NCBI GenBank assembly: GCA_025362035.1
Contig: JANYIN010000163.1
Coordinates: forward strand, 1-64,000
Direction: 5' to 3'
Length of the DNA stretch: 64,000 nucleotides
From: Gemmatimonadaceae bacterium
GTDB lineage: Bacteria; Gemmatimonadota; Gemmatimonadetes; Gemmatimonadales; Gemmatimonadaceae
Each line of letters opens with the position of its first letter. Positions within the stretch are counted from its first letter, which is position 1. The translations under genes were made by a program, and so were the position numbers. This document shows, in pieces, positions 1 to 64,000 of this stretch. Under the pieces are notes generated by a model. The model searched no databases. It saw only the letters and a program-made list of their open reading frames with translations, and was not told where the DNA came from.

Positions 1-1675
1 TGCCATCGGCGCGATGCACGCAGACTTGTCTCCAACGCTCGAGTTGTGCGACGAAGCCACCCTGAGCGGCAGCGCTGTCCCCGACCGGCTCCGTTCCATG
101 AACTACCAGTGTTGAAAGCGCATCGCGGTGAATCACTGGCAGAACCATGAATCCGCTGCCGACCGCACCCTCGGCGTCGGCGAGCTTTCGTCGCAAGCGA
201 ACTTCTGCGTCGAGTAGTGCCGCGGCTTCGGCGGGCGGCGAGAACAGATAGGTGATCACCTCAAGAGCGCCACCAGGACGCCGCACGCGGCCCACGCGCT
301 GCGCGAGCCGTGCGGGGTTCCAGGGGAGATCCAGATGCACCACGATGCCCGCGTCCTGAAGGTTCACGCCCTCCGAAAGAAGGTCGGTTGTGAGCAAGAG
401 GGTCACGCGATCGTGCGCACGAGGCGCGCGAACACCCTGCGCCACCGGCGCGAATCGCCCGAGCACCTCCTCCCGAGTAATGCGCCCACTGGCAATACAC
501 GCCTGACGCGACGTCAGCATCCCGACGCCCACGTCGGTCCGAATGGCCGCGAACACAGCCCTCACCGTGGTCGCGTGTTCACTGAACACCAGGATAGAAG
601 AATCTGGATGTGTCGCTCGAATCCGCCGAAGAGCCAGGACGCGCGCCATGTCCGAATCGGGCGCAGACGCGAGCGCGGCGCTCACCCTGGCCAGCGCTTG
701 GTGTTCGGCGTGCACGGCAACACGGAGGTCTTCGAGGTCATCGCTCGAGGGCGACGCGTCCATCAGCAGACTCGCGAAGCCCAACTGCACACACGACTCG
801 TTGCCGTGCCAGGCACGCACTTCGCGGCGCGTTGGCGTACGGCCCGCTTCGATGCCTTGCTCGATCGCGGCCGCCAGCCGGCGACGCACGCGCAGTGCGG
901 CCTGCAACGCCGCGCGGCTCGATGCCCACGCGCGCACCAGTCCGATGATCCGCAGCGCACCCGCATCTCCGGCGTCGAGGGACCGCGGCGGGGGAGGTAG
1001 GGCAAGAATGGACCGCATCACGCGTCCGTCGTCGGGCGCCAACTCAACCCATTCGGGCGCTGCCACCCGCGGCAGGGCGGTATTCGGCGCTGCATCACCT
1101 CGGATTGTGAACCGCGCCAACTCGGACGCGCCGAGCGCGAACGCACTTTCGCCCAGAAACAACGCGATCTGCGCGGCGAGGTCGCGCAGCCGGTTCTGCA
1201 ACGGTGTGGCAGACAACAGCACCAGCGGCTGGGTGGCGGCGTACTCGCACAGCGAGGCGTAGCGCCTGGTGTTCGGATTCCGGAAGTGATGCGATTCGTC
1301 CACGACGATTCCATGGAACGGTGTATCGGGCTGGACACCGCGACTCAGCGCCTCGTGCGAGAGAATGGCGCCGGTCATTCCGGCCTGTCGCATCGCCATG
1401 CGCCACGTGGTGCGGAGCGCGGCCGGGATAACTAGAAGCGGCGAGCGCCACTGACGTGCGAGGCACAGTGCGACGAACGTCTTGCCACGGCCCACGTCTT
1501 CGCCGATCAGACAGCCACCGTATGCGTCGAGCGCGCGCTGCGCGCGCGCGACGATACGACGTTGATCGTCGCGGAGCACAACCTCGCCAAGGGCCGAGTC
1601 TGGAAGGGCGTCCAGGCAGGCGGAGGCGATGGCGGCCTTCGCGGCGATCAGCCGCGCGTCAGCGGGGCGCACCAC
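1..1675 (-). CDS. SF2/SNF2-like helicase, C-terminal end cut by window edge
   Basis: An open frame of 558 codons runs off the left edge. The start is a GTG at 1675 (a second GTG follows at once): an in-frame stop lies at 1724-1726 and no ATG or TTG lies between. Visible motifs are a Walker A variant GEDVGRGKTF (about residues 58-67), motif II DESHHF (126-131), motif III LLSATPLQNR (about 153-162), and, around residues 420-465, motif V (TTDLLSEGVNLQD) and motif VI (LAQRVGRVRRPG). These define a superfamily 2 ATP-dependent nucleic-acid translocase of the SNF2-like type. Its start overlaps the end of the upstream adenine methyltransferase by 28 nt, so the two are co-translated. A role in a defence or restriction system such as DISARM is inferred from this pairing. 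Left-hand partners are outside the window. Confidence 0.85.
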   Translation of the reverse strand, partial: MVRPADARLIAAKAAIASACLDALPDSALGEVVLRDDQRRIVARAQRALDAYGGCLIGEDVGRGKTFVALCLARQWRSPLLVIPAALRTTWRMAMRQAGMTGAILSHEALSRGVQPDTPFHGIVVDESHHFRNPNTRRYASLCEYAATQPLVLLSATPLQNRLRDLAAQIALFLGESAFALGASELARFTIRGDAAPNTALPRVAAPEWVELAPDDGRVMRSILALPPPPRSLDAGDAGALRIIGLVRAWASSRAALQAALRVRRRLAAAIEQGIEAGRTPTRREVRAWHGNESCVQLGFASLLMDASPSSDDLEDLRVAVHAEHQALARVSAALASAPDSDMARVLALRRIRATHPDSSILVFSEHATTVRAVFAAIRTDVGVGMLTSRQACIASGRITREEVLGRFAPVAQGVRAPRAHDRVTLLLTTDLLSEGVNLQDAGIVVHLDLPWNPARLAQRVGRVRRPGGALEVITYLFSPPAEAAALLDAEVRLRRKLADAEGAVGSGFMVLPVIHRDALSTLVVHGTEPVGDSAAAQGGFVAQLERWRQVCVHRADG

Positions 1676-4600
1676 GCGATGAGCGGCGCCACATCCGGCG
1701 CGCGCAACCGATACGCTCGGCAGCTAGCGGCGAGCAACTCCTCGGCCGAGGGGACGGTGCCGGCGCGAGCGCGCTCCGCGAGCGGCGCGAGCTCCGCCCG
1801 CGCTCGGGTCCAATCCAGAGGCAATGGCAGCAGCGAAACGGTCCACGCCAGGTAGCGATGCCACCCGCCACGCGCTTGTTCCGCAATGGCGTTCAACCAG
1901 GCCGCCGCGATTGGACCGTTCAACAACGCCGTGAGCGCAAGTGCGTCTTCTGCGTTTTCGCATGCCAGCGCGTAGCAACTATTCAGCGGCACCGTGAGGT
2001 CGCCTGCCGGAAGTACTGCGGCACGCGGCACGCGGCCGAAGTCGCTCCACACGACGCGCGGGCGCGAATGAGCGGCTGCCTCTGTGCGGAACAGCGACCA
2101 CCACGGAGCGCCGGGGCGAAGGTCTGTGCGGTTGACGAGCTGCCGCTTCCATGGAGCAAGCCATTTCGCCGCGCCGGGCGGCAACGCGACCAACGCCACG
2201 TCGCGCAATCCATGCGTCCAGAGGATGGCGCGGCGCGATCGCGGAATCGTCCACGGGGAGACGGCGTCGCCCCGCAACAACGGCCGGACGAGCTCGCGCT
2301 CGATGGTGCCGCGCCGTCCTCGATATTCCACGGCAACGGTGCCCTCGCGCTCGTCGACGGTGTCAACGGTAAATGCGTCGTTGCAACCACACTTTACCCC
2401 CAGCAGGGCGCGTCCGAAGGGACCTTCGTCGAGCGGGATGCCGTGTTCGGTGACCCGGTCGAATGCCGTCCGGACGTCAGGTGGAACCAGCAGCCACGGA
2501 CTCGCGCCATCGTCCTCAAGCAGCCGCAAGGACGGCGCGGACGCGCTCCATTCGACGTCCAGCGACGCGCGGCGCACCGCGATGTCCACCTGGCGATGAT
2601 CGGGCTCCCGTTTCGAGGCGATCACGACAGAGGGGTACACCGCGGCGTCGAAGCTGGACGGCGCGTCGGACCAGTCCTCTACCAGCCGAAGTTGCGCGCG
2701 GCTGGCGAGCAGCCGTCGAACGCCACCGCCGGCGAGCGAACGCCACAGCTTGGCGGGCAACAGCATTGCCAGGGAGCCGGTAGAGGAGGCGAGACCCAGA
2801 CTTTGCTCAACGAACAGTGACGCGAGGTCTACCTGCGCCGAGAAACCTTTGGATACGTGACCGCCGCGTGCGCCATGTTCCCATGCGGCGCCTTGGTAGA
2901 CCGTATACCGCGCCCGGAGCGCCGCTCTCGCGGCAGGCGGAATGTTGTGCAACCGCACCCACGGCGGATTGCCGATGACCAGATCGAAACCCCCACGTTC
3001 TTGTGCGGCGCCAAAATGGGACGGAAACGAAAAGGGAAGGGCGCCGGCGTCCGCGATGCGTCGCCGCTCGCGCCGCAGCGCCGCCGCCCGGAGGCGTTGC
3101 GCGCGCATCATCGCCCGTTCCTGCACGTTGGGGCTGGACTGCTGGCCGAACAAGTCGGTCGCGCGCCGATCACGCAGTCGCTCGTGTCGCGATGCGGCGA
3201 TGGTGCTCAACTCCCGATCGATTGCCGCGAGCGCGCGCTTCCGTTCGTCCTTCTCCAGGGCGCGACGCAGCGGCGCCTTTCGCGGCCCCGATGCGCGCAC
3301 ATAGCGTTCTCGCAGGCGCGCGAGCGCCGCCGAGGGGCCCACCAGCGAGGCTGGGGCCGTGAAGGCGTCGCCGGAAAGCGCATCGCCCACGCGGACGTTG
3401 CAGTCCAGGTTGGGGAGCGGCGGTACCGAAGACATTCTCGTGTGTTCGCTCTCGATCACGACGGCCAGCCAGAGACGGAGCTCGCACAGCCAGACCGCAG
3501 TAGGATTGACGTCCACGCCGTGAATGGAGCGCGCGAGCACTTCGCGCCGGATCACCGCCACCGCCCGAGCGTCGCCGGCGGCGCGATGCAGCGTGGTGAG
3601 CCGATCGAGAACGTACACGAGGAACGCGCCCGACCCGCACGCGGGATCGAGTACCGTGAACGTGCGGAGTCGGCGGCGCAGCGACGCCGCGCACGATGCA
3701 TCAAGCGCTTCGCCGCGCAGGCCTTGCGACACGTGCTCTTCAGCGACCGTCTCGTCGCACAGCGCGATGACCAGCGCCCGATCCGACACGTGCGACACGA
3801 GCGCCTGCGGTGTATAGAATGCCCCGCTCGTGCGTCGCTCCCCGGCCGCCATCAACGACTCGAACGCGCGTCCGAGCATCTCGGGATCGATGGCCGCCTC
3901 CGACCAGGTGTCTTCGCCTTCGCGCGTCGTGAAGCGGTAAGCGCCCAGCAAGTCCCCGAACAGCGCGCCGATGGCGTCGTCGGAGAACCGCGCCGCGGAA
4001 TGCCGGTGTTCGAACGGGCTCTTGGCGAACAGGCCTCCGTTGAGAAACGGGATGGAGCCGAAGTCTCGCGCCACAGCGGCCCGTCGCCGCAGCGGCGTAT
4101 TCAGCGTTCCGAAGAACAGTGGCAGCAGCACACGGCGATGAAAGCCGCCGCCCTGTGCCATGCAGGTATCAAAGCGGCGCGCGAGAAACGCGCGGTCGCC
4201 GTTCAGCCATCCTTTCGTTTCCAGAAAGGACAGGAAGAGCAGACGCGATACGTACAGCAGCGCGAGTTCGGCGCGGTCGTTCGCGGGCATGCTCGTGAGC
4301 GAGTCCGCGAGCGTCCGCGCGCGGTGTTCGAGCGTCCGGTAGAAGCGACGCGTCAGGGCCTCGCGGCCCAGCACATCACACCACCGCGAGTGGATGAGCA
4401 GATCGTCGCCAGAGTTCGTCGCCGCCATGGCGCCGAGGGTTTCCGCGTCGCTGGCGACGACACGCGCGCGTCTCGCCACAAGCGCCGCCACACGCGGCCC
4501 GCGACCGGATGACGCCCAGCATGCGAGGCCCACCTCGTCGTCCGCGCTTGCGGTGGCGATCACAACCCAGAGAACACGTGTGGCGCTCGCGCTCAGTGCG

Positions 4601-4851
4601 GCCGCTAGCCGCGTGAACAGCTGTCGCAGCGATTGCTCGAGCGGCGCAGCGATCAACAGGGCGCGCAATGCGCCGGTGCCGCGCACGACGGCCGCGTCAC
4701 TGAGATGGGACGGCAGTCCGAGCCGCGCGCGCATATCGTCGTCGACGGGGAGCGCGACGGAATCGAAGCCGAGCATGTCCGCGAGCGCGAGCCGTCCCCA
4801 ATGCGTGTGCAGTACTTCCAGTCGCTCGGCGGCATCACGGAGAGAGGGCAC
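1648..4851 (-). CDS. Large Eco57I/PglX-like N6-adenine DNA methyltransferase
   Basis: A 1067-residue class I methyltransferase that would transfer a methyl group from SAM to adenine N6 in DNA. SAM-binding motif I (LDPACGSGAFLVYVLDRL) lies near residue 400 and the catalytic NPPW motif (VIGNPPWVRLHN) near 630. The N-terminal half carries the helical block typical of Eco57I/BREX-type enzymes (LLFLSFLETKGWLNGD). The C-terminal third, from GVKCGCNDAFTVD near 820, resembles a TaqI-like target-recognition domain. The first 150 residues are unassigned, and I see no clear PD-(D/E)XK nuclease motif. It overlaps the helicase gene downstream. Family membership is clear; whether it is the modification arm of a restriction, DISARM-like or BREX-like system is inference. 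It could also be an orphan methylase with a helicase partner. Confidence 0.9.
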   Translation of the reverse strand: MPSLRDAAERLEVLHTHWGRLALADMLGFDSVALPVDDDMRARLGLPSHLSDAAVVRGTGALRALLIAAPLEQSLRQLFTRLAAALSASATRVLWVVIATASADDEVGLACWASSGRGPRVAALVARRARVVASDAETLGAMAATNSGDDLLIHSRWCDVLGREALTRRFYRTLEHRARTLADSLTSMPANDRAELALLYVSRLLFLSFLETKGWLNGDRAFLARRFDTCMAQGGGFHRRVLLPLFFGTLNTPLRRRAAVARDFGSIPFLNGGLFAKSPFEHRHSAARFSDDAIGALFGDLLGAYRFTTREGEDTWSEAAIDPEMLGRAFESLMAAGERRTSGAFYTPQALVSHVSDRALVIALCDETVAEEHVSQGLRGEALDASCAASLRRRLRTFTVLDPACGSGAFLVYVLDRLTTLHRAAGDARAVAVIRREVLARSIHGVDVNPTAVWLCELRLWLAVVIESEHTRMSSVPPLPNLDCNVRVGDALSGDAFTAPASLVGPSAALARLRERYVRASGPRKAPLRRALEKDERKRALAAIDRELSTIAASRHERLRDRRATDLFGQQSSPNVQERAMMRAQRLRAAALRRERRRIADAGALPFSFPSHFGAAQERGGFDLVIGNPPWVRLHNIPPAARAALRARYTVYQGAAWEHGARGGHVSKGFSAQVDLASLFVEQSLGLASSTGSLAMLLPAKLWRSLAGGGVRRLLASRAQLRLVEDWSDAPSSFDAAVYPSVVIASKREPDHRQVDIAVRRASLDVEWSASAPSLRLLEDDGASPWLLVPPDVRTAFDRVTEHGIPLDEGPFGRALLGVKCGCNDAFTVDTVDEREGTVAVEYRGRRGTIERELVRPLLRGDAVSPWTIPRSRRAILWTHGLRDVALVALPPGAAKWLAPWKRQLVNRTDLRPGAPWWSLFRTEAAAHSRPRVVWSDFGRVPRAAVLPAGDLTVPLNSCYALACENAEDALALTALLNGPIAAAWLNAIAEQARGGWHRYLAWTVSLLPLPLDWTRARAELAPLAERARAGTVPSAEELLAASCRAYRLRAPDVAPLIAWCAPLTRG

Positions 4852-4911
4852 GCACGCAGGGTATCCGTGCCATGCCGGGGGATCGCCATCAGGGCATTGC
4901 AGGCGAGAGCG

Positions 4912-6069
4912 CTACGCCGCCCGGTAGGTCCTCCCCTTCCATTCTACTCGACGGCCACGGACGACCGAGCCCACCGTGATGTACAGCAACATCGCGGCGC
5001 CGATCGGGTACAGCAGCGCATAAAGGATAGACTGGCCGAGTCGCACGTAGACGATCAGCCACCAGAGCAAGTTCGTGAGCGACACGATGGACGCCCACAG
5101 CGTGACGCCACCGCTGACGACGCCGAACAGTGAAAGCGCCACGAGTAGCGGCGGAATCACTCCCGACATCGCCGGAAGCACCAGCGCCAGCGGATAGAGT
5201 GCGCGACCGAACGCCCCAGCGGGCATGGCGTCCCTGCCGCCCGCGTAGAGGTTCTTCCCCCAACCGTCACTGAGCTCACGCAGCGTGGTGTACATGCGTG
5301 TGGAGAGCTGGCGCAATCCCAGCAGGACCACCGTGCGCTTGCCGCGTACGAAGAACATCTGCGCCAATGCGAGATCTTCGGCGACCTTGTCGCGCACGGC
5401 CTCGTGCCCACCGATGTCCACGTATGCACCACGGCGGAAGAAGATGCACTGGCCGTTCGCGATCTTGTCCGATACGCGACGCGACTGGTTCACCAGTTCG
5501 GTGCCCCCGTAGCGGGCGAGCATGATTCCGAACACCTGCGGCTGCACCAGCCGTTCCCAGAAGGAGCCCAACACCTGCGTACCAGCCACTGTGAGCAGGT
5601 CGGCATTGCGCTCGCGCATCGCGTTCACCGCGCGGGTCACGAGGTCCGACGCCTGCCATGTATCCGCGTCGAGAAATGCGACCACGTCGCCCACGCTCGC
5701 CGAGAACCCCGCGGTGCACGCCCATTGCTTTCCGAACCATCCCGCGGGAAGAGCGTCCGGCACCACCACGTGCAATCGCGCGCCATCATCGGCGATGCGG
5801 CGAAGGGTGTCTCCCGTGTCGTCGGTGGAGTGGTCGTCGACGACGATGATCTCTACGCGGGGATAACTCGACGCGAGGACCGAGCGGACACATCGCTCGA
5901 TGTTGCGCGATTCGTTCCGAGCCGGAATAATCACGGACACCAGTGGGGAGTCGTCAGGCGGGTGGTTCGGGTACTCATCGAGCGAGCGCGATCGTCGTGC
6001 TCGCGCGAGGACGACCAACGGCAGGGCGATCCAGGGCAGGGCGAGCGCGACCGCGACAAGATGCTGCAC
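4912..6069 (-). CDS. Membrane-anchored family 2 glycosyltransferase
   Basis: A 385-residue GT-A fold transferase that would move a sugar from a nucleotide-sugar donor to an acceptor at the inner membrane. An N-terminal hydrophobic segment (about residues 3-22) is followed by SVIIPARNESRNIERCV (near 45), VVDDHSTDDTGD (near 76) and the metal-binding LDADTW (near 130). A QLSTRMY...SDGWGKN stretch near 255 takes the place of the acceptor-site QxxRW motif. Three or four hydrophobic segments close the protein. This layout is shared with carotenoid and hopanoid-associated glycosyltransferases, but the acceptor cannot be read from the sequence. It lies 60 nt upstream of the methyltransferase on the same strand, with no functional link evident. 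Confidence 0.85.
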   Translation of the reverse strand: MQHLVAVALALPWIALPLVVLARARRSRSLDEYPNHPPDDSPLVSVIIPARNESRNIERCVRSVLASSYPRVEIIVVDDHSTDDTGDTLRRIADDGARLHVVVPDALPAGWFGKQWACTAGFSASVGDVVAFLDADTWQASDLVTRAVNAMRERNADLLTVAGTQVLGSFWERLVQPQVFGIMLARYGGTELVNQSRRVSDKIANGQCIFFRRGAYVDIGGHEAVRDKVAEDLALAQMFFVRGKRTVVLLGLRQLSTRMYTTLRELSDGWGKNLYAGGRDAMPAGAFGRALYPLALVLPAMSGVIPPLLVALSLFGVVSGGVTLWASIVSLTNLLWWLIVYVRLGQSILYALLYPIGAAMLLYITVGSVVRGRRVEWKGRTYRAA

Positions 6070-6182
6070 AGGTCAAAGATGTCCGTGTGACAGACGCAGC
6101 GCGAGCGGAACGCGTCGCGGAAAAACAGAAGGCGCCCCCGCGTCGGGACGCCCGTGGCGCTCATCCAGGGTGCTGCTGAGGT

Positions 6183-6395
6183 CTATTCGGTGGAGCGCAT
6201 GGATCCACGAAACCTGCCCGACTCTCGGCCGCCTGCCGACGATGACGTTCGTGACGCGGCCTTGTCGTCCGCCGACGCAGCGCGGTTCGCACCACCGTCG
6301 CCGTCGGCCTGCGAAGCATTCCTGTGGTCGGACGACGAGTCGTCGTTTCCTACAATGCGGGGGCCTGGAGTCCTGTTGTCCATCTTGTCTGGCAT
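6183..6395 (-). CDS. Small hydrophilic protein, unknown function
   Basis: A 70-residue ORF rich in Ser, Asp, Arg and Gly, with no hydrophobic segment, so probably cytosolic and disordered. I chose the ATG at 6395 because a strong ribosome site (GGAGGGAG) sits 5 nt upstream. The same frame extends to 6599, but that extension has a Cys/His-rich composition unlike the rest and probably is not translated. It lies between the glycosyltransferase and the divergent LD-carboxypeptidase gene. I recognise no family. The ribosome site is the main support for it being a gene. Confidence 0.45.
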   Translation of the reverse strand: MPDKMDNRTPGPRIVGNDDSSSDHRNASQADGDGGANRAASADDKAASRTSSSAGGRESGRFRGSMRSTE

Positions 6396-6665
6396 GATTT
6401 CTCCCTCCAACGCTGCAATGGGAAGACAGCCGTCACCGGACACGACCACTTCGTGCGGTGCGGCTGCCCCGCATTGACAGCATATGAAGTGCCAATGGTG
6501 GTTTCTCCCTGTTCGCCGCACCCGCGAGTACGGGACTTCGACGTTGGTCCAGCCTACCGCTCCCACCAGCCTGAACAGATGCGTGCAATATCCTCGCATT
6601 CTCTCCGGACTTGGCGTCCGATCGTGCCATTGCAGACCAAGCAGGCGCTGTCTACGTTGCCCGCG

Positions 6666-7565
6666 ATGCGACTTCCCCCTCCCCTCATGTCCGGTGCGCG
6701 CGTGGCGCTCGTGTCACCTTCGGGCCCGCTGCGGTCTCCCGAAGAACTCGACACCGCCACGTCGCAGGCTCGAGCGCTGGGCTGGGAGCCCGTAGTCGGA
6801 ACGAATGTCATGGCCAGGCGCGGCTACCTGGCGGGTTCGGACGAAGAGCGGCTCTGGGATCTGAACGGCGCGCTGGCCGACGATGGGGTGGATGGTATCT
6901 GGTGCGTGCGGGGTGGATACGGTGCCATGCGACTGTTGGGGCGGCTGAATGTCGATGCGCTGCGACGTCGTCCGAAGGCCATCATCGGATACTCGGACAT
7001 CACGGCACTACACTGCGCGCTCGGGCTGCACGCCAACGTGGTCACCTTTCATGGTCCCACCGCGCGGTCTCTTCTCACCGACTTCTCGCGTCACTCGCTC
7101 GTCCGCGCCGTGGTGGACCAGCGCGAGCCCTGCGGGCCTGCGCCAGACGCCCGCCTCCTTCGCGGCGGTCGAGTGCAGGGTCGGCTCGTCGGCGGAAATC
7201 TCTCGATACTTACGGCGCTTGCCGGCACTCCTTACGCGCCGGACTACACCGGCGCGATCCTGGTCCTCGAGGACGTCGGCGAGGAGATCTATCGCATCGA
7301 CCGCATGCTGCGACAGTTGGCGCTGAGCGGTGCACTGGCCCGTGTGGCGGGAATCGTGTTCGGACACTTCACCGGCGGTACGCCGCCAGGCGACAGTTCT
7401 TCGTTGACTCTCGATGCCGTTCTCGCGGAGATCGCCGAAATCGCCGGCGTTCCCGCAATTTGCAGTGCGCCAATTGGGCACATCGACGACCAGTGGACCG
7501 TTCCACTGGGCGCCATGGCGGAGTTGGATGCCGACCATGGCGCATTGCACGTGGCGCTCTCCTGA
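6666..7565 (+). CDS. LD-carboxypeptidase (peptidase family S66)
   Basis: A 299-residue cytosolic enzyme of the LdcA family, which removes the terminal D-Ala from murein tetrapeptides during peptidoglycan recycling; some relatives are microcin-immunity peptidases. The nucleophile Ser110 is in IGYSDITALH, the catalytic Glu in ILVLEDVGEEIYR and the catalytic His in APIGHIDDQW, giving the Ser-Glu-His triad of S66. Length matches the family. The ATG at 6666 is preferred because family homology begins a few residues later at GARVALVSPSG; the frame is open further upstream, but that part does not look coding. The rhodanese gene follows after 30 nt. Confidence 0.9.
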   Translation: MRLPPPLMSGARVALVSPSGPLRSPEELDTATSQARALGWEPVVGTNVMARRGYLAGSDEERLWDLNGALADDGVDGIWCVRGGYGAMRLLGRLNVDALRRRPKAIIGYSDITALHCALGLHANVVTFHGPTARSLLTDFSRHSLVRAVVDQREPCGPAPDARLLRGGRVQGRLVGGNLSILTALAGTPYAPDYTGAILVLEDVGEEIYRIDRMLRQLALSGALARVAGIVFGHFTGGTPPGDSSSLTLDAVLAEIAEIAGVPAICSAPIGHIDDQWTVPLGAMAELDADHGALHVALS

Positions 7566-7595
7566 AACGGTCGAACGCGGCGCACCCGGAACTCA

Positions 7596-7958
7596 ATGGA
7601 GTCCATGATGAAGAGTGGTACCGATCTGATCAACGAATCGAAGGGGCGGATCCGGGAAATTGGTATAGCCGATGCGCGTGCGAAGTACGCCGAAGGGCGC
7701 GTCACGTTTCTCGACGTGCGAGATCTCCAGGAGGTCAATCTTGGAAAGATCCCGAACGCGGTTCACATCTCGCGCGGCAATCTTGAAACGAAGGTGGAGG
7801 CCATCATTCCGCGCACCACCGATGTCGTGATCTATTGCGCCAGCGGCAATCGTTCGGCCTTCGCCGCGGACGTGATGCAGCAGATGGGCTACACGAGTGT
7901 CTGTTCGCTGGCCGGCGGTTTCCGTGCCTGGGCTGAGTCTGACGGTGACATCGAGTGA
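7596..7958 (+). CDS. Rhodanese-like sulfurtransferase domain protein
   Basis: A single-domain rhodanese of 120 residues. The substrate-loop cysteine is present in IYCASGNRSA, with LDVRDLQEVNLGKIPNAVHI upstream and LAGGFRAW near the end. It is likely a cytosolic sulfur carrier or persulfide transferase; its partner is unknown. Three ATG codons (7596, 7605, 7608) are possible. A GGAG at 7598-7601 favours 7605 or 7608, so the first few residues may not be translated. The stop overlaps the GTG start of the next gene (GTGA), so the two are translationally coupled. Confidence 0.88.
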   Translation: MESMMKSGTDLINESKGRIREIGIADARAKYAEGRVTFLDVRDLQEVNLGKIPNAVHISRGNLETKVEAIIPRTTDVVIYCASGNRSAFAADVMQQMGYTSVCSLAGGFRAWAESDGDIE

Positions 7959-8785
7959 GGCCGGCCACTCTGGAGCGGTTCAAGTTGGTGGGAGCTGGCG
8001 GCCGGCTCATTCACGGTGAAGCGCGCATCCTGCCGGGAGCCACGGGGAGCGTCGTCCTGGTGCACGGCTTCAAGGGTTTCCTGCGTTTCGCCTTCTTTCC
8101 CTACCTCGCCGCGCGGCTCTCCGAGCGCGGGCTCAACGTCGTGTCCTTCAACTTCTCAGGCAGCGGCGTGGGCGAAGACCTGGAGACGTTCACGGACTTC
8201 GAGGCGTTCGAGGAGAACAGCTTTGGCCGTGAGCTCTACGATCTGGTGATCGTCAACCGCGAGGCAGAGGAGCGTGGTTGGCTCGGCGACCGGCGCGGGT
8301 TGTTCGGTCATTCACGTGGCGGCGGCATCGCCGTCCTGCATGCCTCCCGCGATGACCGGATCAACGCACTGGTCACGTGGTCTGCCATCTCCACGGTCGC
8401 GCGCTGGACCGATCCGCAGATGGCCGGATGGCGTGAGCGCGGTTACTCAGAAGTGGTGAACTCTCGTACCGGGCAAGTGTTTCGCATGGGGACGGGCCTT
8501 CTCGACGAAGTGCAGCGCCACGCCGACGGACGTCTGGACGTGGAAAAGGCGGCATCGAGGGTTCGATGCCCGTGGCTGATCGTGCATGGCGAATGCGACG
8601 AGACGGTTTCCATTGCCGAGGGCCAGCGCTTGCACGACGCCAGCTGCGGCCGCGCGGAGCTTTTTCGCGTCCCGGGCGCGAACCATGTGTTCAACGTGGC
8701 GCATGGAATGACGATACCGTCCGCCGCTCTGACCTCCGCCGCCGACCGCACGGTCGACTTCCTGGCCGAGACGCCTGGTTTCTAG
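7955..8785 (+). CDS. Alpha/beta hydrolase
   Basis: A 276-residue serine hydrolase. The oxyanion HG motif is VLVHGFKGF, the nucleophile elbow is LFGHSRGGG, the acid is in VHGECDETVS and the His in PGANHVFN. The order and spacing fit dienelactone-hydrolase or BAAT-like alpha/beta hydrolases without a lid insertion. There is no signal peptide, so it is cytosolic. The GTG start at 7955 overlaps the upstream rhodanese stop, and the Nudix gene starts one base after its own stop; the three form an operon. The substrate is unknown. Confidence 0.88.
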   Translation: MRPATLERFKLVGAGGRLIHGEARILPGATGSVVLVHGFKGFLRFAFFPYLAARLSERGLNVVSFNFSGSGVGEDLETFTDFEAFEENSFGRELYDLVIVNREAEERGWLGDRRGLFGHSRGGGIAVLHASRDDRINALVTWSAISTVARWTDPQMAGWRERGYSEVVNSRTGQVFRMGTGLLDEVQRHADGRLDVEKAASRVRCPWLIVHGECDETVSIAEGQRLHDASCGRAELFRVPGANHVFNVAHGMTIPSAALTSAADRTVDFLAETPGF

Positions 8786-8786
8786 G

Positions 8787-9434
8787 ATGTCTCAGGAGGA
8801 ACTCGATCGACTGGAATCGCATCCGCTCATCGAGCGGTTCGCGCGCGCACTCGTCGAGCGCCCCGGCCGCGAGATCCACACCGAGCCCCCGACGCGTCTC
8901 GCCGCCATCCTGCTCGTCTTACGGGAGGGAGATGGCGGCGAGCCCGAGTTGCTCCTGATCAAGCGCGCGGACGCGGATGGCGATCCGTGGAGTGGACACA
9001 TCGCCTGTCCCGGTGGCCGCATGGAGGCGAGCGACCGCGACCTGGAGGTGACCGCCGTGCGCGAGACGAGGGAGGAAACCGGCATCGACGTGGCGCACGA
9101 GGGGCGCGTGCTCGGGCATCTGGACGACCTGCGTCCGCGGTCGTCGTTCCTGCCACCGATCGTGATCCGGCCGTATGTCGCCCTCGTCCGGGCGGGCGTA
9201 CGCATCCTGGCCAGTCGCGAGGTGGCGAGCGCGTTCTGGGTTCCGTTGTCGGCGTTGCGCGAACAGCGCGCGTGGAGCCTCGGGTCCGTTCAGGCCCATG
9301 GCACGGCGCGCCACGTGAGCATCTTCCAACACGGCGAGCACACCGTATGGGGGCTGACGGAGCGGGCGTTACGGCAGTTCCTCACGTACGTCGGCGAGCC
9401 TCCGGCCGGCGAGTCGGTGGACCAGGTGCGGTGA
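8787..9434 (+). CDS. Nudix hydrolase, CoA-diphosphatase type
   Basis: A 215-residue Nudix protein. The Nudix box GX5EX7REXXEEXGX is intact as GGRMEASD...VRETREETGI. The preceding region RAAILLVLR with LLLIKRADADGDPWSGHIACPG resembles NudL-type coenzyme A diphosphatases, which cleave CoA to phosphopantetheine and ADP. The CoA-specific signature is not clear enough to fix the substrate, so a general (di)nucleotide pyrophosphatase is possible. It is the last gene of the rhodanese-hydrolase-Nudix run and converges on the VOC gene with a 3-nt gap. Confidence 0.85.
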   Translation: MSQEELDRLESHPLIERFARALVERPGREIHTEPPTRLAAILLVLREGDGGEPELLLIKRADADGDPWSGHIACPGGRMEASDRDLEVTAVRETREETGIDVAHEGRVLGHLDDLRPRSSFLPPIVIRPYVALVRAGVRILASREVASAFWVPLSALREQRAWSLGSVQAHGTARHVSIFQHGEHTVWGLTERALRQFLTYVGEPPAGESVDQVR

Positions 9435-9437
9435 CGC

Positions 9438-9839
9438 TCAAGGAACCGCGCGTCCCTTGGGCAGTTCGCACATCAGGACGAGCGTGTTGCCGTCCGGATC
9501 CTTGAAGGCCGTCATCCAGAGGTCATGATCGGGCATGGGGGCAACAAGATGGGGCTCGTCGACGAACGCGATGCCCCGCTCCTTCAGGCGAGGATAGGCC
9601 GTCGCGATGTCGGCGACCTTGAAATACAGGATCGAGCTCGAACCCGGCGTGAAGGTGCCCTCGGGCGCTGTGAGCATGAGGCGCACGCCGCCGACGTCGA
9701 GAAAGGCGAGATTGGGGCCTGCGGCGAACAGGAAGCGCAATCCCAGCGCATCGCGGTAGAACGCCGTGCTCCGCTCCAAGCTGGAGACCGTGATGGCGAT
9801 CTGGCCGATGGCGGTGATCTCGGTGGCGGATAGCGACAT
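9438..9839 (-). CDS. VOC (glyoxalase/bleomycin-resistance) family protein
   Basis: A 133-residue protein with one full vicinal-oxygen-chelate module pair. It opens with [20 protein letters not shown] and ends with [12 protein letters not shown], where the Glu is a typical metal ligand. A glyoxalase I, a bleomycin-binding protein and an uncharacterised lyase all share this fold, so no substrate is assigned. It is transcribed away from the downstream metal-transport operon, and 182 nt separate its start from that of mntH. That gap holds the DtxR-like palindrome. Confidence 0.85.
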
Positions 9840-9978
9840 GGGATACTCCTGAGCCCGGCGGCCCTACAAGGGTGGTGGCGCGTGGCGCTTCGCTAGGTAA
9901 TGCGAGCCTTGACGATTTGCCAGAGCGAGGCGGGAGACACACAAATCTGTTGTTGCTTTATCTCCGCCTCGAAATATG

Positions 9979-9994
9979 TTTAGGTAATCCTAAA
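9979..9994. promoter_or_regulatory. DtxR/MntR-type operator candidate
   Basis: TTTAGGTAATCCTAAA has perfect 6-bp inverted arms (TTTAGG/CCTAAA) around TAAT, starting 43 nt before the Nramp ATG. It matches the core of the known DtxR box (TTAGGTTAGCCTAA) at 11 of 14 positions. A DtxR-family regulator is encoded two genes downstream. Metal-dependent autoregulation of the operon is inferred. The octamer TAGGTAAT also occurs at 9894-9901 without the matching second arm. Confidence 0.7.
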
Positions 9995-10021
9995 CCGCCG
10001 AGCGGCTCACTTACCCACCAG

Positions 10022-11392
10022 ATGACGGTCAGACGCTATACCCCGACGCCGATCGAGCCTCTTCCGCAGCCTGAAACCGGCTGGCGGCGGGCGCGAGTCG
10101 CACCGAGCCTGGCGGAGGTCTACCGGAGCGTTCCCGTCACCGCCCCGGGGAAGTGGCGGAAGATGCTCGCGTTTGCCGGTCCGGGGTATCTCGTGGCGGT
10201 GGGGTATATGGACCCCGGCAACTGGGCCACCGACCTCGCCGGCGGGTCGCGCTTTGGATACACGCTACTCAGCGTGATCCTGATCTCGAATCTCATGGCG
10301 GTGCTGCTTCAGGGACTCGCGTCCAAGCTCGGCATCGTGACGGGGCGCGACCTCGCCCAGGCCTGCCGCGACAGCTACAGCACGCCCGCGGTCGTGGCGC
10401 ACTGGATTCTGTGCGAAATCGCCATCGCGGCCTGCGACCTGGCTGAAGTCATCGGGTCCGCCATCGCGCTGAACCTGCTGTTCGGCATCGCGCTCCCGGT
10501 GGGGGTCGTCATCACCGGACTCGATGTCCTGCTGCTGCTCTACCTGCAGAACCGAGGGGTGCGCGTGCTGGAGGCGCTCGTCATCACGCTCGTGGCCACG
10601 GTCGGTGTGTGTTTCGCGTTCGAATTGGTGCTGTCGCGGCCAGACATGGCCGGCGTCGCCAGGGGATTCATCCCGTCGCTGGACATCGTGTCGGACCGGG
10701 AGAAGCTGTACATCGCGATCAGCATTCTGGGCGCCACCGTGATGCCACACAATCTCTATCTGCATTCGTCCATCGTGCAGACGCGCCGGTACGAGGAGCA
10801 TGCGCAAGGTCGCCGCGAGGCGGTGCGGTACGCGTTCGTGGACTCGACCATCGCGCTCACGATGGCGTTGTTCATCAACGCGGCCATCCTGATCGTCGCG
10901 TCGGCGAGCTTCCATACGTCCGGGCACACGGGGGTCGCGGAGATTCAGGACGCCTACCAGCTGCTCACGCCGCTGCTGGGCGCGGGCGCCAGCACCGTGT
11001 TCGCGCTGGCGCTCCTGGCGTCGGGGCAGAACTCGACGCTCACGGGCACCCTGGCGGGACAAATCGTGATGGAGGGCTTCCTGAACATCCGGATTCGACC
11101 CTGGATGCGCCGCCTCATCACGAGGCTCATCGCCATCGTCCCGGCGGTGATCGTCGCCCTGATCGGCGGCGCGTCCGGCACGGCCAAGCTGCTGATCCTG
11201 AGCCAGGTGGTCCTGAGCCTGCAGCTATCGTTCGCGGTCTTTCCCCTGGTGCAGTTCACGTCCGACCGACTGAAGATGGGCGAGTTCGTGAACCCTGCGT
11301 GGCTGAAGCTTCTCTCGTACATTGTGGCGGTCGCGATTGCGACGCTCAATGTGTGGCTGCTCTTCCAAACGTTCCAGAGTTGGCTCTTCTAG
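10022..11392 (+). CDS. mntH: Nramp-family divalent metal transporter (Mn2+/Fe2+)
   Basis: A 456-residue polytopic inner-membrane protein with about 11 hydrophobic segments that imports Mn2+ or Fe2+ with protons. The metal-binding TM1 motif DPGN (residues 64-67, in [12 protein letters not shown]) and TM6 motif MPHN (about 241-244, in [14 protein letters not shown]) are both intact. The ATG at 10022 gives a usual-length soluble N-terminus; the frame is open upstream, but that stretch overlaps the operator and has no membrane segment. It is followed after 40 nt by a universal stress protein and then a DtxR-family regulator, so control by metal status through the upstream palindrome is likely. 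Confidence 0.92.
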
Positions 11393-11432
11393 CGACCGTT
11401 CGCTTCGGCAGCCTCTCCCGATTCCGGCCCCC

Positions 11433-11876
11433 ATGTACCAGCGCATCCTCGTCCCGCTCGAGGCATCAGACTACGACGACGCGATCCTGACGCACGTGCG
11501 CGACCTCGCGCTGCATTGTTCGGCGTCGGTGGTGCTGATGCATGTCGCGGACGGGTTTGCGGCGCGGAACCAGTCGCAGCTCGTGCTTCGCGAGAGCGAC
11601 GAGATGAAGAAGGATCGCGAGTACATCGAGACGCGCGCCGATGAGCTGGAGATGGCTGGGCTGCAGGTGGAGTGCGTGCTGGCGGGCGGCGATCCGGCCG
11701 CGGAGATTGCCGCCGCGGCCGAGCGTGAGGGGTGTGACCTGATCGCGATGAGCACCCACGGCCACAAGGGCGTGCAGGATCTGCTCCGCGGCAGCGTCGC
11801 GAACGGCGTGCGGCACCAGACTACCGTCCCCGTGCTCATGGTGCGCGGCACGCCGCGCCGTCTCCGTCCCGTGTGA
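11433..11876 (+). CDS. Universal stress protein UspA family
   Basis: A 147-residue single-domain Usp. It starts with YQRILVPLEASDYDD and carries the ATP-binding pattern G-2x-G-9x-G(S) in STHGHKGVQDLLRGSVANGV. Such proteins are cytosolic, often dimeric and nucleotide-binding. The pairing of Usp with a metal transporter suggests a role in the same stress response, but this is inference. The stop overlaps the start of the DtxR-family gene. Confidence 0.9.
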   Translation: MYQRILVPLEASDYDDAILTHVRDLALHCSASVVLMHVADGFAARNQSQLVLRESDEMKKDREYIETRADELEMAGLQVECVLAGGDPAAEIAAAAEREGCDLIAMSTHGHKGVQDLLRGSVANGVRHQTTVPVLMVRGTPRRLRPV

Positions 11877-12568
11877 TGACGACCCCTGCCGAACATCCCC
11901 TCACCGGCCCGGTCGAGGATTACCTCAAGGCCATCTACGACCTGGAGCGGGTGGGTGAAGCCGCCGCGACCAACGACATCGCACTCCGTCTCGCCATTTC
12001 TCCGGCATCCGTGAGCGGCATGGTGCGTCGGTTGGCGGATCAGGGACTGGTCACGCACGAGCCCTACCGCGGGGTGCGGCTCACGAGCGAGGGACGGCAC
12101 GCCGCGCTGCGGACGCTGCGTCGTCACCGCATTCTCGAGTGCTACCTTACCGAAGTGCTCGGCTATCCGTGGGATCGAGTTCACCAGGAGGCCGAGCAGC
12201 TCGAACACGCGGCATCGGAAGAGCTGATCGAGCGCATGGCATCTTCGCTCGGCGATCCGAAGCAGGACCCGCATGGCGCGCCGATTCCGACGCGCGACGG
12301 CCGAGTGGAAGAGGTGAACCTGCTCGGGCTGGCGGACGCGTCTGCGGGGGCGCGCATGCGTGTTCGTCGCGTGCAGGATGAGGATGCCGAACGTCTGCGG
12401 TATCTCGCCGAACTCGGGATTCGGCCCGGTTCGCTCGTGCGGATCCTCGACAAGGCGCCGTTCGACGGACCGATCACACTGTGGGTCGACCAGCCGGGTG
12501 GCGGAGCCACCCGCGCCATTGGCGTCGGATTGGCCGCGCACGTGTTCGTCGAGTCGGCTGCGGACTGA
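11873..12568 (+). CDS. DtxR/IdeR-family metal-dependent repressor
   Basis: A 231-residue regulator. The N-terminal winged helix (EDYLKAIYDLERVGEAAATN to LVTHEPYRGVRLTSEG, about residues 14-75) is followed by the dimerisation domain (RRHRILECYLTEVLGY, with HQEAEQLEHAAS and further His and Glu metal ligands). A C-terminal SH3/FeoA-like domain spans about 155-231. The extra domain places it nearer IdeR/SirR than the short MntR type. The start is the GTG at 11873 or the ATG at 11876; both overlap the Usp stop. The likely target is the palindrome at 9979-9994. Fe versus Mn specificity cannot be decided from sequence. Confidence 0.9.
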   Translation: MMTTPAEHPLTGPVEDYLKAIYDLERVGEAAATNDIALRLAISPASVSGMVRRLADQGLVTHEPYRGVRLTSEGRHAALRTLRRHRILECYLTEVLGYPWDRVHQEAEQLEHAASEELIERMASSLGDPKQDPHGAPIPTRDGRVEEVNLLGLADASAGARMRVRRVQDEDAERLRYLAELGIRPGSLVRILDKAPFDGPITLWVDQPGGGATRAIGVGLAAHVFVESAAD

Positions 12569-12578
12569 TCGAGGCCCA

Positions 12579-13409
12579 TTGACGTTCGCCCTTCTGCTCG
12601 CGCTCCTCCTTGCGGTTCCGCAGGACAGCGCCCGCCGCTCCCCCGGTTCGGCGCGCACCATCGCCATCGACGAGCGGCTCGCGGCTGACTTGCATATCGG
12701 TGTCGGCGATCGCGTAGTACTCGGCGCTCAGCCTGGGGACACCGGTCAGTACGCGATCGTGTCCGCCATTGTCCGCCGAGGGGCTGACCCGGCCGAGGTC
12801 GCGCGGAGTGAATACAAGATTCGGCTGCATCTCACGCAGCTCGAGGAGCTCATCGGCTACGGCGACCGCGTGGACCGCTACGCCGTCGCGACACGATCCG
12901 AGGCCGCCATTGCCGACGCGCAAGCGCGCATCAACGGTGCCGCGTTCGGGTTCCACGCGCATCGCTCGCGCGACATTGCGGTGCAAACCTCCGCCACCTT
13001 TGCCGTGGTCTCCCGCTTTCACCGCGCCATCGGGGTGATCACCATTGTGGCGAGCGCCATCTTCCTGCTGTGCATCATGCTGCTGAAGGTGGACGAGCGT
13101 CGTCGCGACGTGGCGGCGCTGCGGCTGATGGGCATCTCGGCCGGAACGATCGTGAAGGGCGTGGTGCTCGAGGCGGCGGGTATCGCCGTGTTCGGGAGCC
13201 TGGTGGGCGTGGGGCTCGGTGCTCTCGCATCCTGGCTCGTGAATGCGCACTACCAGGGCGTCTATCGCACGCCGCTCCGCTTTTCCGTGGTCAGCGGCGA
13301 CATTGTCCTGCTGGCTGTTTCGCTCGCGCTCGCGCTCGGCGTCGTGGCCGGTTGGGTCGCAGCCAAGCGGCTCGTATCGGTTCCACCGCTCTCACTCTTC
13401 GGTCGGTAG
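12579..13409 (+). CDS. ABC transporter permease, FtsX-like (Att-type cluster)
   Basis: A permease of 276 residues. The best start is a TTG at 12579, 10 nt after the dtxR stop; the frame is open upstream but overlaps dtxR. An N-terminal hydrophobic run (TFALLLALLLAV) leads into a soluble domain (about residues 20-150) and then three membrane segments of an FtsX domain (from FHRAIGVITIVASAIFLLCI on), with the cytoplasmic loop KVDERRRDVAALRLMGISAG typical of MacB/FtsX permeases. It is shorter than usual for MacB-type permeases, its periplasmic domain being reduced. It forms a unit with the next three genes and should work with their ATPase, probably extracting or moving a lipidic or envelope substrate. 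Confidence 0.8.
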   Translation: MTFALLLALLLAVPQDSARRSPGSARTIAIDERLAADLHIGVGDRVVLGAQPGDTGQYAIVSAIVRRGADPAEVARSEYKIRLHLTQLEELIGYGDRVDRYAVATRSEAAIADAQARINGAAFGFHAHRSRDIAVQTSATFAVVSRFHRAIGVITIVASAIFLLCIMLLKVDERRRDVAALRLMGISAGTIVKGVVLEAAGIAVFGSLVGVGLGALASWLVNAHYQGVYRTPLRFSVVSGDIVLLAVSLALALGVVAGWVAAKRLVSVPPLSLFGR

Positions 13410-13411
13410 CG

Positions 13412-14599
13412 ATGCTGTTCACCCTCGCGGCGGCGTCGCTCATCCGTCATCGAACCCGCACCCTGCTCGCCATCCTCGGCGTTGCCGTCAGCGCCGCCAT
13501 GCTGCTGGACATGGTCATGCTGTCGAGCGGCCTGCGTGAATCATTTCGCGGGCTCTTGCAGACGCAGGGCTTCCAACTCAGGGTCGCTCCGAAGGGAACG
13601 CTGCCGTTTGACACCGACGCCACGATCCGCAACGCCGATTCGCTGCTCGCGTTGGTGCGCGCGAGACCGGGCGTGATCGCCGTGAGTCCGGTACTGGGCG
13701 GGCAGCTTCACGTCCCGACGGCGACGGGAGCGGTGACGTCGTCGGTGCTCGGCATCATTCCGCGCGTCGAAGGCGATTACGAAGTCTTGGCTGGGCGCCA
13801 GCCCGCCGCGCCTGATGAGATGGTCGCCAACCAGCGGCTGCTCGACGCGCTGCGACTGCAGCTGGGCGACACGCTGCGCGGCGCCGCCGGGTACGACGCA
13901 CAACTCCGCAGCTTGTCCGGCGAGCGGACGCTGCGAATCGTCGGCATCGCGCGGTTCATCTACATGGCGGCGGACCAGAAGGGTGCCGCGGTTCCGATCG
14001 AGACGCTGCGCCGCATGCAGGGGGCGGACTCCGACGACAAGGTGTCCATCGCCATGATTCGGCTGGCGGCGGGCGTGAACGTGGACTCGGAACGGGTGGC
14101 CATCGAACGACTTCTGCCACGCGTTACCGTCATTTCCATTGCGGAGGCGCTCAATCAGGTGGACCAACGCCTCAGCTATTTTCGGCAGCTCGCGGTGATT
14201 CTCGGCTCGGTGAGCCTTGTCGTCGGCTTCCTGCTCGTGACGACGCTGGTGACCGTATCGGTCAACGAGCGCGTCGGCGAGATCGCGGTGATGCGGGCCA
14301 TCGGCGTGCATCGCCGTCGCATCGTGCTCCAGATCGTGATGGAGTCCGGCGCGATGATGCTTGTGGCCGCGCCGCTCGGATTGCTGCTCGGGCTGGTCAC
14401 GGCGCGATATCTCAACTCCATCCTCGCGCGATTCCCGGGTGTGCCGGCGAAGCTCGACTTCTTTCTGTTCCAGCCCAGCGCGGCGTGGACGGCGCTCGGA
14501 CTCCTGGCGCTGTCGGGCGTCCTGGCTGGCGTCTATCCCTCATGGCGCAGCGCGTCGCTTCCCATTGCCCTCACGCTACGCCAAGAGGCGGTGGGGTGA
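13412..14599 (+). CDS. ABC transporter permease, MacB/FtsX-like
   Basis: A 395-residue permease with the full MacB-type plan: TM1 (TLLAILGVAVSAAMLLDMVM, after the RHRTR stretch), a periplasmic domain (about residues 45-240), and three C-terminal FtsX membrane segments, including the cytoplasmic loop SVNERVGEIAVMRAIGVHRR. The ATG lies 2 nt after the previous stop, and the stop overlaps the ATPase GTG start, so expression is coupled. This corresponds to the second permease of AttEFGH-like systems. The transported substrate is unknown. Confidence 0.88.
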   Translation: MLFTLAAASLIRHRTRTLLAILGVAVSAAMLLDMVMLSSGLRESFRGLLQTQGFQLRVAPKGTLPFDTDATIRNADSLLALVRARPGVIAVSPVLGGQLHVPTATGAVTSSVLGIIPRVEGDYEVLAGRQPAAPDEMVANQRLLDALRLQLGDTLRGAAGYDAQLRSLSGERTLRIVGIARFIYMAADQKGAAVPIETLRRMQGADSDDKVSIAMIRLAAGVNVDSERVAIERLLPRVTVISIAEALNQVDQRLSYFRQLAVILGSVSLVVGFLLVTTLVTVSVNERVGEIAVMRAIGVHRRRIVLQIVMESGAMMLVAAPLGLLLGLVTARYLNSILARFPGVPAKLDFFLFQPSAAWTALGLLALSGVLAGVYPSWRSASLPIALTLRQEAVG

Positions 14600-15282
14600 G
14601 CACCGTGGTGGATGTTCGCGATCTGGTGCGGGACTATCCCATGGGAGAGGAGCGCGTCGCGGCGCTTCGCGGTGTCTCGTTCCAGGTGGACGCTGGCGAC
14701 TACGTGGCCATCGTCGGTCCATCGGGGTGCGGAAAGAGCACACTCCTCAACCTGCTCGGCGTGATCGACCGGCCGACGTCCGGCACTGTGTCCATAAACG
14801 GTGAGCGCGTGGAACGGCTGTCGGATGCGCGAGCCACGGAGTTTCGGCTCATGCGCATCGGATTCGTCTTCCAGCGTTTCTACCTGATGCAGGCGCTGTC
14901 GGCGCGCGAGAATGTGGAGCTGCCCCTGGCGGAGGCAGGGCTGGTGGGCGCGGCGCGACGCGCGCGCGCGATGGCGCTGCTGGAATACGTTGGGCTGGCG
15001 AAGCGCGAGAGACACCGTCCATCACAGTTGTCCGGCGGCGAGCAGCAGCGGGTCGCGATCGCGCGAGCGCTGGCGAATGCGCCGGCGCTGCTGCTGGCCG
15101 ACGAGCCGACCGGCGAACTCGATGCGCGCACCGGCAGGGAGATGATCGCGCTCTTCGAGCGGCTCAACGCCGACGGTACCACCATCGTGGTCGTGACGCA
15201 TGACGAGGATCTCGCGCGCGCCGCGAAGCGCGTGATTCACATGCGCGACGGCAGCATCGTTGGAGACGAGCGCGCGCGATGA
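14596..15282 (+). CDS. ABC transporter ATPase, LolD/MacB type
   Basis: A 228-residue ATPase with Walker A GPSGCGKST, Q-loop FVFQRFYLMQ, signature LSGGEQQRVAIARAL, Walker B LLLADEPTGELD and H-loop VTHDE. It has the LolD/MacB subfamily look of ATPases that power mechanotransmission by FtsX-type permeases rather than classic transport through the bilayer. The GTG start at 14596 overlaps the upstream permease stop (GTGA), and its own stop overlaps the following gene (ATGA). It should serve the two permeases upstream and the fused protein downstream. Confidence 0.92.
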   Translation: MSTVVDVRDLVRDYPMGEERVAALRGVSFQVDAGDYVAIVGPSGCGKSTLLNLLGVIDRPTSGTVSINGERVERLSDARATEFRLMRIGFVFQRFYLMQALSARENVELPLAEAGLVGAARRARAMALLEYVGLAKRERHRPSQLSGGEQQRVAIARALANAPALLLADEPTGELDARTGREMIALFERLNADGTTIVVVTHDEDLARAAKRVIHMRDGSIVGDERAR

Positions 15283-16775
15283 TTCGTCTGCTGGCCATTC
15301 GCAACCTGACGCTCAATCCCTGGCGCACGCTGTTCCTGCTGTTCGGGTTCAGCATGGGAGTGGCGGTGATGATCGTACTGTTGTCGGTGGGCGAAGCACT
15401 CATGGATCAGGCGAAGGACGAGAAGCTCGTGGGCGGAGGGCAGATCACGGTGCTGCCCGAGGGCGTGGACGTGGAGGTACTGAAGACCGGCGGCCTGGGC
15501 GGCCTCTTCTTCTCGATTGACCACGCGCGCTTCATTCACCGGCAATTGCTGGCGTCGGACCGGCTGAGCGATGTGGTCAGTGCTGTCGCGCCGCAGATCG
15601 AAGGCAAGTTGCTCTATCTCCGCACGCCGGACGGACAGGAGGCGTCGGTGCGAGCCGGCGGGGACATCCCCTCGCGGACGGCCGCAGTCCATGCGGCGCC
15701 CGACGTGTCGAAGGGTTCGTGGGTGGACGACTCGCTCGACCGCCGCTGGTCCACTCCGACCATGGCAGAACTGCGACACGAGATCGATCACTTCCACACT
15801 CCACCGCTCGAGGTCGCGCACGATCCGAGCTGGGGCGAATGGCACTACTTCAACGTGCTCTCGCCGGATGGAAAGCAGTGGGTATTCGTGTCATTCATCG
15901 TGGCGGGTGACGTCGGCGGTGGCAGCGGCAAATGGAGGGGGCAGGTGCTCGTGACGCTACACGAGCAGGGAGCGCCCACGCGGCGTTTTACCTCCTCGGC
16001 GCTGCCGGCACAGGTGCGCTACAGCACGAGCGACGCGAACGTCCGCATCGGCGAGTCGCGCGTGGATGTGCTGGAGGATGGGCGATACGCGTTACACGCC
16101 GTGGCCCGCGAGGACGGCACGCACGCGCCACTGGCGCTCGACCTCGTCGTGGCGCCTGCGCCCGGCGCGTACTTCCCGGGCGCGGCGGTCACGTCTGGCG
16201 TGGTGAGCGGATACGTCGTACCGGCGCTCCGCGCGGGCGCCACCGGGACCGTGTGCGTCGGCGGCCGGTGCACGCCATACGACGACGTCCAGGCGTACCA
16301 TGATCATAATTGGGGAGTGTGGCGAGGTGTGACCTGGGAGTGGGGCGCGGCGCGTGCGGGAGCGTACACGGTCCTGTACGGCCGCGTGGAGCCGCCGGAC
16401 AGCGTCGGCTCAATGCAGCCGCTGTTCGTCTACCTCGTGGACGGGAAGGGCTTTGTTGCGCTCTTTCGTCCCCGCATCATTCAGTACGTCCTCGGCGCCA
16501 CGACGCGCGTTGCGGGCGGATCGATTCGCACACCGTCCCGCGCCACGATGCTCGATGTGCGCGGGACGGACACGCTGCGGCTCGCGCTCGACTTTGAGGA
16601 TGCCTCCGCGACCGACACGAGGATCGGCATGGTGGAGCGGGGTGACGCACTGGCGGCGCGAAGGCTCGCGCGCCCGTACTTCGTGCAGATGAAGGGCACC
16701 GCCACCATGTCTGGCCGCGTGCAGGGAATTCCGCTCGCGGGGAAGGGCTCGGGATTCTTCGAGACGTACCGGTAG
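15279..16775 (+). CDS. MacB-like permease N-terminus fused to AttH/CrtC-type lipocalin domain
   Basis: A 498-residue fusion. Residues 1-60 look like the first membrane segment of a MacB/FtsX permease (NPWRTLFLLFGFSMGVAVMI) followed by the beginning of a periplasmic domain. From about residue 165 the protein is an AttH/carotenoid-1,2-hydratase-like lipocalin: DPSWGEWHYFNVLSPDGKQW, YHDHNWGVWRGVTWEWGAAR and, at the end, GTATMSGRVQGIPLAGKGSG. AttH is known as the exported partner of the AttEFG ABC system. Here it would be tethered to the membrane next to its permeases. A CrtC role in carotenoid synthesis is unlikely, as no carotenoid gene is nearby. The start overlaps the ATPase stop by 4 nt. Confidence 0.85.
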   Translation: MIRLLAIRNLTLNPWRTLFLLFGFSMGVAVMIVLLSVGEALMDQAKDEKLVGGGQITVLPEGVDVEVLKTGGLGGLFFSIDHARFIHRQLLASDRLSDVVSAVAPQIEGKLLYLRTPDGQEASVRAGGDIPSRTAAVHAAPDVSKGSWVDDSLDRRWSTPTMAELRHEIDHFHTPPLEVAHDPSWGEWHYFNVLSPDGKQWVFVSFIVAGDVGGGSGKWRGQVLVTLHEQGAPTRRFTSSALPAQVRYSTSDANVRIGESRVDVLEDGRYALHAVAREDGTHAPLALDLVVAPAPGAYFPGAAVTSGVVSGYVVPALRAGATGTVCVGGRCTPYDDVQAYHDHNWGVWRGVTWEWGAARAGAYTVLYGRVEPPDSVGSMQPLFVYLVDGKGFVALFRPRIIQYVLGATTRVAGGSIRTPSRATMLDVRGTDTLRLALDFEDASATDTRIGMVERGDALAARRLARPYFVQMKGTATMSGRVQGIPLAGKGSGFFETYR

Positions 16776-16920
16776 GCGTTGTTGCGGATACCTGTCGCTG
16801 ACGGATTCGCTCGGCGCGTTGTCCGTTCCGGCGACGTGACGTGCGTTTTGTCACCCCTCCATTCGAGCGTGCCTGCCGCCCGCGCTTGACAGCGTGGGGC
16901 CGCGGCCGCCGATTTTCCGC

Positions 16921-17730
16921 ATGGCCACGTACGTTCGGCTGGGCACGCAGGGATGGAATTATGATGCATGGGTCGGCCCCTTCTATCCCGTAGGGACACG
17001 GCCCGCCGATTTTCTCGGCGTGTATGCTCGCGCCTTCGACACGGTCGAGATCGACTCGACCTTCTATGCGATCCCGGCGGCGAAGACCGTTCGCGGCTGG
17101 TATGACCGCACGCCGCCGGGCTTCACCTTCGCGCTCAAGCTGCCGCAGGAAATCACTCATGAGCGGCGGCTTCGCGACTGCGGCGACGTCCTGAGCGAGT
17201 TCTACGATCGCGCTCGCGAGCTTGGCGAAAAGCTCGGACCCGTCCTGATTCAGCTCGGGCCTGATTTTGGTCCGGTAGAGTTGCCCGCCCTTGCCAATCT
17301 GCTGCCGCTGCTTCCACGCGATATCAAGTTTGCGGTGGAGTTCCGAAATCGCGGCTGGATCAACGACGGCGTCCTGGCATTGCTCGCGGAACACGGCGTC
17401 GCACTGACGCTGACAGAGTCGCGCTGGATTCCGCGCAAGGCGATGCTCGCACTCGCCGCGCGTCCCACGGCGGATTTCGTGTACATCCGATGGATGGGTG
17501 GCAATCGTGATCTCGTGGATTACTCGCGAATCCAGATCGATCGCAGTCGCGAACTTGAGGCATGGGCTGGCGTCATCGCGACGCTGGCGAAGATTCGCGT
17601 GAGGGTCTACGGGTACGTGAACAATCATTTCGCCGGCCACTCGCCACAGAACGCGCGGGAGCTGCAGCGCCGGCTGGGCCAGACGGCCGTGGAACCGGAG
17701 ATGATGGGAGAGCAGATGTCCCTGTTCTAG
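16921..17730 (+). CDS. DUF72 family protein (YecE-like)
   Basis: A 269-residue cytosolic protein of the DUF72/YecE family, a TIM-barrel group without established biochemical function. Family landmarks are RLGTQGWNYDAWVGPFYP at the start, FDTVEIDSTFY, FTFALKLPQEITHERRL, FAVEFRNRGW, and a YGYVNNHFAGHSPQNA motif near the end. The ATG at 16921 fits the family start. An in-frame ATG at 16894 would add nine residues. It stands alone, with 145 nt upstream and 53 nt before the next start. Confidence 0.9.
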   Translation: MATYVRLGTQGWNYDAWVGPFYPVGTRPADFLGVYARAFDTVEIDSTFYAIPAAKTVRGWYDRTPPGFTFALKLPQEITHERRLRDCGDVLSEFYDRARELGEKLGPVLIQLGPDFGPVELPALANLLPLLPRDIKFAVEFRNRGWINDGVLALLAEHGVALTLTESRWIPRKAMLALAARPTADFVYIRWMGGNRDLVDYSRIQIDRSRELEAWAGVIATLAKIRVRVYGYVNNHFAGHSPQNARELQRRLGQTAVEPEMMGEQMSLF

Positions 17731-17783
17731 CTTCCATGCGCATGAAAGGCCACAGCCGTAACCGCACTCTCGGGCTCTGTCCA

Positions 17784-18962
17784 ATGTCCATCTCGCTCGA
17801 TCATCCATTTGTCGGTCCCCACACGGAGAGCCGCGCCCAGACGCGGGACTTCGCGTGGCATGCCTACAGCGTCGTCGCCGCGGCGACCATGGTGCTGGTC
17901 GGTCTGATCTGGGACATCTCGTGGCACATGTCGATTGGCCGCGACACGTTCTGGACGCCGGCGCATCTGTTGATCCAGGCCGGTGGGCTGACCGCGGGTC
18001 TTGGATCGGGCCTCCTCGCGCTCCAGGTCACGTTCCGAGGCACCGCGTGGCAGAAGGCGAGCACCGTGTCGTTCTGGGGATTCCGGGCGCCGTTTGGCGC
18101 GTGGGTGTGCATCTGGGGCTGTGGCGCGATGCTCACGTCGGCGCCCTTCGACGACTGGTGGCACAACGCCTACGGGCTGGACGTCCGCATCGTGTCGCCT
18201 CCCCATCTGGTGCTGGGCTTCGGGATGCTTGGCATCCTGCTGGGCGCGTTGCTGCGTGCGCTCGCGCTCCAGAATGAAGTGGAGGACGCGCTACGAGCGA
18301 GTGCCTCGACGCTGTTCGCCATCGCCTCCGGGCTGGTCGTCACCATCGTCTCGATCTTCTGCTTCGAGTGGTCGAACGTGAACGCGATGCACGGCGGCTT
18401 GTTCTACCGGACGCTGTCCATTCCCATGCCGTTCCTGCTGGTAACGATCGCCCTGGCGGGACGCGGCCGGTGGGCGGCAACCACTGCCGCGCTCGTGTAC
18501 ATGATCGCGCTGGCCGGCACGAGCTGGATTCTGATGCTCTTTCCCGCGACGCCCAAGCTGGGGCCTATCTACCAGGACATCACGCACTACGTGCCGCTGA
18601 ACTTCCCGCTACTGCTCGTCGCACCGGCACTGGCCATCGACCTCACCCTGCGTCGTATCCGTCACTGGTCTACGTGGCGCGCCGCGCCCCTGCTCGGCGT
18701 CGTGTTTCTCGCGACATTCATCGCGGCGCAATGGCCGTTTGCGGCGATCTTGATGCGTTTTGGGCGCAACTGGTTCTTTCACGCGGACAACTTCGTCTAC
18801 TGGCAATCGCACGCGTCCGAGCGGTGGATGTTCACCTGGCAGCGTTCGCGCGCGGGCGATGCCACGCTGATCGTCCATCTCTCGACAGCGTTGCTGTTCG
18901 CGACGATCTCGGGCGCGGCCGGACTCGGTTGGGGGCGGTGGATGACACGCGTCCGGCGGTGA
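17784..18962 (+). CDS. His-rich polytopic membrane protein, unknown function
   Basis: A 392-residue protein with about nine or ten hydrophobic segments. Histidines and tryptophans recur at membrane boundaries: WDISWHMSIGRDTFWTPAHL, PFDDWWHNAYG, SPPHLVLGFG, DITHYVPLNFP and NWFFHADNFVYW. Such spacing could bind heme or copper, but I recognise no characterised family. The GTG start of the next gene, a membrane-anchored protein with HLHP motifs, overlaps its stop, and a SURF1 gene follows, which hints at copper or oxidase biogenesis. An in-frame ATG at 17736 is an alternative start. Function is unassigned. Confidence 0.7.
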   Translation: MSISLDHPFVGPHTESRAQTRDFAWHAYSVVAAATMVLVGLIWDISWHMSIGRDTFWTPAHLLIQAGGLTAGLGSGLLALQVTFRGTAWQKASTVSFWGFRAPFGAWVCIWGCGAMLTSAPFDDWWHNAYGLDVRIVSPPHLVLGFGMLGILLGALLRALALQNEVEDALRASASTLFAIASGLVVTIVSIFCFEWSNVNAMHGGLFYRTLSIPMPFLLVTIALAGRGRWAATTAALVYMIALAGTSWILMLFPATPKLGPIYQDITHYVPLNFPLLLVAPALAIDLTLRRIRHWSTWRAAPLLGVVFLATFIAAQWPFAAILMRFGRNWFFHADNFVYWQSHASERWMFTWQRSRAGDATLIVHLSTALLFATISGAAGLGWGRWMTRVRR

Positions 18963-20482
18963 CGCGCTCCGCACGCAGAGCGGTAAGCGTCGCGTCGGCC
19001 GTTTCGCTGGCGGTGCTGCTTGCCGGACACGTCGGAAGTCCGAATGTCTACTTTACCGGCATGGCCGGACCGTATTCCGTGGACGTGGCCATACGTCCGC
19101 CGCTGGTAGTGCCAGGCATCGCGGACGTGTACGTGAAGGTGGGCGATTCAACGGTGTCGCGGGTGGTGATCCGACCCGTGTTCTGGCGTGCGGGGCTGAA
19201 AGGAGCGCCCCCGGGCGATGACGCCCGCCCCGTTGCGGGACGGCGAGGAGAGTTCACCGGTCAGCTCTGGCTGATGGCGTCCGGAGCCTATGGGGTCCAC
19301 ATCACTGTCGCCGGCGCCGCCGGTTCGGGTGCAGTGATGGTTCCAGTCGCATCCGTGGCGACCGGTGAACTGGCGCTCAGCCCCTTTCTCAAGTGGCTGC
19401 TCGGGACGCTCGGTGTGCTCCTCGTAGCCGGTGCGATCACCGCGATTCATGGCGCCGTCGGCGAGAGCCAGGTGCCGCCGGGCGAGCAGGTCGCGCCGGA
19501 CCGGCGGCGTCGCGCGCGGATGGCCGCCATGGTCGCCGCGCCGGCGCTGGCGGTGCTCCTGTTCGGCGGCGCCAAGTGGTGGGACGCAGAAGCGCGACGC
19601 TATGTGCGCACGCTCTACCGGCCCGTCTCCACGCGCACCGGCGTGACAGTGGACTCGATGGTGCCGATGCTCACCCAGACGGTGCTCGACTCGGGGTGGC
19701 GTGTGGGCAACGTCGCGGCGATCATGCCGGACCATGGCAAGCTCGCGCACATGTTCGTCATCCGCGCTGACTCACCCGTCGTCTTCGCACACCTGCATCC
19801 CACCATGCCCGACCCATCGACGTTGGTGACGCCGCTGCCTCCACTTCCCGCCGGCCGATATCGCGTGTTCACCGATCTCGTTCACGAAACCGGGTTCGAA
19901 CGCACGCTAGTCGATTCCTTCATGCTCAGGGAAGCCATCGGTGCGGGCGCGACACCGAGGCTCACTGAGGATGAGGCGTGGTCGAGCGACGTAGTCAACA
20001 AGGTTGGGGTGTTTCCTCAGGCGGGCGGGCATGACTCCACCTTTTTCATCAAGTGGGACGGTCCGGAGTCGGTAGCCGCACGACAGCAGGACGTGCTCCG
20101 CTTCATCGTCTCCAATCGCCGAGGCAGAGAGATCACCGTCGAGCCCTACCTTGGCATGTCGGCGCACGCGGTCGTCGAGCGCGACGACGGCCAAGTATTC
20201 ATGCATCTGCACCCGAACGGGACGTCGTCGATGGCGTCACAGCTCGCATTCACCCTGCGTGATCGCGGCGACACCACCACGGACGGGCGGCTGAGGCTCG
20301 CGACTGATCCGATGAACCAGCTGCGCACGCCGACCCTGGTCAAGTACCTCGCCTTTCCCTACGCCTTTCCCTCACCGGGGAGATACCGCGTCTGGGTTCA
20401 GATCCGAACCGACGGAATTGTCCACACGTCGGGCTTCGAAGTGCACGTGAATGCACCCGATTCTGCCCGCGTGCGACGCTGA
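18959..20482 (+). CDS. Membrane-anchored protein with two YtkA-like HLHP domains
   Basis: A 507-residue protein starting at GTG 18959, overlapping the preceding stop. A signal-type hydrophobic stretch (VASAVSLAVLLAGHVG) opens it; two more hydrophobic segments lie near residues 143-161 and 181-200. The first soluble part (about 30-130) is a beta-rich domain. Two later modules repeat one pattern: a VFAHLHPT motif followed by LPPLPAGRYRVFTD, then a VFMHLHPN motif followed by PSPGRYRVWVQ. HxHP motifs with this context resemble YtkA-like domains linked to copper handling. The role is inferred; the domain match is by eye. Confidence 0.65.
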   Translation: MTRSARRAVSVASAVSLAVLLAGHVGSPNVYFTGMAGPYSVDVAIRPPLVVPGIADVYVKVGDSTVSRVVIRPVFWRAGLKGAPPGDDARPVAGRRGEFTGQLWLMASGAYGVHITVAGAAGSGAVMVPVASVATGELALSPFLKWLLGTLGVLLVAGAITAIHGAVGESQVPPGEQVAPDRRRRARMAAMVAAPALAVLLFGGAKWWDAEARRYVRTLYRPVSTRTGVTVDSMVPMLTQTVLDSGWRVGNVAAIMPDHGKLAHMFVIRADSPVVFAHLHPTMPDPSTLVTPLPPLPAGRYRVFTDLVHETGFERTLVDSFMLREAIGAGATPRLTEDEAWSSDVVNKVGVFPQAGGHDSTFFIKWDGPESVAARQQDVLRFIVSNRRGREITVEPYLGMSAHAVVERDDGQVFMHLHPNGTSSMASQLAFTLRDRGDTTTDGRLRLATDPMNQLRTPTLVKYLAFPYAFPSPGRYRVWVQIRTDGIVHTSGFEVHVNAPDSARVRR

Positions 20483-20545
20483 TCGCGCGACGACGTTCGG
20501 CGACGTGGAGGGTTTGGCGCACCCCCATTGCTTAGCTTGTCTGGC

Positions 20546-21241
20546 ATGTCGCTTCGAACGATCGTTTTCTGCGCCTTGGCCCTTGCCGCCGCGTCGGTAT
20601 TCTCCCGACTCGGGTTCTGGCAGGTGGGACGATTGCGCGAGCGCCAAGCCAGGAACACCGCGATCATTCACCAGGAGGCCAACGCGCCGATGGCACTGTT
20701 GGGCCTGTCGAAAGATACAGCGTATTCGCACTACCGCCCAGCGACCGTGACGGGAAAGTACGACTACGACAATGAACTGGTCCTGAGCGGCCGAACGCGT
20801 CGTGGCTCGCCGGGTGTGGACCTGCTCACGCCGGTCCGAATTTCTGGCAGCGACACGGCCGTACTCGTCAACCGAGGCTGGGTTTACTCTCCCAACGCCA
20901 GTGACGTCGACCGCGCAAGATGGCGCGAGGGCGACACCGCGCGAGTCGCGGGCTACGTCCAGCTCTTCAGCCCCGATACGAGCGTTTTGACGTCCAGATA
21001 TCCTCGGCTTGTCCGGCACGTGAGCCGACGGGAAGTCGCGGCGAAGATTCCGTATCCCGTGGCAGCGTTCTACCTCGTGGCTGTCGGCGATACCACTGAC
21101 CTCCGCCATCCCGCCCGACTGGACATGCCGGAACTCGATGAGGGATCGCACCGGAGCTACGCGTTTCAGTGGTTTGCGTTTGCGGCCATCGCGCTGGTGG
21201 GCGCGGGAATCGTGGTGCATCGGGAATACCGTCAGGTCTAA
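20546..21241 (+). CDS. SURF1-family cytochrome oxidase biogenesis protein
   Basis: A 231-residue membrane protein with one hydrophobic segment at each end, the SURF1 plan. The N-terminal landmark is FSRLGFWQVGRLRERQARN and the central one is VLVNRGWVYSP; GKYDYDNELVLSGRTRRG is the conserved loop before it. SURF1 proteins assist heme a insertion into aa3-type oxidases. The ATG at 20546 puts the first membrane segment at the normal distance; an earlier TTG at 20528 is possible. It lies 63 nt after the HLHP-domain gene, so the three may form one unit. Confidence 0.85.
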   Translation: MSLRTIVFCALALAAASVFSRLGFWQVGRLRERQARNTAIIHQEANAPMALLGLSKDTAYSHYRPATVTGKYDYDNELVLSGRTRRGSPGVDLLTPVRISGSDTAVLVNRGWVYSPNASDVDRARWREGDTARVAGYVQLFSPDTSVLTSRYPRLVRHVSRREVAAKIPYPVAAFYLVAVGDTTDLRHPARLDMPELDEGSHRSYAFQWFAFAAIALVGAGIVVHREYRQV

Positions 21242-21348
21242 GCGGATACAGGGTGGGCATACGCTATCCCTTGAGTCCCCGTGTGGCGCAGTGCAACGTA
21301 CCAGGGTCGCCGGGAGCGCAGTCACTAGTTCAATCCAAGGGTGGCAAC

Positions 21349-23271
21349 ATGTCACAGCACGCGGCTGGTCTCGCCACTGAAAAGGAAGCCCGCGACGTCG
21401 CGGAAGCAGCGCGTGAGAGCGAATGGTCCGGTCCGAGTTTCGTCCGCGAACTCTTTCTCGGCCGCTTTCGTCTCGACCTGATCCATCCGCATCCGGTGCG
21501 GGACGATCCAGACGAAGCGCTCCGCGCCACGGTGTTCTTCGCGAAGCTGCGTGACTTCCTCGTGCGCTGCGATTCCGACATGATCGATCGCACCGGGAAC
21601 ATTCCGGAGTCGTATGTGCAGGAACTCCGGGAGATGGGTGCGTTCGGGATCAAGATTCCCCTCGAGTTTGGAGGACTCGGTCTCTCCTACACGAGCTACA
21701 CACGAGCGATGGCGATGGTGACGAGCAAGGATGGCTCGCTCACGGCGCTGCTTTCCGCCAGCCAGTCCATCGGCCTGCCGCAGCCGCTCAAGCTGTTCGG
21801 CACAGAGGAGCAAAAGCGGCGGTATTTGCCTCGCCTCGCGAAGGGCGCGATTTCCGCTTTCGCACTGACGGAAGTGGATGCCGGCTCCGATCCAGCCAAC
21901 ATGCGCACGTCCGCCACGCCCAGCGCCGACGGCACCTACTGGACGCTGAACGGCGAGAAGCTGTGGTGCACGAACGGCACGCGTGCCGAGCTGCTCGTGG
22001 TCATGGCGCGCACACCGGAGGTGGTGGTGGACGGCAAGAGGCGGAAGCAGATCACCGCCTTCGTCGTCGAGGCGAATGCGCCCGGCGTGGAGATCGTGCA
22101 TCGCTGCCACTTCATGGGTCTCAAGGCCATCGAAAATGGCGTGCTGCGCTTCACCGACGTTCGCGTACCGTCCGAGAACATCATCTGGGGCGAGGGGAAG
22201 GGCCTCAAGCTCGCGCTGATCACGCTCAACACGGGCCGTCTCACCCTGCCCGCCAGCTGCGCGGGCGGTGGCAAGGCAGCCTTGCAAGTGGCGCGCACGT
22301 GGGCGAGGGAGCGCGTGCAGTGGGGACAACCGATCGGCAAGCACGAGGCCGTCGCGCAAAAGCTCGCGCTCATGGCGGCGAACACCTTCGCCATGGAGTC
22401 CGTGGCCGAACTGGCCGTGGCGCTCGCCGAGCGCGGGAAATACGACATCCGGCTCGAGGCGGCCATAGCCAAGATGTGGAATACCGAAACCGGCTGGCGC
22501 ATCGTGGACGACACGCTGCAGATCCGGGGCGGGCGCGGATACGAGACGGCGGACTCGCTCCGAGCGCGCGGCGAGCTGCCCATTCCCGTGGAACGTGCGA
22601 TGCGGGACTTCCGGATCAACCTGATCTTCGAAGGGTCTTCGGAAATCATGCGCCTGTTCATTGCGCGCGAAGCCGTGGATCACCACTTCAAGACCGCGTT
22701 CGCACTGGTGGACAGGGAATCGAGCGGCGGCGAGAAGATGGCCGCGCTGGGCCGCGTCGCGAAATTTTATCCGGGATGGTATCTGGCACGCTGGTTCGGG
22801 AAAGGCGTGGTGCCCGGAGCATACGGCGAGTTCGGAGCCTTGGCGGGTCATCTGCGGTGGGCCGAGCGCAAGGCGCGCCATCTCGGCCGCATGCTCTTCC
22901 ACGCGATGGTGCGATTCGGCCCCAAGCTCGAACGTCGCCAGATGGTGCTCTTCCGTGGCGTGGACATCGGCGCCGACCTGTTCGCCCTGACCGCCGCGTG
23001 CGTACGCGCGCAAATGCTCGCTCAGCAGGGCAATCACGACGCGGTGGAGTTGGCGGATCTTTTCTGCCGCGAAGCGCGCCAACGGATTGACCAGAACTTC
23101 CGCCGCTTCTACGGCAAGAACGACGGCGCGATTTACAGAGTGTCAGCGCGCGTGCTCGCCGGAGAGCACGCCTGGCTGGAAGAGGGCATCGTCGGGATGC
23201 TGGAGCCGACGGCCGTCGAGCACGCCGTCGATCCGGTCCCGACGCGGGCGGCCGAAGCTGCTGGCGTATGA
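21349..23271 (+). CDS. Long acyl-CoA dehydrogenase (VLCAD/ACAD9-like)
   Basis: A 640-residue flavoprotein, longer than the usual 380-400 because of a C-terminal extension like that of very-long-chain enzymes. The ACAD core shows ALTEVDAGSDPANMRTSATP and WCTNGTRAELLVVMA at the FAD site, a VQWGQPIGKHEAVAQKLA helix, the RGGRGYETADSLRA segment and INLIFEGSSEIMRLFIA, whose Glu after IF is the expected catalytic base. The extension (from about residue 470) is helical. It would oxidise a fatty acyl-CoA to the 2-enoyl-CoA and pass electrons to ETF. The ATG at 21349 follows a 107-nt gap after SURF1. Confidence 0.9.
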   Translation: MSQHAAGLATEKEARDVAEAARESEWSGPSFVRELFLGRFRLDLIHPHPVRDDPDEALRATVFFAKLRDFLVRCDSDMIDRTGNIPESYVQELREMGAFGIKIPLEFGGLGLSYTSYTRAMAMVTSKDGSLTALLSASQSIGLPQPLKLFGTEEQKRRYLPRLAKGAISAFALTEVDAGSDPANMRTSATPSADGTYWTLNGEKLWCTNGTRAELLVVMARTPEVVVDGKRRKQITAFVVEANAPGVEIVHRCHFMGLKAIENGVLRFTDVRVPSENIIWGEGKGLKLALITLNTGRLTLPASCAGGGKAALQVARTWARERVQWGQPIGKHEAVAQKLALMAANTFAMESVAELAVALAERGKYDIRLEAAIAKMWNTETGWRIVDDTLQIRGGRGYETADSLRARGELPIPVERAMRDFRINLIFEGSSEIMRLFIAREAVDHHFKTAFALVDRESSGGEKMAALGRVAKFYPGWYLARWFGKGVVPGAYGEFGALAGHLRWAERKARHLGRMLFHAMVRFGPKLERRQMVLFRGVDIGADLFALTAACVRAQMLAQQGNHDAVELADLFCREARQRIDQNFRRFYGKNDGAIYRVSARVLAGEHAWLEEGIVGMLEPTAVEHAVDPVPTRAAEAAGV

Positions 23272-23320
23272 TACGGTAGCGTTGCGCAAGCGGCCGACGG
23301 GGTGGAAGAAACCGTGCGGG

Positions 23321-23551
23321 TCACAGTACCGGCAGCCGCCTCGGCTCTTCCGTGCCGAGGAGAACCTCGTACCCCGATACCGCGATCGCCTCGCGCAATC
23401 GCTGCAGCGTGGCCTGCCCATCGTGTTCGACGACCACTGTGCCGATCGAGACGTCCGTCGCCAGGATGCCGGGTACTGGCGTCAGCGAGGTAAACACCGC
23501 TTGGACGCAGTACTGGGAGCTCATTCCGGCAATTCGAAGCCGCGTGATCAT
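23321..23551 (-). CDS. Small HMA-fold protein with a degenerate metal-binding motif
   Basis: A 76-residue protein with the beta-alpha-beta pattern of heavy-metal-associated domains: MITRLRIAGMSSQYC, then VQAVFTSLTPVPGILATDVS, VVVEHDG and LREAIAVSGYEV. In a normal HMA domain the loop reads GMxCxxC; here it reads GMSSQYC, so the first cysteine is serine and only one thiol remains. It may have lost metal transfer or bind differently. It lies antisense between the acyl-CoA dehydrogenase and the hydroxyacid dehydrogenase, alone on its strand. Confidence 0.7.
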   Translation of the reverse strand: MITRLRIAGMSSQYCVQAVFTSLTPVPGILATDVSIGTVVVEHDGQATLQRLREAIAVSGYEVLLGTEEPRRLPVL

Positions 23552-23676
23552 CCCGCAATATCGTCCGGCGGCCGCGCCTTCGGAATCTCGAATGCGGTCC
23601 CGCGTTGACGCTGCGCACTCCCCGCGACGACATTTGGTGATTGGTCCCCCAAGCCCACTCGCCCAAGCTCACTCGT

Positions 23677-24570
23677 ATGTCATCCGTTGCCTTTCTCGGT
23701 CTCGGCGCCATCGGTCGTCCGATGGCCACGTGTCTGGCCCGCGTACCGGACAGAACACTTGCTGTCTGGAACCGCACGCAGGACAAAGCCGCGTCCTTTG
23801 CGGCCGAGCACAATGTGCGTCATGCGTTCACACCTGCGGACGCTGCGCTCGGTGCTGACATCGTCATCACGTGTCTGCCCGTCTCCACCGACGTCGAGCG
23901 CCTGTTGGAGGGCCCCGATGGGCTACTCTCGGGAATGCGTACTGGCGCCGCGCTGGTAGACTGCACATCAGGCGACCCTGCAACGTCCAGACGCATGGCG
24001 GCGCGACTGGCCGAGCGCGGAATCGGCTTTCTCGATGCACCCGTGAGCGGCGGCGTGATGGGCGCGGTGGAAGGGATCCTCACCGTGATGGTCGGCGGCG
24101 ACGCGGCATTGCTGGCGCGGGTCAAGCCGACACTCGCGGCGTTCGGCAAGAAGATCGTCCACTGCGGGCCGGTTGGCGCCGGCGACGCGCTCAAGGCGGT
24201 CAATCAGGTGATGCTCGCGGTGCACATCTGGTCACTGGCCGAGGGGCTGCTCGCGGCCACCGCGGCTGGCGTAAAGGCCGATGTCGCGCTCGACGTCATC
24301 AACGCGTCCAGTGGACGTTCCAATGCCTCCATGAATCTCTTTCCTGAACGCGTGATCGGGCGTGCCTTTCCGCGGACTTTTCGCCTGGCCCTTCTCGACA
24401 AGGACGTCGGCATCGCCGCGGGCGTCGCGCGCGAGCACAGGATTCCGGCACCGCTGATGCAGCTCACCGCCGATTTGATGCGCGTCGCGCACAACGCGTT
24501 AGGTGAAGAGGCAGATCACGTGGAAGCAGTCAAGCTGCTTGAACAATGGGCCGGGCAGGAAATCACATGA
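23677..24570 (+). CDS. NAD(P)-dependent beta-hydroxyacid dehydrogenase
   Basis: A 297-residue cytosolic oxidoreductase. The Rossmann motif AFLGLGAIGRPMA is at the N-terminus, the substrate-binding FLDAPVSGGVMGA at about residues 112-124, and the catalytic Lys in AGDALKAVNQVM. These are the signatures of the 3-hydroxyisobutyrate dehydrogenase/tartronate-semialdehyde reductase family. The substrate is open. The stop overlaps the ATG of the following aminotransferase-fold gene (ATGA), so the two probably act in one pathway. The ATG at 23677 places the Rossmann motif immediately at the start, as in the family. Confidence 0.88.
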   Translation: MSSVAFLGLGAIGRPMATCLARVPDRTLAVWNRTQDKAASFAAEHNVRHAFTPADAALGADIVITCLPVSTDVERLLEGPDGLLSGMRTGAALVDCTSGDPATSRRMAARLAERGIGFLDAPVSGGVMGAVEGILTVMVGGDAALLARVKPTLAAFGKKIVHCGPVGAGDALKAVNQVMLAVHIWSLAEGLLAATAAGVKADVALDVINASSGRSNASMNLFPERVIGRAFPRTFRLALLDKDVGIAAGVAREHRIPAPLMQLTADLMRVAHNALGEEADHVEAVKLLEQWAGQEIT

Positions 24571-25820
24571 GCACCATCGTCGCACACGCGACCACGCCCG
24601 GCGTTCGTTCGCTCGAATCCATTCGCGCCGATTTTCCGGCGCTGCAGCGGCAGGAACGCGGACACACCGTGGCGTACTTCGACGGGCCTGGCGGTACGCA
24701 GGTGCCGCGCGCCGTCGCGACCGCGATGACCGACTACCTCTTTCATCACAACGCCAACACGCATTGGCTGTACCCCACCAGCGTAGAAACCGACGCGATG
24801 CTCGCCGAGGCGCGCGGCGTGTTCGCGGACTTCTTCAACGCGTTGCCGGCGGACGTGTCATTCGGCAACAACATGTCCACCATCACTTTTCACCTCGCGC
24901 GCGGCCTCGGTCGCGGATGGACAGTGGGGGACGAAATCGTCGTCACCGAACTGGACCATCACGCCAACATCGCTCCGTGGCGCGCGGTCGCGCGCGATCG
25001 AGGCCTGACGATCCGTTCGGTGCGCCTGGATCCGGCCACCTTTCGACTCGACCCCGATGCGCTGCGGCAAGCCATCGGGCCGCGCACCAGGCTGGTCGCC
25101 GTCGGTGCCGCATCGAACGCCCTCGGCACGGTCACGGACGTCGCTGCAGTGTGCGCGTTAGCCCACGAGGCTGGCGCGCTGGCATTCGTGGATGCGGTGC
25201 ACCTCGCGCCGCACCAGCTACTCGACGTGCAAGCGATCGCCTGCGACTTCCTGGCCTGTTCGTCGTACAAGTTCTACGGTCCACACGCCGGCATTCTGTA
25301 CGCTCGGGCCGGACTGGTGGATACGATCGACGTCGCGAAGCTCGATCCCGCGCCGGAGGAGGCGCCGGAACGCCTGGAGACGGGAACGCAGAATCACGAA
25401 GGCATCATCGGTGCGGCGGCCGCCGTGAACTACCTCGCATCCATCGGTGGTGGTGGATCACGGCGCGAGCGGTTGACGCGCGCGTTTGACGCGTTGCACG
25501 AGCGCGGCGCAGCACTACTCGAACGCCTCTGGAATGGCCTTTCGCGAATCGATGGCGTTACGCTCTATGGTCCGCCGCCCGGGAGCCCGCGGACGCCAAC
25601 GGTGTCTTTCACAGTTCGCGGGTACAGCACGGACGATGTGGCGCGAGCGCTCGTACGAGCGGGGGTGTACGCGTCCAACGGCGATTTCTACGCGCAGACG
25701 GTTGCCGAAGTGCTGGGGCGCGGCGCCGATGGCTTCGTGCGCGCCGGCGCGGCGTGCTATACATCGGAGGATGAGGTGCGGCTGCTGGTGGACGGGGTGA
25801 AGAACCTGGAGAAGAGGTAG
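24567..25820 (+). CDS. Class V aminotransferase-fold protein (VC1184-type, cysteine-desulfurase-like)
   Basis: A 417-residue PLP enzyme. The Schiff-base lysine is in CSSYKFYGPHAG; EHD-type cofactor contacts occur in VTELDHHANIAPW and the sugar-like FVDAVHLAPHQ stretch. The N-terminus FPALQRQE...VAYFDGPGGTQVP matches the VC1184 subfamily that is often labelled cysteine desulfurase. The loop that carries the catalytic cysteine in SufS/CsdA reads VYASNGDFYAQ here, with no cysteine, so true desulfurase activity is doubtful. The start overlaps the stop of the dehydrogenase upstream. The substrate is unknown. Confidence 0.85.
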   Translation: MSTIVAHATTPGVRSLESIRADFPALQRQERGHTVAYFDGPGGTQVPRAVATAMTDYLFHHNANTHWLYPTSVETDAMLAEARGVFADFFNALPADVSFGNNMSTITFHLARGLGRGWTVGDEIVVTELDHHANIAPWRAVARDRGLTIRSVRLDPATFRLDPDALRQAIGPRTRLVAVGAASNALGTVTDVAAVCALAHEAGALAFVDAVHLAPHQLLDVQAIACDFLACSSYKFYGPHAGILYARAGLVDTIDVAKLDPAPEEAPERLETGTQNHEGIIGAAAAVNYLASIGGGGSRRERLTRAFDALHERGAALLERLWNGLSRIDGVTLYGPPPGSPRTPTVSFTVRGYSTDDVARALVRAGVYASNGDFYAQTVAEVLGRGADGFVRAGAACYTSEDEVRLLVDGVKNLEKR

Positions 25821-25857
25821 CGGGTGAAGCTGCTCGTCCACTGAAGCGCGTCCTCGA

Positions 25858-27126
25858 TCATCGCTTCCGCGTATGCAGTTCCTTCTCCAGTGCCGGCAGG
25901 AATAGTTCGTATTTCGAACCCGCATTCCATAACACCCAGCCGTCATATCCCGCGTCGTACGTCCCCTTCTTCTGCGCCTCGATCTCGGCTGGACCGTAGG
26001 CGGGCTTGCCCAGTGTGAAGGCCTGAAGCCACGGACGAATGTGCTGGGGTTCCTTGATGCCGAGCTTCTGATCACGTTCGCGCGCTCGGGAGAGCGCGAT
26101 CTTGATCACCTGGTACGGCTCGGCATTCGGCACCTTGAGCCCGAGATCGCCGTGTGGGTAGTGTGAGGGATACACCATTGGCAGCACCACGTCCACGACG
26201 GGTGAGATTTTCTCCCACCACTGTCCCACCTCGAGTGGACCGCCCACCGTGGTGACGAGCCCGAAGATGTCCGCCGTGGTGCGCGCACCAACTCCGCCGA
26301 TGCGACCCGTGGCCTCCTTCAGATAGGCCGCCAGGAGATCGGCCTTCGCCACCCCTTTGCTGTCCGGAAACACCTGCTTGGGCAGCGACGGGTACGGCTC
26401 CGGGAAGCGGATGTAGTCAAACTGCACCTCGCCGAACCCCAGGTGTGCGAGCTCCTCCGCGATGCCGATGTTGTAGTCCCACAACTCGTGGCGATACGGG
26501 TTCACCCAGGCGATGCCCTTCTTGTCGCGCCAGACGGAATTGTCCTGCCGGCGGATGGTCCACTCGGGATGCACGCGTGCCGTGACGGAATCCTTGAACA
26601 CCACCATGCGCGCGATGGCGAGAATCTTGTGCGCGCGCAGCGTATCGAGCACGGCAGCCAGGTTCTTCACCGTACCGGCCGTGCCCGCGTTCTTCGCCCA
26701 GTTGGCGTTGCTGGTCGAGAAGTTCAGCCCGAACTCGTCCTTCATGTCGATGACGAGGGCGTTGATTTCCGTTTCGTCGGCGATCTGAACGAGCTGCCGC
26801 ATTCGCTTGGTACTCTGTGCAGCGAATCGGTTCACGTACAGGGCGCGGACGACGGGAAAGTCCTTGTCCAGCTCTCGTCGCCGAACGCCTCCGGCGGCCC
26901 CCGCCGGTCCCGCCATGCTCGGGGGACGTGACGCCGCGGTTGTCGCCGTGGCCGGGGTGGAGGGCGGAGCCTTGGTGGAATCGGCCACGTTCGCAGCTGT
27001 CGCTGGGACTGCCGCCGCGGTGTCCGTGCCGCCCGTGGAACCTCCTTCCATACCTGGGGCCTTCTTGGCGCGATCCGACGCCGCGCATCCCCACGAAAGA
27101 ACCAGCGACAAGGCAAGGAAGCGCAT
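25858..27126 (-). CDS. Lipoprotein with putative glycoside-hydrolase TIM barrel (DUF4015-like)
   Basis: A 422-residue exported protein. The ATG at 27126 gives a lipoprotein signal ending in LVLSWGC; an ATG 24 nt earlier would only lengthen the signal. A Thr/Ala/Pro-rich linker (about residues 20-85) leads to a TIM-barrel-like domain with VRALYVNRFAAQSTKRM, ALVIDMKDEFGLNF, EVQFDYIRFPEPYP and VLPMVYPSHYPHGDLG. Acidic residues at strand ends (DMKDE, QFDYIRFPE) fit a retaining glycosidase of the DUF4015 group, whose substrate is not established. It is convergent with the aminotransferase-like gene, 37 nt away. Confidence 0.75.
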   Translation of the reverse strand: MRFLALSLVLSWGCAASDRAKKAPGMEGGSTGGTDTAAAVPATAANVADSTKAPPSTPATATTAASRPPSMAGPAGAAGGVRRRELDKDFPVVRALYVNRFAAQSTKRMRQLVQIADETEINALVIDMKDEFGLNFSTSNANWAKNAGTAGTVKNLAAVLDTLRAHKILAIARMVVFKDSVTARVHPEWTIRRQDNSVWRDKKGIAWVNPYRHELWDYNIGIAEELAHLGFGEVQFDYIRFPEPYPSLPKQVFPDSKGVAKADLLAAYLKEATGRIGGVGARTTADIFGLVTTVGGPLEVGQWWEKISPVVDVVLPMVYPSHYPHGDLGLKVPNAEPYQVIKIALSRARERDQKLGIKEPQHIRPWLQAFTLGKPAYGPAEIEAQKKGTYDAGYDGWVLWNAGSKYELFLPALEKELHTRKR

Positions 27127-27259
27127 GATGCGCGGGTGACCGACGTGCACGGCACGATTCCGGAAAAGAGTGATGGTGCAATCTACCTGAGGGATGCGCG
27201 CCCCTCAGGCAGCTTTCGCGCCGCCGCCGCAATTTTGCGGCCTGATGTATTCTTCGGTC

Positions 27260-28615
27260 ATGCGCCAACACATTGTCCGCAGTACCGCCATGATGATGCT
27301 GTTTGCCACTGTGGCGTGCCGCGACGATAGCTGGCACAAGCTCAGTCGCCGCGACGTCGAGTCGTCGCGACCGTCCGCGGAGTTCGTGATCTCGGCGGGT
27401 GATTCAGCGTACTGGGTCACCAGCGGCAGGAGCGGCATGCAGTGGAAGGGGGCGCCGCTGGATCTCGCACGCGTGGACGGCCGCTTTTTCGAGATCTACG
27501 TGGTGGACGATGACGAGTCGTTCCAGGGTGCTGATCTGGTGGGACAGAACGTCTACCGTCGCGACCTCCAGTCCGGCGATTCGGTGCTCGTCTATCGGGA
27601 TTCGCTGGTTCCCCGTCTGGCCGAGGAGTACGCCCGATCGCATCCACGGGACCAACGTCTGGAGCCCGGCGAGGATGCCGACGTTCGACCCGCGTGGCGC
27701 GCGACGGCGACGCTCGATCTTGGCGCGGCGCATGGGCGCTTCATGTCGTTCACCCTCCATACTGACGTGGAACGGGATGCGTCGCCTCTGTGGCACACCA
27801 CCCGGCGAGGTGTGATCGATCTGCGCGGCAACGGTGTCGCATCGCTCGCGGATGTCGTAGGCATGGAGTCGCCCGCGGTCGAACGGCAGCGCGATCGCGC
27901 GCTGCAGGACGCGATGGATTCCGTACGATCCGCTGTCGGCATTCGCGGCGCCCGCGCGAACGCCCAGTTGGCGCACTACCGCCTCGACCCCACCAGCTTT
28001 GCGATCACCACCGTGGCAGGCGAACCGGCAATCGCGTACGCGCTGCCAGGATCCGGCGGGGCGAACGCCGGCCACATGCTGCCACTCGGTCCGATCCGAT
28101 TCGCCGAACCGGCGTGGTGGCGAGCCATCGCCGGTTCGCTGCCGACATCGTCCGCGGACGGCACACGCGCCGTCTGGCGTCACGGTAACTATGACGTGGT
28201 CGTGCGTCTCGATACCACTGGCGCGGCGCGGCTGTCCCTCCGTGACAGCACATCGCGCGAATGGGCCGTGGGGCAGATCGCCTCGCCGGCCACGCGCGTG
28301 TATTGGCTGGATCACCCCGCAGTCGATTCGGTTACGCGCCACGCCTTGGTCAGGGCGTTCCAGGACGCTTCGGGGTACGGGGAGGAAACGCGGGTGGCCA
28401 GCAGCCCTCGCCGCGAATGGCTCGAGCCCGTGGGTCGTCCTGTTTCAAGCGAATTCTTCCAATTAGATTGTGGCCATGCAGCTCTTCACGGTCGACCAGG
28501 CCAATCGCACGCTGCCGCTTGTGCGGCGTATCGTCGAGGACATCGTTCGCGAGTTTCGACTCTGGGAAGAGGGACTCGCGGAGCTCGACCTCACCGTGCC
28601 GGGCGCGCGTCCTGA
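27260..28615 (+). CDS. Lipoprotein of unknown function with long 3-prime overlap
   Basis: A lipoprotein of about 451 residues. The signal MRQHIVRSTAMMMLFATVAC ends in a lipobox cysteine; an in-frame ATG at 27245 would add five residues. The mature part is beta-rich, with a KLSRRDVESSRPSAEFVI start, repeated aromatic-acid patterns and no recognised domain. The frame has no stop until 28615 and so overlaps the DUF2203 gene by 140 nt. The last 45-50 residues are Arg/His/Gly-rich and look like an out-of-frame reading of the next gene, so either a true long overlap or a lost stop is possible. Confidence 0.6.
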   Translation: MRQHIVRSTAMMMLFATVACRDDSWHKLSRRDVESSRPSAEFVISAGDSAYWVTSGRSGMQWKGAPLDLARVDGRFFEIYVVDDDESFQGADLVGQNVYRRDLQSGDSVLVYRDSLVPRLAEEYARSHPRDQRLEPGEDADVRPAWRATATLDLGAAHGRFMSFTLHTDVERDASPLWHTTRRGVIDLRGNGVASLADVVGMESPAVERQRDRALQDAMDSVRSAVGIRGARANAQLAHYRLDPTSFAITTVAGEPAIAYALPGSGGANAGHMLPLGPIRFAEPAWWRAIAGSLPTSSADGTRAVWRHGNYDVVVRLDTTGAARLSLRDSTSREWAVGQIASPATRVYWLDHPAVDSVTRHALVRAFQDASGYGEETRVASSPRREWLEPVGRPVSSEFFQLDCGHAALHGRPGQSHAAACAAYRRGHRSRVSTLGRGTRGARPHRAGRAS

Positions 28616-28877
28616 TCTGGCCGATCCCCGCGCGATCGTGCTCGAGCGAAAGATCGAGCGCATCGCACGAGATCTGGATGGATTCCAGGCCGAGGTCGAA
28701 GCGATCGGTATACAGCTGAAGGATCGACGCACCGGCCTGATCGACTTCCCGAGCGAACTGGATGGCCGGCCCGTTCTGCTCTGCTGGAGGTTGGGCGAAC
28801 CGACGGTCCAATTTTGGCACGATGCCAACTCGGGTTTCGCCGGGCGCCAGCCGCTGTCACCGACACTCGTCGGCTGA
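28476..28877 (+). CDS. DUF2203 family protein
   Basis: A 133-residue cytosolic protein. The family start MQLFTVDQANRTLPLVRRIV is present at the ATG 28476 (an in-frame GTG at 28470 adds two residues). The centre is a charged helix, followed by the conserved end DRRTGLIDFPSELDGR and LLCWRLGEPTVQFWHDANSG. Its biochemical role is unknown. The N-terminal third overlaps the end of the upstream lipoprotein frame, yet this frame has the family conservation, so it is the real one here. Confidence 0.85.
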   Translation: MQLFTVDQANRTLPLVRRIVEDIVREFRLWEEGLAELDLTVPGARPDLADPRAIVLERKIERIARDLDGFQAEVEAIGIQLKDRRTGLIDFPSELDGRPVLLCWRLGEPTVQFWHDANSGFAGRQPLSPTLVG

Positions 28878-28898
28878 CATTTCCCGTTATTCGAGATC

Positions 28899-29192
28899 AT
28901 GAAGACGCACACCGCACCCGACGGCACCGTCTGGTTGGTCGGCATACAGTCGCCGGGCACCAGCAACGCGATCATTCTTTTTCGTCACCCCGATGGGCGC
29001 TCCTCGCGTCTCGATCGCTACAACTGGGTGATCAGCAATGGCGCCGAAGCGCGCAGCGTCACGTCGCGTCCGGTGCCAGCTAAAGTGCTGGCGTCCCTCG
29101 ACGACGCCACAATCCTTCGCCTGTTTCAGCGATCCATGCCCGTAAGCAGGCCCGATATCCTGTCGCGTCGGACGGACGTGGAAACCGCTTAG
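28899..29192 (+). CDS. Conserved small protein, unknown function
   Basis: A 97-residue soluble ORF, starting 21 nt after the DUF2203 stop and probably co-transcribed. The sequence is balanced and protein-like (GTVWLVGIQSPGTSNAIILF, then HPDGRSSRLDRYNWVIS and a C-terminal LDDATILRLFQRSMPVSR). It has no signal peptide, membrane segment or recognised motif. The readable beta pattern and normal codon use support coding; no family is known to me. Confidence 0.6.
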   Translation: MKTHTAPDGTVWLVGIQSPGTSNAIILFRHPDGRSSRLDRYNWVISNGAEARSVTSRPVPAKVLASLDDATILRLFQRSMPVSRPDILSRRTDVETA

Positions 29193-29210
29193 ACGCGTGA
29201 CATTTTGGCT

Positions 29211-29228
29211 CTCCGGCAATCGCCGGAG
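29211..29228. terminator. Hairpin between convergent genes
   Basis: CTCCGGC and GCCGGAG form a perfect 7-bp stem with a 4-nt loop (AATC) between the stops of the 97-residue gene and rnz. There is no T-tract on either side, so it may only assist termination or work with Rho. Confidence 0.4.
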
Positions 29229-29234
29229 CCGACC

Positions 29235-30161
29235 TTAGTCGGACTGCCTGAAGGGGACGTCAATCTCCATTCCGTCCTTGCCCACGATCGTCCGCTCGAA
29301 ACACTGGCGCGCCTCCTTGCCCAACTCGGCTGCGTCGCGCGAGTAACGCGCCGAGAAGTGGTAGAGCAGCAGGGTATCCACTTCGGCGTCACGCGCGACC
29401 GCGGCGGCTTCGCGCGCTGTCGAATGGCCCGTTTCTACGGCGCGGCCCGCTTCTTCATCGCCAAAGGTCGCCTCATGTACCAGCAAGTCGGCACCGCGTG
29501 CCATCGCCACGGTAGCGGCTGTGGGGCGGGTGTCACCGGAAATGACGACCTTTCGTCCTGGCCGCGGCAAGCCGACGAGTTCCGACGGCTCGACCACGCG
29601 CCCATCGGCGAGTGTCGCCGGGCGTCCGCGGTGGATGTCGCCCCACAACGGGCCCTCCGGCACGCCAAGTTCACGCGCACGATCCGGATTGAAGCGCCCC
29701 TTCCGATCCTCTTCCACCACCGCGTAGCCCAGGGCGCGTGCCCCGCGGTGATCCACGGCGAAGGGGACGATCGCGTAGTCCTTCCGCGCCACGGTTTGGT
29801 CGGGGTCGAGCTCCGTGATCTCGAGCGGAAAGGAGAGCCGGTCCATCCCGAACTCCTCGGCACGCTTGAGCATCCGCAACGCGCCGCGCGGCCCCCACAG
29901 CCGAAGCCGGTCGGTTCGTCCCTGCAGTGACATCGTCCGCATCAATCCGATGACGCCGATGACATGATCGGCGTGAAAGTGCGTGAAGAAAATGTCCTCG
30001 AGCCCGAACGACACGCCGTACCGCATCATCTGGCGCTGCGTTCCTTCGCCGCAGTCGAAAAGCAGGGTTTCGCCCTCCCGCACCACGGAGAGCGACGCAA
30101 CGTTTCGCTCCACCGTTGGGCGGGAGGCCGACGTGCCCAGAAGCCTGACAGAAAGCGACAT
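29235..30161 (-). CDS. rnz: Ribonuclease Z (tRNA 3-prime endonuclease)
   Basis: A 308-residue metallo-beta-lactamase-fold nuclease that trims tRNA 3-prime trailers. The zinc motif FFTHFHADHVIG (HxHxDH), the TRPT loop after VVISGD, LVHEATFGDE with TGHSTAREAA, and the final LLLYHFSARYSR are all present. The ATG at 30161 matches the family start (VRLLGTSASRP); the frame extends 57 nt upstream, but without conservation. A TATATT at 30170-30175 on this strand lies so close to the ATG that transcripts from it would be nearly leaderless. The neighbour across 210 nt is the divergent KGG gene. Confidence 0.92.
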   Translation of the reverse strand: MSLSVRLLGTSASRPTVERNVASLSVVREGETLLFDCGEGTQRQMMRYGVSFGLEDIFFTHFHADHVIGVIGLMRTMSLQGRTDRLRLWGPRGALRMLKRAEEFGMDRLSFPLEITELDPDQTVARKDYAIVPFAVDHRGARALGYAVVEEDRKGRFNPDRARELGVPEGPLWGDIHRGRPATLADGRVVEPSELVGLPRPGRKVVISGDTRPTAATVAMARGADLLVHEATFGDEEAGRAVETGHSTAREAAAVARDAEVDTLLLYHFSARYSRDAAELGKEARQCFERTIVGKDGMEIDVPFRQSD

Positions 30162-30371
30162 GCGCGGAAAATATACTCGCAACGGCCCGTTGTTTGCTTC
30201 TTGATGTGCCCGCAGCACAAATGTGGGGACGCGAATGAGTTACGTCCCTTTTGGTCAGATGGGTCCGCAGTTTGCACTGCAGGAGTGTATCGCGGCCCCA
30301 CACAGGGCCAGAAGAGCGGGCGGGAAGCGCCGCACCGGGCCCAGCGCCCCAAACTTCCAGGAGGAGCAGTA

Positions 30372-30974
30372 ATGGCGATCAAACCGAACAGCGAAGAGCG
30401 GAGCCTCGGCCCGGATCGGGAGCAGCACCGTGACATCTCGAACGGCCACGGAAGCGCAGGGCGCCCTTCGTCCGGCGAGAACGTCGCGCGGGCGGACAGC
30501 GCCCCGGAATCGGGGACACCCCGGACTCGAAGCAATCGCGGCTTTGCATCTATGGACCGCGAAAAGCAGCGCGAAATCGCAAGCAAGGGCGGCCGTGCCG
30601 CCCACCAGAAGGGAACGGCGCACGAGTTCGACGCGGGTGAGGCGCGTGCCGCCGGTCGCAAGGGTGGAGTGACGGTCAGCCGGAACAAGGAACACATGGC
30701 CGCCATAGGACGCCGCGGTGGCGAGGCTCGCGGTGCGAATCGCGCTGCGCGCCAGCAGCAGATGGCAAATCCCTCGGATCCGCACGTCAATGGTTCGACG
30801 TCCCCCTCAGGAAACACGGGCGGCCAGCGAATCCACGCTGACCGCGAAGTTGGCCTAAGGGGACAGACCGGCCAGAACGCGAATGGTGCCGACACTCGCC
30901 GAACGAGTGGCAATTCCTTGGGCGGCGAATCGCGCAACGCGAGTCCTGCCGAGTCGAACATCGAACGGCTGTAA
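30372..30974 (+). CDS. KGG-motif stress protein (GsiB-like)
   Basis: A 200-residue, highly hydrophilic protein with no hydrophobic segment. The central part has three KGG/RGG-type repeats: REIASKGGRAAHQKG, ARAAGRKGGVTVSRN and MAAIGRRGGEARG. Flanks are Ser/Gly/Asn/Arg-rich and probably disordered. KGG proteins such as GsiB are general-stress or desiccation-linked hydrophilins in other bacteria; their exact role is not settled. The ATG at 30372 has a good ribosome site (AGGAGGAG). A strong intrinsic terminator follows at 31029-31060, so it is a single-gene unit. Confidence 0.85.
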   Translation: MAIKPNSEERSLGPDREQHRDISNGHGSAGRPSSGENVARADSAPESGTPRTRSNRGFASMDREKQREIASKGGRAAHQKGTAHEFDAGEARAAGRKGGVTVSRNKEHMAAIGRRGGEARGANRAARQQQMANPSDPHVNGSTSPSGNTGGQRIHADREVGLRGQTGQNANGADTRRTSGNSLGGESRNASPAESNIERL

Positions 30975-31028
30975 CGATCTGAACGAACACAGGCCGGTAG
31001 CTCCACCCGGCTAGTCGATCGCTGAAGT

Positions 31029-31060
31029 GGCACGCCGACAGGTTCGGTGTGCCGCTTTTT
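31029..31060 (+). terminator. Intrinsic terminator after the KGG gene
   Basis: GGCACGCCGA and TCGGTGTGCC pair over 10 bp with one G-T wobble around a 5-nt loop (CAGGT), followed by GCTTTTT. It lies 54 nt after the stop codon and is a classic rho-independent terminator. Confidence 0.85.
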
Positions 31061-31152
31061 GCGTGCCCTCGGCGATGACAGGTTGCGCCCGCGCGCGGTA
31101 AGTCGGCATCCTTACGCGTCGACGACACCGCCCTCCCCGCGTCCGAACCGTC

Positions 31153-34029
31153 ATGTTTCCAGCCTTGGTCTTTGTCGTCGCGCAGCTGTCACTTGTTTCC
31201 CACTCACCAGACTCGGCCGTCGCCATAGTCGGCGCACGAAATCCGGCGTATTCGCAGGACGGACGGCTGGCGCTGACGATCCGCGGCGACATCTGGGTTC
31301 GCAGCGGAGCCGGAGAGCCGACGAACTGGCGGCAGATTACCAAGGGAGCGGCGTGGGACAGACAGCCGGCTTGGGCGGCGGATGGCTCTTCGATCGTTTA
31401 CGCATCGGACGCCAGTGGAAAAGGTGATCTCTATCGCGTGACGGTCGGACCGAGCGGGGGCGTCGGCGTGCCCGAACGGATCACGACTTCGGTGGAATCC
31501 GAAGCGGAGCCTTCCCTCGCGAGGGATGGGTCAATCGTCTTCGTCCGGGGCGTCGGCGCGTACGCAAGGCTCTGGATGCGCAGCGCGGCCGGCGTGGAGA
31601 GGCGCGTAACGAAGGGGGAGAACGGGGCGGAGCATTCTCCGGCCTGGTCGCCGGACGGCCAACGAGTGGCGTACAGCGCCGCACGCGAGGATCGGACACG
31701 ACTCCGCGTGCACTACGTGGTGGGTGATTCCGACCGGATCGTGGTGGAGGATCGCGATGCCGAGCATCCCGCGTGGTCGCCGGCCGGCGACCGTCTCGCG
31801 TTTGCGACGCGCAACGGCAGGGCCGGCGTATGGGTCACCACTGCGGATGCGCGTTACGTGAACCTCGTCAGTACTCGGCGCGCGGAGCCGGCGTGGTCAC
31901 CCGATGGACGCATTCTGGCGCTGGTAGAACTGCCCGGGCCCGATATCGGCTACAACGGCGACCCCGACCGGCTCGGCGACCGTGAGCGACGGGATGATCT
32001 CGGTAGCACGGGTCGTCTCTGGTACGTCGATGCGCCGGTGGCACCGGATGCCGGGCTCGCGACGGCCGCACTGCCAGCCGCTGACCGGCAAGTGCGAAAT
32101 GCCAACGCATTCGCGGCCTTCGCGGCGAGAATGGACACCCTCTACTATCGTCATTCTCCCGAACGACACGCCGCGTGGGTCGCGCTGCAGCCGCGATTTT
32201 CGGCGCGTGCGCTTGCGGCGCCGTCGGAACTCGCGCTCGAGTCCATCCTGCACGAGATGCTGCGAGAGCGGCCGACCCTACGCGACCCGGCGATCGGACG
32301 CGCCGGTGTGTCCAGCGCCCATCCGATCGCGACGGCGGCCGGACTGGAGATCCTGCGCAAGGGAGGAAACGTGGTGGACGCGGCTGTTGCCGTCTCCTTT
32401 GCGCTCGGCGTCGTGGAGCCCGATGCGAGCGGCCTGGGTGGGTACGGCCAGATGCTCGTGCGTCTCGCGGTGATGGATAAACCCGCACTCATCGAGTTCA
32501 TGACGCGGGCACCGGAAGAGGCATCGCTGTCGAATGGGGCGTTGCTGAGGCGAGGCAGTCTTCCAGTGGACGGTCCCGTGCTCGCCAACATTCCCGGCAC
32601 GCTGGCGGGAATGGAGCTCGCGTTCAAGAAGTACGGCAGCCACAGAGTCACGTGGGCGGACGTGATCGCGCCAGCCATACGCGCCGCGGATCAGGGCTTC
32701 CTCGTGAGCGAGGGCCTCGCGACCACGCTGATCACGGAGCGGGAGCACCTGACGAAGTATCCATCGAGCCGTGCGCTCTTCTTCGTGAAGGGTGAGCCGC
32801 TGCGTGCCGGTGACACGCTACGGAACCCGGAGCTGGCCGGGACCCTGCGGCAGATCGCGGACAGCGGGGCCGAAGTGTTCTACAAGGGTGGCATCGCGCG
32901 TCGCCTGGTTGCGGACCTGCGAGGGCAGGGAAACGCGATACGGACTGCCGACATGGCCCGCTATTTCGCCGTGGAACGCGAGCCGGTGGTCGGCTCGTAT
33001 CGCGGCCATACGATCTACTCTGCCGCGCCGCCCGTGTCGGGCGGCGTGACGCTGGTGGCGCAGTTGAATCTGCTCGAGCAACAAGACGCCTCGCGACCGT
33101 ATACCGAGGATGCGCCCACGCTGCACGCCATGATCGAGGCGTGGAAGCTCGTGCCGTCGACCCGCGGAAAGATCGCGGACCCTGGTCTATGGCCCGTGAG
33201 GCTCGAGTCCTTCACCAGCAAGGACACGGCGCGGGCGCGCTGGCGCTGCTTCGATCCACATCGTGCACTCACCCCAAACGACATTCGCGGCGATAGTCTG
33301 CCGTGCGCCAGGGAGCGAGGTGCCCGCGTGTCGTCCACTACCAAGGAGGCGGAGTCGGACTGCTCCGATCACGACGCGCTCTCCTCCGAGCAGTTCTGTC
33401 ACGGCACCGGCACCACGGCGTTCGCGGTTGCGGATGTGGACGGCAACGTGGTGAGTGCGACCCAGACACTCGGAACGTGGGGCGGAAACTTCTACGTCAC
33501 GCCGGGACTCGGCTTTCTTTACAACGACAAGCTCGGCACGTACGGCGGCGATCCCGACGAGTACGGCGCCCGCATGCCGAACGCGCGCAATGGAAGCACG
33601 CTTGCGCCCACCATCGTTTTTCATGGAGACGGCGCCGCCCGACGCCCTGTACTCGCCGCCGCCGCCGCTGGGAATGCCTGGATCACGTCGGCGGTGTACT
33701 CCGCGGTCACTGGAGTCATCGATCAGCATCTCGACGCGCAGCAGGCGATCGAGCTGCCGCGGTTTCTCATCGGTCAGCAGCGGGGGGAAGCGCGCGCCCA
33801 GTACCAGTTCCAGATCGAAGACGGCTTCTCGCCCACCGTCCTCAACGAGCTCACCGCCATGGGCGACTCGTTTCAGCGCATATCACTCCCCGGCGAACTG
33901 CGGATGGGCTACGCCGCCGTCATCACGATTGGTGCGCGCAACGTGATGGCCGCAGCCGACCCTCGTCGAGCTGGAGAGGCGGGGGCGATTGGTTGCGCGC
34001 GCGACAACGGAGACGGCTGCCGGCCCTAG
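31153..34029 (+). CDS. TolB-like beta-propeller fused to gamma-glutamyltransferase
   Basis: A 958-residue exported two-domain protein. After a signal-like N-terminus, residues 25-290 hold about six TolB/WD-like blades with the repeated PAWSPDGxR pattern (NPAYSQDGRLAL, QPAWAADGSSIVYA, SPAWSPDGQRVAYS, HPAWSPAGDRLAFA, EPAWSPDGRILALV). From about 370 it is a gamma-glutamyltransferase: ATAAGLEILRKGGNVVDAAV, then the N-terminal nucleophile Thr754 in GTGTTAFAVADVDGN, and ARMPNARNGSTLAPTI. The usual TTHY after the cleavage site is TTAF. A Cys-containing insert (about 700-750) precedes the nucleophile. Whether self-cleavage still occurs is unknown. The stop overlaps the convergent ammonia-lyase gene. 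Confidence 0.85.
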   Translation: MFPALVFVVAQLSLVSHSPDSAVAIVGARNPAYSQDGRLALTIRGDIWVRSGAGEPTNWRQITKGAAWDRQPAWAADGSSIVYASDASGKGDLYRVTVGPSGGVGVPERITTSVESEAEPSLARDGSIVFVRGVGAYARLWMRSAAGVERRVTKGENGAEHSPAWSPDGQRVAYSAAREDRTRLRVHYVVGDSDRIVVEDRDAEHPAWSPAGDRLAFATRNGRAGVWVTTADARYVNLVSTRRAEPAWSPDGRILALVELPGPDIGYNGDPDRLGDRERRDDLGSTGRLWYVDAPVAPDAGLATAALPAADRQVRNANAFAAFAARMDTLYYRHSPERHAAWVALQPRFSARALAAPSELALESILHEMLRERPTLRDPAIGRAGVSSAHPIATAAGLEILRKGGNVVDAAVAVSFALGVVEPDASGLGGYGQMLVRLAVMDKPALIEFMTRAPEEASLSNGALLRRGSLPVDGPVLANIPGTLAGMELAFKKYGSHRVTWADVIAPAIRAADQGFLVSEGLATTLITEREHLTKYPSSRALFFVKGEPLRAGDTLRNPELAGTLRQIADSGAEVFYKGGIARRLVADLRGQGNAIRTADMARYFAVEREPVVGSYRGHTIYSAAPPVSGGVTLVAQLNLLEQQDASRPYTEDAPTLHAMIEAWKLVPSTRGKIADPGLWPVRLESFTSKDTARARWRCFDPHRALTPNDIRGDSLPCARERGARVSSTTKEAESDCSDHDALSSEQFCHGTGTTAFAVADVDGNVVSATQTLGTWGGNFYVTPGLGFLYNDKLGTYGGDPDEYGARMPNARNGSTLAPTIVFHGDGAARRPVLAAAAAGNAWITSAVYSAVTGVIDQHLDAQQAIELPRFLIGQQRGEARAQYQFQIEDGFSPTVLNELTAMGDSFQRISLPGELRMGYAAVITIGARNVMAAADPRRAGEAGAIGCARDNGDGCRP

Positions 34030-34976
34030 TGGGCGAGCGCACTCCACGTGCCGTCGTCGATGTTGCCGCCGGACACGATCACGGCCATCGGGCCCTCCAG
34101 CGCGTCCAAGCCGCCCGCAAGCAGCGCCGCCACACCCACGGCGCCAGAGCCTTCCACTTTCATCTTGTGGACGCGCGCTAGCCACGCGATCGCATCCGCG
34201 ATCTGCTCCTCGGTCACCACCCGAATTTCGTCGAGCAGGAGCTGCCCGATCGCTACGCCGCTCTCGTCCACCTGCCCTGAGAGTCCGTCGGCAAGTGTCG
34301 GAAGGACGGGGACGTCCACGCGATGCCCGGCCTTCAGGGACTCCGCCATCGCATTGCTGCGGTCGCCTTGCGCGCCGACGATTCGGACCCTTGGCCAGAT
34401 GGCGCGCGCGATCGTGGCGACGCCGCCCAGCAATCCTCCTCCGCCCACTGGGACGACAATCGATCGCACGTCCGGAAGCTCCTCGAGGATTTCTAGCCCC
34501 ACCGTCCCCTGCCCGGCGAGCAACGCCTCGCCAGCACACGGACTCACGAACGTCATGTCGTGCGCGTGGCCGTATTCGACGGCGGCGCGGTGCGCCTCGT
34601 CATAGTGCGGTTGCGAGGTGTCCACGTCGGCGCCGAGTGCGATGATACCGTCGCGCTTGATCTGTGGAGCTGACGATGGAATGAAAATGCGCGCGCGTAT
34701 CCCGAGTAGCCGTGCACTGTACGCCAATCCCAAGCCGTGGTTACCGGCCGATGACGCCACAATGCCGCGGGCGCGCCCTTCAGGCGACAAGGTCGCCAGG
34801 ACATTGTACGCGCCGCGCAGCTTGAACGAGCCGGTGTGCTGCAGATTCTCGCACTTGAGGAAGCAGCCCTTGCTGGCAATGTCACTCAACGCCTGCGAGT
34901 AAATGAGCGGCGTCCGGGCGATCACGCCGCGCAACCGGTGCGCGGCGGCGAGAATGTCGGCGGGGGTGGGAAGCAT
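34026..34976 (-). CDS. PLP-dependent threonine/serine ammonia-lyase or racemase
   Basis: A 316-residue type II PLP enzyme. The cofactor lysine is in QHTGSFKLRGAYN, the SAGNHGLGLA loop binds the substrate carboxylate, the phosphate is held by VPVGGGGLLGG, and SGGNIDDG closes the site. There is no C-terminal ACT-like regulatory domain, so it is the catabolic threonine dehydratase/serine racemase type rather than biosynthetic IlvA. The two activities cannot be separated here. It follows the photolyase gene after 9 nt on the same strand. Confidence 0.88.
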   Translation of the reverse strand: MLPTPADILAAAHRLRGVIARTPLIYSQALSDIASKGCFLKCENLQHTGSFKLRGAYNVLATLSPEGRARGIVASSAGNHGLGLAYSARLLGIRARIFIPSSAPQIKRDGIIALGADVDTSQPHYDEAHRAAVEYGHAHDMTFVSPCAGEALLAGQGTVGLEILEELPDVRSIVVPVGGGGLLGGVATIARAIWPRVRIVGAQGDRSNAMAESLKAGHRVDVPVLPTLADGLSGQVDESGVAIGQLLLDEIRVVTEEQIADAIAWLARVHKMKVEGSGAVGVAALLAGGLDALEGPMAVIVSGGNIDDGTWSALAH

Positions 34977-34985
34977 GCCGGAAAA

Positions 34986-36467
34986 CTACGTCGCGCCTCC
35001 GAAGGCTTCCAACTGTTTTTCACTCGTACTTGCCCACCGCCTCAGATACCCCTTCATGTCGTACTTCTGATGCGCGCGCTGGAGCGACATGGGCCGAATG
35101 GTTCCCCAGACCGGTCTGGTGGGGAACGGACGATCGAACTTGCCGAAGCACCACTGAATGCCTGCAAAGCTGTTCGCATCGCGGCCATCGAGGCCGTACT
35201 TGTTGTTCAAGTGGATGAGCCACGCAAGTGCGTCTGCGTACGTTGGCGCCCAGGTGATGACCGCCTTTCCCCAGAGCATCCGCACGACGTTGTGCATCTG
35301 TCCGGTCTGCACGAGCTCGCGCTGTCCGGCGTTCCAGATCTCGTCGTGAGTGGAGGCTGTCTCGAGCTCCTCCAGCGTGTAAATCGCCTCGCGCGGATCC
35401 TTGGCGTGGGCATCCATCGAACGGCCCACCCAATCAGGCAGGGCGGCGAGCGAAGCGTAGTGTTGATTGCGCAGGCAGAAGTTGAACGACAGTTCGCGCC
35501 ACGTGAGCATCTCGCCGAGGAACGCCTGGCTCTGTTCGGCCGACGCTGCTGCGCGCACGGCGGCGACGATCTCGTAAGGGGAGATCATGCCGACGTGCAG
35601 GTGTGCCGACAGATGACTCGAGCCTCCTTCATCGGAGGGATTGCGCCGTCGCGCGGCGTAGTCGTGCAGGCCGCTGGCGGCAAACGCGGCGAGCCGCGCT
35701 CGCGCGGTCGCGAGTCCGCCGCGCGTCTCCACCTCGGCCACCGTGCGATCGATTTCGCACTGCGCGACCTCGGCGCGAATGTCACACGAGCCGATGTCCA
35801 GCCAGGCGACGTCAAGAGAATCCAGGAGCGAAGACGGCAATGCGCGGGACGGCGGGCGATCCTCGACCGGCTGAAGGGAATAGTCCAGAAGCGCGGCGAT
35901 CTTCGGGCGAATGGTGCGCGCCGCGTACTCCTCCTTGTGAAAGCTTCCGGCGGCCACCACGCCCAGCGAGTCCACCGCCACCACGCGACAATTCACGCGT
36001 GCCGCCACTCGCGCCGAGCGTTCCGCGATCCCGGCGGTGGGGAACAGGTCGGTGACGACCACGCACGCGCGACTCGCCAAGCGATCGACGACGCGGCCAT
36101 CATCGGCAATCCGGCGCCGGAGCGCGAACCGATACGTCAATCCCAAAGTTGCGGCTCGCGCGGCGAGCTCCCGCGCGCCCTGCATGATGAACGTGTGGAT
36201 CCGCGGCGATGCGTGCGCATAGTGCGGGTCGAGACCATGATGAATGAGCAGCGGCTTGCCGATGCGATCCGCTTCCAGCGTAGCGTAACGAAGGGCCCAG
36301 TTGTCCTCGAACCTCTGCGTAGCCTGCATCCAGTAAAGGATGTATTCCCCGTCTGGCTGCAGCCGCTTTTCGTTGAGCGGCGTGGCGCGGAGAGCGAGTT
36401 GCTCCCGGACGAATGGCGAGCCAAGGGGATGCGGTGTCATATGCCGCGCAACGAGTCGCAGACGCAT
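34986..36467 (-). CDS. Class II CPD photolyase
   Basis: A 493-residue FAD enzyme that splits cyclobutane pyrimidine dimers using light. The N-terminal photolyase domain starts at YILYWMQATQRFEDNWALRY, and class II marks are EMLTWRELSFNFC and the C-terminal RELVQTGQMHNVVRMLWGKA with ITWAPTYADALAWLIHLNNK. The ATG at 36467 is preferred; another ATG lies at 36440, and the frame extends to 36632 but would cross the tRNA-Ala promoter region. It indicates exposure to sunlight. It is divergent from the tRNA-Ala gene. Confidence 0.9.
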   Translation of the reverse strand: MRLRLVARHMTPHPLGSPFVREQLALRATPLNEKRLQPDGEYILYWMQATQRFEDNWALRYATLEADRIGKPLLIHHGLDPHYAHASPRIHTFIMQGARELAARAATLGLTYRFALRRRIADDGRVVDRLASRACVVVTDLFPTAGIAERSARVAARVNCRVVAVDSLGVVAAGSFHKEEYAARTIRPKIAALLDYSLQPVEDRPPSRALPSSLLDSLDVAWLDIGSCDIRAEVAQCEIDRTVAEVETRGGLATARARLAAFAASGLHDYAARRRNPSDEGGSSHLSAHLHVGMISPYEIVAAVRAAASAEQSQAFLGEMLTWRELSFNFCLRNQHYASLAALPDWVGRSMDAHAKDPREAIYTLEELETASTHDEIWNAGQRELVQTGQMHNVVRMLWGKAVITWAPTYADALAWLIHLNNKYGLDGRDANSFAGIQWCFGKFDRPFPTRPVWGTIRPMSLQRAHQKYDMKGYLRRWASTSEKQLEAFGGAT

Positions 36468-36514
36468 CGAGTTCCCAAAGCGGGATGTTGCGTCCGATGC
36501 CGTGGCGCGTCCTG

Positions 36515-36542
36515 TTGACAGAGGGGCACACGCCGTTAGATT
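36515..36542 (+). promoter_or_regulatory. Sigma70-type promoter for tRNA-Ala
   Basis: A perfect -35 box TTGACA (36515-36520) is followed after 16 nt by TAGATT (36537-36542). The start would be near 36549, giving a leader of about 86 nt before the tRNA, which includes a GC-rich hairpin at 36557-36578. Confidence 0.55.
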
Positions 36543-36556
36543 AGTAGTGTAACGGC

Positions 36557-36578
36557 GGCCCCGCACGGTTGCGGGGCC
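36557..36578 (+). other. GC-rich hairpin in the tRNA-Ala leader
   Basis: GGCCCCGC and GCGGGGCC form a perfect 8-bp stem with a 6-nt loop (ACGGTT) 57 nt before the tRNA. No T-tract follows directly. It could aid 5-prime processing of the precursor or act on the divergent photolyase transcript. Confidence 0.4.
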
Positions 36579-36635
36579 GTTCCTGTTATTAACCCACGTT
36601 CGAAGCTGGACATCGCCTCGAACCCGCAACATTGC

Positions 36636-36708
36636 GGGGCTGTAGCTCAGCTGGGAGAGCGCGCCGTTCGCATCGGCGAGGTCAGGGGTTCGAGCCCCCT
36701 CAGCTCCA
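36636..36708 (+). tRNA. tRNA-Ala (anticodon CGC)
   Basis: A 73-nt cloverleaf: acceptor GGGGCTG/CAGCTCC with one G-T pair and discriminator A, D stem GCTC/GAGC, anticodon stem CGCCG/CGGCG with loop TTCGCAT (anticodon CGC, reading GCG), and T arm AGGGG-TTCGAGC-CCCCT. CCA is not encoded. A terminator lies about 130 nt downstream. Confidence 0.95.
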
Positions 36709-36838
36709 CTGTTCGTTTGGTTGGCCCACTGGTGGCCGACTGCAAGTTTTGCCCGCCGCCGTTCGGTAGGACGGAGAGTTCCAATGACGGTGTGCGTGGC
36801 AGCTCCAGACTCGGCCTGATGGTCGGGACTCAGATGAG

Positions 36839-36870
36839 GCGCCGCGATCCAATGGATCGCGGCGCTTTTT
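36839..36870 (+). terminator. Strong intrinsic terminator downstream of tRNA-Ala
   Basis: GCGCCGCGATCC and GGATCGCGGCGC form a perfect 12-bp stem with a 3-nt loop (AAT), followed by TTTTT. It lies 130 nt after the tRNA and 9 nt before the stop of a convergent gene. Confidence 0.9.
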
Positions 36871-36879
36871 GCTCGGAGG

Positions 36880-38232
36880 TCAGGGAGTCAGCACTCCCCT
36901 CGCGTCATCTCGCAGCGCGATGAAGACCTCGTGAAGCCACTGATTCTCCTCGTGCTCGACGCGCGTGCCGAAGTCATCCATCGCCGTGCTCGATAGCGAG
37001 TTGATGAACTTCAGGATGGCGCTCTCCTGTACGCCGAGCCGCGACTGCCTGACGAGAACGGTGGGCTGGTCTCCCGTTCCGGCCCGCAGCGCCATGCGGA
37101 ACAGCGCGCCTTCGCCGGCAAACGGGAAGCGGAGCGGCGCCCGTATCAACCGCGCCGTGATGAACGGGAGGTTCCAGTGTGGCTCTTTCCGGGCGGTGAC
37201 CGTCCATGCGCGTTCCTGATCACTGCGCGCCGAGTTCACGAAGTCCAGCGAGAGATCGTGAAAGCCCACGTTGAAGATCTTCAACTTCGCCGTAAAGTCC
37301 GCGAGAATCACGAGCGTGTCCGGTATGGGCTTGGACGGACCCGCAAGTGGCACGAGATGGCCGTTTTGCGACCGAAGGTGAACCGTGAGCAGCCGGTCCT
37401 TGGCTGTCGCGTCGAAGTAGGTCAGGCCGCTTCGGTCGCTGACGGCGACGTGGAACCGCGACGGATCGAGGTACTTGTGCACATACTCGCTGTATGCCGG
37501 AAATCGCGCCTTCAACTGCTCCGATTTGATGGAAATGACGACCGTGACGGCGGTGGTGCCATCGCCGAGGGAGACCGGGTGTAACGAATCGAGCGTAAAG
37601 AGCGTGCCCAGGGTAGCGGATGCGTGGGGCGCGCTCTTTGCGAGTTCCGCCCGCGCCTCTCTTTCGTTCAACCCCTCGCCGGCCGCGAGCAGGTGAGTGA
37701 TTACCAATGCGATGTCGTTCGGGTGGGCTGAACCAAGGCCGAAGTCGACGCTGGTGTCCCATTGGTACTGGCTGTCCGAGACCTTGCTCAAGGTCGTCAG
37801 GTGACGGGCGTCGGCCGGCTTGGCGGGGGCCGACACGCCGCGATGCGAGCTCATGACGTATTTGGCATCGCTCACGGCGCCGAAGGTCTCGAGCAAGCGA
37901 ACGTTGCCTGATATCGCCGTCCAGGCTGCCGTATCGTCGAAGACGCGCGACGGGGACAGCGCGCCGCGGGAGATCTGCACGCGGGCATACTCGTACTTTG
38001 CGTTGCGCACCAGCTCGAGGTGCCGGTCCGCCAGCCCGCCGAAGAACTGATCGGAACTCGCGCGGGCGCGCACGCCGGCGCCAAAGCCCGAGATGCTGTC
38101 TCGGCACGAGGCGGCGAGGACGAGGGACAACGCGATCGTGGATCCGGTCGTGCGCCTGATGAGGCGCGCGCGAGTGGATTTCGGGAAGGCGGTCAGGGGG
38201 GTACCGAGCGTCTGGAGGGGTTGAAGCGGCAT
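36880..38232 (-). CDS. Lipoprotein of unknown function
   Basis: A 450-residue exported protein. An Arg-rich N-terminal region leads to STIALSLVLAASC, a lipobox with the cysteine at about residue 43, so lipidation in the periplasm is likely. The true start may be nearer the signal than the ATG at 38232. The mature part opens with a region holding SSDQFFGGLADRHLELVRNAKYEYARVQ, split here as SSDQFFGGLADRHL and ELVRNAKYEYARVQ, then a regular mixed sequence with no recognised domain. It ends next to the tRNA-Ala terminator. The 5-prime end overlaps the -35 box of the tRNA-Gln promoter on the other strand. Confidence 0.7.
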   Translation of the reverse strand: MPLQPLQTLGTPLTAFPKSTRARLIRRTTGSTIALSLVLAASCRDSISGFGAGVRARASSDQFFGGLADRHLELVRNAKYEYARVQISRGALSPSRVFDDTAAWTAISGNVRLLETFGAVSDAKYVMSSHRGVSAPAKPADARHLTTLSKVSDSQYQWDTSVDFGLGSAHPNDIALVITHLLAAGEGLNEREARAELAKSAPHASATLGTLFTLDSLHPVSLGDGTTAVTVVISIKSEQLKARFPAYSEYVHKYLDPSRFHVAVSDRSGLTYFDATAKDRLLTVHLRSQNGHLVPLAGPSKPIPDTLVILADFTAKLKIFNVGFHDLSLDFVNSARSDQERAWTVTARKEPHWNLPFITARLIRAPLRFPFAGEGALFRMALRAGTGDQPTVLVRQSRLGVQESAILKFINSLSSTAMDDFGTRVEHEENQWLHEVFIALRDDARGVLTP

Positions 38233-38249
38233 CCTACCACCGCTATTTT
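38221..38249 (+). promoter_or_regulatory. Promoter candidate for tRNA-Gln
   Basis: TTGAAG (38221-38226) and TATTTT (38244-38249) are 17 nt apart, 41 nt before the tRNA. The start would fall near 38257. The -35 lies within the first codons of the opposite-strand lipoprotein gene. Confidence 0.5.
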
Positions 38250-38290
38250 ACTCTGACTACACCCCCGGTGCACGTTCCAGACCGGATTGC

Positions 38291-38363
38291 AGCCCCTTGG
38301 TGTAACTGGCAACACGTCTGCCTCTGGAGCAGAAGAGTCCTGGTTCGATCCCAGGAGGGGCTA
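38291..38363 (+). tRNA. tRNA-Gln (anticodon CTG)
   Basis: A 73-nt cloverleaf: acceptor AGCCCCT/AGGGGCT with discriminator A, D stem GTGT/ACAC, anticodon stem TCTGC/GCAGA with loop CTCTGGA (anticodon CTG, reading CAG), and T arm CCTGG-TTCGATC-CCAGG. All stems are fully paired. CCA is not encoded. An intrinsic terminator follows 19 nt later. Confidence 0.93.
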
Positions 38364-38382
38364 TGAATCACGAATCTCAGCG

Positions 38383-38411
38383 AAAAGGGCGCCCTTCGAG
38401 GGCGCCCTTTT
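38383..38411 (+). terminator. Intrinsic terminator after tRNA-Gln
   Basis: AAAAGGGCGCCC and GGGCGCCCTTTT form a perfect 12-bp stem around TTCGA, with the T-run inside the arm. The flanking A- and T-runs could let it work in both directions, but the pilin gene ends 72 nt away. Confidence 0.85.
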
Positions 38412-38483
38412 GCGTCTTGGCCAAGGTCAGAACGGACATCCTGACGCTGCGCGGCAGATTTTCCCATTGGGACGATCACGTCG

Positions 38484-38873
38484 TCACTTACACACAGGCT
38501 CGCCTTCGCCGGCGGTTGAGATCAATGGGTTGGGCGTTCCGACACCGACGCCGCAGCTGAAGCTCAGAATCTGCGAATGCGTGACCGTGGCCGACCAGTA
38601 GCCGGGACCTGGAACGATTGTCGGCGAGCTCACCCCCGAGGACGGACGGAACTTGAGCTTGGTGGTGTCGAAGGTGGCATACGCGACCGAGTCGGCGAAA
38701 TACGCCTCCTCCGCCGAGATCAAATTCCGGAGGTCGGATTTCATGGCGGCGATGTACGCTTTCTGCTTGGTCCCGGCAAACTTCGGGATCGCGATGGCGG
38801 CCAGGATACCGATGATGACGACGACGATCAGGAGCTCGATCAGCGTGAAACCGTCGCGGGACGATCGCTTCAT
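38484..38873 (-). CDS. Type IV pilin / pseudopilin
   Basis: A 129-residue prepilin. The short leader MKRSSRDG is cut before F, giving the mature N-terminus FTLIELLIVVVIIGILAAIA with the conserved Glu at position 5, the signature for prepilin peptidase and assembly into a pilus or type II secretion pseudopilus. The soluble part is short and has two cysteines near the C-terminus (SFSCGVG, EPVC) that could form a disulfide. The ATG at 38873 is fixed by the leader. No assembly ATPase or secretin is nearby, so it is an isolated pilin gene. Confidence 0.92.
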   Translation of the reverse strand: MKRSSRDGFTLIELLIVVVIIGILAAIAIPKFAGTKQKAYIAAMKSDLRNLISAEEAYFADSVAYATFDTTKLKFRPSSGVSSPTIVPGPGYWSATVTHSQILSFSCGVGVGTPNPLISTAGEGEPVCK

Positions 38874-39081
38874 AGGATCACACGGGAAATGCAAAGATCG
38901 ACCGCGTGGGGGGGCGCTCTTCGCTCTGGAGCGTGGACGGACGGCAGGCTGCCACAGGCGGCCAATAGCACAACGAACGACCCTCGGTACCGTAACGGCT
39001 GAATTATGCGTTCGCATTGGTTGCAGCGCGACCCTGCCCTCGAGATGCAGCAAGAGCTTGCGGCGCGAGGCCGATCAACTT

Positions 39082-39097
39082 ATCTTAGTAGTAAGAT
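39082..39097. promoter_or_regulatory. MarR autoregulatory operator candidate
   Basis: ATCTTAGTAGTAAGAT is a palindrome with perfect 6-bp arms (ATCTTA/TAAGAT) and spacer GTAG; its last two bases belong to the marR start codon. With the preceding T it begins TATCT, like MhqR-type operators. Binding here would block translation start or transcription directly. Confidence 0.55.
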
Positions 39098-39617
39098 GAA
39101 TAGCCGATCGAGCGACCACGCCACCGTCCGAACCGATACGAAGCCCACCCGCCGGAAAAGCGCCACATCGGCGGACGATGACCTCGAGGTCCCCCTCAAG
39201 CTCTGGGTCGTCCTCGCCCGCGCCTATGCTGCCGTCTCACGGCACGTAGAAACGGACGTCGCGGCGCACGACCTCACGCCGATGGAGTTCGGGATTCTCG
39301 AGGTGTTGTACCACCGGGGGCCGATGCTGCTCGGGGAGATTCAGCGAAAGGTGCTCGTCACCAGCGGGGGCATCACATACCTGGTTGATCGCCTTGCCGC
39401 CAAGGGCTTCGTGGAGCGACAAGAATGCCCGAACGATCGGCGAGCCCGGTATGCCGTCCTCACGCCGTCCGGCACAGCGCTCATCAAACGCATCTTCCCG
39501 GCGCACGCCAGGACGATCGCGCAAGCGTTGTCGGGGCTGAGCACGCGCGAGCAGTCGGAGGCAACGGATCTGATGCGCCGGATGGGACTCGCCGCGGCGG
39601 CTTCGTCCGCCAAGTAG
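39096..39617 (+). CDS. MarR-family transcriptional regulator
   Basis: A 173-residue winged-helix regulator. The N-terminal 35 residues are basic and disordered; the core starts at VPLKLWVVLARAYAAVSRHV, with the HTH region MEFGILEVLYHRGPMLLGEI and the wing VERQECPNDRRARYAVLTPSG (the DxR motif is intact). The ATG at 39096 overlaps the palindrome and leaves no room for a clear ribosome site, suggesting a leaderless message; an upstream in-frame ATG at 39006 gives a poor extra sequence. The following genes, yceI and an MhqO-like dioxygenase, and the repeats before them suggest an MhqR-like regulon. Confidence 0.88.
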   Translation: MNSRSSDHATVRTDTKPTRRKSATSADDDLEVPLKLWVVLARAYAAVSRHVETDVAAHDLTPMEFGILEVLYHRGPMLLGEIQRKVLVTSGGITYLVDRLAAKGFVERQECPNDRRARYAVLTPSGTALIKRIFPAHARTIAQALSGLSTREQSEATDLMRRMGLAAAASSAK

Positions 39618-39647
39618 GGTGGGCGTCGGAACTTCAGAGCGGGCATA

Positions 39648-39671
39648 TATCTTAGTTCTTAGTTACTTAGT
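39648..39671. promoter_or_regulatory. TTAGT direct repeats before yceI, second MarR-site candidate
   Basis: The stretch begins TATCTTAGT, identical to the marR palindrome, and continues with two more TTAGT units (spacings 2 and 3 nt). It lies 21 nt before the yceI ATG. The shared 9-mer suggests that the upstream MarR protein binds here. Confidence 0.5.
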
Positions 39672-39692
39672 CATCAACTTTCCCTCAGGAGC

Positions 39693-40244
39693 ATGGCCAT
39701 GACACAGACGACCTGGAAGATCGACCCGAGCCACACCAGCGTAGAATTCTCCGCACGACACATGATGATCACCACCGTCAAGGGCCGTTTCGCCGACTTC
39801 GAAGGAACCGTCGTCGAAAACGCGGCATCGCTGGAAGGCGCAACTGTCGAGGTCACCATGAAAGCGGCCAGTATCGACACGCGCACCGAACAGCGGGATG
39901 CCCATCTCCGCTCCGCCGATTTCCTCGATGCTGATAAGTTTCCGAACATCACGTTCAAGAGCAGCAGCATTTCCGGGACGAAGGATACGTTCAGCCTCAC
40001 TGGGGACCTGACCGTCCGGGGGACCACGCGCCCCGTGACGCTCGACGTGACCTACGATGGCGGTGGCAAGGATCCGTGGGGCGGCGAGCGCGTCGGCTTC
40101 AGTGCCTCCGGCAAGATCGATCGCCGGGAATTCGGCCTGGTCTGGAATCAGGCGCTCGAAACGGGCGGGCTCCTGGTCGGCAACGACATCAAGATCCAGA
40201 TCGATGCGCAGCTGGTGAAGCAGGCTGCGGTACCGGTGGCGTAG
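39693..40244 (+). CDS. YceI-family lipid-binding protein
   Basis: A 183-residue lipocalin-like protein. YceI proteins bind isoprenoid quinones or amides in a beta-barrel. Landmarks are TWKIDPSHTSVEFSARHMM, VKGRFADFEGTV, the RDAHLRSADFLDADKFPNIT motif and FSASGKIDRREFGLVWN. There is no signal peptide, so it is cytosolic here, unlike E. coli YceI. A good ribosome site (CAGGAG) precedes the ATG at 39693; an ATG two codons later is also possible. It is co-directional with the dioxygenase-like gene two bases after its stop. Confidence 0.9.
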   Translation: MAMTQTTWKIDPSHTSVEFSARHMMITTVKGRFADFEGTVVENAASLEGATVEVTMKAASIDTRTEQRDAHLRSADFLDADKFPNITFKSSSISGTKDTFSLTGDLTVRGTTRPVTLDVTYDGGGKDPWGGERVGFSASGKIDRREFGLVWNQALETGGLLVGNDIKIQIDAQLVKQAAVPVA

Positions 40245-40246
40245 CC

Positions 40247-41194
40247 GTGGACTTGCTCGGGATTCATCACGTGACGGCCATTTCGGCGAACATCCGCGAC
40301 AATCATCGCTTCTATACGCGGACGCTCGGCATGCGGCTGGTGAAGCGCAGCGTCAATCAGGACGACGTGAGCGCGTACCACCTGTTCTACGCGGATGCGA
40401 AGGGCAGTCCCGGGACGGATCTCACCTTCTTCGACTGGCCCGTCGCGCGCGAAACGCGCGGAAACAACTCCATCTCGCGCACGAATCTTCGTGTCGCCGG
40501 GCGCGAGGCGCTGGAGTGGTGGTCAGGGCATCTTCGCGAACTGGGTGTGGCCGCACGTGAGATAGAGGAACGCGATGCACGACTTTCGCTCGATCTGGAA
40601 GACGCCGAGGGGCAACGGATTTCGCTGGTGGACGACGACGGCGCCGGTTTGGCAAATCCGTGGGCACAGAGTCCCGTGCCCGCGGCGAGTCAGATCCGCG
40701 GGCTGGGTCCGATCATGCTGAGTGTGCCGACGCTCACTGGTACGCAGGACATACTGGAGCGGGTGATGAACATGCGTCCCGTGCGGCAGTACGCGCACGT
40801 CGATGATCCGAGGGACACCGTGCACGTCTACGAGATGGGTCCGGGCGGCGCGGGCGCCGAGCTGCACGTTGCAGTACAGTCCGGGCTGGCACCCGCGCGA
40901 CAGGGAGCAGGCGGAGTGCACCACGTCGCGTTCCGGACGCCTGATGCCGACTACGACGCATGGGCGGAACACCTGCGCGCGCAACGAATTCCAAACAGCG
41001 GCAAGGTGGATCGGTTCTGGTTTCGCAGTCTCTACTTTCGCGAGCCCAATGGCATACTGTTCGAGATAGCATCGGACGGTCCGGGATTCGCGGTGGACGA
41101 GGCGGAGGACCGATTGGGCGAGACCGTAGTGCTGCCCCCATTTCTGGAGCAGCACCGAGCGGAGATAGTCGCCAACCTCAAGCCGATCGACTAG
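40247..41194 (+). CDS. VOC-superfamily ring-cleaving dioxygenase-like protein (MhqO type)
   Basis: A 315-residue tandem VOC protein. The start is a GTG at 40247, 2 nt after yceI. The first module begins LGIHHVTAISANIRDNHRFY and the second includes GVHHVAFRTPDADYDAW with a terminal GILFEIASDG; His and Glu ligands of the VOC metal site are visible (HHV, HHVAF, FEIA). MhqO/MhqA proteins of Firmicutes are induced by quinones under the MarR-type repressor MhqR. Hydroquinone dioxygenase activity is inferred from family and context. Confidence 0.85.
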   Translation: MDLLGIHHVTAISANIRDNHRFYTRTLGMRLVKRSVNQDDVSAYHLFYADAKGSPGTDLTFFDWPVARETRGNNSISRTNLRVAGREALEWWSGHLRELGVAAREIEERDARLSLDLEDAEGQRISLVDDDGAGLANPWAQSPVPAASQIRGLGPIMLSVPTLTGTQDILERVMNMRPVRQYAHVDDPRDTVHVYEMGPGGAGAELHVAVQSGLAPARQGAGGVHHVAFRTPDADYDAWAEHLRAQRIPNSGKVDRFWFRSLYFREPNGILFEIASDGPGFAVDEAEDRLGETVVLPPFLEQHRAEIVANLKPID

Positions 41195-41245
41195 CGGGAG
41201 CGGAAATGGATCGGATTCTGGCTGGGACGTAATCGTCGCCCGCTG

Positions 41246-43405
41246 ATGGCCACTCTTCGTCGCGCCCTCCACACCCTTCAATCCGCGACGAGCATGTCCG
41301 CGGCTCGGCCCGCGTACGCGGCGGGCCTGCGCGCATCGCTTGCGACCGTCGTGCCGCTCGCGGCAGGACAGTTCTTCGGCCTTGGCGGCGCCGGCACGTG
41401 GATGAGTCTCGGGGGCTTCAATGGCGCGCTGTCCGACCGGGGCGGCGCGTATCGCACTCGCGCGCAGACGATGGCCCTGCTGCTGGGCACTGAGGCGGTG
41501 GCCGTGTTGTTGGGGACGTTGGCGAGTGGCCATTTCATTCCCGCGCTTCTCGTCACGTTTTGCGTCGCGTTCGCCGCCAGCGTCCTGCGCGTGTGGGGGA
41601 ATCCGGGCGTGAGCATCGGCGGCGCAACCCTGACCGTATACGTGGTGGCGCTGGCCTTTCCGCCGGCAGACGCACACGACGCGGTGGTGCGTGCGGGCTA
41701 TCTGACCCTCGGCGGTCTGTGGGCAATGGCCGTCGCGCTCGTGCTCTGGCCCCTGCGCCCCTATCGGCCGGCCCGTCTGGCCATCGCCGATTGCTACGAA
41801 GCGCTGGCCGAGTATGTGGAGCAGGTCGCGGAAGCGACGCGGATGCAGGAGACCAGCGAGTGGCAGGTGCAGCTCACTCCCGCGACCAGCTCGCGCGTAC
41901 GCATGGCGCTCGAGAGCGCACGCGACGTGCTCGTGCAGCTCCGCCGCGGCCGTCCCGGCGCGGCCGAGCGCGGCGAGCAGCTTCTGGTCATCGGCGAATC
42001 TGCCGACCAGATCTTCGGGCATGTCGTGGCGATGGGGGAGACGCTCGCGCCACTCCGAGGGGCCGCGCGCAATGACACGCTGCACGAGTGCTGTGCGACG
42101 ATCCTGCGGAGCATCGCCGCCACGGCGCGCGAAATCGCAGTCGGGGTGGAAATGGAGCAGGACGCCATGTCCATTCCGATTGCGTGGAGCGGCGCTCCGC
42201 TGCGGGAACTCATGCAAACCATGCCGTCGGGCGCGGTGGATCCGCAGTATGAGCATGCTGCGGTAGTCTTTGATCAGGCCGCTCAGTTCGCGAGCGCGGC
42301 GTCGCTGATCACCGAATCGCTGAATCGTGGCGGCGAGAGGACCGACTTGCTTGCCGACGCGCACTCCGGACGAACGTCGGACGCCGTGGAACCGGACGAG
42401 GCACGCGCGTGGCTGGACATGCTCCGTTCGCTGCTCTCGCCGGGGTCCCTCATCCTTCGCTTTGCGGTGCGGGTTGCGATCGTCACGACGATCGCAGTGG
42501 CCATGAGCGAGTTGCTTCAGCTCAAGCGGGGCTACTGGGTGACGATCACCGTCATCGTGATTCTGCAACCCTATACAGGCGTGACGCTGACGCGTGCGGT
42601 ACAGCGCGTGCTCGGTACGGTGCTCGGCGCGCTCCTGGCGGCCGGCCTGGGCGCGTACTTCCACGATCCACACGCAATCCTGGTTATCGCTACCGTGTTC
42701 GTTGCGTGTTGTGTTGCGCTGCTGCCGCTCAACTATGCGGCGTTCTCCGTCTTCCTCACGCCAACGTTCGTGCTCCTCGCCGAAGCAAGCGCCGGCGATT
42801 GGAATCTCGCCGAGACGCGGGTGATGGACACGCTGCTGGGAGGTGCGCTGGCGTTGGCGGGCGCACGTTTTCTGTGGCCGATTCCGGAGCGAGCACGCTT
42901 TCCGTCGTACGCGTCCGCCGCGTTACGCGCCAACGGCAACTATCTGCGTGCGGTAGTGGAGCGGTTCGATGATCGCGGCCGGGGCGCGGGCGAGTACATG
43001 CGCTCCGCCCGCCGCTCGATCGGCCTGGCGACCGTGAATGCGGAGGAGTCGTTGCAGCGGGCGCTGGTGGAGGCGCATGGAGACGCGCGAAAGATCGCGC
43101 CCGCGCTAACCCTTCTCGCCTACACGCGGAGATGTACCGCCACCGTGGCCGCGCTCGCCTTGGCGCGGCATACCGTTCCCGGACCGACGCGTGCGGCGCT
43201 GGAGCCGCTCATGCGTGCTGTGGAGGCGATATTCGAGGATCTGGCTGCCGCGCTGGACGAGGGGCGGCAGCCCCAAGCCATGCCGACTCTGGAATCGCGC
43301 ATGGAAGCCGCGTCGGTGTCGCCCGTGATCACGGCACGAGTTGACCGACTGTCGCGCCAGACGAGAACACTGCACGACGCGGTTGCGAGAATGACGGCGG
43401 CATGA
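41246..43405 (+). CDS. FUSC-family membrane transporter (YccS/AaeB-like)
   Basis: A 719-residue inner-membrane protein with two blocks of about five to six hydrophobic segments (about residues 25-165 and 405-535), each followed by a helical cytosolic region: the FUSC plan seen in FusC, YccS and aromatic-acid exporter AaeB. Landmarks are GLRASLATVVPLAAGQFFGL in the first block and KRGYWVTITVIVILQPYTGV with RVLGTVLGALLAAGLGAY in the second. With the preceding MarR-YceI-dioxygenase genes, export of an aromatic or quinone compound is a reasonable inference. It starts 51 nt after the dioxygenase gene. Confidence 0.88.
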   Translation: MATLRRALHTLQSATSMSAARPAYAAGLRASLATVVPLAAGQFFGLGGAGTWMSLGGFNGALSDRGGAYRTRAQTMALLLGTEAVAVLLGTLASGHFIPALLVTFCVAFAASVLRVWGNPGVSIGGATLTVYVVALAFPPADAHDAVVRAGYLTLGGLWAMAVALVLWPLRPYRPARLAIADCYEALAEYVEQVAEATRMQETSEWQVQLTPATSSRVRMALESARDVLVQLRRGRPGAAERGEQLLVIGESADQIFGHVVAMGETLAPLRGAARNDTLHECCATILRSIAATAREIAVGVEMEQDAMSIPIAWSGAPLRELMQTMPSGAVDPQYEHAAVVFDQAAQFASAASLITESLNRGGERTDLLADAHSGRTSDAVEPDEARAWLDMLRSLLSPGSLILRFAVRVAIVTTIAVAMSELLQLKRGYWVTITVIVILQPYTGVTLTRAVQRVLGTVLGALLAAGLGAYFHDPHAILVIATVFVACCVALLPLNYAAFSVFLTPTFVLLAEASAGDWNLAETRVMDTLLGGALALAGARFLWPIPERARFPSYASAALRANGNYLRAVVERFDDRGRGAGEYMRSARRSIGLATVNAEESLQRALVEAHGDARKIAPALTLLAYTRRCTATVAALALARHTVPGPTRAALEPLMRAVEAIFEDLAAALDEGRQPQAMPTLESRMEAASVSPVITARVDRLSRQTRTLHDAVARMTAA

Positions 43406-43414
43406 GCCCGCGCG

Positions 43415-44059
43415 CTACTCCCGGTACGGGGACTCGTGATACGGTGATTCGTCGTCCAAGGAGATGTCGTCGAACGATTCCTTAATTCGCGGAACGGCGT
43501 CGCCATCGGGAGCCAGCGCACGGATGAGGTCCACGAGCATGGGGCTCAGATGCGCGCCATGGCGCCGCAGCATGGCCGCGCGTTCTCGTTTTCGGAGCAG
43601 AAACGCCAGAATGGGCATGTCGGCTTTGGCCCCGTTGCAATCACCACACGCGAGCACCAGGTTGTCGCGTCGGTCATACGCACTCTGACCGCGCCGCGGC
43701 GCGACATGGTCGAGCGTGATGGTCGCCGCCGGCACGCGACGCCCACAGTAGGCGCACACCGGGCCATGCTCATGGAGGAGCCACCGCTTGGTTTCGGCGT
43801 ACGCGGTTCGGCTCGTGGAAGTCGACGTCAGCTGGGCCGAGGCGGTACCGCGACCCCGGCGGCGGGTGGAACGTTTGCGTGGTGTCGTCACATCGGATGG
43901 TGAGTCGCGAACCGCGATGGCCGCGAGCGGAAGTCTGGATGTCGATCGCTGGACGATCGACGGCGCGCCCACGCCACGCCGACTGCGGTTGGGCAGGCCA
44001 GGATGAAAATTACACCCTGGTCGAAAGGGCCGGCATTGCACCGACCTCGTCAGTTCCAT
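43415..44059 (-). CDS. HNH endonuclease-domain protein
   Basis: A protein of up to 214 residues. The HNH core with zinc ribbon is complete: CAYCGRRVPAATITLDHVAP, then AYDRRDNLVLACGDCNGAK. The four cysteines hold zinc and the DH and N residues form the active site. The N-terminal 70 residues are basic and poorly constrained, so translation may start later, for example at a GTG near residue 58. Such single-domain HNH proteins are common and may be repair or defence nucleases. It converges on the FUSC gene with a 9-nt gap. Confidence 0.8.
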   Translation of the reverse strand: MELTRSVQCRPFRPGCNFHPGLPNRSRRGVGAPSIVQRSTSRLPLAAIAVRDSPSDVTTPRKRSTRRRGRGTASAQLTSTSTSRTAYAETKRWLLHEHGPVCAYCGRRVPAATITLDHVAPRRGQSAYDRRDNLVLACGDCNGAKADMPILAFLLRKRERAAMLRRHGAHLSPMLVDLIRALAPDGDAVPRIKESFDDISLDDESPYHESPYRE

Positions 44060-44152
44060 TCGTGCAAGGTGGCGAAAGGTGTTGCATGAGGGTTAGAGTG
44101 AATAAACGGACGTTGGAACTCGGCAATCCACCCGGCGCGAGGAAGCGTAGGC

Positions 44153-45109
44153 GTGCGAACTCGATCGGTTCTTTTCGCGGTGGCCCTCTGGTCGACCGGA
44201 TGCCACTCCGGCGGAGCGGGGGCGTCGTTCGCCGGAACGTCCCTGTTGGCGCCCGCATCGGATGCTGAAGTGGCGCATGACGAACTGATGCAAGCCGATT
44301 TGAGCCGGGTGGATTCCGTGGCCAGATTGGGGCTCGCGAACGGGCTGGCGACGAGTTTTTCGAACGACGTTGTGTACTTACGCGGAGGCCTGCCCATCGT
44401 TCGCGGTCGCCTCGCGGTTCATGCCGTGGTGGCCGCCGAGTCGATCGGGCCGCACACGTCGGTCCGCTGGCAGCCGATTCGGGCAGAAACGAGCCGCGAC
44501 CGGCTGAGTGGCTTCTCGTACGGATACGCGATCTACGGTTCCGGCCGAGACGGCGCGCCGGCGATGCGAATCGATCGCTACATCGCCTTCTGGCGAAAGG
44601 CGGACGGGCGGTGGGTGATTTCGGGGTACGCGGAAACCTACGGTACGCCACCACCGTTACTCGCGCTGCCGAGCGCCGCGGCAGACTCCGCGCTGGCGGA
44701 TGTGCCGATGGGGCGGTCGCGTGGTGCACTGGACGCGTTGCGAGCCGCGGACAGCGATTTTTCACTCGACGCATCGAGGTTCGGCACCGGTGAGGCATTC
44801 GGCCGCTACGCCGCGGCGGACGCGCAGATCTTTTCGGCGCAAGGAGAGCTGCTCACGGGACCTGATGCGATTGCAGCGTCCTTCGGCGCGCCGGCTGTTG
44901 GGAGCCTGCTCGTCTGGCACCCCGTCACAGGGGAGGTTGCCGGCAGCGGGGATATCGGGTTTACGGTTGGCAACGCCGTGTACACCAGTCAGCGCGAGGA
45001 CGGTGTGCCTGTGGTGCGCTACTCAAAGTACCTCACGGTGTGGAAGAAGCAGCGTGACGGTACTTGGCGGTATGTCGTGGACGGTGGTAGCGCCCGACCG
45101 TCGATGTGA
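44153..45109 (+). CDS. Lipoprotein with two SnoaL/DUF4440-like domains
   Basis: A 318-residue exported protein. The GTG start at 44153 opens a lipoprotein signal (SVLFAVALWSTGC). Two NTF2-like repeats follow: ELMQADLSRVDSVARLG to YIAFWRKADGRWVISGYAE, and LRAADSDFSLDASRFG to YLTVWKKQRDGTWRYVVDGG. The repeated WRK.DG.W ending is typical for DUF4440/SnoaL proteins, which may be scaffold or isomerase folds. It has no catalytic set I can identify. The role is unknown. Confidence 0.75.
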   Translation: MRTRSVLFAVALWSTGCHSGGAGASFAGTSLLAPASDAEVAHDELMQADLSRVDSVARLGLANGLATSFSNDVVYLRGGLPIVRGRLAVHAVVAAESIGPHTSVRWQPIRAETSRDRLSGFSYGYAIYGSGRDGAPAMRIDRYIAFWRKADGRWVISGYAETYGTPPPLLALPSAAADSALADVPMGRSRGALDALRAADSDFSLDASRFGTGEAFGRYAAADAQIFSAQGELLTGPDAIAASFGAPAVGSLLVWHPVTGEVAGSGDIGFTVGNAVYTSQREDGVPVVRYSKYLTVWKKQRDGTWRYVVDGGSARPSM

Positions 45110-45358
45110 GAGGTGCCGCCACGGTCGATGGCAGCTCATCCGTGCGCATGGATGCGTCGTAAACATCTGCTTTGAATCATTTTGATACTGAAGCACTTGA
45201 AATCGGACCCTCCACCTCACTCATTTGTCGTAACGGCAAGCTCAGCTTGGCACGGATGCTGCCAGCAATGTTCGTCGCATAGCTATGCCCAGTGGCGTCG
45301 AAGCTGACCTGCCCAAGGGGACGTCCAACACACAATGAACGCGCAAGTGGAGAGAACC

Positions 45359-46480
45359 ATGACCATCCGTCGTTTCATCGCGCCCGCACTCGTCGGGCTT
45401 GTACTTCTTTATCCTACCGGGTCCGCCGTCGCACAGCAGGCCGGCTCAGTGGAGCTCGGGGCGTTCCTTCAGCTCGACCGCCTCGACCAGGCACTCCAGA
45501 CCAAGAAGCTGGGCGGTGGTGCCGGTGGTCTGGCCGGCATCTTTCTGTCGCCGCGCTGGGAGCTTTCGGCGGACGGTTCGTACACGCAGGCGGATCCCGC
45601 CGGCACGCGCGCAACAAAGGCGCAAATCAACTACTATCTCGGCCGTCTCAACTACAACATTCCCTTTGGTGGCACGCCCGGGAATGCAGTGATCCTCGGC
45701 CTTGGTGCCGGCGGCGACCGCCTGGATGCACACTCCGATTTTGTCTTTTCTCCCGCGCTCGGATTGCGTGCGATGCTGGCCGATGCAATCGGCCTTCGCT
45801 TCGACCTGATGGGGATGTTCGCGCCGAATCCAAACAGCGCGACGTTCAAGTTTCCGTCCACGCCAGGCGTGAACGATGGAGCGGCGTGGATGACGAACGC
45901 TGAGGCGCGCGTGGGCATCAGTTTCATGTTCGGGACGTCCCGGCCCGCCCCGGTCGCTGCTCCGATGCCACCGGTGTATACGGCGCCGCCTCCGGCACCG
46001 GCGCCGTTCGACAGCTCCGCAATCAAGGCGCGCATGCGCCAGGATTCGCTCGATGCGGCCAACCGCCGCGCCGCGGCGGAACGCGCGGCCGCAGAAAAGG
46101 CGCTCGCCGATGCGCGCTCGCTACTCAACGCGCCGATCTACTTCGACTATGACAAGTCGGAAATCCGCAACGATGCAAAGGCTGCCCTGGACAGCAAGCT
46201 TGGCCTGCTGCGGGCAAATCCGAGCATGAAGATTCGGATCGAAGGCAACACCGATTCTCGCGGCTCCAACGAGTACAACATGGCGCTCGGTCTGCGCCGT
46301 GCGAACGCGGCCCGCCGCTATCTCGTATCGCAGGGCATCGACGCGACCCGTTTTGAGGTGGTGAGCTATGGCGAAGAGCGCCCGGTGGATCAGGGGACGA
46401 CGGAAGAGGCGTATGCAAAGAATCGTCGCGATGACTTCGTCATCACGATCGGTGGCGACAACATGATGATTCCCAAGTAG
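45359..46480 (+). CDS. OmpA-family outer-membrane protein
   Basis: A 373-residue protein. The ATG at 45359 has a clear ribosome site (GGAGAG) and gives the signal RRFIAPALVGLVLLYPTGSA with cleavage near AVA-QQ; an ATG 24 nt upstream is in frame. Residues 30-185 form a beta-barrel-like domain. A Pro/Ala linker and an Ala-rich helix (LDAANRRAAAERAAAEKALA) come next, then the peptidoglycan-binding OmpA domain IYFDYDKSEIRNDAKAAL, GNTDSRGSNEYNMALGLRRA and the final KNRRDDFVITI. It probably ties the outer membrane to the cell wall. A perfect hairpin follows the stop. Confidence 0.92.
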   Translation: MTIRRFIAPALVGLVLLYPTGSAVAQQAGSVELGAFLQLDRLDQALQTKKLGGGAGGLAGIFLSPRWELSADGSYTQADPAGTRATKAQINYYLGRLNYNIPFGGTPGNAVILGLGAGGDRLDAHSDFVFSPALGLRAMLADAIGLRFDLMGMFAPNPNSATFKFPSTPGVNDGAAWMTNAEARVGISFMFGTSRPAPVAAPMPPVYTAPPPAPAPFDSSAIKARMRQDSLDAANRRAAAERAAAEKALADARSLLNAPIYFDYDKSEIRNDAKAALDSKLGLLRANPSMKIRIEGNTDSRGSNEYNMALGLRRANAARRYLVSQGIDATRFEVVSYGEERPVDQGTTEEAYAKNRRDDFVITIGGDNMMIPK

Positions 46481-46504
46481 TAAAAACGCTGGGATAGTGG
46501 GGCC

Positions 46505-46533
46505 GATGGCGCGCGGAATATCCGCGCGCCATC
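46505..46533 (+). terminator. Hairpin after the OmpA gene
   Basis: GATGGCGCGCGGA and TCCGCGCGCCATC make a perfect 13-bp stem with loop ATA, 24 nt after the stop. No T-tract follows, so it may need Rho or act as a transcript stabiliser. Confidence 0.5.
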
Positions 46534-46680
46534 GTCGTATCCCCCGTGAAATATGCGATTGCAATTGATGCAGGCGTAGCCATGTGACGAGCGTGTGGTG
46601 ATACGGGTCGGTGCCGTTGACGGGCTCGTCGTGTTGACGTGCCGCCCATCCCACCACCCGTGGAACACGGAGAGGTTCAC

Positions 46681-47142
46681 ATGCGCAGCCCCATCCTGCT
46701 CGGAGTCCTGTCGGTCGCGTCGATCGCCTGCGGAAGCTCGACGACCGCAACTCAACAGCCCGTCGTGTACGCGTCGGTGATGAACGGCAGCAACGAAGTG
46801 CCCGCACGGGCGACGACAGCCACTGGCACGGCAACCTACACGCTGTCAGGCAACACGTTGTCGTACGTCGTGACCGTGAGCGGATTGACCGGGCCTGCGA
46901 CGGCGTCGCACATTCACTCGGGCGCCAGTACGGTGTCAGGCCCGGTAATCGTTCCCTTCACGATCACCAACGGAACTGTCGCCTCAGGCCAGATCGATCT
47001 CTCGCAGCAGATCGTGTTCGGAACGTCGAGCATAACGGGCGATTCGTTGAAGGTGCTTCTCAACAACGGCGTCGCGTACACCAACGTGCACACGGCGCAG
47101 TTTCCTGGCGGAGAAATTCGCGGTCAGATCGTCAAGCAGTGA
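46681..47142 (+). CDS. CHRD-domain lipoprotein
   Basis: A 153-residue exported protein. The signal MRSPILLGVLSVASIAC ends in a lipobox. The rest is one CHRD domain: MNGSNEVPARATTATGTATY, then ATASHIHSGAS, and YTNVHTAQFPGGEIRGQI at the end. CHRD modules are extracellular beta domains named from chordin; their bacterial role is not known. The ribosome site GGAGAGG precedes the ATG at 46681. It stands in a run of exported proteins. Confidence 0.88.
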   Translation: MRSPILLGVLSVASIACGSSTTATQQPVVYASVMNGSNEVPARATTATGTATYTLSGNTLSYVVTVSGLTGPATASHIHSGASTVSGPVIVPFTITNGTVASGQIDLSQQIVFGTSSITGDSLKVLLNNGVAYTNVHTAQFPGGEIRGQIVKQ

Positions 47143-47286
47143 CGACGCGGGTCGTCGTGGGACAAACATGTCCAGATCATGCGGCGGTGTGACATGTGGA
47201 ACTCGCGCAGGATCCGGAGGTAATGAGCCGGGCGCGTGTTCGTCACAAACCGGAACGTGTCACACCCACGAGCGGGAGAAGAACCG

Positions 47287-47772
47287 ATGCGTCCTTTCAC
47301 GATCGCCATCATGGCCTTGACCGGCGTGGCCGCGGCGCAGGCGCAGCAGGCGCAAGCTCCGGCAAGGGCTCCGCAGAAGCAGGTAAGTGCTACACCCGCG
47401 TCCAGGCCGCGCGTGGGGTATGCGGCAACGCCGACACCACCCGACACCGTGCAGCTATCACGTCCGGTGTACTATCAGCCCCGCTACCTCACGATTGGTG
47501 CGCCGTACGTCGTGCTTTCTGACGGATCCGTGGCCGTGAATTTCGGAAACGGGTACGAACGCGTGCTTCGCGCATGCTCCACCTCGAACGCGACCGGAGT
47601 GTCCACCACCGAGCTTGGCCGCGACGCCCTGGGTCGGATTCCCGATCCGCCAGGAATCGCTGCCCTTCGTCCGGGGGCTCGAGGACAGGTCGCGGGCACG
47701 ATGCCCGCACAGAATGTCGCGGCCTGCTTCAATCGGGACGCGCAAGGCCAGCTGCAGATCGTGACGCGATGA
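47287..47772 (+). CDS. Small exported protein, unknown function
   Basis: A 161-residue protein with a signal peptide (MRPFTIAIMALTGVAAAQA) and a Gln/Ala/Pro-rich linker. The mature domain contains YLTIGAPYVVLSDGSVAVNF and two cysteines (VLRACSTSN and VAACFNRD), a likely disulfide. The ATG at 47287 follows a good ribosome site (GGGAGAAG). No family is recognised. It is convergent with the NlpC/P60 gene 48 nt later. Confidence 0.7.
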   Translation: MRPFTIAIMALTGVAAAQAQQAQAPARAPQKQVSATPASRPRVGYAATPTPPDTVQLSRPVYYQPRYLTIGAPYVVLSDGSVAVNFGNGYERVLRACSTSNATGVSTTELGRDALGRIPDPPGIAALRPGARGQVAGTMPAQNVAACFNRDAQGQLQIVTR

Positions 47773-47820
47773 CTGTACTGCAGCAGCCGAGCGGCACGAT
47801 CTACGTCGCCGGCGAAACGG

Positions 47821-48399
47821 TCAGCCGTTTCCGCCGCGCGTCGAGTCGGATGCCGCACCGGCCAGGACCCGCCGCACTCCGTGCCACGCGCGAATGAGCG
47901 AAGAGCTCGAACGCCCCAGGTCGCTTTCTATGACGCGACCGGCGCCGCTGCTCGCGTGCACGATGCGACCATTGCCGATGTAGATCCCCACGTGACTCAC
48001 GCCCTGCACGCCGTTGCCGAAGGTGAGCAAGTCGCCGGGGCGAAGACGCGTCCGGTCGCGAACCACCGCAAACCCTGACCTGGCCTGCTGCCGTGCCGTG
48101 CGCGGCATGTCGACCTGCAGCGAGGCCAGAACGTAGCGAACGAGTCCACTGCAGTCGAACCCATGCTCCGGACTGGTACCGCCGCGCACATACCGTCGTC
48201 CCACCTGAGCCTGCGCGAACGCGACGAGGGAGTCGCGCACTGAATGCGCCGATTCGCTGAAAGCGGCGAACGGCTTCGCTTTGTGGCGGGCGTCGCGCGG
48301 CGTCAGTGCGTTCGCGCTGGAAACCCACGAAAACGCGAGCACGCACCCCAGCAGGGCGCGCGATACGTGACTTCTGGGTGCGACGACGGTTGCAGGCAT
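47821..48399 (-). CDS. Exported NlpC/P60 peptidoglycan peptidase
   Basis: A 192-residue cell-wall hydrolase cutting the stem peptide. A signal segment (SRALLGCVLAFSWVSSANA) is followed by the NlpC/P60 domain: AQVGRRYVRGGTSPEHG, the nucleophile Cys83 in FDCSGLVRYV, and the catalytic His in VSHVGIYIGNGRIVHASS. Length and spacing match the single-domain family. The ATG at 48399 is chosen for the signal position; the frame opens to 48558, but that part contains no conserved sequence. A 306-nt gene-free stretch lies upstream. Confidence 0.85.
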   Translation of the reverse strand: MPATVVAPRSHVSRALLGCVLAFSWVSSANALTPRDARHKAKPFAAFSESAHSVRDSLVAFAQAQVGRRYVRGGTSPEHGFDCSGLVRYVLASLQVDMPRTARQQARSGFAVVRDRTRLRPGDLLTFGNGVQGVSHVGIYIGNGRIVHASSGAGRVIESDLGRSSSSLIRAWHGVRRVLAGAASDSTRGGNG

Positions 48400-48705
48400 G
48401 GCGGGGGTCCTGGAGTACGCACGAGACGCAAGGGTCTTGCGCGTCCGACAGACACCGGGGATCATCACGGTGAGGCTGCCCGGTTGATCGTACTTCAGCG
48501 GGCTACTGAGGTCAACCTTTCGGGCGAGCCCAGCTGAATGGTCCGTGGTTGTGGACACGACACCACAAACGGTTTGTGGGCATGAACTTGCGAGCCGACG
48601 AAGCCTGCCGCTGCCGCTGCGATTTCGATGCCCTGGGAAAGTACAAGCAACCGACTGCGGCGGTCCGTCGGCAAGCGGCGAGCCCGAAATCCCGACGGGC
48701 CGAAA
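48400..48705. other. 306-nt region without a gene
   Basis: The gap between the NlpC/P60 start and the queD stop contains one near-perfect palindrome (48563-48579) and otherwise no tRNA, terminator or ORF with a protein-like sequence that I can see. It probably holds the nlpC promoter on the minus strand. Confidence 0.5.
48563..48579. repeat. 17-bp palindrome CCACAAAC-G-GTTTGTGG
   Basis: Perfect 8-bp arms around one base. It lies 164 nt upstream of the NlpC/P60 start and 127 nt after the queD stop. The short centre suits a dimeric DNA-binding protein site better than an RNA hairpin. No regulator is assigned. Confidence 0.45.
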
Positions 48706-49074
48706 TCAGGCGGGCCCCCGATATACGCAGCCGCTCGTGCACGTCTCGCGAATCTCGATCGACACCAGCGGCAGTGTCGCCGCGAGTTGTGGCCAGATCC
48801 ACGCGGCCAGCCGCTCGCTGGTGGGATTCTCGAGACCTTCGATCTCGTTCAGGTACCGGTGATCCAGTTTTTCGTCCAGGTGGCGCCACGCCGCCTTGAG
48901 CTCGGCGAAGTCCATCACCCAGCCCGTGTGCGCCTGCACCGGCCCATGAATCGTGACGCGCACGTGAAAAGAGTGTCCGTGCAGTCGGGCGCACTTGTGT
49001 CCTTCCGGGACGTTTGGCAACCGATGCGCCGCTTCGAAGGTGAACTCCTTGAACAGTTCGACGTCCGTGGTCAT
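48706..49074 (-). CDS. queD: 6-carboxytetrahydropterin synthase QueD
   Basis: A 122-residue enzyme that turns 7,8-dihydroneopterin triphosphate into 6-carboxy-tetrahydropterin in queuosine synthesis. Zinc histidines lie in FEAAHRL and RLHGHSFHV, the catalytic Cys in [11 protein letters not shown]; the C-terminal [14 protein letters not shown] and [15 protein letters not shown] are family motifs. The ATG at 49074 overlaps the queE stop (ATGA); an upstream in-frame ATG would add 14 residues inside queE. It is the last gene of queC-queE-queD. Confidence 0.93.
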
Positions 49075-49733
49075 CGGATTCCGAGTAGCTTGTGAGTCTG
49101 AAGGCTCAAACGCCACTGCGGATGCGCCATGCAGTACGCCAGCGCCGCCTGCGTGTTCGCCATGGTCTCATCGGGCGTCGGTCCGTCCAGCGGCTGCAGA
49201 AAGAACGCGTCGAAGTCGAGGTGTGCAAATCGTTCGGGCTGTGCATCCGGCTGTTGCTGTGGATACACGAGTTTGATCTCCTCGCCGTTCGTGAGGACGA
49301 GCGGCGCGTTGGACTTCGGGCTCACACACACATGATCGATGCCGGTCGGTGCTGATCGCGTGCCGTTGGTCTCGATCGCCACTTCGAAACCGCGGGCGTG
49401 CAGTGCGGCAACGGCCGGCGCGTCGAGTTGCAGCAGCGGCTCGCCGCCCGTGCACACCACGAGTGGCCGACCGCCGAAGGCACGCGTCTCGCGCGTGCTG
49501 GGCCACGCCGCAAGCACGGCGTCGGCCAGCGCGTCGGCCGTCGCGAATCGTCCGCCGTCCGGCCCGACGCCCACGAAGTCCGTGTCGCAGAAGGTGCACA
49601 CCGCGTCCTGCCGATCCCGCTCGCGACCCGTCCAGAGGTTGCAGCCGCTGAATCGGCAAAATACCGCCGAGCGACCGGCGTTCTGTCCTTCGCCCTGCAG
49701 CGTATAGAAGATCTCCTTTACCGTGTACGTCAT
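49071..49733 (-). CDS. queE: 7-carboxy-7-deazaguanine synthase QueE
   Basis: A 220-residue radical-SAM enzyme making CDG from 6-carboxy-tetrahydropterin. The cluster motif is the CX14CX2C variant known from Burkholderia-type Que[19 protein letters not shown] followed by TFCDTDF. The substrate- and Mg-binding [34 protein letters not shown] and VAIETNGT stretches are intact. Both ends overlap neighbouring genes by 4 nt (ATGA), so QueC, QueE and QueD are translationally coupled. Confidence 0.94.
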
Positions 49734-50425
49734 GTGCCGTAGTCGGCCGGATCGTTCACGCCCGCCTCACTGAAGCCTCTGAGCCGAAGGCGACACGCAT
49801 CGCAATGGCCGCAAGCGATGCCGGCGACGGTCGGGTCGTAGCAGCTCAGCGTGAGGGCGTAGTCGACGCAAAGGGAAATCCCGAGCTGGACGATCTCCCG
49901 CTTGGTGAGCTGCAGGAGCGGCGTCTGGATCCGGATGGGCATCGTGCCGTCCACCCCACCACGCGTAGCGAGATTCGCCATCCCCTGGAATGCGGTCACG
50001 TACTCGGGCCGACAATCGGGATAGCCCGAATAATCGAGTGCATTCACACCGATGAAGATGTCGGAGGCGTTGAGCACTTCGGCCCACGCCAAACAGAACG
50101 ACAGAAAAATGGTGTTGCGCGCCGGCACGTACGTGACCGGAATACCATGCGAGATAGCGTCATCCGTCCGGTCCTTTGGCACCGGGATATCCGACGTGAG
50201 CGCTGAACCGCCGAAAGTTCGGAGATCGATGTCCACGACGATATGGTCGCTCACACCATAATGACGGGCCACACGCCGCGCCGCGTCGATCTCCGATGAA
50301 TGGCGCTGCCCGTAACGGAACGTCATGGCGTGGACGTCGAAACCCTGCTGCACGGCGAGCGCGAGCATCGTCGTCGAGTCGAGGCCGCCGGACAAGAGCA
50401 GGACGGCGGGCGGAGACGTGGACAT
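49730..50425 (-). CDS. queC: 7-cyano-7-deazaguanine synthase QueC
   Basis: A 231-residue ATP-dependent enzyme converting CDG to preQ0. The PP-loop [17 protein letters not shown] is at the N-terminus, [17 protein letters not shown] and [18 protein letters not shown] are the family centre, and the zinc site is [20 protein letters not shown]. It leads the que operon. The reductase QueF and the GTP cyclohydrolase are not in this window; the product may feed queuosine in tRNA. Confidence 0.95.
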
Positions 50426-50548
50426 GCACCGAATCTAACAGCCATCCGTGCCCAACGAGCCACGGCAGGAAGCCTCGACGGACGCGATACCCATGCGGGT
50501 GATGCGTGAAGATCCGCGCATTCGGGTCGGTTGCCTCGACTGTCGGGG

Positions 50549-51670
50549 CTACTGTGCCAGCGCCTGCTCCAGGTCGGCAATCAAGTCGTCGGGATGTTCC
50601 AAGCCCACCGACACGCGCAACAGGTTGGGCGGCGCCAGCGTCGCGGCTCCCTCAACCGATGCACGATGCTCGATCAACGACTCCGTGCCTCCGAGACTCG
50701 TCGCCCGGGTGAACAGCTTGAGCCGGTGCGTGAATTGGAGCGCGGCCGACTCACCACCGCGAACCTGAATGCTGAGCATGCCGCCGAAATCACTCATCTG
50801 ACGCGCCGCGATGTCATGGCCGGGGTGCGTCGGGAGCCCAGGATAGTGGACGGCGTCGATGGACGGGTGAGTAGAAAGATACCCGGCCACCGCCGCGGCA
50901 TTCGCGCAGTGCGCGCGCATGCGCCACGGCAACGTGCGAATACCGCGGAGCAGCAACCAGCAGTCGAACGGAGACGGCACGACCCCCGCGAGACGCTGGG
51001 TCAGTCGCACTCGTTCCACGAACTCGTCGTCGTGTCTGGCGATCAGGGCGCCACCAAGCAGATCACTGTGCCCGCCAAGGTACTTCGTGGTGGAGTGCAT
51101 CACGACGTCGGCTCCGAGGTCCAGCGGGCGTTGAAGCACCGGGGTGGCCCACGTGTTGTCCACTACGCACCGCGCGCCAACCGAGTGCGCAAGCTCGGCG
51201 AGACGCGCGACGTCCACGACGCGGACGAGCGGGTTGGACGGCGTCTCCACCCAGACCACCTTCGTATTGGGGCGCAACGCGCGCTCCACGGCGTCGAGGT
51301 TCGACATATCCACGACGCCGGCATCCAAACCCCATCTGGCGAAGATTTCGCGAAGTTGGCGCAGCGTGCCGAAGTAGGCGTCGTCCGGTGCTAACACGTG
51401 ATCGCCCGGGGCCAGCGCCTGAAAGACCGCCATCGTCGCACCCGAGCCTGAGGCGTACGCAAGCGCCGCCGAGCCGCCCTCCAGGGCCACCAGCGAGCGC
51501 TCGAGCGATTCGCGATTCGGGTTCGACGTCCGCGCATATTGATGCCCGGCCCGATAGGAGCCGTCCATCTCTCGCTCGAAGGTGGATGAGAGGTGAATGG
51601 GCGTGGTCAAGGCGCCGGTGCCGGGATCGACTTCGTGTCCGGCGTGCACGGCCACCGTTTCGATGCGCAT
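50549..51670 (-). CDS. Cystathionine gamma-synthase/lyase-family PLP enzyme
   Basis: A 373-residue Cys/Met-metabolism PLP enzyme. The cofactor lysine is in MHSTTKYLGGHSDLLGG, the ring-stacking Tyr in YARTSNPNRESLE, and the phosphate loop in YASGSGATMAVFQ. The C-terminal region has the SLGGTESLIEHRAS motif. Family members are cystathionine gamma-synthase (MetB), gamma-lyase and O-acetylhomoserine sulfhydrylase; the sequence does not settle which. It is 123 nt upstream of queC on the same strand, with no clear functional link. Confidence 0.88.
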   Translation of the reverse strand: MRIETVAVHAGHEVDPGTGALTTPIHLSSTFEREMDGSYRAGHQYARTSNPNRESLERSLVALEGGSAALAYASGSGATMAVFQALAPGDHVLAPDDAYFGTLRQLREIFARWGLDAGVVDMSNLDAVERALRPNTKVVWVETPSNPLVRVVDVARLAELAHSVGARCVVDNTWATPVLQRPLDLGADVVMHSTTKYLGGHSDLLGGALIARHDDEFVERVRLTQRLAGVVPSPFDCWLLLRGIRTLPWRMRAHCANAAAVAGYLSTHPSIDAVHYPGLPTHPGHDIAARQMSDFGGMLSIQVRGGESAALQFTHRLKLFTRATSLGGTESLIEHRASVEGAATLAPPNLLRVSVGLEHPDDLIADLEQALAQ

Positions 51671-51827
51671 GCGTCAGATCGGGAATGGGCCGGCACTGTC
51701 GCCGACGCGGGAAGATATCGGAGGTGCCCGTGATGCAACATGGCGCCGACACATCGTGTAACATTGCTCCACCAACGTGTCTCCCGCCATTCTCACATCA
51801 CACACCACCCGAAAGGATGCACTCGTG

Positions 51828-53537
51828 ATGCGCATATCCTTGCTCGCACCCGCTGCCGCACTGGTGTTCCTGCCGATCGGACTCGCTGCCCAGAGCGCCC
51901 CGCGCGGTGCCGCGCAGCCGCACTCGCTGCCGCTAAAGTTCAAAGCCAAGCCGACGACGGCCGAAATCACGATCACGGATCTGATGTCGCGGCTGTATGT
52001 CTTCGCGGACGACTCCATGCAGGGCCGCGAAGCGGGAACGCCGGGCGCGATGAAGGGCACGCTTTACATCGCCAACGAGCTGAAGAAGCTCGGCCTCCGG
52101 CCGGCCGGCGACAGCGGCACGTACTTCCAGAGCGTTCCCTTCATCTCCCGGAGATTCTCGCGTTTGACGTCGCTGTCCATCGAGGGAGGCCTGTTCACGG
52201 GATTCGCCGACTTCGTGGCGCTTCCATTTCGCGGCGCACTCCCGCGTCCACTCAACGGCGCCGCGGGCGTGTTCGGCGGCGAGTTCGGTGACACGTTGCA
52301 CGCGCTGACGGCCGAGCAGGCGCGGGGGAGACTAGTGGTGGTGACGTCCCCGACCGGCACGATCGGCCGCATTCCCGCCAGCAGTCCGCTGATGCAGGCC
52401 GCGGCGGTGGCGGTGATTGGTGGCGACATGATGAGCGCGCGCGAGCAGGCGCTCGCGAGTACGCCCTCGTTCACGCTCCAGTCTACTGCCGATAGTCCGA
52501 CCGTGCCGGTTACGATGATCATCACGCCGTTCATGGCCCAGCGCCTTTTGGGCGGCGCGCCTGCGACGCTGGCGGTCGGCACGCTGGGCAAGCAGGTGGT
52601 GGGGAACCTGATCTTCGACGAGGCGCCCGCGCCCACCAGGAACGTGGTCGCCATTCTGCCGGGCTCCGATCCCCGACTCAGCGGGCAGTACGTGGCGATC
52701 GGTGCACACAGCGATCACATCGGCCTGCGCGCCGCCGGACCCGTCGATCATGACTCGCTGCACGCGATCAACGCCAAACGCTATTTCGCCACCGACAATC
52801 CGAGTGGGACGCCGCGCACGTCTGAGCAGCGCGACGGATTGAATCTTCGGTTGTCGGCGCTTCAGGTGAATGTGGACAGCATGCGCAGGGTCCGGCCAGC
52901 GCGGCGCGATTCGATCAACAATGGCGCCGATGACGACGGGTCCGGGACGGTCACGGTGCTGGAAGTCGCCGAAGCGTTCGCGAAGGGGAAGGTGAAGCCT
53001 CGCCGCTCGCTGCTGTTCGTCTGGCACACAGGCGAGGAAAAGGGACTGCTGGGCTCGCGCTTCTTCATCGACCATCCGACGGTTCCGCGCGATTCCATCG
53101 TGGCACAAATCAACATCGACATGGTGGGTCGCGGCGCGGCCGCGGACCTTCCTGCCGGCAGCGATCGATACCTGCAACTCGTGGGTTCTCGTCGTCTCTC
53201 CTCCCAGCTCGGCGACCTGACCGAGGTGGTGAACAAGGAGCAGAAATCACCGTTCGTACTCGACTACGCGTATGACGCGAACGGTCATCCCGAGAACATC
53301 TACTGCCGCAGCGATCACTACAACTACGCCCGCTACGGCATTCCGGTGGTCTTCATGACAACGGGACTACATGGCGACTATCATCAGGTGACGGACGAGC
53401 CGCAGTACATCGACTATCCGCACATGGCACGGATTGGCCAGTTCGTGCTTGCGCTGACGACTCGTGTTGCCGGGCTCGATCACCGGCCCGTGGTGGACAA
53501 GGAGAAGCCGGATCCGGCCGGCGTCTGCAAGCAGTAG
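51828..53537 (+). CDS. Exported M28-family metallopeptidase
   Basis: A 569-residue exported aminopeptidase-like enzyme. The ATG at 51828 gives a signal peptide (RISLLAPAAALVFLPIGLAA, cleaved near AAQS). A PA-domain-like insert occupies about residues 125-255. The two-zinc M28 site is visible: IGAHSDHIG, NNGADDDGSGTVTVLEVAEA, WHTGEEKGLLGS, INIDMVGRG and a C-terminal TGLHGDYHQVTDEP. It probably cuts peptides in the periplasm or outside. It is divergent from the cystathionine-synthase-like gene, with 157 nt between starts. Confidence 0.9.
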   Translation: MRISLLAPAAALVFLPIGLAAQSAPRGAAQPHSLPLKFKAKPTTAEITITDLMSRLYVFADDSMQGREAGTPGAMKGTLYIANELKKLGLRPAGDSGTYFQSVPFISRRFSRLTSLSIEGGLFTGFADFVALPFRGALPRPLNGAAGVFGGEFGDTLHALTAEQARGRLVVVTSPTGTIGRIPASSPLMQAAAVAVIGGDMMSAREQALASTPSFTLQSTADSPTVPVTMIITPFMAQRLLGGAPATLAVGTLGKQVVGNLIFDEAPAPTRNVVAILPGSDPRLSGQYVAIGAHSDHIGLRAAGPVDHDSLHAINAKRYFATDNPSGTPRTSEQRDGLNLRLSALQVNVDSMRRVRPARRDSINNGADDDGSGTVTVLEVAEAFAKGKVKPRRSLLFVWHTGEEKGLLGSRFFIDHPTVPRDSIVAQINIDMVGRGAAADLPAGSDRYLQLVGSRRLSSQLGDLTEVVNKEQKSPFVLDYAYDANGHPENIYCRSDHYNYARYGIPVVFMTTGLHGDYHQVTDEPQYIDYPHMARIGQFVLALTTRVAGLDHRPVVDKEKPDPAGVCKQ

Positions 53538-53564
53538 ACGGTCTGCGCTCGGCGGCGACGCTGA

Positions 53565-54632
53565 TTACGCAGGCATTGACTGGCCCACGGGCTGCTGCTG
53601 CGTCAGGCAATGCAGCGTGCCAAATCCCCACACCAGGTCGAGCGCGTGAATGCCCACGACGCGCCGGTCCGGGAAGAGCGAGGCGAGCGTGTTGAGCGCC
53701 ACACGATCGTTCTGGTCGTTGAAGGTGGGGACGATGACGACGCCGTTGGCGACGTAGAAGTTCGCATAGCTCGCGGGTAGCCGCTCGCCCCGCATCGTCA
53801 CGGCGCGTGGGTACGGCAGCGTCACCACCTTCAGCGCTCCCTCGCCGGCGCCAGCTAGTTCGAGGCGCCGCCTGTTGTCCTCCGACCGGCGGTGATTCTC
53901 GTCGTCGGCGGGGTCCTCTTCGTACGCCAGGACGATCACACCGGGCGCGACGAAGCGAGCGATGTCGTCCACGTGTCCGTGCGTGTCATCGCCGACGCAG
54001 CCTTCGCCGAGCCAGATTGTCTGCCGAATGCCGAGATAGGCGCGAAACGCGCGTTCATACGCCTCGCGATCCATACCCGGATTCCGGACCTGCACATCGC
54101 TGAGCAGCCACTCCTCCGTGACGAGCAACGTGCCTTCGCCATCCGTCTCGAGGCCCCCTCCCTCGAGGATCAGGCGTCCTTCGCCGTCGGGTCGCGAGGC
54201 CTCGACGCGCGAAAGTCCCGTGATTTGCGCGATGGCTGCGCCTACCTCTGCATCGTGCGCAAAGTTGGGATACTTGGCCCATGCGTTGAAGCCCCAATGC
54301 ATCAACTGCAACTGCCCGCCCTCGCCGTAAACGAAGGTCGGCGCCGAGTCTCGCAGCCATACGCGATCCGTGGGCACCAGGTGCAGTCGGACGTTCGACG
54401 TCACGCCGTGTGCCTGGAGATGCGATGCTGCCGAGTCGCGCACTGCGGCGTCGTGGCAAAGAACTTCCACGCGCTCGTGCTGCCCGATTACCCGCGCGAT
54501 CTCTGTGTACACCCACGGGATGCAGCCAAGCTTGCCGGGCCAGTCCGGTTCGTGATGCGGCCACGCGATCCACGTGGCCGCATGCCGTTGAAACTCGGCT
54601 GGAAACGAGAATGACGCGGGACGGGCCCCCAC
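53565..54632 (-). CDS. aguA: Agmatine deiminase
   Basis: A 355-residue enzyme hydrolysing agmatine to N-carbamoylputrescine. The catalytic Cys is in GFGTLHCLTQQQPVGQS near the end, with the DDTHGHVDDIARFV His/Asp and the RDSAPTFVY and LILEGGGLETDGEG motifs of the guanidine-modifying fold. Its ATG is separated from the aguB stop by a single base, so the two enzymes of the agmatine-to-putrescine route are co-translated. Cytosolic. Confidence 0.94.
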   Translation of the reverse strand: MGARPASFSFPAEFQRHAATWIAWPHHEPDWPGKLGCIPWVYTEIARVIGQHERVEVLCHDAAVRDSAASHLQAHGVTSNVRLHLVPTDRVWLRDSAPTFVYGEGGQLQLMHWGFNAWAKYPNFAHDAEVGAAIAQITGLSRVEASRPDGEGRLILEGGGLETDGEGTLLVTEEWLLSDVQVRNPGMDREAYERAFRAYLGIRQTIWLGEGCVGDDTHGHVDDIARFVAPGVIVLAYEEDPADDENHRRSEDNRRRLELAGAGEGALKVVTLPYPRAVTMRGERLPASYANFYVANGVVIVPTFNDQNDRVALNTLASLFPDRRVVGIHALDLVWGFGTLHCLTQQQPVGQSMPA

Positions 54633-54633
54633 G

Positions 54634-55572
54634 TCAGGCCCCCAGGAATCGCGACAGAATTGGGGCGTAGGCGTCGATTCTGCGATCCCGGAGAAACGGC
54701 CAGTTCCGGCGGGTCTCCTCGATCAGTGCCGGATCACACCGCGCGACCAGTATCGCTTCGTCGGTGCCGCCTTCGGCGAGGATGCGTCCGAATGGATCGA
54801 CGATGAACGAGTGGCCGAAAAACTCGATGCCGTCCGTGCCTGGCTCGTCGTCTTCCATCCCGACGCGATTCGGCGACGCGACGAACACGCCGTTCGCGAT
54901 CGCGTGCGATCGCTGAATGGTGCGCCACGCATCGACCTGGGCGTCACCGAATTCGGACTTCTCGGCGGGATGCCAGCCGATGGCGGTAGGGTAGAACAGG
55001 ATGTCGGCACCCAGCAAGCTCGTGATGCGCGCGGCCTCCGGATACCACTGGTCCCAGCAGATCAGCACGCCGATCTTCGCGTACTTCGTCTGCCACACCC
55101 GGAAGCCGCTTGCCTGCTTCGCGATCTGGCCACTGGCGTCGAGACGGTCATCGGGCGCAGCATCGCCCGGCGTGAAATAGTATTTCTCGTTGAACAGCGG
55201 GTCGTCCGGGATGTGCATCTTACGATACACGCCCAACAACGATCCGTCGGCGTCGATGATCGCGGCGGAATTGCGATAGACGCCTCGTGCCTGCTTCTCG
55301 AACAGCGGGACGATGAGGACGACGTCCAACTCCTTCGCGAGTGCCTGCATTGCGTTGGTGGACGGTCCGGGAATCGTTTCCGCGAGGTCGAAGCGCTGGG
55401 CCCGCTGCGCCTTGCAGAAGTACGGTGCGTTGAAGAGTTCCTTCAGACAGATAATCTGCGCGCCGCGTGCGGCGGCCTCGCGGACGCGAGCGATGGTCGC
55501 CTCGAGCGTGGCGCTCTTGTCGGACGACGCGGTGTCCTGAATGATGCCGACGGTAAACGGCCGATTGTTCAT
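54634..55572 (-). CDS. aguB: N-carbamoylputrescine amidohydrolase
   Basis: A 312-residue nitrilase-superfamily enzyme giving putrescine, CO2 and ammonia. The catalytic Glu is in CLKELFNAPYFCKAQR, the Lys in VYRKMHIPDDPLFNEKYYF and the Cys in VLICWDQWYPEAARI, with the AguB-type ALFYPTAIGWHP-like stretch (LFYPTAIGWHP). It lies 54 nt after the glycerate kinase gene and directly before aguA. Confidence 0.94.
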   Translation of the reverse strand: MNNRPFTVGIIQDTASSDKSATLEATIARVREAAARGAQIICLKELFNAPYFCKAQRAQRFDLAETIPGPSTNAMQALAKELDVVLIVPLFEKQARGVYRNSAAIIDADGSLLGVYRKMHIPDDPLFNEKYYFTPGDAAPDDRLDASGQIAKQASGFRVWQTKYAKIGVLICWDQWYPEAARITSLLGADILFYPTAIGWHPAEKSEFGDAQVDAWRTIQRSHAIANGVFVASPNRVGMEDDEPGTDGIEFFGHSFIVDPFGRILAEGGTDEAILVARCDPALIEETRRNWPFLRDRRIDAYAPILSRFLGA

Positions 55573-55626
55573 GAACTGCTCGGGGCAACAGGGTCTGTCG
55601 AAAGCTACCGCGCCGCGGAAGGGGCC

Positions 55627-56901
55627 CTATTCGATCACACCGATCACCACGTCCATGACGTTGGTGCCCGTGACCCGTCGCGGAATGAGCGCGCCGACGC
55701 TGCCGAGTGCCGCGTGAGACTCGTGGCGCTGTAGCGCGATGTCCGGATCGCGGCCGCTCTCGCGAATGGCGGCCCACGTGTGGGCGTCGGCAAACGCGCC
55801 GGCAGAGTCTGTCGGTCCGTCGCGACCGTCGGTACCTGCCGCGAGTATCGTGACGCGAATGGCGGCGGCGCCGCCGCTCGCCAGGATTTTCGCCGCGGCG
55901 AGCGCGAGTTCCTGACAGCGACCCCCGCTGGGCGGCACGCCCGGCACCGTCATCTCGATGGGGGGCGCCCCGCGCCCCGAGGACGCTTGCGCGGCAGGCG
56001 TGAGCTGTACGGTCGTTTCGCCGCCCCATACAATGCAGCCGGCGTGCTCGTGGCGCGATCGCTCGAGGAGCGCGTTCGCCACCGCCGCACCGCACTGGGC
56101 CGCATCGCCACGAAGCGGCGCGACGACGCGCTCCGTTTCCAGGGAAATCGTTGCCGCGTGCGCGCTCACTGCGTCGAGCGCGAGCCGATTGCTTCCGATG
56201 ATGCGCGTGGAGACGTGCGCGAAAGCAGGGTGCGTGCCCTTGGGTGTTTCCGGGATCACGCCGCGCCCCACGCTGGACAGGTAGTCGCGCATCGCGGGTG
56301 AGAGCCTGGTGAGCACGCCGGATTTCTGGAGCAGCACCACCACGTCCTTTACGGTGTTCGGATCCGGAGTGCAGGGGCCGGAGCCCACGTCCGCCGGGTC
56401 GTCACCGAGGACGTCACTCATGACGAAGACGTGGGTGCGAGCGGGCGCAAGGGCGAGCGCGAGGCGCCCCGCCCCCCAGCGCGCAAAGCGCTTCCTCACC
56501 GCGTTCATGGCGCGGATGTCCAGCCCGGACCCGAGCAGCAATTCGAAGAGTTGGCCGAGGTCGGATTCCGCCATGCCGCGAATCGGCGCGGCGATGAGGC
56601 TGGTGGCGCCGCCGCTCATCAGGACGATTGCCACGTCGTCACTACGCATGCCCGCGGCCATCTCGCCGATCCGGTCCGCCGCAGTGAACGAATGACGCCC
56701 GGGTAGCGGATGATCGCCCGCCAGCGACGTGATCGTCGCATACGGCGATGGCGCATGTTCGGGGGCGACGATCACGCCGCCGGCGATGGTGTGCAGCGAT
56801 CGCTGCAGGGCCGTGACCGCGGCCGCGGCCATGGGCTGCGCGGCCTTGCCAAACGAATAGAGCCACAGACGCTGACCGGGACGAGCCTGGAAGTCCCGCA
56901 A
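55627..56901 (-). CDS. Glycerate 2-kinase (MOFRL/DUF4147 family)
   Basis: A kinase that phosphorylates glycerate at position 2. Family motifs are LYSFGKAAQPMAAAAV, VLMSGGATSLIAAP, SDVLGDDPADVGSGPCTPDP, IVWGGETTVQL and ILAAGTDGRDGPTDSAGAF. The drawn start is a TTG at 56901, but family-like sequence continues upstream in the same frame (RGRDLLIDLYDAAIAGAAPG) to an in-frame stop, without any ATG, GTG or TTG. A CTG at 56997 would restore a normal N-terminus of 32 more residues. Start choice is therefore uncertain. It sits between prx and aguB in one probable operon. Confidence 0.85.
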   Translation of the reverse strand: MRDFQARPGQRLWLYSFGKAAQPMAAAAVTALQRSLHTIAGGVIVAPEHAPSPYATITSLAGDHPLPGRHSFTAADRIGEMAAGMRSDDVAIVLMSGGATSLIAAPIRGMAESDLGQLFELLLGSGLDIRAMNAVRKRFARWGAGRLALALAPARTHVFVMSDVLGDDPADVGSGPCTPDPNTVKDVVVLLQKSGVLTRLSPAMRDYLSSVGRGVIPETPKGTHPAFAHVSTRIIGSNRLALDAVSAHAATISLETERVVAPLRGDAAQCGAAVANALLERSRHEHAGCIVWGGETTVQLTPAAQASSGRGAPPIEMTVPGVPPSGGRCQELALAAAKILASGGAAAIRVTILAAGTDGRDGPTDSAGAFADAHTWAAIRESGRDPDIALQRHESHAALGSVGALIPRRVTGTNVMDVVIGVIE

Positions 56902-57034
56902 CGCCGCCGCCGTTACCGGGCCAGGCGCGGCTCCGGCAATGGCGGCGTCATACAGGTCGATCAGAAGGTCGCGCCCGCGAGGTGATGTTCGCGTCAGACG
57001 ACGAGTCTCGCACGAGAAGACTGCTGGGAATCAC

Positions 57035-57604
57035 TCAACGCGAAGGGAGCGTCCCCTTCACTGCGGCCTCGAGCTCGTCGAATGATCCCTGCGCGAGCTC
57101 GTTGAAGGGTTGCATTCGCTTCACGACCTTCCCCGATGGATCGACGACGAACACAGATCTGTTGTCGAGCGCTCCGCGCGTGGAGCCGTACAGCTTGCCG
57201 ACCTTCTGCCCGACGTCGCTGCCGAATACCACCGGCGTCTGCAGATCGCGCGCCCATGATGCCAGCATCGTGTCCGCATCGACACTGATGCCGATGACGA
57301 CGACGTTGCGTCCGTTGTTGAAGAGCTTGGCGTACTGATCACGGTACGCCTCCATTTGAACCGTTCAGCCCTTGGTCCGCGCCCTGTAGAAGAAGGCAAG
57401 CACCACCGTTTTTCCGCGAAAGTCCGAGAGATGCACCGGATCGCGCAGCAGCCCGTACCGGGTGGCACCGGGCAACGCAAACTCGGGCGCCATTGTGCCG
57501 ACCTCCGGGGCAGGCGTCGCCGCCTCCTGCGCTCGGGCGGAGCCGGCAAGGGCCGTCATGGCGAGCAGCGCGACCACCCATCTCGATCCAAAAGACTTCG
57601 ACAT
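57035..57604 (-). CDS. Exported peroxiredoxin with in-frame TGA at the peroxidatic site (probable selenoprotein)
   Basis: A 189-residue thioredoxin-fold peroxidase if the TGA at 57365-57367 is read as selenocysteine (residue 80). Signal peptide: SRWVVALLAMTALAGSARA, cut before QEA. Before the TGA the frame reads VLAFFYRARTKG and after it TVQMEAYRDQYAKLF: the AhpC/TSA active-site context, where homologs have Cys in TxxC. The rest (NVVVIGISVDADTMLASWA, FVVDPSGKVVKRM) is intact. No cysteine occurs in the mature protein, so a 1-Sec mechanism is expected. A hairpin with bacterial SECIS geometry follows the TGA. The start ATG at 57604 is set by the signal peptide. A nonsense mutation is the alternative. 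Confidence 0.8.
57329..57350 (-). promoter_or_regulatory. Candidate bacterial SECIS hairpin
   Basis: On the mRNA, GGCGUAC and GUACGCC form a perfect 7-bp stem with loop CGUGAUCA. The loop starts 22 nt after the UGA and has G as its second base. This agrees with the published general model for bacterial SECIS elements (16-37 nt distance, loop of 3-14 nt, a G in the first two loop positions). Confidence 0.65.
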
Positions 57605-57868
57605 TCCAGGCTCCGGTAGTGACGACGGCGCAAAATGCGCAGGGGAGCACACAACCGCAATGCTCAAACCAATGCGGGGCTGTGAGTTGAGAGGGTGTCA
57701 CACGGGCGGTCGTCCGGGTGCTACCAGTGTGGAAGATAGTGGACACCGGGCTCTCCACCCGCGGACGGCCACCGTCGCTAACCGCGCGTAGGATGGGTTA
57801 GCGTCCGGTCCGCGCCGTGCATTACCCGAGTGCAGCGACACAGCCCCACACTGTTCTCGGAGAACCAC

Positions 57869-58342
57869 ATGCGCACACTTGGGATCACATCGGTTGCCGC
57901 CCTTGCTCTGCTGGGCGCATGCGGGCGGGGCACTGAGTCCCGTCCCGACGACGCGCTCAAGAACGACTTGGCGCTGGCCGCGCAGGTCCAACCGTACCAG
58001 GCGCAGCAGTTCGTGTCCCCGGCCGAGCAACCTTATGGTGGTACAGCTTCGGCGCCGGGTGGCACTTCGTATTCGCGAGCGCCTCAACCTGTGTATCGTG
58101 CGCCAGTCCGTCGGACCAGTTCGCGCGCCCGCAACTCGAGCGGTTCTGCCGGCACGTACTACCCGAGCGCGCCGCGCGAACCCGTTCGGAACACGAGGCG
58201 CGACGCGGCCATCGGTGCCGGAGCGGGCGCGATCATCGGTGTGGTGACGAGTCGTGACAAGGTCAAGGGTGGTCTCATCGGCGCGGCGGCCGGCGGCATT
58301 CTCGGCGGCATCATCGGCCACACGGTAGACGTGCACCCATAG
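57869..58342 (+). CDS. Lipoprotein with glycine-zipper C-terminus
   Basis: A 157-residue exported protein. MRTLGITSVAALALLGAC is a lipoprotein signal. The middle is Ser/Pro/Tyr/Arg-rich and probably disordered; the end is a glycine-zipper helix pair, DAAIGAGAGAIIGVVTSRDK and GGLIGAAAGGILGGIIGHTV, as in YMGG/OmpA-like Gly-zipper and SlyB/Rick_17kDa proteins that insert into the outer membrane. The ATG at 57869 has a ribosome site (CGGAGA). It is divergent from the peroxiredoxin gene, 264 nt away. Confidence 0.85.
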   Translation: MRTLGITSVAALALLGACGRGTESRPDDALKNDLALAAQVQPYQAQQFVSPAEQPYGGTASAPGGTSYSRAPQPVYRAPVRRTSSRARNSSGSAGTYYPSAPREPVRNTRRDAAIGAGAGAIIGVVTSRDKVKGGLIGAAAGGILGGIIGHTVDVHP

Positions 58343-58391
58343 AATGTCAGCCCGCGGCCTGGCCGCCGGCACAGTGTTCCCCCTACACGTT

Positions 58392-58419
58392 CGCCCGCAT
58401 CAGAAAATCAATGCGGGCG
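58392..58419. terminator. Hairpin between convergent genes
   Basis: CGCCCGCAT and ATGCGGGCG form a perfect 9-bp stem with a 10-nt loop, midway between the stops of the Gly-zipper lipoprotein and acnA. There is no T-run, so function as a terminator is uncertain. Confidence 0.4.
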
Positions 58420-58461
58420 TTCGTGTCTGCGTGTGCGTTTCGTCGCCGCCGGGGAGCTGGT

Positions 58462-61236
58462 CTATTGTTTCGCGAGGCTGCGCAACACGTACGGCAGAAT
58501 GCCGCCGTGCTTGTAATAGTTGAGTTCTTCGGGCGTGTCGATGCGACAGACCACGCTGAACGGCCGCGTGGATCCGTCCGACGCCGTCGCCCGTACCGTC
58601 AGGCGGTGCTTGGGCGAGAGCGTGTGGTCCAGTCCGTCGATGTCGTACGTCTCGAACCCCGTGAGTCCCAGCGACTGACGCGTCTCGCCATCGGTGAACT
58701 CCAGCGGCAACACGCCCATCCCCACCAGGTTGGAGCGATGAATTCGTTCGAAGCTTTCTGCGATGACCGCTTTGACGCCGAGGAGCACGGTGCCCTTGGC
58801 CGCCCAATCCCGCGACGAGCCAGTGCCGTATTCCTTGCCGGCCACGATGACGAGCGGCGTACCCGCCTTCGCGTACGCCATCGCCGCGTCGTAGATGAAG
58901 ACGGGCGTGCCGCCTGGTGCCGTCGTCGTCCAGCCGCCTTCGGTACCAGGCGCCATCTCGTTGCGGAGGCGGATGTTCGCGAACGTTCCGCGCATCATCA
59001 CTTCATGATTACCGCGGCGAGCGCCATACGAATTGAAGTCCTTCTTCTGCACGTCGTGTTCGACCAGCCATTTCCCGGCGGGACTGTTCACGGGAATGTT
59101 TCCGGCCGGAGAAATGTGATCGGTCGTGATGGAGTCGCCGAGCATTGCGAGCGCCTTGGCGCCCGCGATCTGCCTGATGCCGGGCGGCGTCATCGTCATG
59201 TCGTCGAAGTACGGCGGGTGCTTCACGTATGTCGAGTCGACCTGCCAGGCGTACGTTTCGCCGCCGGGTACGTCCAGTCCCTGCCAATGGGCGTCGCCCT
59301 TGAAGACGTCGGCGTATTGCGTCTTGAAGAACTGCTGCTTCACGCTCCGGAGAATCTCGTCCTGCACTTCTTGCGCACTGGGCCAGATGTCGCGGAGGAA
59401 CACCGGGCCATCGCTGCCGATGCCAACAGGCTCGCGCGTCAGATCCAGATCCATTCGGCCCGCAAGCGCATACGCAACCACCAGGGGCGGCGACGCCAGA
59501 TAGTTGTACCGCGTGAGCGGATTGACGCGACCCTCGAAGTTGCGATTGCCCGACAGCACGCTCGCCACGAACAGCTTGTTGTCCTCGATGGCCTTCGCGA
59601 TGGTGTCCGGGACGGGGCCGGAATTGCCGATGCACGTGGTGCAGCCGTATCCGACGAGATTGAATCCGAGTTGGTCGAGGTACTCGGTCACGCCGGCCGC
59701 ATTGAAATAGTCGGTCACCACCTTGGACCCGGGCGCCAGCGAGGTCTTCACCCAAGGTTTCACGCTCAGCCCCTTTTTCACGGCGTTTCGCGCCAGCAGT
59801 CCGGCGGCGAGCATCACTCCAGGGTTGGAAGTGTTCGTGCAACTCGTGATGGCGGCGATGACCACTGCGCCGTGCCCGAGTGTGAAGGTCTGTCCGTTCC
59901 GAGTGCACGTCACGCCGCGCTGCGGCTGGTCGCCGCCTTCGCCATCTTCGCGGATGAGGGCGCGCGAGACGTCACTGCTCGCGCCGACCGGCGTCTCCGT
60001 CCTCACGGCAACGGACGCCGTCGCGATCTTCTGCAGATCCACGGCCAGCGCTTCCCTGTACATGCTCGCCGCCTTCGCGAGCGGCACACGATCCTGCGGA
60101 CGGCGGGGCCCGGCAAGACTCGGCTCGACCGTTGAGAGATCGAGCTCGATGGTATCCGTAAAGATCGGATCGTGCGTCTCGTCGGTGCGGAAGAGTCCCT
60201 GCGCTCTGGTGTACGCCTCCACGAGCTCCACGTGTTCGTCGCTCCGTCCGCTTAACCGGAGATACTTGAGCGTCTCGGCATCCACCGGAAAGAAGCCCAT
60301 GGTCGCGCCATACTCGGGTGCCATGTTGGCGATGGTGGCACGGTCTGCCAAACTGAGCGAACCGAGACCTCCACCGAAGAATTCCACGAACTTGCCAACG
60401 ACTTTTTTCTTGCGCAGCATCTCCGTAACGGTGAGCACCAGATCGGTCGCCGTGCAACCCACGGGCAGCTTGCCGTGCAACTTGAAGCCGACCACCTCCG
60501 GAATGAGCATCGACACCGGCTGGCCGAGCATCGCGGCTTCTGCCTCGATTCCCCCTACCCCCCACCCCAACACGCCGAGTCCGTTGATCATCGTCGTATG
60601 TGAGTCGGTACCGACGAGGGAATCGCAGTACGCCTCGCCGGTCTCGTCATTCACGAACACCGTCTTGCCGAGGTACTCGAGATTCACCTGATGGCAGATG
60701 CCGGTGCCTGGCGGAACGACGCGAAAGTTCCTGAAGGCGTCCTGGCCCCAGCGAAGGAACACGTAGCGCTCCACGTTGCGCTCGAACTCCAGATCGGTGT
60801 TGATGAGGAAGGCGGCGTCGGACCCGTATTCATCAACCTGCACGGAGTGGTCGATGACCAGATCCACCGGCTGCAGCGGGTTGATCTGTTGCGGTTTGCC
60901 GCCCAGCTTCGCCAGCGCGTCCCGCATCGCGGCGAGGTCGACGACGGCGGGCACGCCAGTGAAGTCCTGCAACAGAACGCGCGCGGTCCGGAAGGCGATC
61001 TCCTTTTCGACTTGGCCGCGTACGTCCCAGTTGGCCATGGCTTCGATGTCAGCCGTCTTCACAAAAGCGCCGTCCTCGTTTCTCAGGAGGTTCTCGAGCA
61101 GCACCTTGAGGCTGAACGGAAGTCGGTCTACCTTGCCGGACGATGCCGCCCTCAACGCATCGAGGCGGTAGATCGTGTAGGAGTTGCCCGCGAGGTGGAG
61201 CGTCGCGCGGCTGCCGAACGAATTCAGAGAGGTCAT
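58462..61236 (-). CDS. acnA: Aconitate hydratase A
   Basis: A 924-residue [4Fe-4S] enzyme of the TCA cycle that isomerises citrate and isocitrate. Length fits AcnA/IRP1. Cluster cysteines are in [12 protein letters not shown] and [14 protein letters not shown]; other active-site stretches are [51 protein letters not shown] and [13 protein letters not shown]. The ATG at 61236 fits the family start (FGSRATL). It is a single-gene unit; 199 nt separate it from the divergent M20 gene. Confidence 0.96.
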
Positions 61237-61435
61237 TGCGGATCTCACGGTGTCGCCGCGGTCTCTCGAGCCGAGCAACGGTGGAGAACGGAGCCACTGC
61301 CGAACGCATGCGCTTCTGAAAGCGGGCCGCCGACAGGCTGCCGGAATGTAATCATCCAGGGTCGCTTTCGCGGAAGCGAACACTTGCCGGCGCCGCCGAG
61401 TTGACCCTGTCCGTGGCGCGAGCGACTCTTCGCTC

Positions 61436-62467
61436 GTGAACATCCCGCCATTTCCGTCTGACCCCGCCGACGTCGCCGCCATCACCGAATGGCTCATGTG
61501 CATCGAGTCCACCAGCGGCAACGAGATCGCGCTCGTGAGCGCCCTGCATGACGCGCTGATCGCGCGGGAATGGGCCGTGACGCTGATTCCTGTAGCGGCC
61601 GGGCGATGCGACCTGCTCGCCACAAGTGGAAGTGGCCCGTTCGTAACGCTATCCACGCATCTCGATACGGTCCCGCCGTTCATCCGGCCCACGCGTGACG
61701 CCACGCGCATTTACGGCCGCGGCGCGTGTGACGCGAAGGGTATCGCGGCGTCGATGCTGTCCGCCGCGGAACGGCTGCGGAGTGACAACATTTCCATCGC
61801 GCTGCTCTTCGTCGTGGGGGAAGAGACGGCGCACGACGGCGCCCACGCGGCTGACGTTTGGCGCAGTCGTACCGGATTCCGCAGCCGTGCGCTCGTGAAC
61901 GGCGAACCGACGGAGAACACGCTTGCCCTCGGCACTAAGGGCGCGATGCGGCTGGTGATGCGTACCACCGGAGAGGCCGCGCACTCGGCGTATCCGCAGT
62001 TTGGCCGCTCAGCGACGCACGCGCTGGTGCACCTCCTCGCGGAGCTCGACACGGTGTCGCTGCCGAAGGACGACCAGCTCGGCGACACCACAATCAACAT
62101 AGGGTGGCTGTCTGGGGGAGTGGCCGACAACGTGACGGCGCCGAGTGCCGAAGCCCGACTGATGGCGAGACTGGTCACTCCGGCCGATACCGTATGGGAT
62201 ATCCTCAACGACTGGGTGCGCGGTCGAGCAGATCTGGAACGCGGCATTGAGGTGCCGCCGGTGCGCCTGGGCACCTTACCCGGCTTCGCAACCTCGGTGG
62301 TCGCCTACGCGACCGACATACCAGCGCTGCCCTCGTGGGGCACTCCCTATCTGTTCGGCCCGGGGTCGATCCACGTGGCGCATGGAGCGGACGAGTCCAT
62401 CGAGGTCGCGGACCTGCACGCGGCGATCGGCGCGTACGAGCGCATCGTTCGGGAGTTGAGCCGCTAA
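61436..62467 (+). CDS. M20-family deacylase/peptidase (ArgE/DapE-like)
   Basis: A 343-residue zinc hydrolase of the ArgE/DapE/ACY1 group. Metal ligands and catalytic residues are visible: [11 protein letters not shown] (H and D), [15 protein letters not shown] (bridging D), [11 protein letters not shown] (catalytic E plus E) and [15 protein letters not shown] (H near the C-terminus). The dimerisation lid is [20 protein letters not shown]. Which acyl-amino acid is cut cannot be told. The start is a GTG at 61436. Its end overlaps the convergent patatin gene by 4 nt. Confidence 0.88.
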
Positions 62468-63570
62468 CCGCCGGCTCCGCTGGGTGTGGGATCGCGCTGG
62501 GCCTCGAATTCCTCGCTGGACGTGCCACCGTTGCCATTGGTCGTGGAGATGGCGAGAGTCGGGCATTCGTGCACGAACCCGCCGTCTGCTGGAGACCAGT
62601 CCACCGTGCGCGACACGGCGTAGGCCTTACCCTCGCCGTCCATGTCCATGAGGTTGGGCGCGATGGTCACGCAGGTGCCGCACCCAGTACACTTCTGGCG
62701 ATCCACGAAGATTTCCACGCGCCGTCGCGGGTATACGCAACGCGGGTTGTCCCAGTAGGTGTCGATGTCGCGCAGCGCCCGCATCGCGGCGCGATACCCT
62801 TCTTCGATATTCGCCGACGTATCGGCGAAGCTGAGCCAGTTAGCGTCGTTCACCTTCGGCCTGATGAGCACCATTGGCGGTCCGTTCCAGCTCTGTAGCG
62901 GGTATTGCTGCAGCGCGTGCATCATCATCGTCGCGGCCCGCATGTAGATCGTCGCGAAGCCCTGGGTGTCGGCGCGCGCAACCTGCGACGCGTCCGAGCT
63001 ACCAACGTCCACGGCGATGATCAGATCAGCGAACTGCGCCGTGATGGAGACGGGAAGATTGTCCACGACGCCACCGTCGATGCAGGTGCGCGCGCCCACG
63101 TGTCCGGGCGGGAAATAGCCGGGCAGGGCGCACGACGCGTACACTGCTTCGCGGACGCTCACATCGCGCAGTCCGGGTAGTCCCCAAACGACGCGCGCGC
63201 CCTGGTCGAGATCGACCGTGTTCACGAGGAGCCTTCGCGGCAGATCGTCGAAGGTGCCCTCGGGTACCGCGTCCGCGCACAACTGCCGCAGCGGCTCCTC
63301 GAGGTAGATGGACCGCGATTGCATCCGGTCCAGAAGCATGCCGAAATGGTTGACGCGAAACAGATCTTTCCGGCGCATGGATTGCACGCGCGCCATCATT
63401 TCGGACACCGAGATGCCGCCCAGGTGCGCCGCGGCGATGAGCGCGCCGATGCTCGTGCCGGCGAACGTATCGGGCACGATGTGGAGTTCTTCGAGTGCGC
63501 GCAGCACTCCGATATGCGCAAATCCCTTCAGCCCACCGCCGCCGAGCACGAGGGCAACACGTCTGGCCAC
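62464..63570 (-). CDS. Patatin-like phospholipase fused to a C-terminal ferredoxin-like Fe-S site
   Basis: A 368-residue two-part protein. The patatin domain shows the oxyanion loop GGGGLKG, nucleophile Ser40 in GTSIG and catalytic Asp165 in IDGGVVDNLP, so lipid acyl hydrolysis is expected. From about residue 285 a short ferredoxin-like segment follows: Cys294, Cys297, Cys300 (KCTGCGTCVTIAPN) and Cys336 (HECPTLAI), the four ligands for a [4Fe-4S] or, if one is unused, [3Fe-4S] cluster. No signal peptide is present. The role of the cluster in a lipase is not known to me; it could sense redox state or take electrons. Confidence 0.85.
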   Translation of the reverse strand: MARRVALVLGGGGLKGFAHIGVLRALEELHIVPDTFAGTSIGALIAAAHLGGISVSEMMARVQSMRRKDLFRVNHFGMLLDRMQSRSIYLEEPLRQLCADAVPEGTFDDLPRRLLVNTVDLDQGARVVWGLPGLRDVSVREAVYASCALPGYFPPGHVGARTCIDGGVVDNLPVSITAQFADLIIAVDVGSSDASQVARADTQGFATIYMRAATMMMHALQQYPLQSWNGPPMVLIRPKVNDANWLSFADTSANIEEGYRAAMRALRDIDTYWDNPRCVYPRRRVEIFVDRQKCTGCGTCVTIAPNLMDMDGEGKAYAVSRTVDWSPADGGFVHECPTLAISTTNGNGGTSSEEFEAQRDPTPSGAGG

Positions 63571-63805
63571 GTCGCGGATCCTCCGTTCGTGCCGATTGGG
63601 CCGGCGGATGTGGACGACTGCCGCCGCGCCGCAGGATAGTAACGGGTAGCTTCATACCCGGCCTTCTCTGCCCGGCGTGCGATCATCTCGCACGCAGCTG
63701 ATAGTTGCGGCGCTCGTGCCGAGAGACTTGAGGTTCGGTGATCCTCGACACGACAGTGACGTCCGGCGCCCAGACGGCCCCGGACGTTCCCGACGTCGCG
63801 CGGCT

Positions 63806-64000
63806 CTACTGAACGTACTGGTACAGGCCGATCAGCCCCACTACGGCGCCACCCACCGAAATGGCATATCCTGCCCCGCCACCGACGATGAGCCCCGTGA
63901 GCACCGCGGCGCCGCCGACGACCATGAGTGCGACACTCTGTCCATACCCACCGCTTCGCACGGGGGCCGGCGAGGCATTGTGAGAGTCCGTGCCCCTCCG
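63806..64000 (-). CDS. Gly-rich small membrane protein, N-terminus cut by window edge
   Basis: The last 64 codons of a minus-strand gene. The visible end is a soluble SHNASPAPVRSGGYGQ stretch followed by a continuous hydrophobic, Gly-rich hairpin (SVALMVVGGAAVLTGLIVGG, then GAGYAISVGGAVVGLIGLYQ) and the terminal YVQ. It is probably two short membrane helices. The start lies beyond the window, so length and family are unknown. Confidence 0.6.
   Translation of the reverse strand, partial: RRGTDSHNASPAPVRSGGYGQSVALMVVGGAAVLTGLIVGGGAGYAISVGGAVVGLIGLYQYVQ

Follow-up and report, generated by a model that had tools for sequence, protein, structure and literature searches.

A putatively exported peroxiredoxin of Gemmatimonadota with a probable selenocysteine at the peroxidatic position and a conserved SECIS hairpin

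The peroxiredoxin gene and its surroundings

The window (the whole 64,000-nt stretch of Gemmatimonadaceae DNA analysed here) carries on its minus strand a gene for an AhpC/TSA peroxiredoxin (Table 1). The frame opens with the ATG at 57604-57602 and ends with the TGA at 57037-57035, and its read-through translation meets just one TGA in between; the product reads MSKSFGSRWVVALLAMTALAGSARAQE...VVLAFFYRARTKG-U-TVQMEAYRDQYAKLF...GTLPSR. An earlier sequence-only reading of this DNA had given the interval exactly as we find it, leaving the strand unstated; the plus-strand reading of 57035-57604 was discarded, as it holds no protein-like frame. That reading had also described a single TGA read through with protein-like sequence on both sides, and the match to PF00578 (AhpC-TSA) does cross the TGA, with 84.8 bits against a cut-off of 26. 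In the Pfam search of the genome the locus was flagged with "1 TGA" inside the match. The same reading had expected gene callers to split the gene: the mechanical ORF list indeed gives two fragments, an N-terminal one of 100 aa (57667-57365) and a C-terminal one of 106 aa (57355-57035).

Downstream of the gene lie genes for agmatine deiminase, an N-carbamoylputrescine amidase-like hydrolase, and a glycerate-kinase-like (MOFRL) protein; upstream are a glycine-zipper protein and aconitase. This gene order around the peroxiredoxin ortholog is conserved in congeners, as far as their contigs extend. Scans for sigma-70 promoters and terminators around the gene returned no match. Elsewhere in the window, a patatin-like phospholipase carries a 4Fe-4S ferredoxin domain fused to its C-terminus (62467-63570, minus strand; PF01734 with PF13459/PF13370).

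Table 1. Features of the peroxiredoxin locus, in window coordinates
Feature	Position	Strand	Remarks
Predicted Sec gene, putatively exported AhpC/TSA (BCP/PrxQ-like) peroxiredoxin	57035..57604	-	189 aa; predicted Sec is residue 80; orthologs syntenic and conserved in seven genomes of the genus
In-frame TGA, predicted Sec codon at the peroxidatic position	57365..57367	-	Motif FFYRARTKG-U-TVQMEAYRD
SECIS hairpin	57329..57350	-	7-bp stem GGCGTAC/GTACGCC, 57350-57344 pairing with 57335-57329
Peroxiredoxin domain	57038..57526	-	No other Cys; T77 and R149 (NRSVFVVD) retained; Pro of PxxxTxxC replaced by Tyr
Putative signal peptide MSKSFGSRWVVALLAMTALAGSARAQE	57524..57604	-	Judged by eye: basic n-region, hydrophobic core, cleavage-like end ARA-Q

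The TGA codon and the hairpin across the phylum

Among the 10 genomes of the genus, seven (that of the window included) have a TGA at the identical codon. These orthologs are 63-75% identical over the match, and the alignment across the TGA is gapless and nearly invariant. Among congeners, pN/pS is 0.22 upstream of the TGA and 0.31 downstream, the hairpin codons being excluded. A profile built from the seven orthologs matches 323 of the 395 phylum genomes, and nearly all of the ~75 strongest matches contain exactly one TGA. We gathered 144 sequences across the phylum, and their peroxidatic column is Sec (TGA) in 112 and Cys in 32. The sequence-only reading had placed the TGA at the position of the peroxidatic Cys and proposed an alignment with homologs; in the set examined, that alignment shows U or C in this column and nothing else. 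The tree implies about eight changes between Sec and Cys, at least seven of them forced by supported branches. Another 80 loci came from a collection of named genomes, where nearly all bear the title of a Gemmatimonadota metagenome-assembled genome (MAG), and plasmid records gave distant Cys peroxiredoxins only. Typical Gemmatimonadota Sec peroxiredoxin genes also occur in records (L153, L164, and L203) whose titles name Acidobacteria, the Terrabacteria group, and Euryarchaeota; these are probably mislabelled or misbinned MAG contigs.

Downstream of the TGA is a hairpin that the sequence-only reading did not describe and that lends its selenocysteine assignment further support. The 8-nt loop, CGTGATCA (57343-57336), begins 21 nt past the TGA, and the 20-nt string GCGTACCGTGATCAGTACGC starts exactly 15 nt after it. 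Published rules for bacterial SECIS elements (bSECIS) ask for an apical loop of 3-9 nt, a stem of 4-16 bp, a distance of 16-37 nt from the UGA, a G within the first two loop positions, and a minimum free energy of −7.5 kcal/mol or lower (PMC13188914). The window hairpin lies within all of these constraints: Its loop is CGUGAUCA, whose second position is G and whose third is U, its stem has 7 bp, its distance is 21 nt, and its predicted folding energy is −11.8 kcal/mol. It resembles the E. coli fdhF-type SECIS in being a coding-region stem-loop past the UGA, with a G at one of the first two positions of the loop and then a U and with the loop 21 nt from the UGA. Compared with shuffled sequences, the energy is unremarkable (z = −0.64). 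Since the folding energy is not unusual by itself, the case for a SECIS is built on comparison.

The comparison indicates a SECIS hairpin that selection strongly maintains. Across 90 Sec sequences, the synonymous sites of codons +6 to +11 (GCG TAC CGT GAT CAG TAC) show 98-100% invariance; no other conserved residues are so fixed, and most fourfold sites use all codons. Paired cells make up 97.1% of the 7-bp stem over 80 distinct sequences, compared with 90.7% in shuffles. The basal pair is TA in 25 of these sequences, GC in 23, CG in 16, AU in one, and unpaired in 15; at the next pair, one sequence (L233) shows a double change from G-C to A-U at the cost of two amino acid changes. The covariation score of the stem (0.134 versus 0.028) is not reached in any of the 500 shuffles, and structures shifted along the sequence score far below it. 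As an exact string, TGA-N15-hairpin is found in 221 of the 395 phylum genomes (~56%) and in 78 of 138 genera, against 0 for the reversed control. This near-invariance across a phylum sets the hairpin apart from bSECIS elements in general. Putative bSECIS elements often lack any mutual resemblance (PMC13188914).

Of the 33 matches in Cys genes, nearly all resemble the hairpin in this stretch only as much as random synonymous codons would. The exception is two mutually identical sequences, L184 and L225, which are closer (P = 0.011). Relics of the SECIS in Cys genes were considered as a way to prove which way the change had gone and were rejected, as these genes are mostly no more SECIS-like than their amino acids require.

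One TGC or TGT to TGA change would be enough to give the pattern in a single genome, and an ordinary Cys peroxiredoxin gene hit by a nonsense mutation, or misread in sequencing, would look like such a pseudogene. The conservation of the same TGA in the genus and in most of the phylum already refutes this explanation, and the purifying selection downstream of the TGA and the Sec-specific synonymous conservation of the hairpin argue further against it; its probability is negligible. The sequence-only reading, which judged that a random nonsense mutation would be unlikely to hit this codon, thus agrees with the counts in the genus and in the phylum.

The TGA could also be a true stop, with the downstream part made from the in-frame ATG at 57355, 9 nt past the TGA, and the hairpin acting as a regulatory or re-initiation signal. 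The 106-aa ORF of the ORF caller is exactly such a product, and this ATG does not vary among 81 Sec sequences. For the codon before it (codon +3, Gln, 57358-57356 on the minus strand), 91% of Sec genes use CAA despite high GC and all six Cys sequences compared use CAG, which is a Sec-linked preference outside the hairpin. However, the two halves form one peroxiredoxin domain, in which the catalytic residue sits where they meet, and intact Cys homologs are single proteins, mostly with Met at the corresponding place. The hairpin, moreover, fits the bSECIS rules and is associated with selA (see below). We regard re-initiation as very improbable, if marginally less so than a pseudogene.

Selenocysteine machinery

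The sequence-only reading had suggested a search for selA, selB, selD, and tRNA-Sec, and the outcome favours its interpretation. The window's genome contains selA (521 bits; cut-off 267.9) and selB (324 bits, above its cut-off, plus a C-terminal part), and neither selD nor tRNA-Sec was found in its 93%-complete assembly. No tRNA-Sec was found beside selA or selB. Two candidates were rejected: The best Rfam match for tRNA-Sec is a tRNA-Ser(TGA), and the selD candidate on contig C177 scores 69 bits, below the cut-off, with a sequence that looks like thiamine-monophosphate kinase.

Eight of the 10 congeners have selD followed within ~100 bp by tRNA-Sec, called by ARAGORN as tRNA-SeC(tca) with anticodon TCA. 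In these congeners the block runs secD-secF-...-ridA-selD-tRNASec-...-murI-lpxH. Contig C59 (56,984 bases) of the window's assembly stops inside secF, at 56,982, and murI, lpxH, and a close ridA were not found in the assembly. MurI is normally essential. Given the break in secF and the missing murI and lpxH, the absence of selD and tRNA-Sec is most simply an assembly gap, for which the case is strong though indirect. SelD itself contains Sec (ARCAGUAAK) in several congeners (L080, L081, L083, L084, and L086), and the SelD of G007-G009 has no TGA.

Of 80 fairly complete phylum genomes, 40 contain the exact hairpin and 40 lack it; selA is present in all of the former and in 11 of the latter (P = 9e-13, Fisher's exact test, kinship ignored). 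This association, together with selA and selB in the window's genome, bears on the possibility that a reassigned tRNA, or a near-cognate one, inserts a standard amino acid (Cys or Trp) at the UGA and that Sec machinery plays no part. The Cys found in this column in homologs without Sec would suit such a reading. On the other hand, TGA serves as a stop in the window, at the end of the peroxiredoxin gene among other places, and a SECIS would then be needless, yet the hairpin is near-invariant. Reassignment can hardly be credited, no more than a pseudogene. We conclude with a probability of about 0.96 that the in-frame TGA represents selenocysteine rather than a mutation, a judgement drawn from comparison of sequences.

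Two other Prx-family genes in the window's genome, both with TGA in the place of Cys, are probably selenoprotein genes as judged by sequence, and they add to the case for selenocysteine in the window gene. One (L001; G000:C200:1203-1577, minus strand) encodes a BCP-like peroxiredoxin with the motif DDTPGUTIEA; the other (L005; G000:C7:10425-10808, plus strand) encodes a Prx-like protein with RGHWUSHC. The former shares with the window gene a Sec in TxxU and a hairpin after the TGA. It differs in having no obvious signal peptide, in keeping the signature Pro (FFYPKDDTPGU), and in its hairpin, which has another sequence and starts 8 nt after the TGA.

The protein, its signature proline, and its relation to known peroxiredoxins

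The AlphaFold2 model of the window protein has a mean pLDDT of 87 and a pTM of 0.84. By profile and by predicted fold, the closest solved structures are the BCP/PrxQ peroxiredoxins 2ywn, 3hjp, and 5enu, and the Foldseek matches are peroxiredoxins. The Thr at position −3 from Sec/Cys is kept in nearly all members (Ser in a few); in the window protein it is T77 of TxxU, the conserved Thr to which the sequence-only reading had drawn attention. The active-site Arg (R149 of the protein, R123 of alignment A3; NR-S/T-lFV) is invariant in 38 sequences. The window protein has no second (resolving) Cys in its mature domain, and the other family domains counted likewise have no Cys besides the U/C residue, with L246 as the sole exception. 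Since the mature protein has no Cys, its reduction would have to come from an external thiol or redox protein, which would make the enzyme a 1-Sec (or 1-Cys) peroxiredoxin. The protein is likely exported: Its N-terminus looks by eye like a signal peptide, and all seven orthologs have a similar signal-like N-terminus with an invariant A-Q, also judged by eye.

The PxxxT/SxxC(U) signature is incomplete in the window protein: TxxU is present, and the Pro is replaced by Tyr. Among the 112 Sec members this position is Phe in 54, Tyr in 39, Ile in three, and Pro in 16, while all 32 Cys members have Pro, including Cys members nested on the tree within Pro-less Sec clades. The difference (Pro lost in 96 of 112 Sec members versus 0 of 32 Cys members) is highly significant if kinship is ignored (P = 2e-20, Fisher's exact test). 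Over independent pairs, Sec and Pro loss agree in three, disagree in none, and show no difference in four (P = 0.25). A Sec-linked loss of Pro is thus a suggestive pattern in the sequences rather than a demonstrated dependence.

Since the canonical Pro is missing, efficient peroxidase activity is not to be taken for granted. The protein may be a selenoprotein that uses the peroxiredoxin fold for something other than peroxidase activity, such as selenium-dependent thiol-disulfide or methionine-sulfoxide chemistry in the periplasm or the sensing of peroxide there. The replacement of Pro by Tyr, Phe, or Ile in most Sec members and the absence of a resolving Cys are consistent with such a role. 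So are the NCBIfam results, in which every peroxiredoxin equivalog cut-off was missed and no cut-off was reached by the window protein or across 38 members. Against it stand the retained Thr (or Ser) and active-site Arg and the fact that the closest solved relatives are BCP/PrxQ enzymes. We consider a non-peroxidase role unlikely, though with a real share of the probability, and a peroxidase function of the Sec protein likely.

For the selenocysteine peroxidase, we infer the following course. SelB, bound to the hairpin 15 nt past the UGA, would deliver Sec-tRNA(Sec), itself made by SelA with selenophosphate from SelD, and the UGA would be decoded as selenocysteine at the peroxidatic position. 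The precursor would then be exported to the periplasm via the Sec pathway. There the selenolate would attack H2O2 or an organic hydroperoxide, and a thiol or thioredoxin-like protein in the periplasm would reduce the resulting selenenic acid: a "1-Sec" mechanism.

Sec peroxiredoxins with TxxU are a tabulated selenoprotein family (PMC13188914, PMC9312934). A 2006 survey inferred several Sec/Cys events in peroxiredoxins and tabulated Sec peroxiredoxins mainly from anaerobes (PMC1794560). The window protein shares with PrxU of Eubacterium acidaminophilum ("Prx, TxxU", NF040737) the AhpC/TSA fold, the peroxidatic Sec, and the Thr of TxxU, although it scores only 45.5 bits against that model (cut-off 270). 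The Gemmatimonadota subfamily differs from PrxU in being putatively exported, in having a mature protein nearly always free of other Cys, in being mostly Pro-less, and in its near-invariant SECIS. The nearest relatives by sequence profile and fold are BCP/PrxQ proteins (NF006960; PrxQ 2ywn, 6e-26 by profile; Sulfolobus Bcp4 3hjp, 3e-12 and TM 0.76-0.79 by Foldseek). From these the window protein is set apart by its score (about 51-52 bits, cut-off 140), by Sec in place of Cys, by the absent resolving Cys, and by the signal-peptide-like N-terminus.

Targeted searches of open-access literature turned up no work about selenoproteins of Gemmatimonadota, and the phylum goes unmentioned in the main text of two selenoprotein reviews and a 2016 survey. 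Sec peroxiredoxins are already known. For a putatively exported, one-Sec, mostly Pro-less subfamily with a near-invariant SECIS, the part of the literature covered yielded no description, which is a weak hint that it is new. The sequence-only reading had called selenocysteine-containing peroxiredoxins known in a few bacteria, which holds for such proteins generally and falls short for this subfamily, which is phylum-wide in Gemmatimonadota.

Gemmatimonadota are a mostly aerobic soil phylum. According to a recent review, aerobic bacteria rarely retain selenoproteins (PMC13188914). A Sec peroxiredoxin in ~56% of the sampled genomes of such a phylum would be a large-scale exception. A broader proposal, on which we would put somewhat less than even odds, is that these proteins form a phylum-wide exported 1-Sec subfamily in which selenium has relaxed the active-site geometry, the otherwise universal Pro of PxxxTxxC being dispensable only under Sec and coming back upon reversion to Cys. 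If so, this largely aerobic soil phylum would have inherited from its ancestor, and kept, a periplasmic defence against peroxide that depends on selenium, contrary to the rule for aerobes.

The repeated Sec/Cys switches, with the SECIS frozen under Sec and free under Cys, amount to a natural experiment that bears on the benefit of selenium and on which SECIS bases SelB reads. For annotation, automatic procedures will split or truncate the Sec peroxiredoxin gene and NCBIfam models fall short of their cut-offs; the near-invariant hairpin can be searched for as a plain string.

Some genomes carry the peroxiredoxin gene in more than one copy. Tandem pairs, a Cys copy with a Sec copy directly after it, occur in genus g8 (loci L228, L231-L236, and L238; genomes G313, G099, G176, G264, G071, G090, G065, and G321), and the Sec copies of these pairs keep the Pro. 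Such a pair is possibly a Sec/Cys heteromeric or back-up pair. At one further locus (L242; G269:C18), two Sec copies stand in tandem, each with the exact SECIS hairpin.
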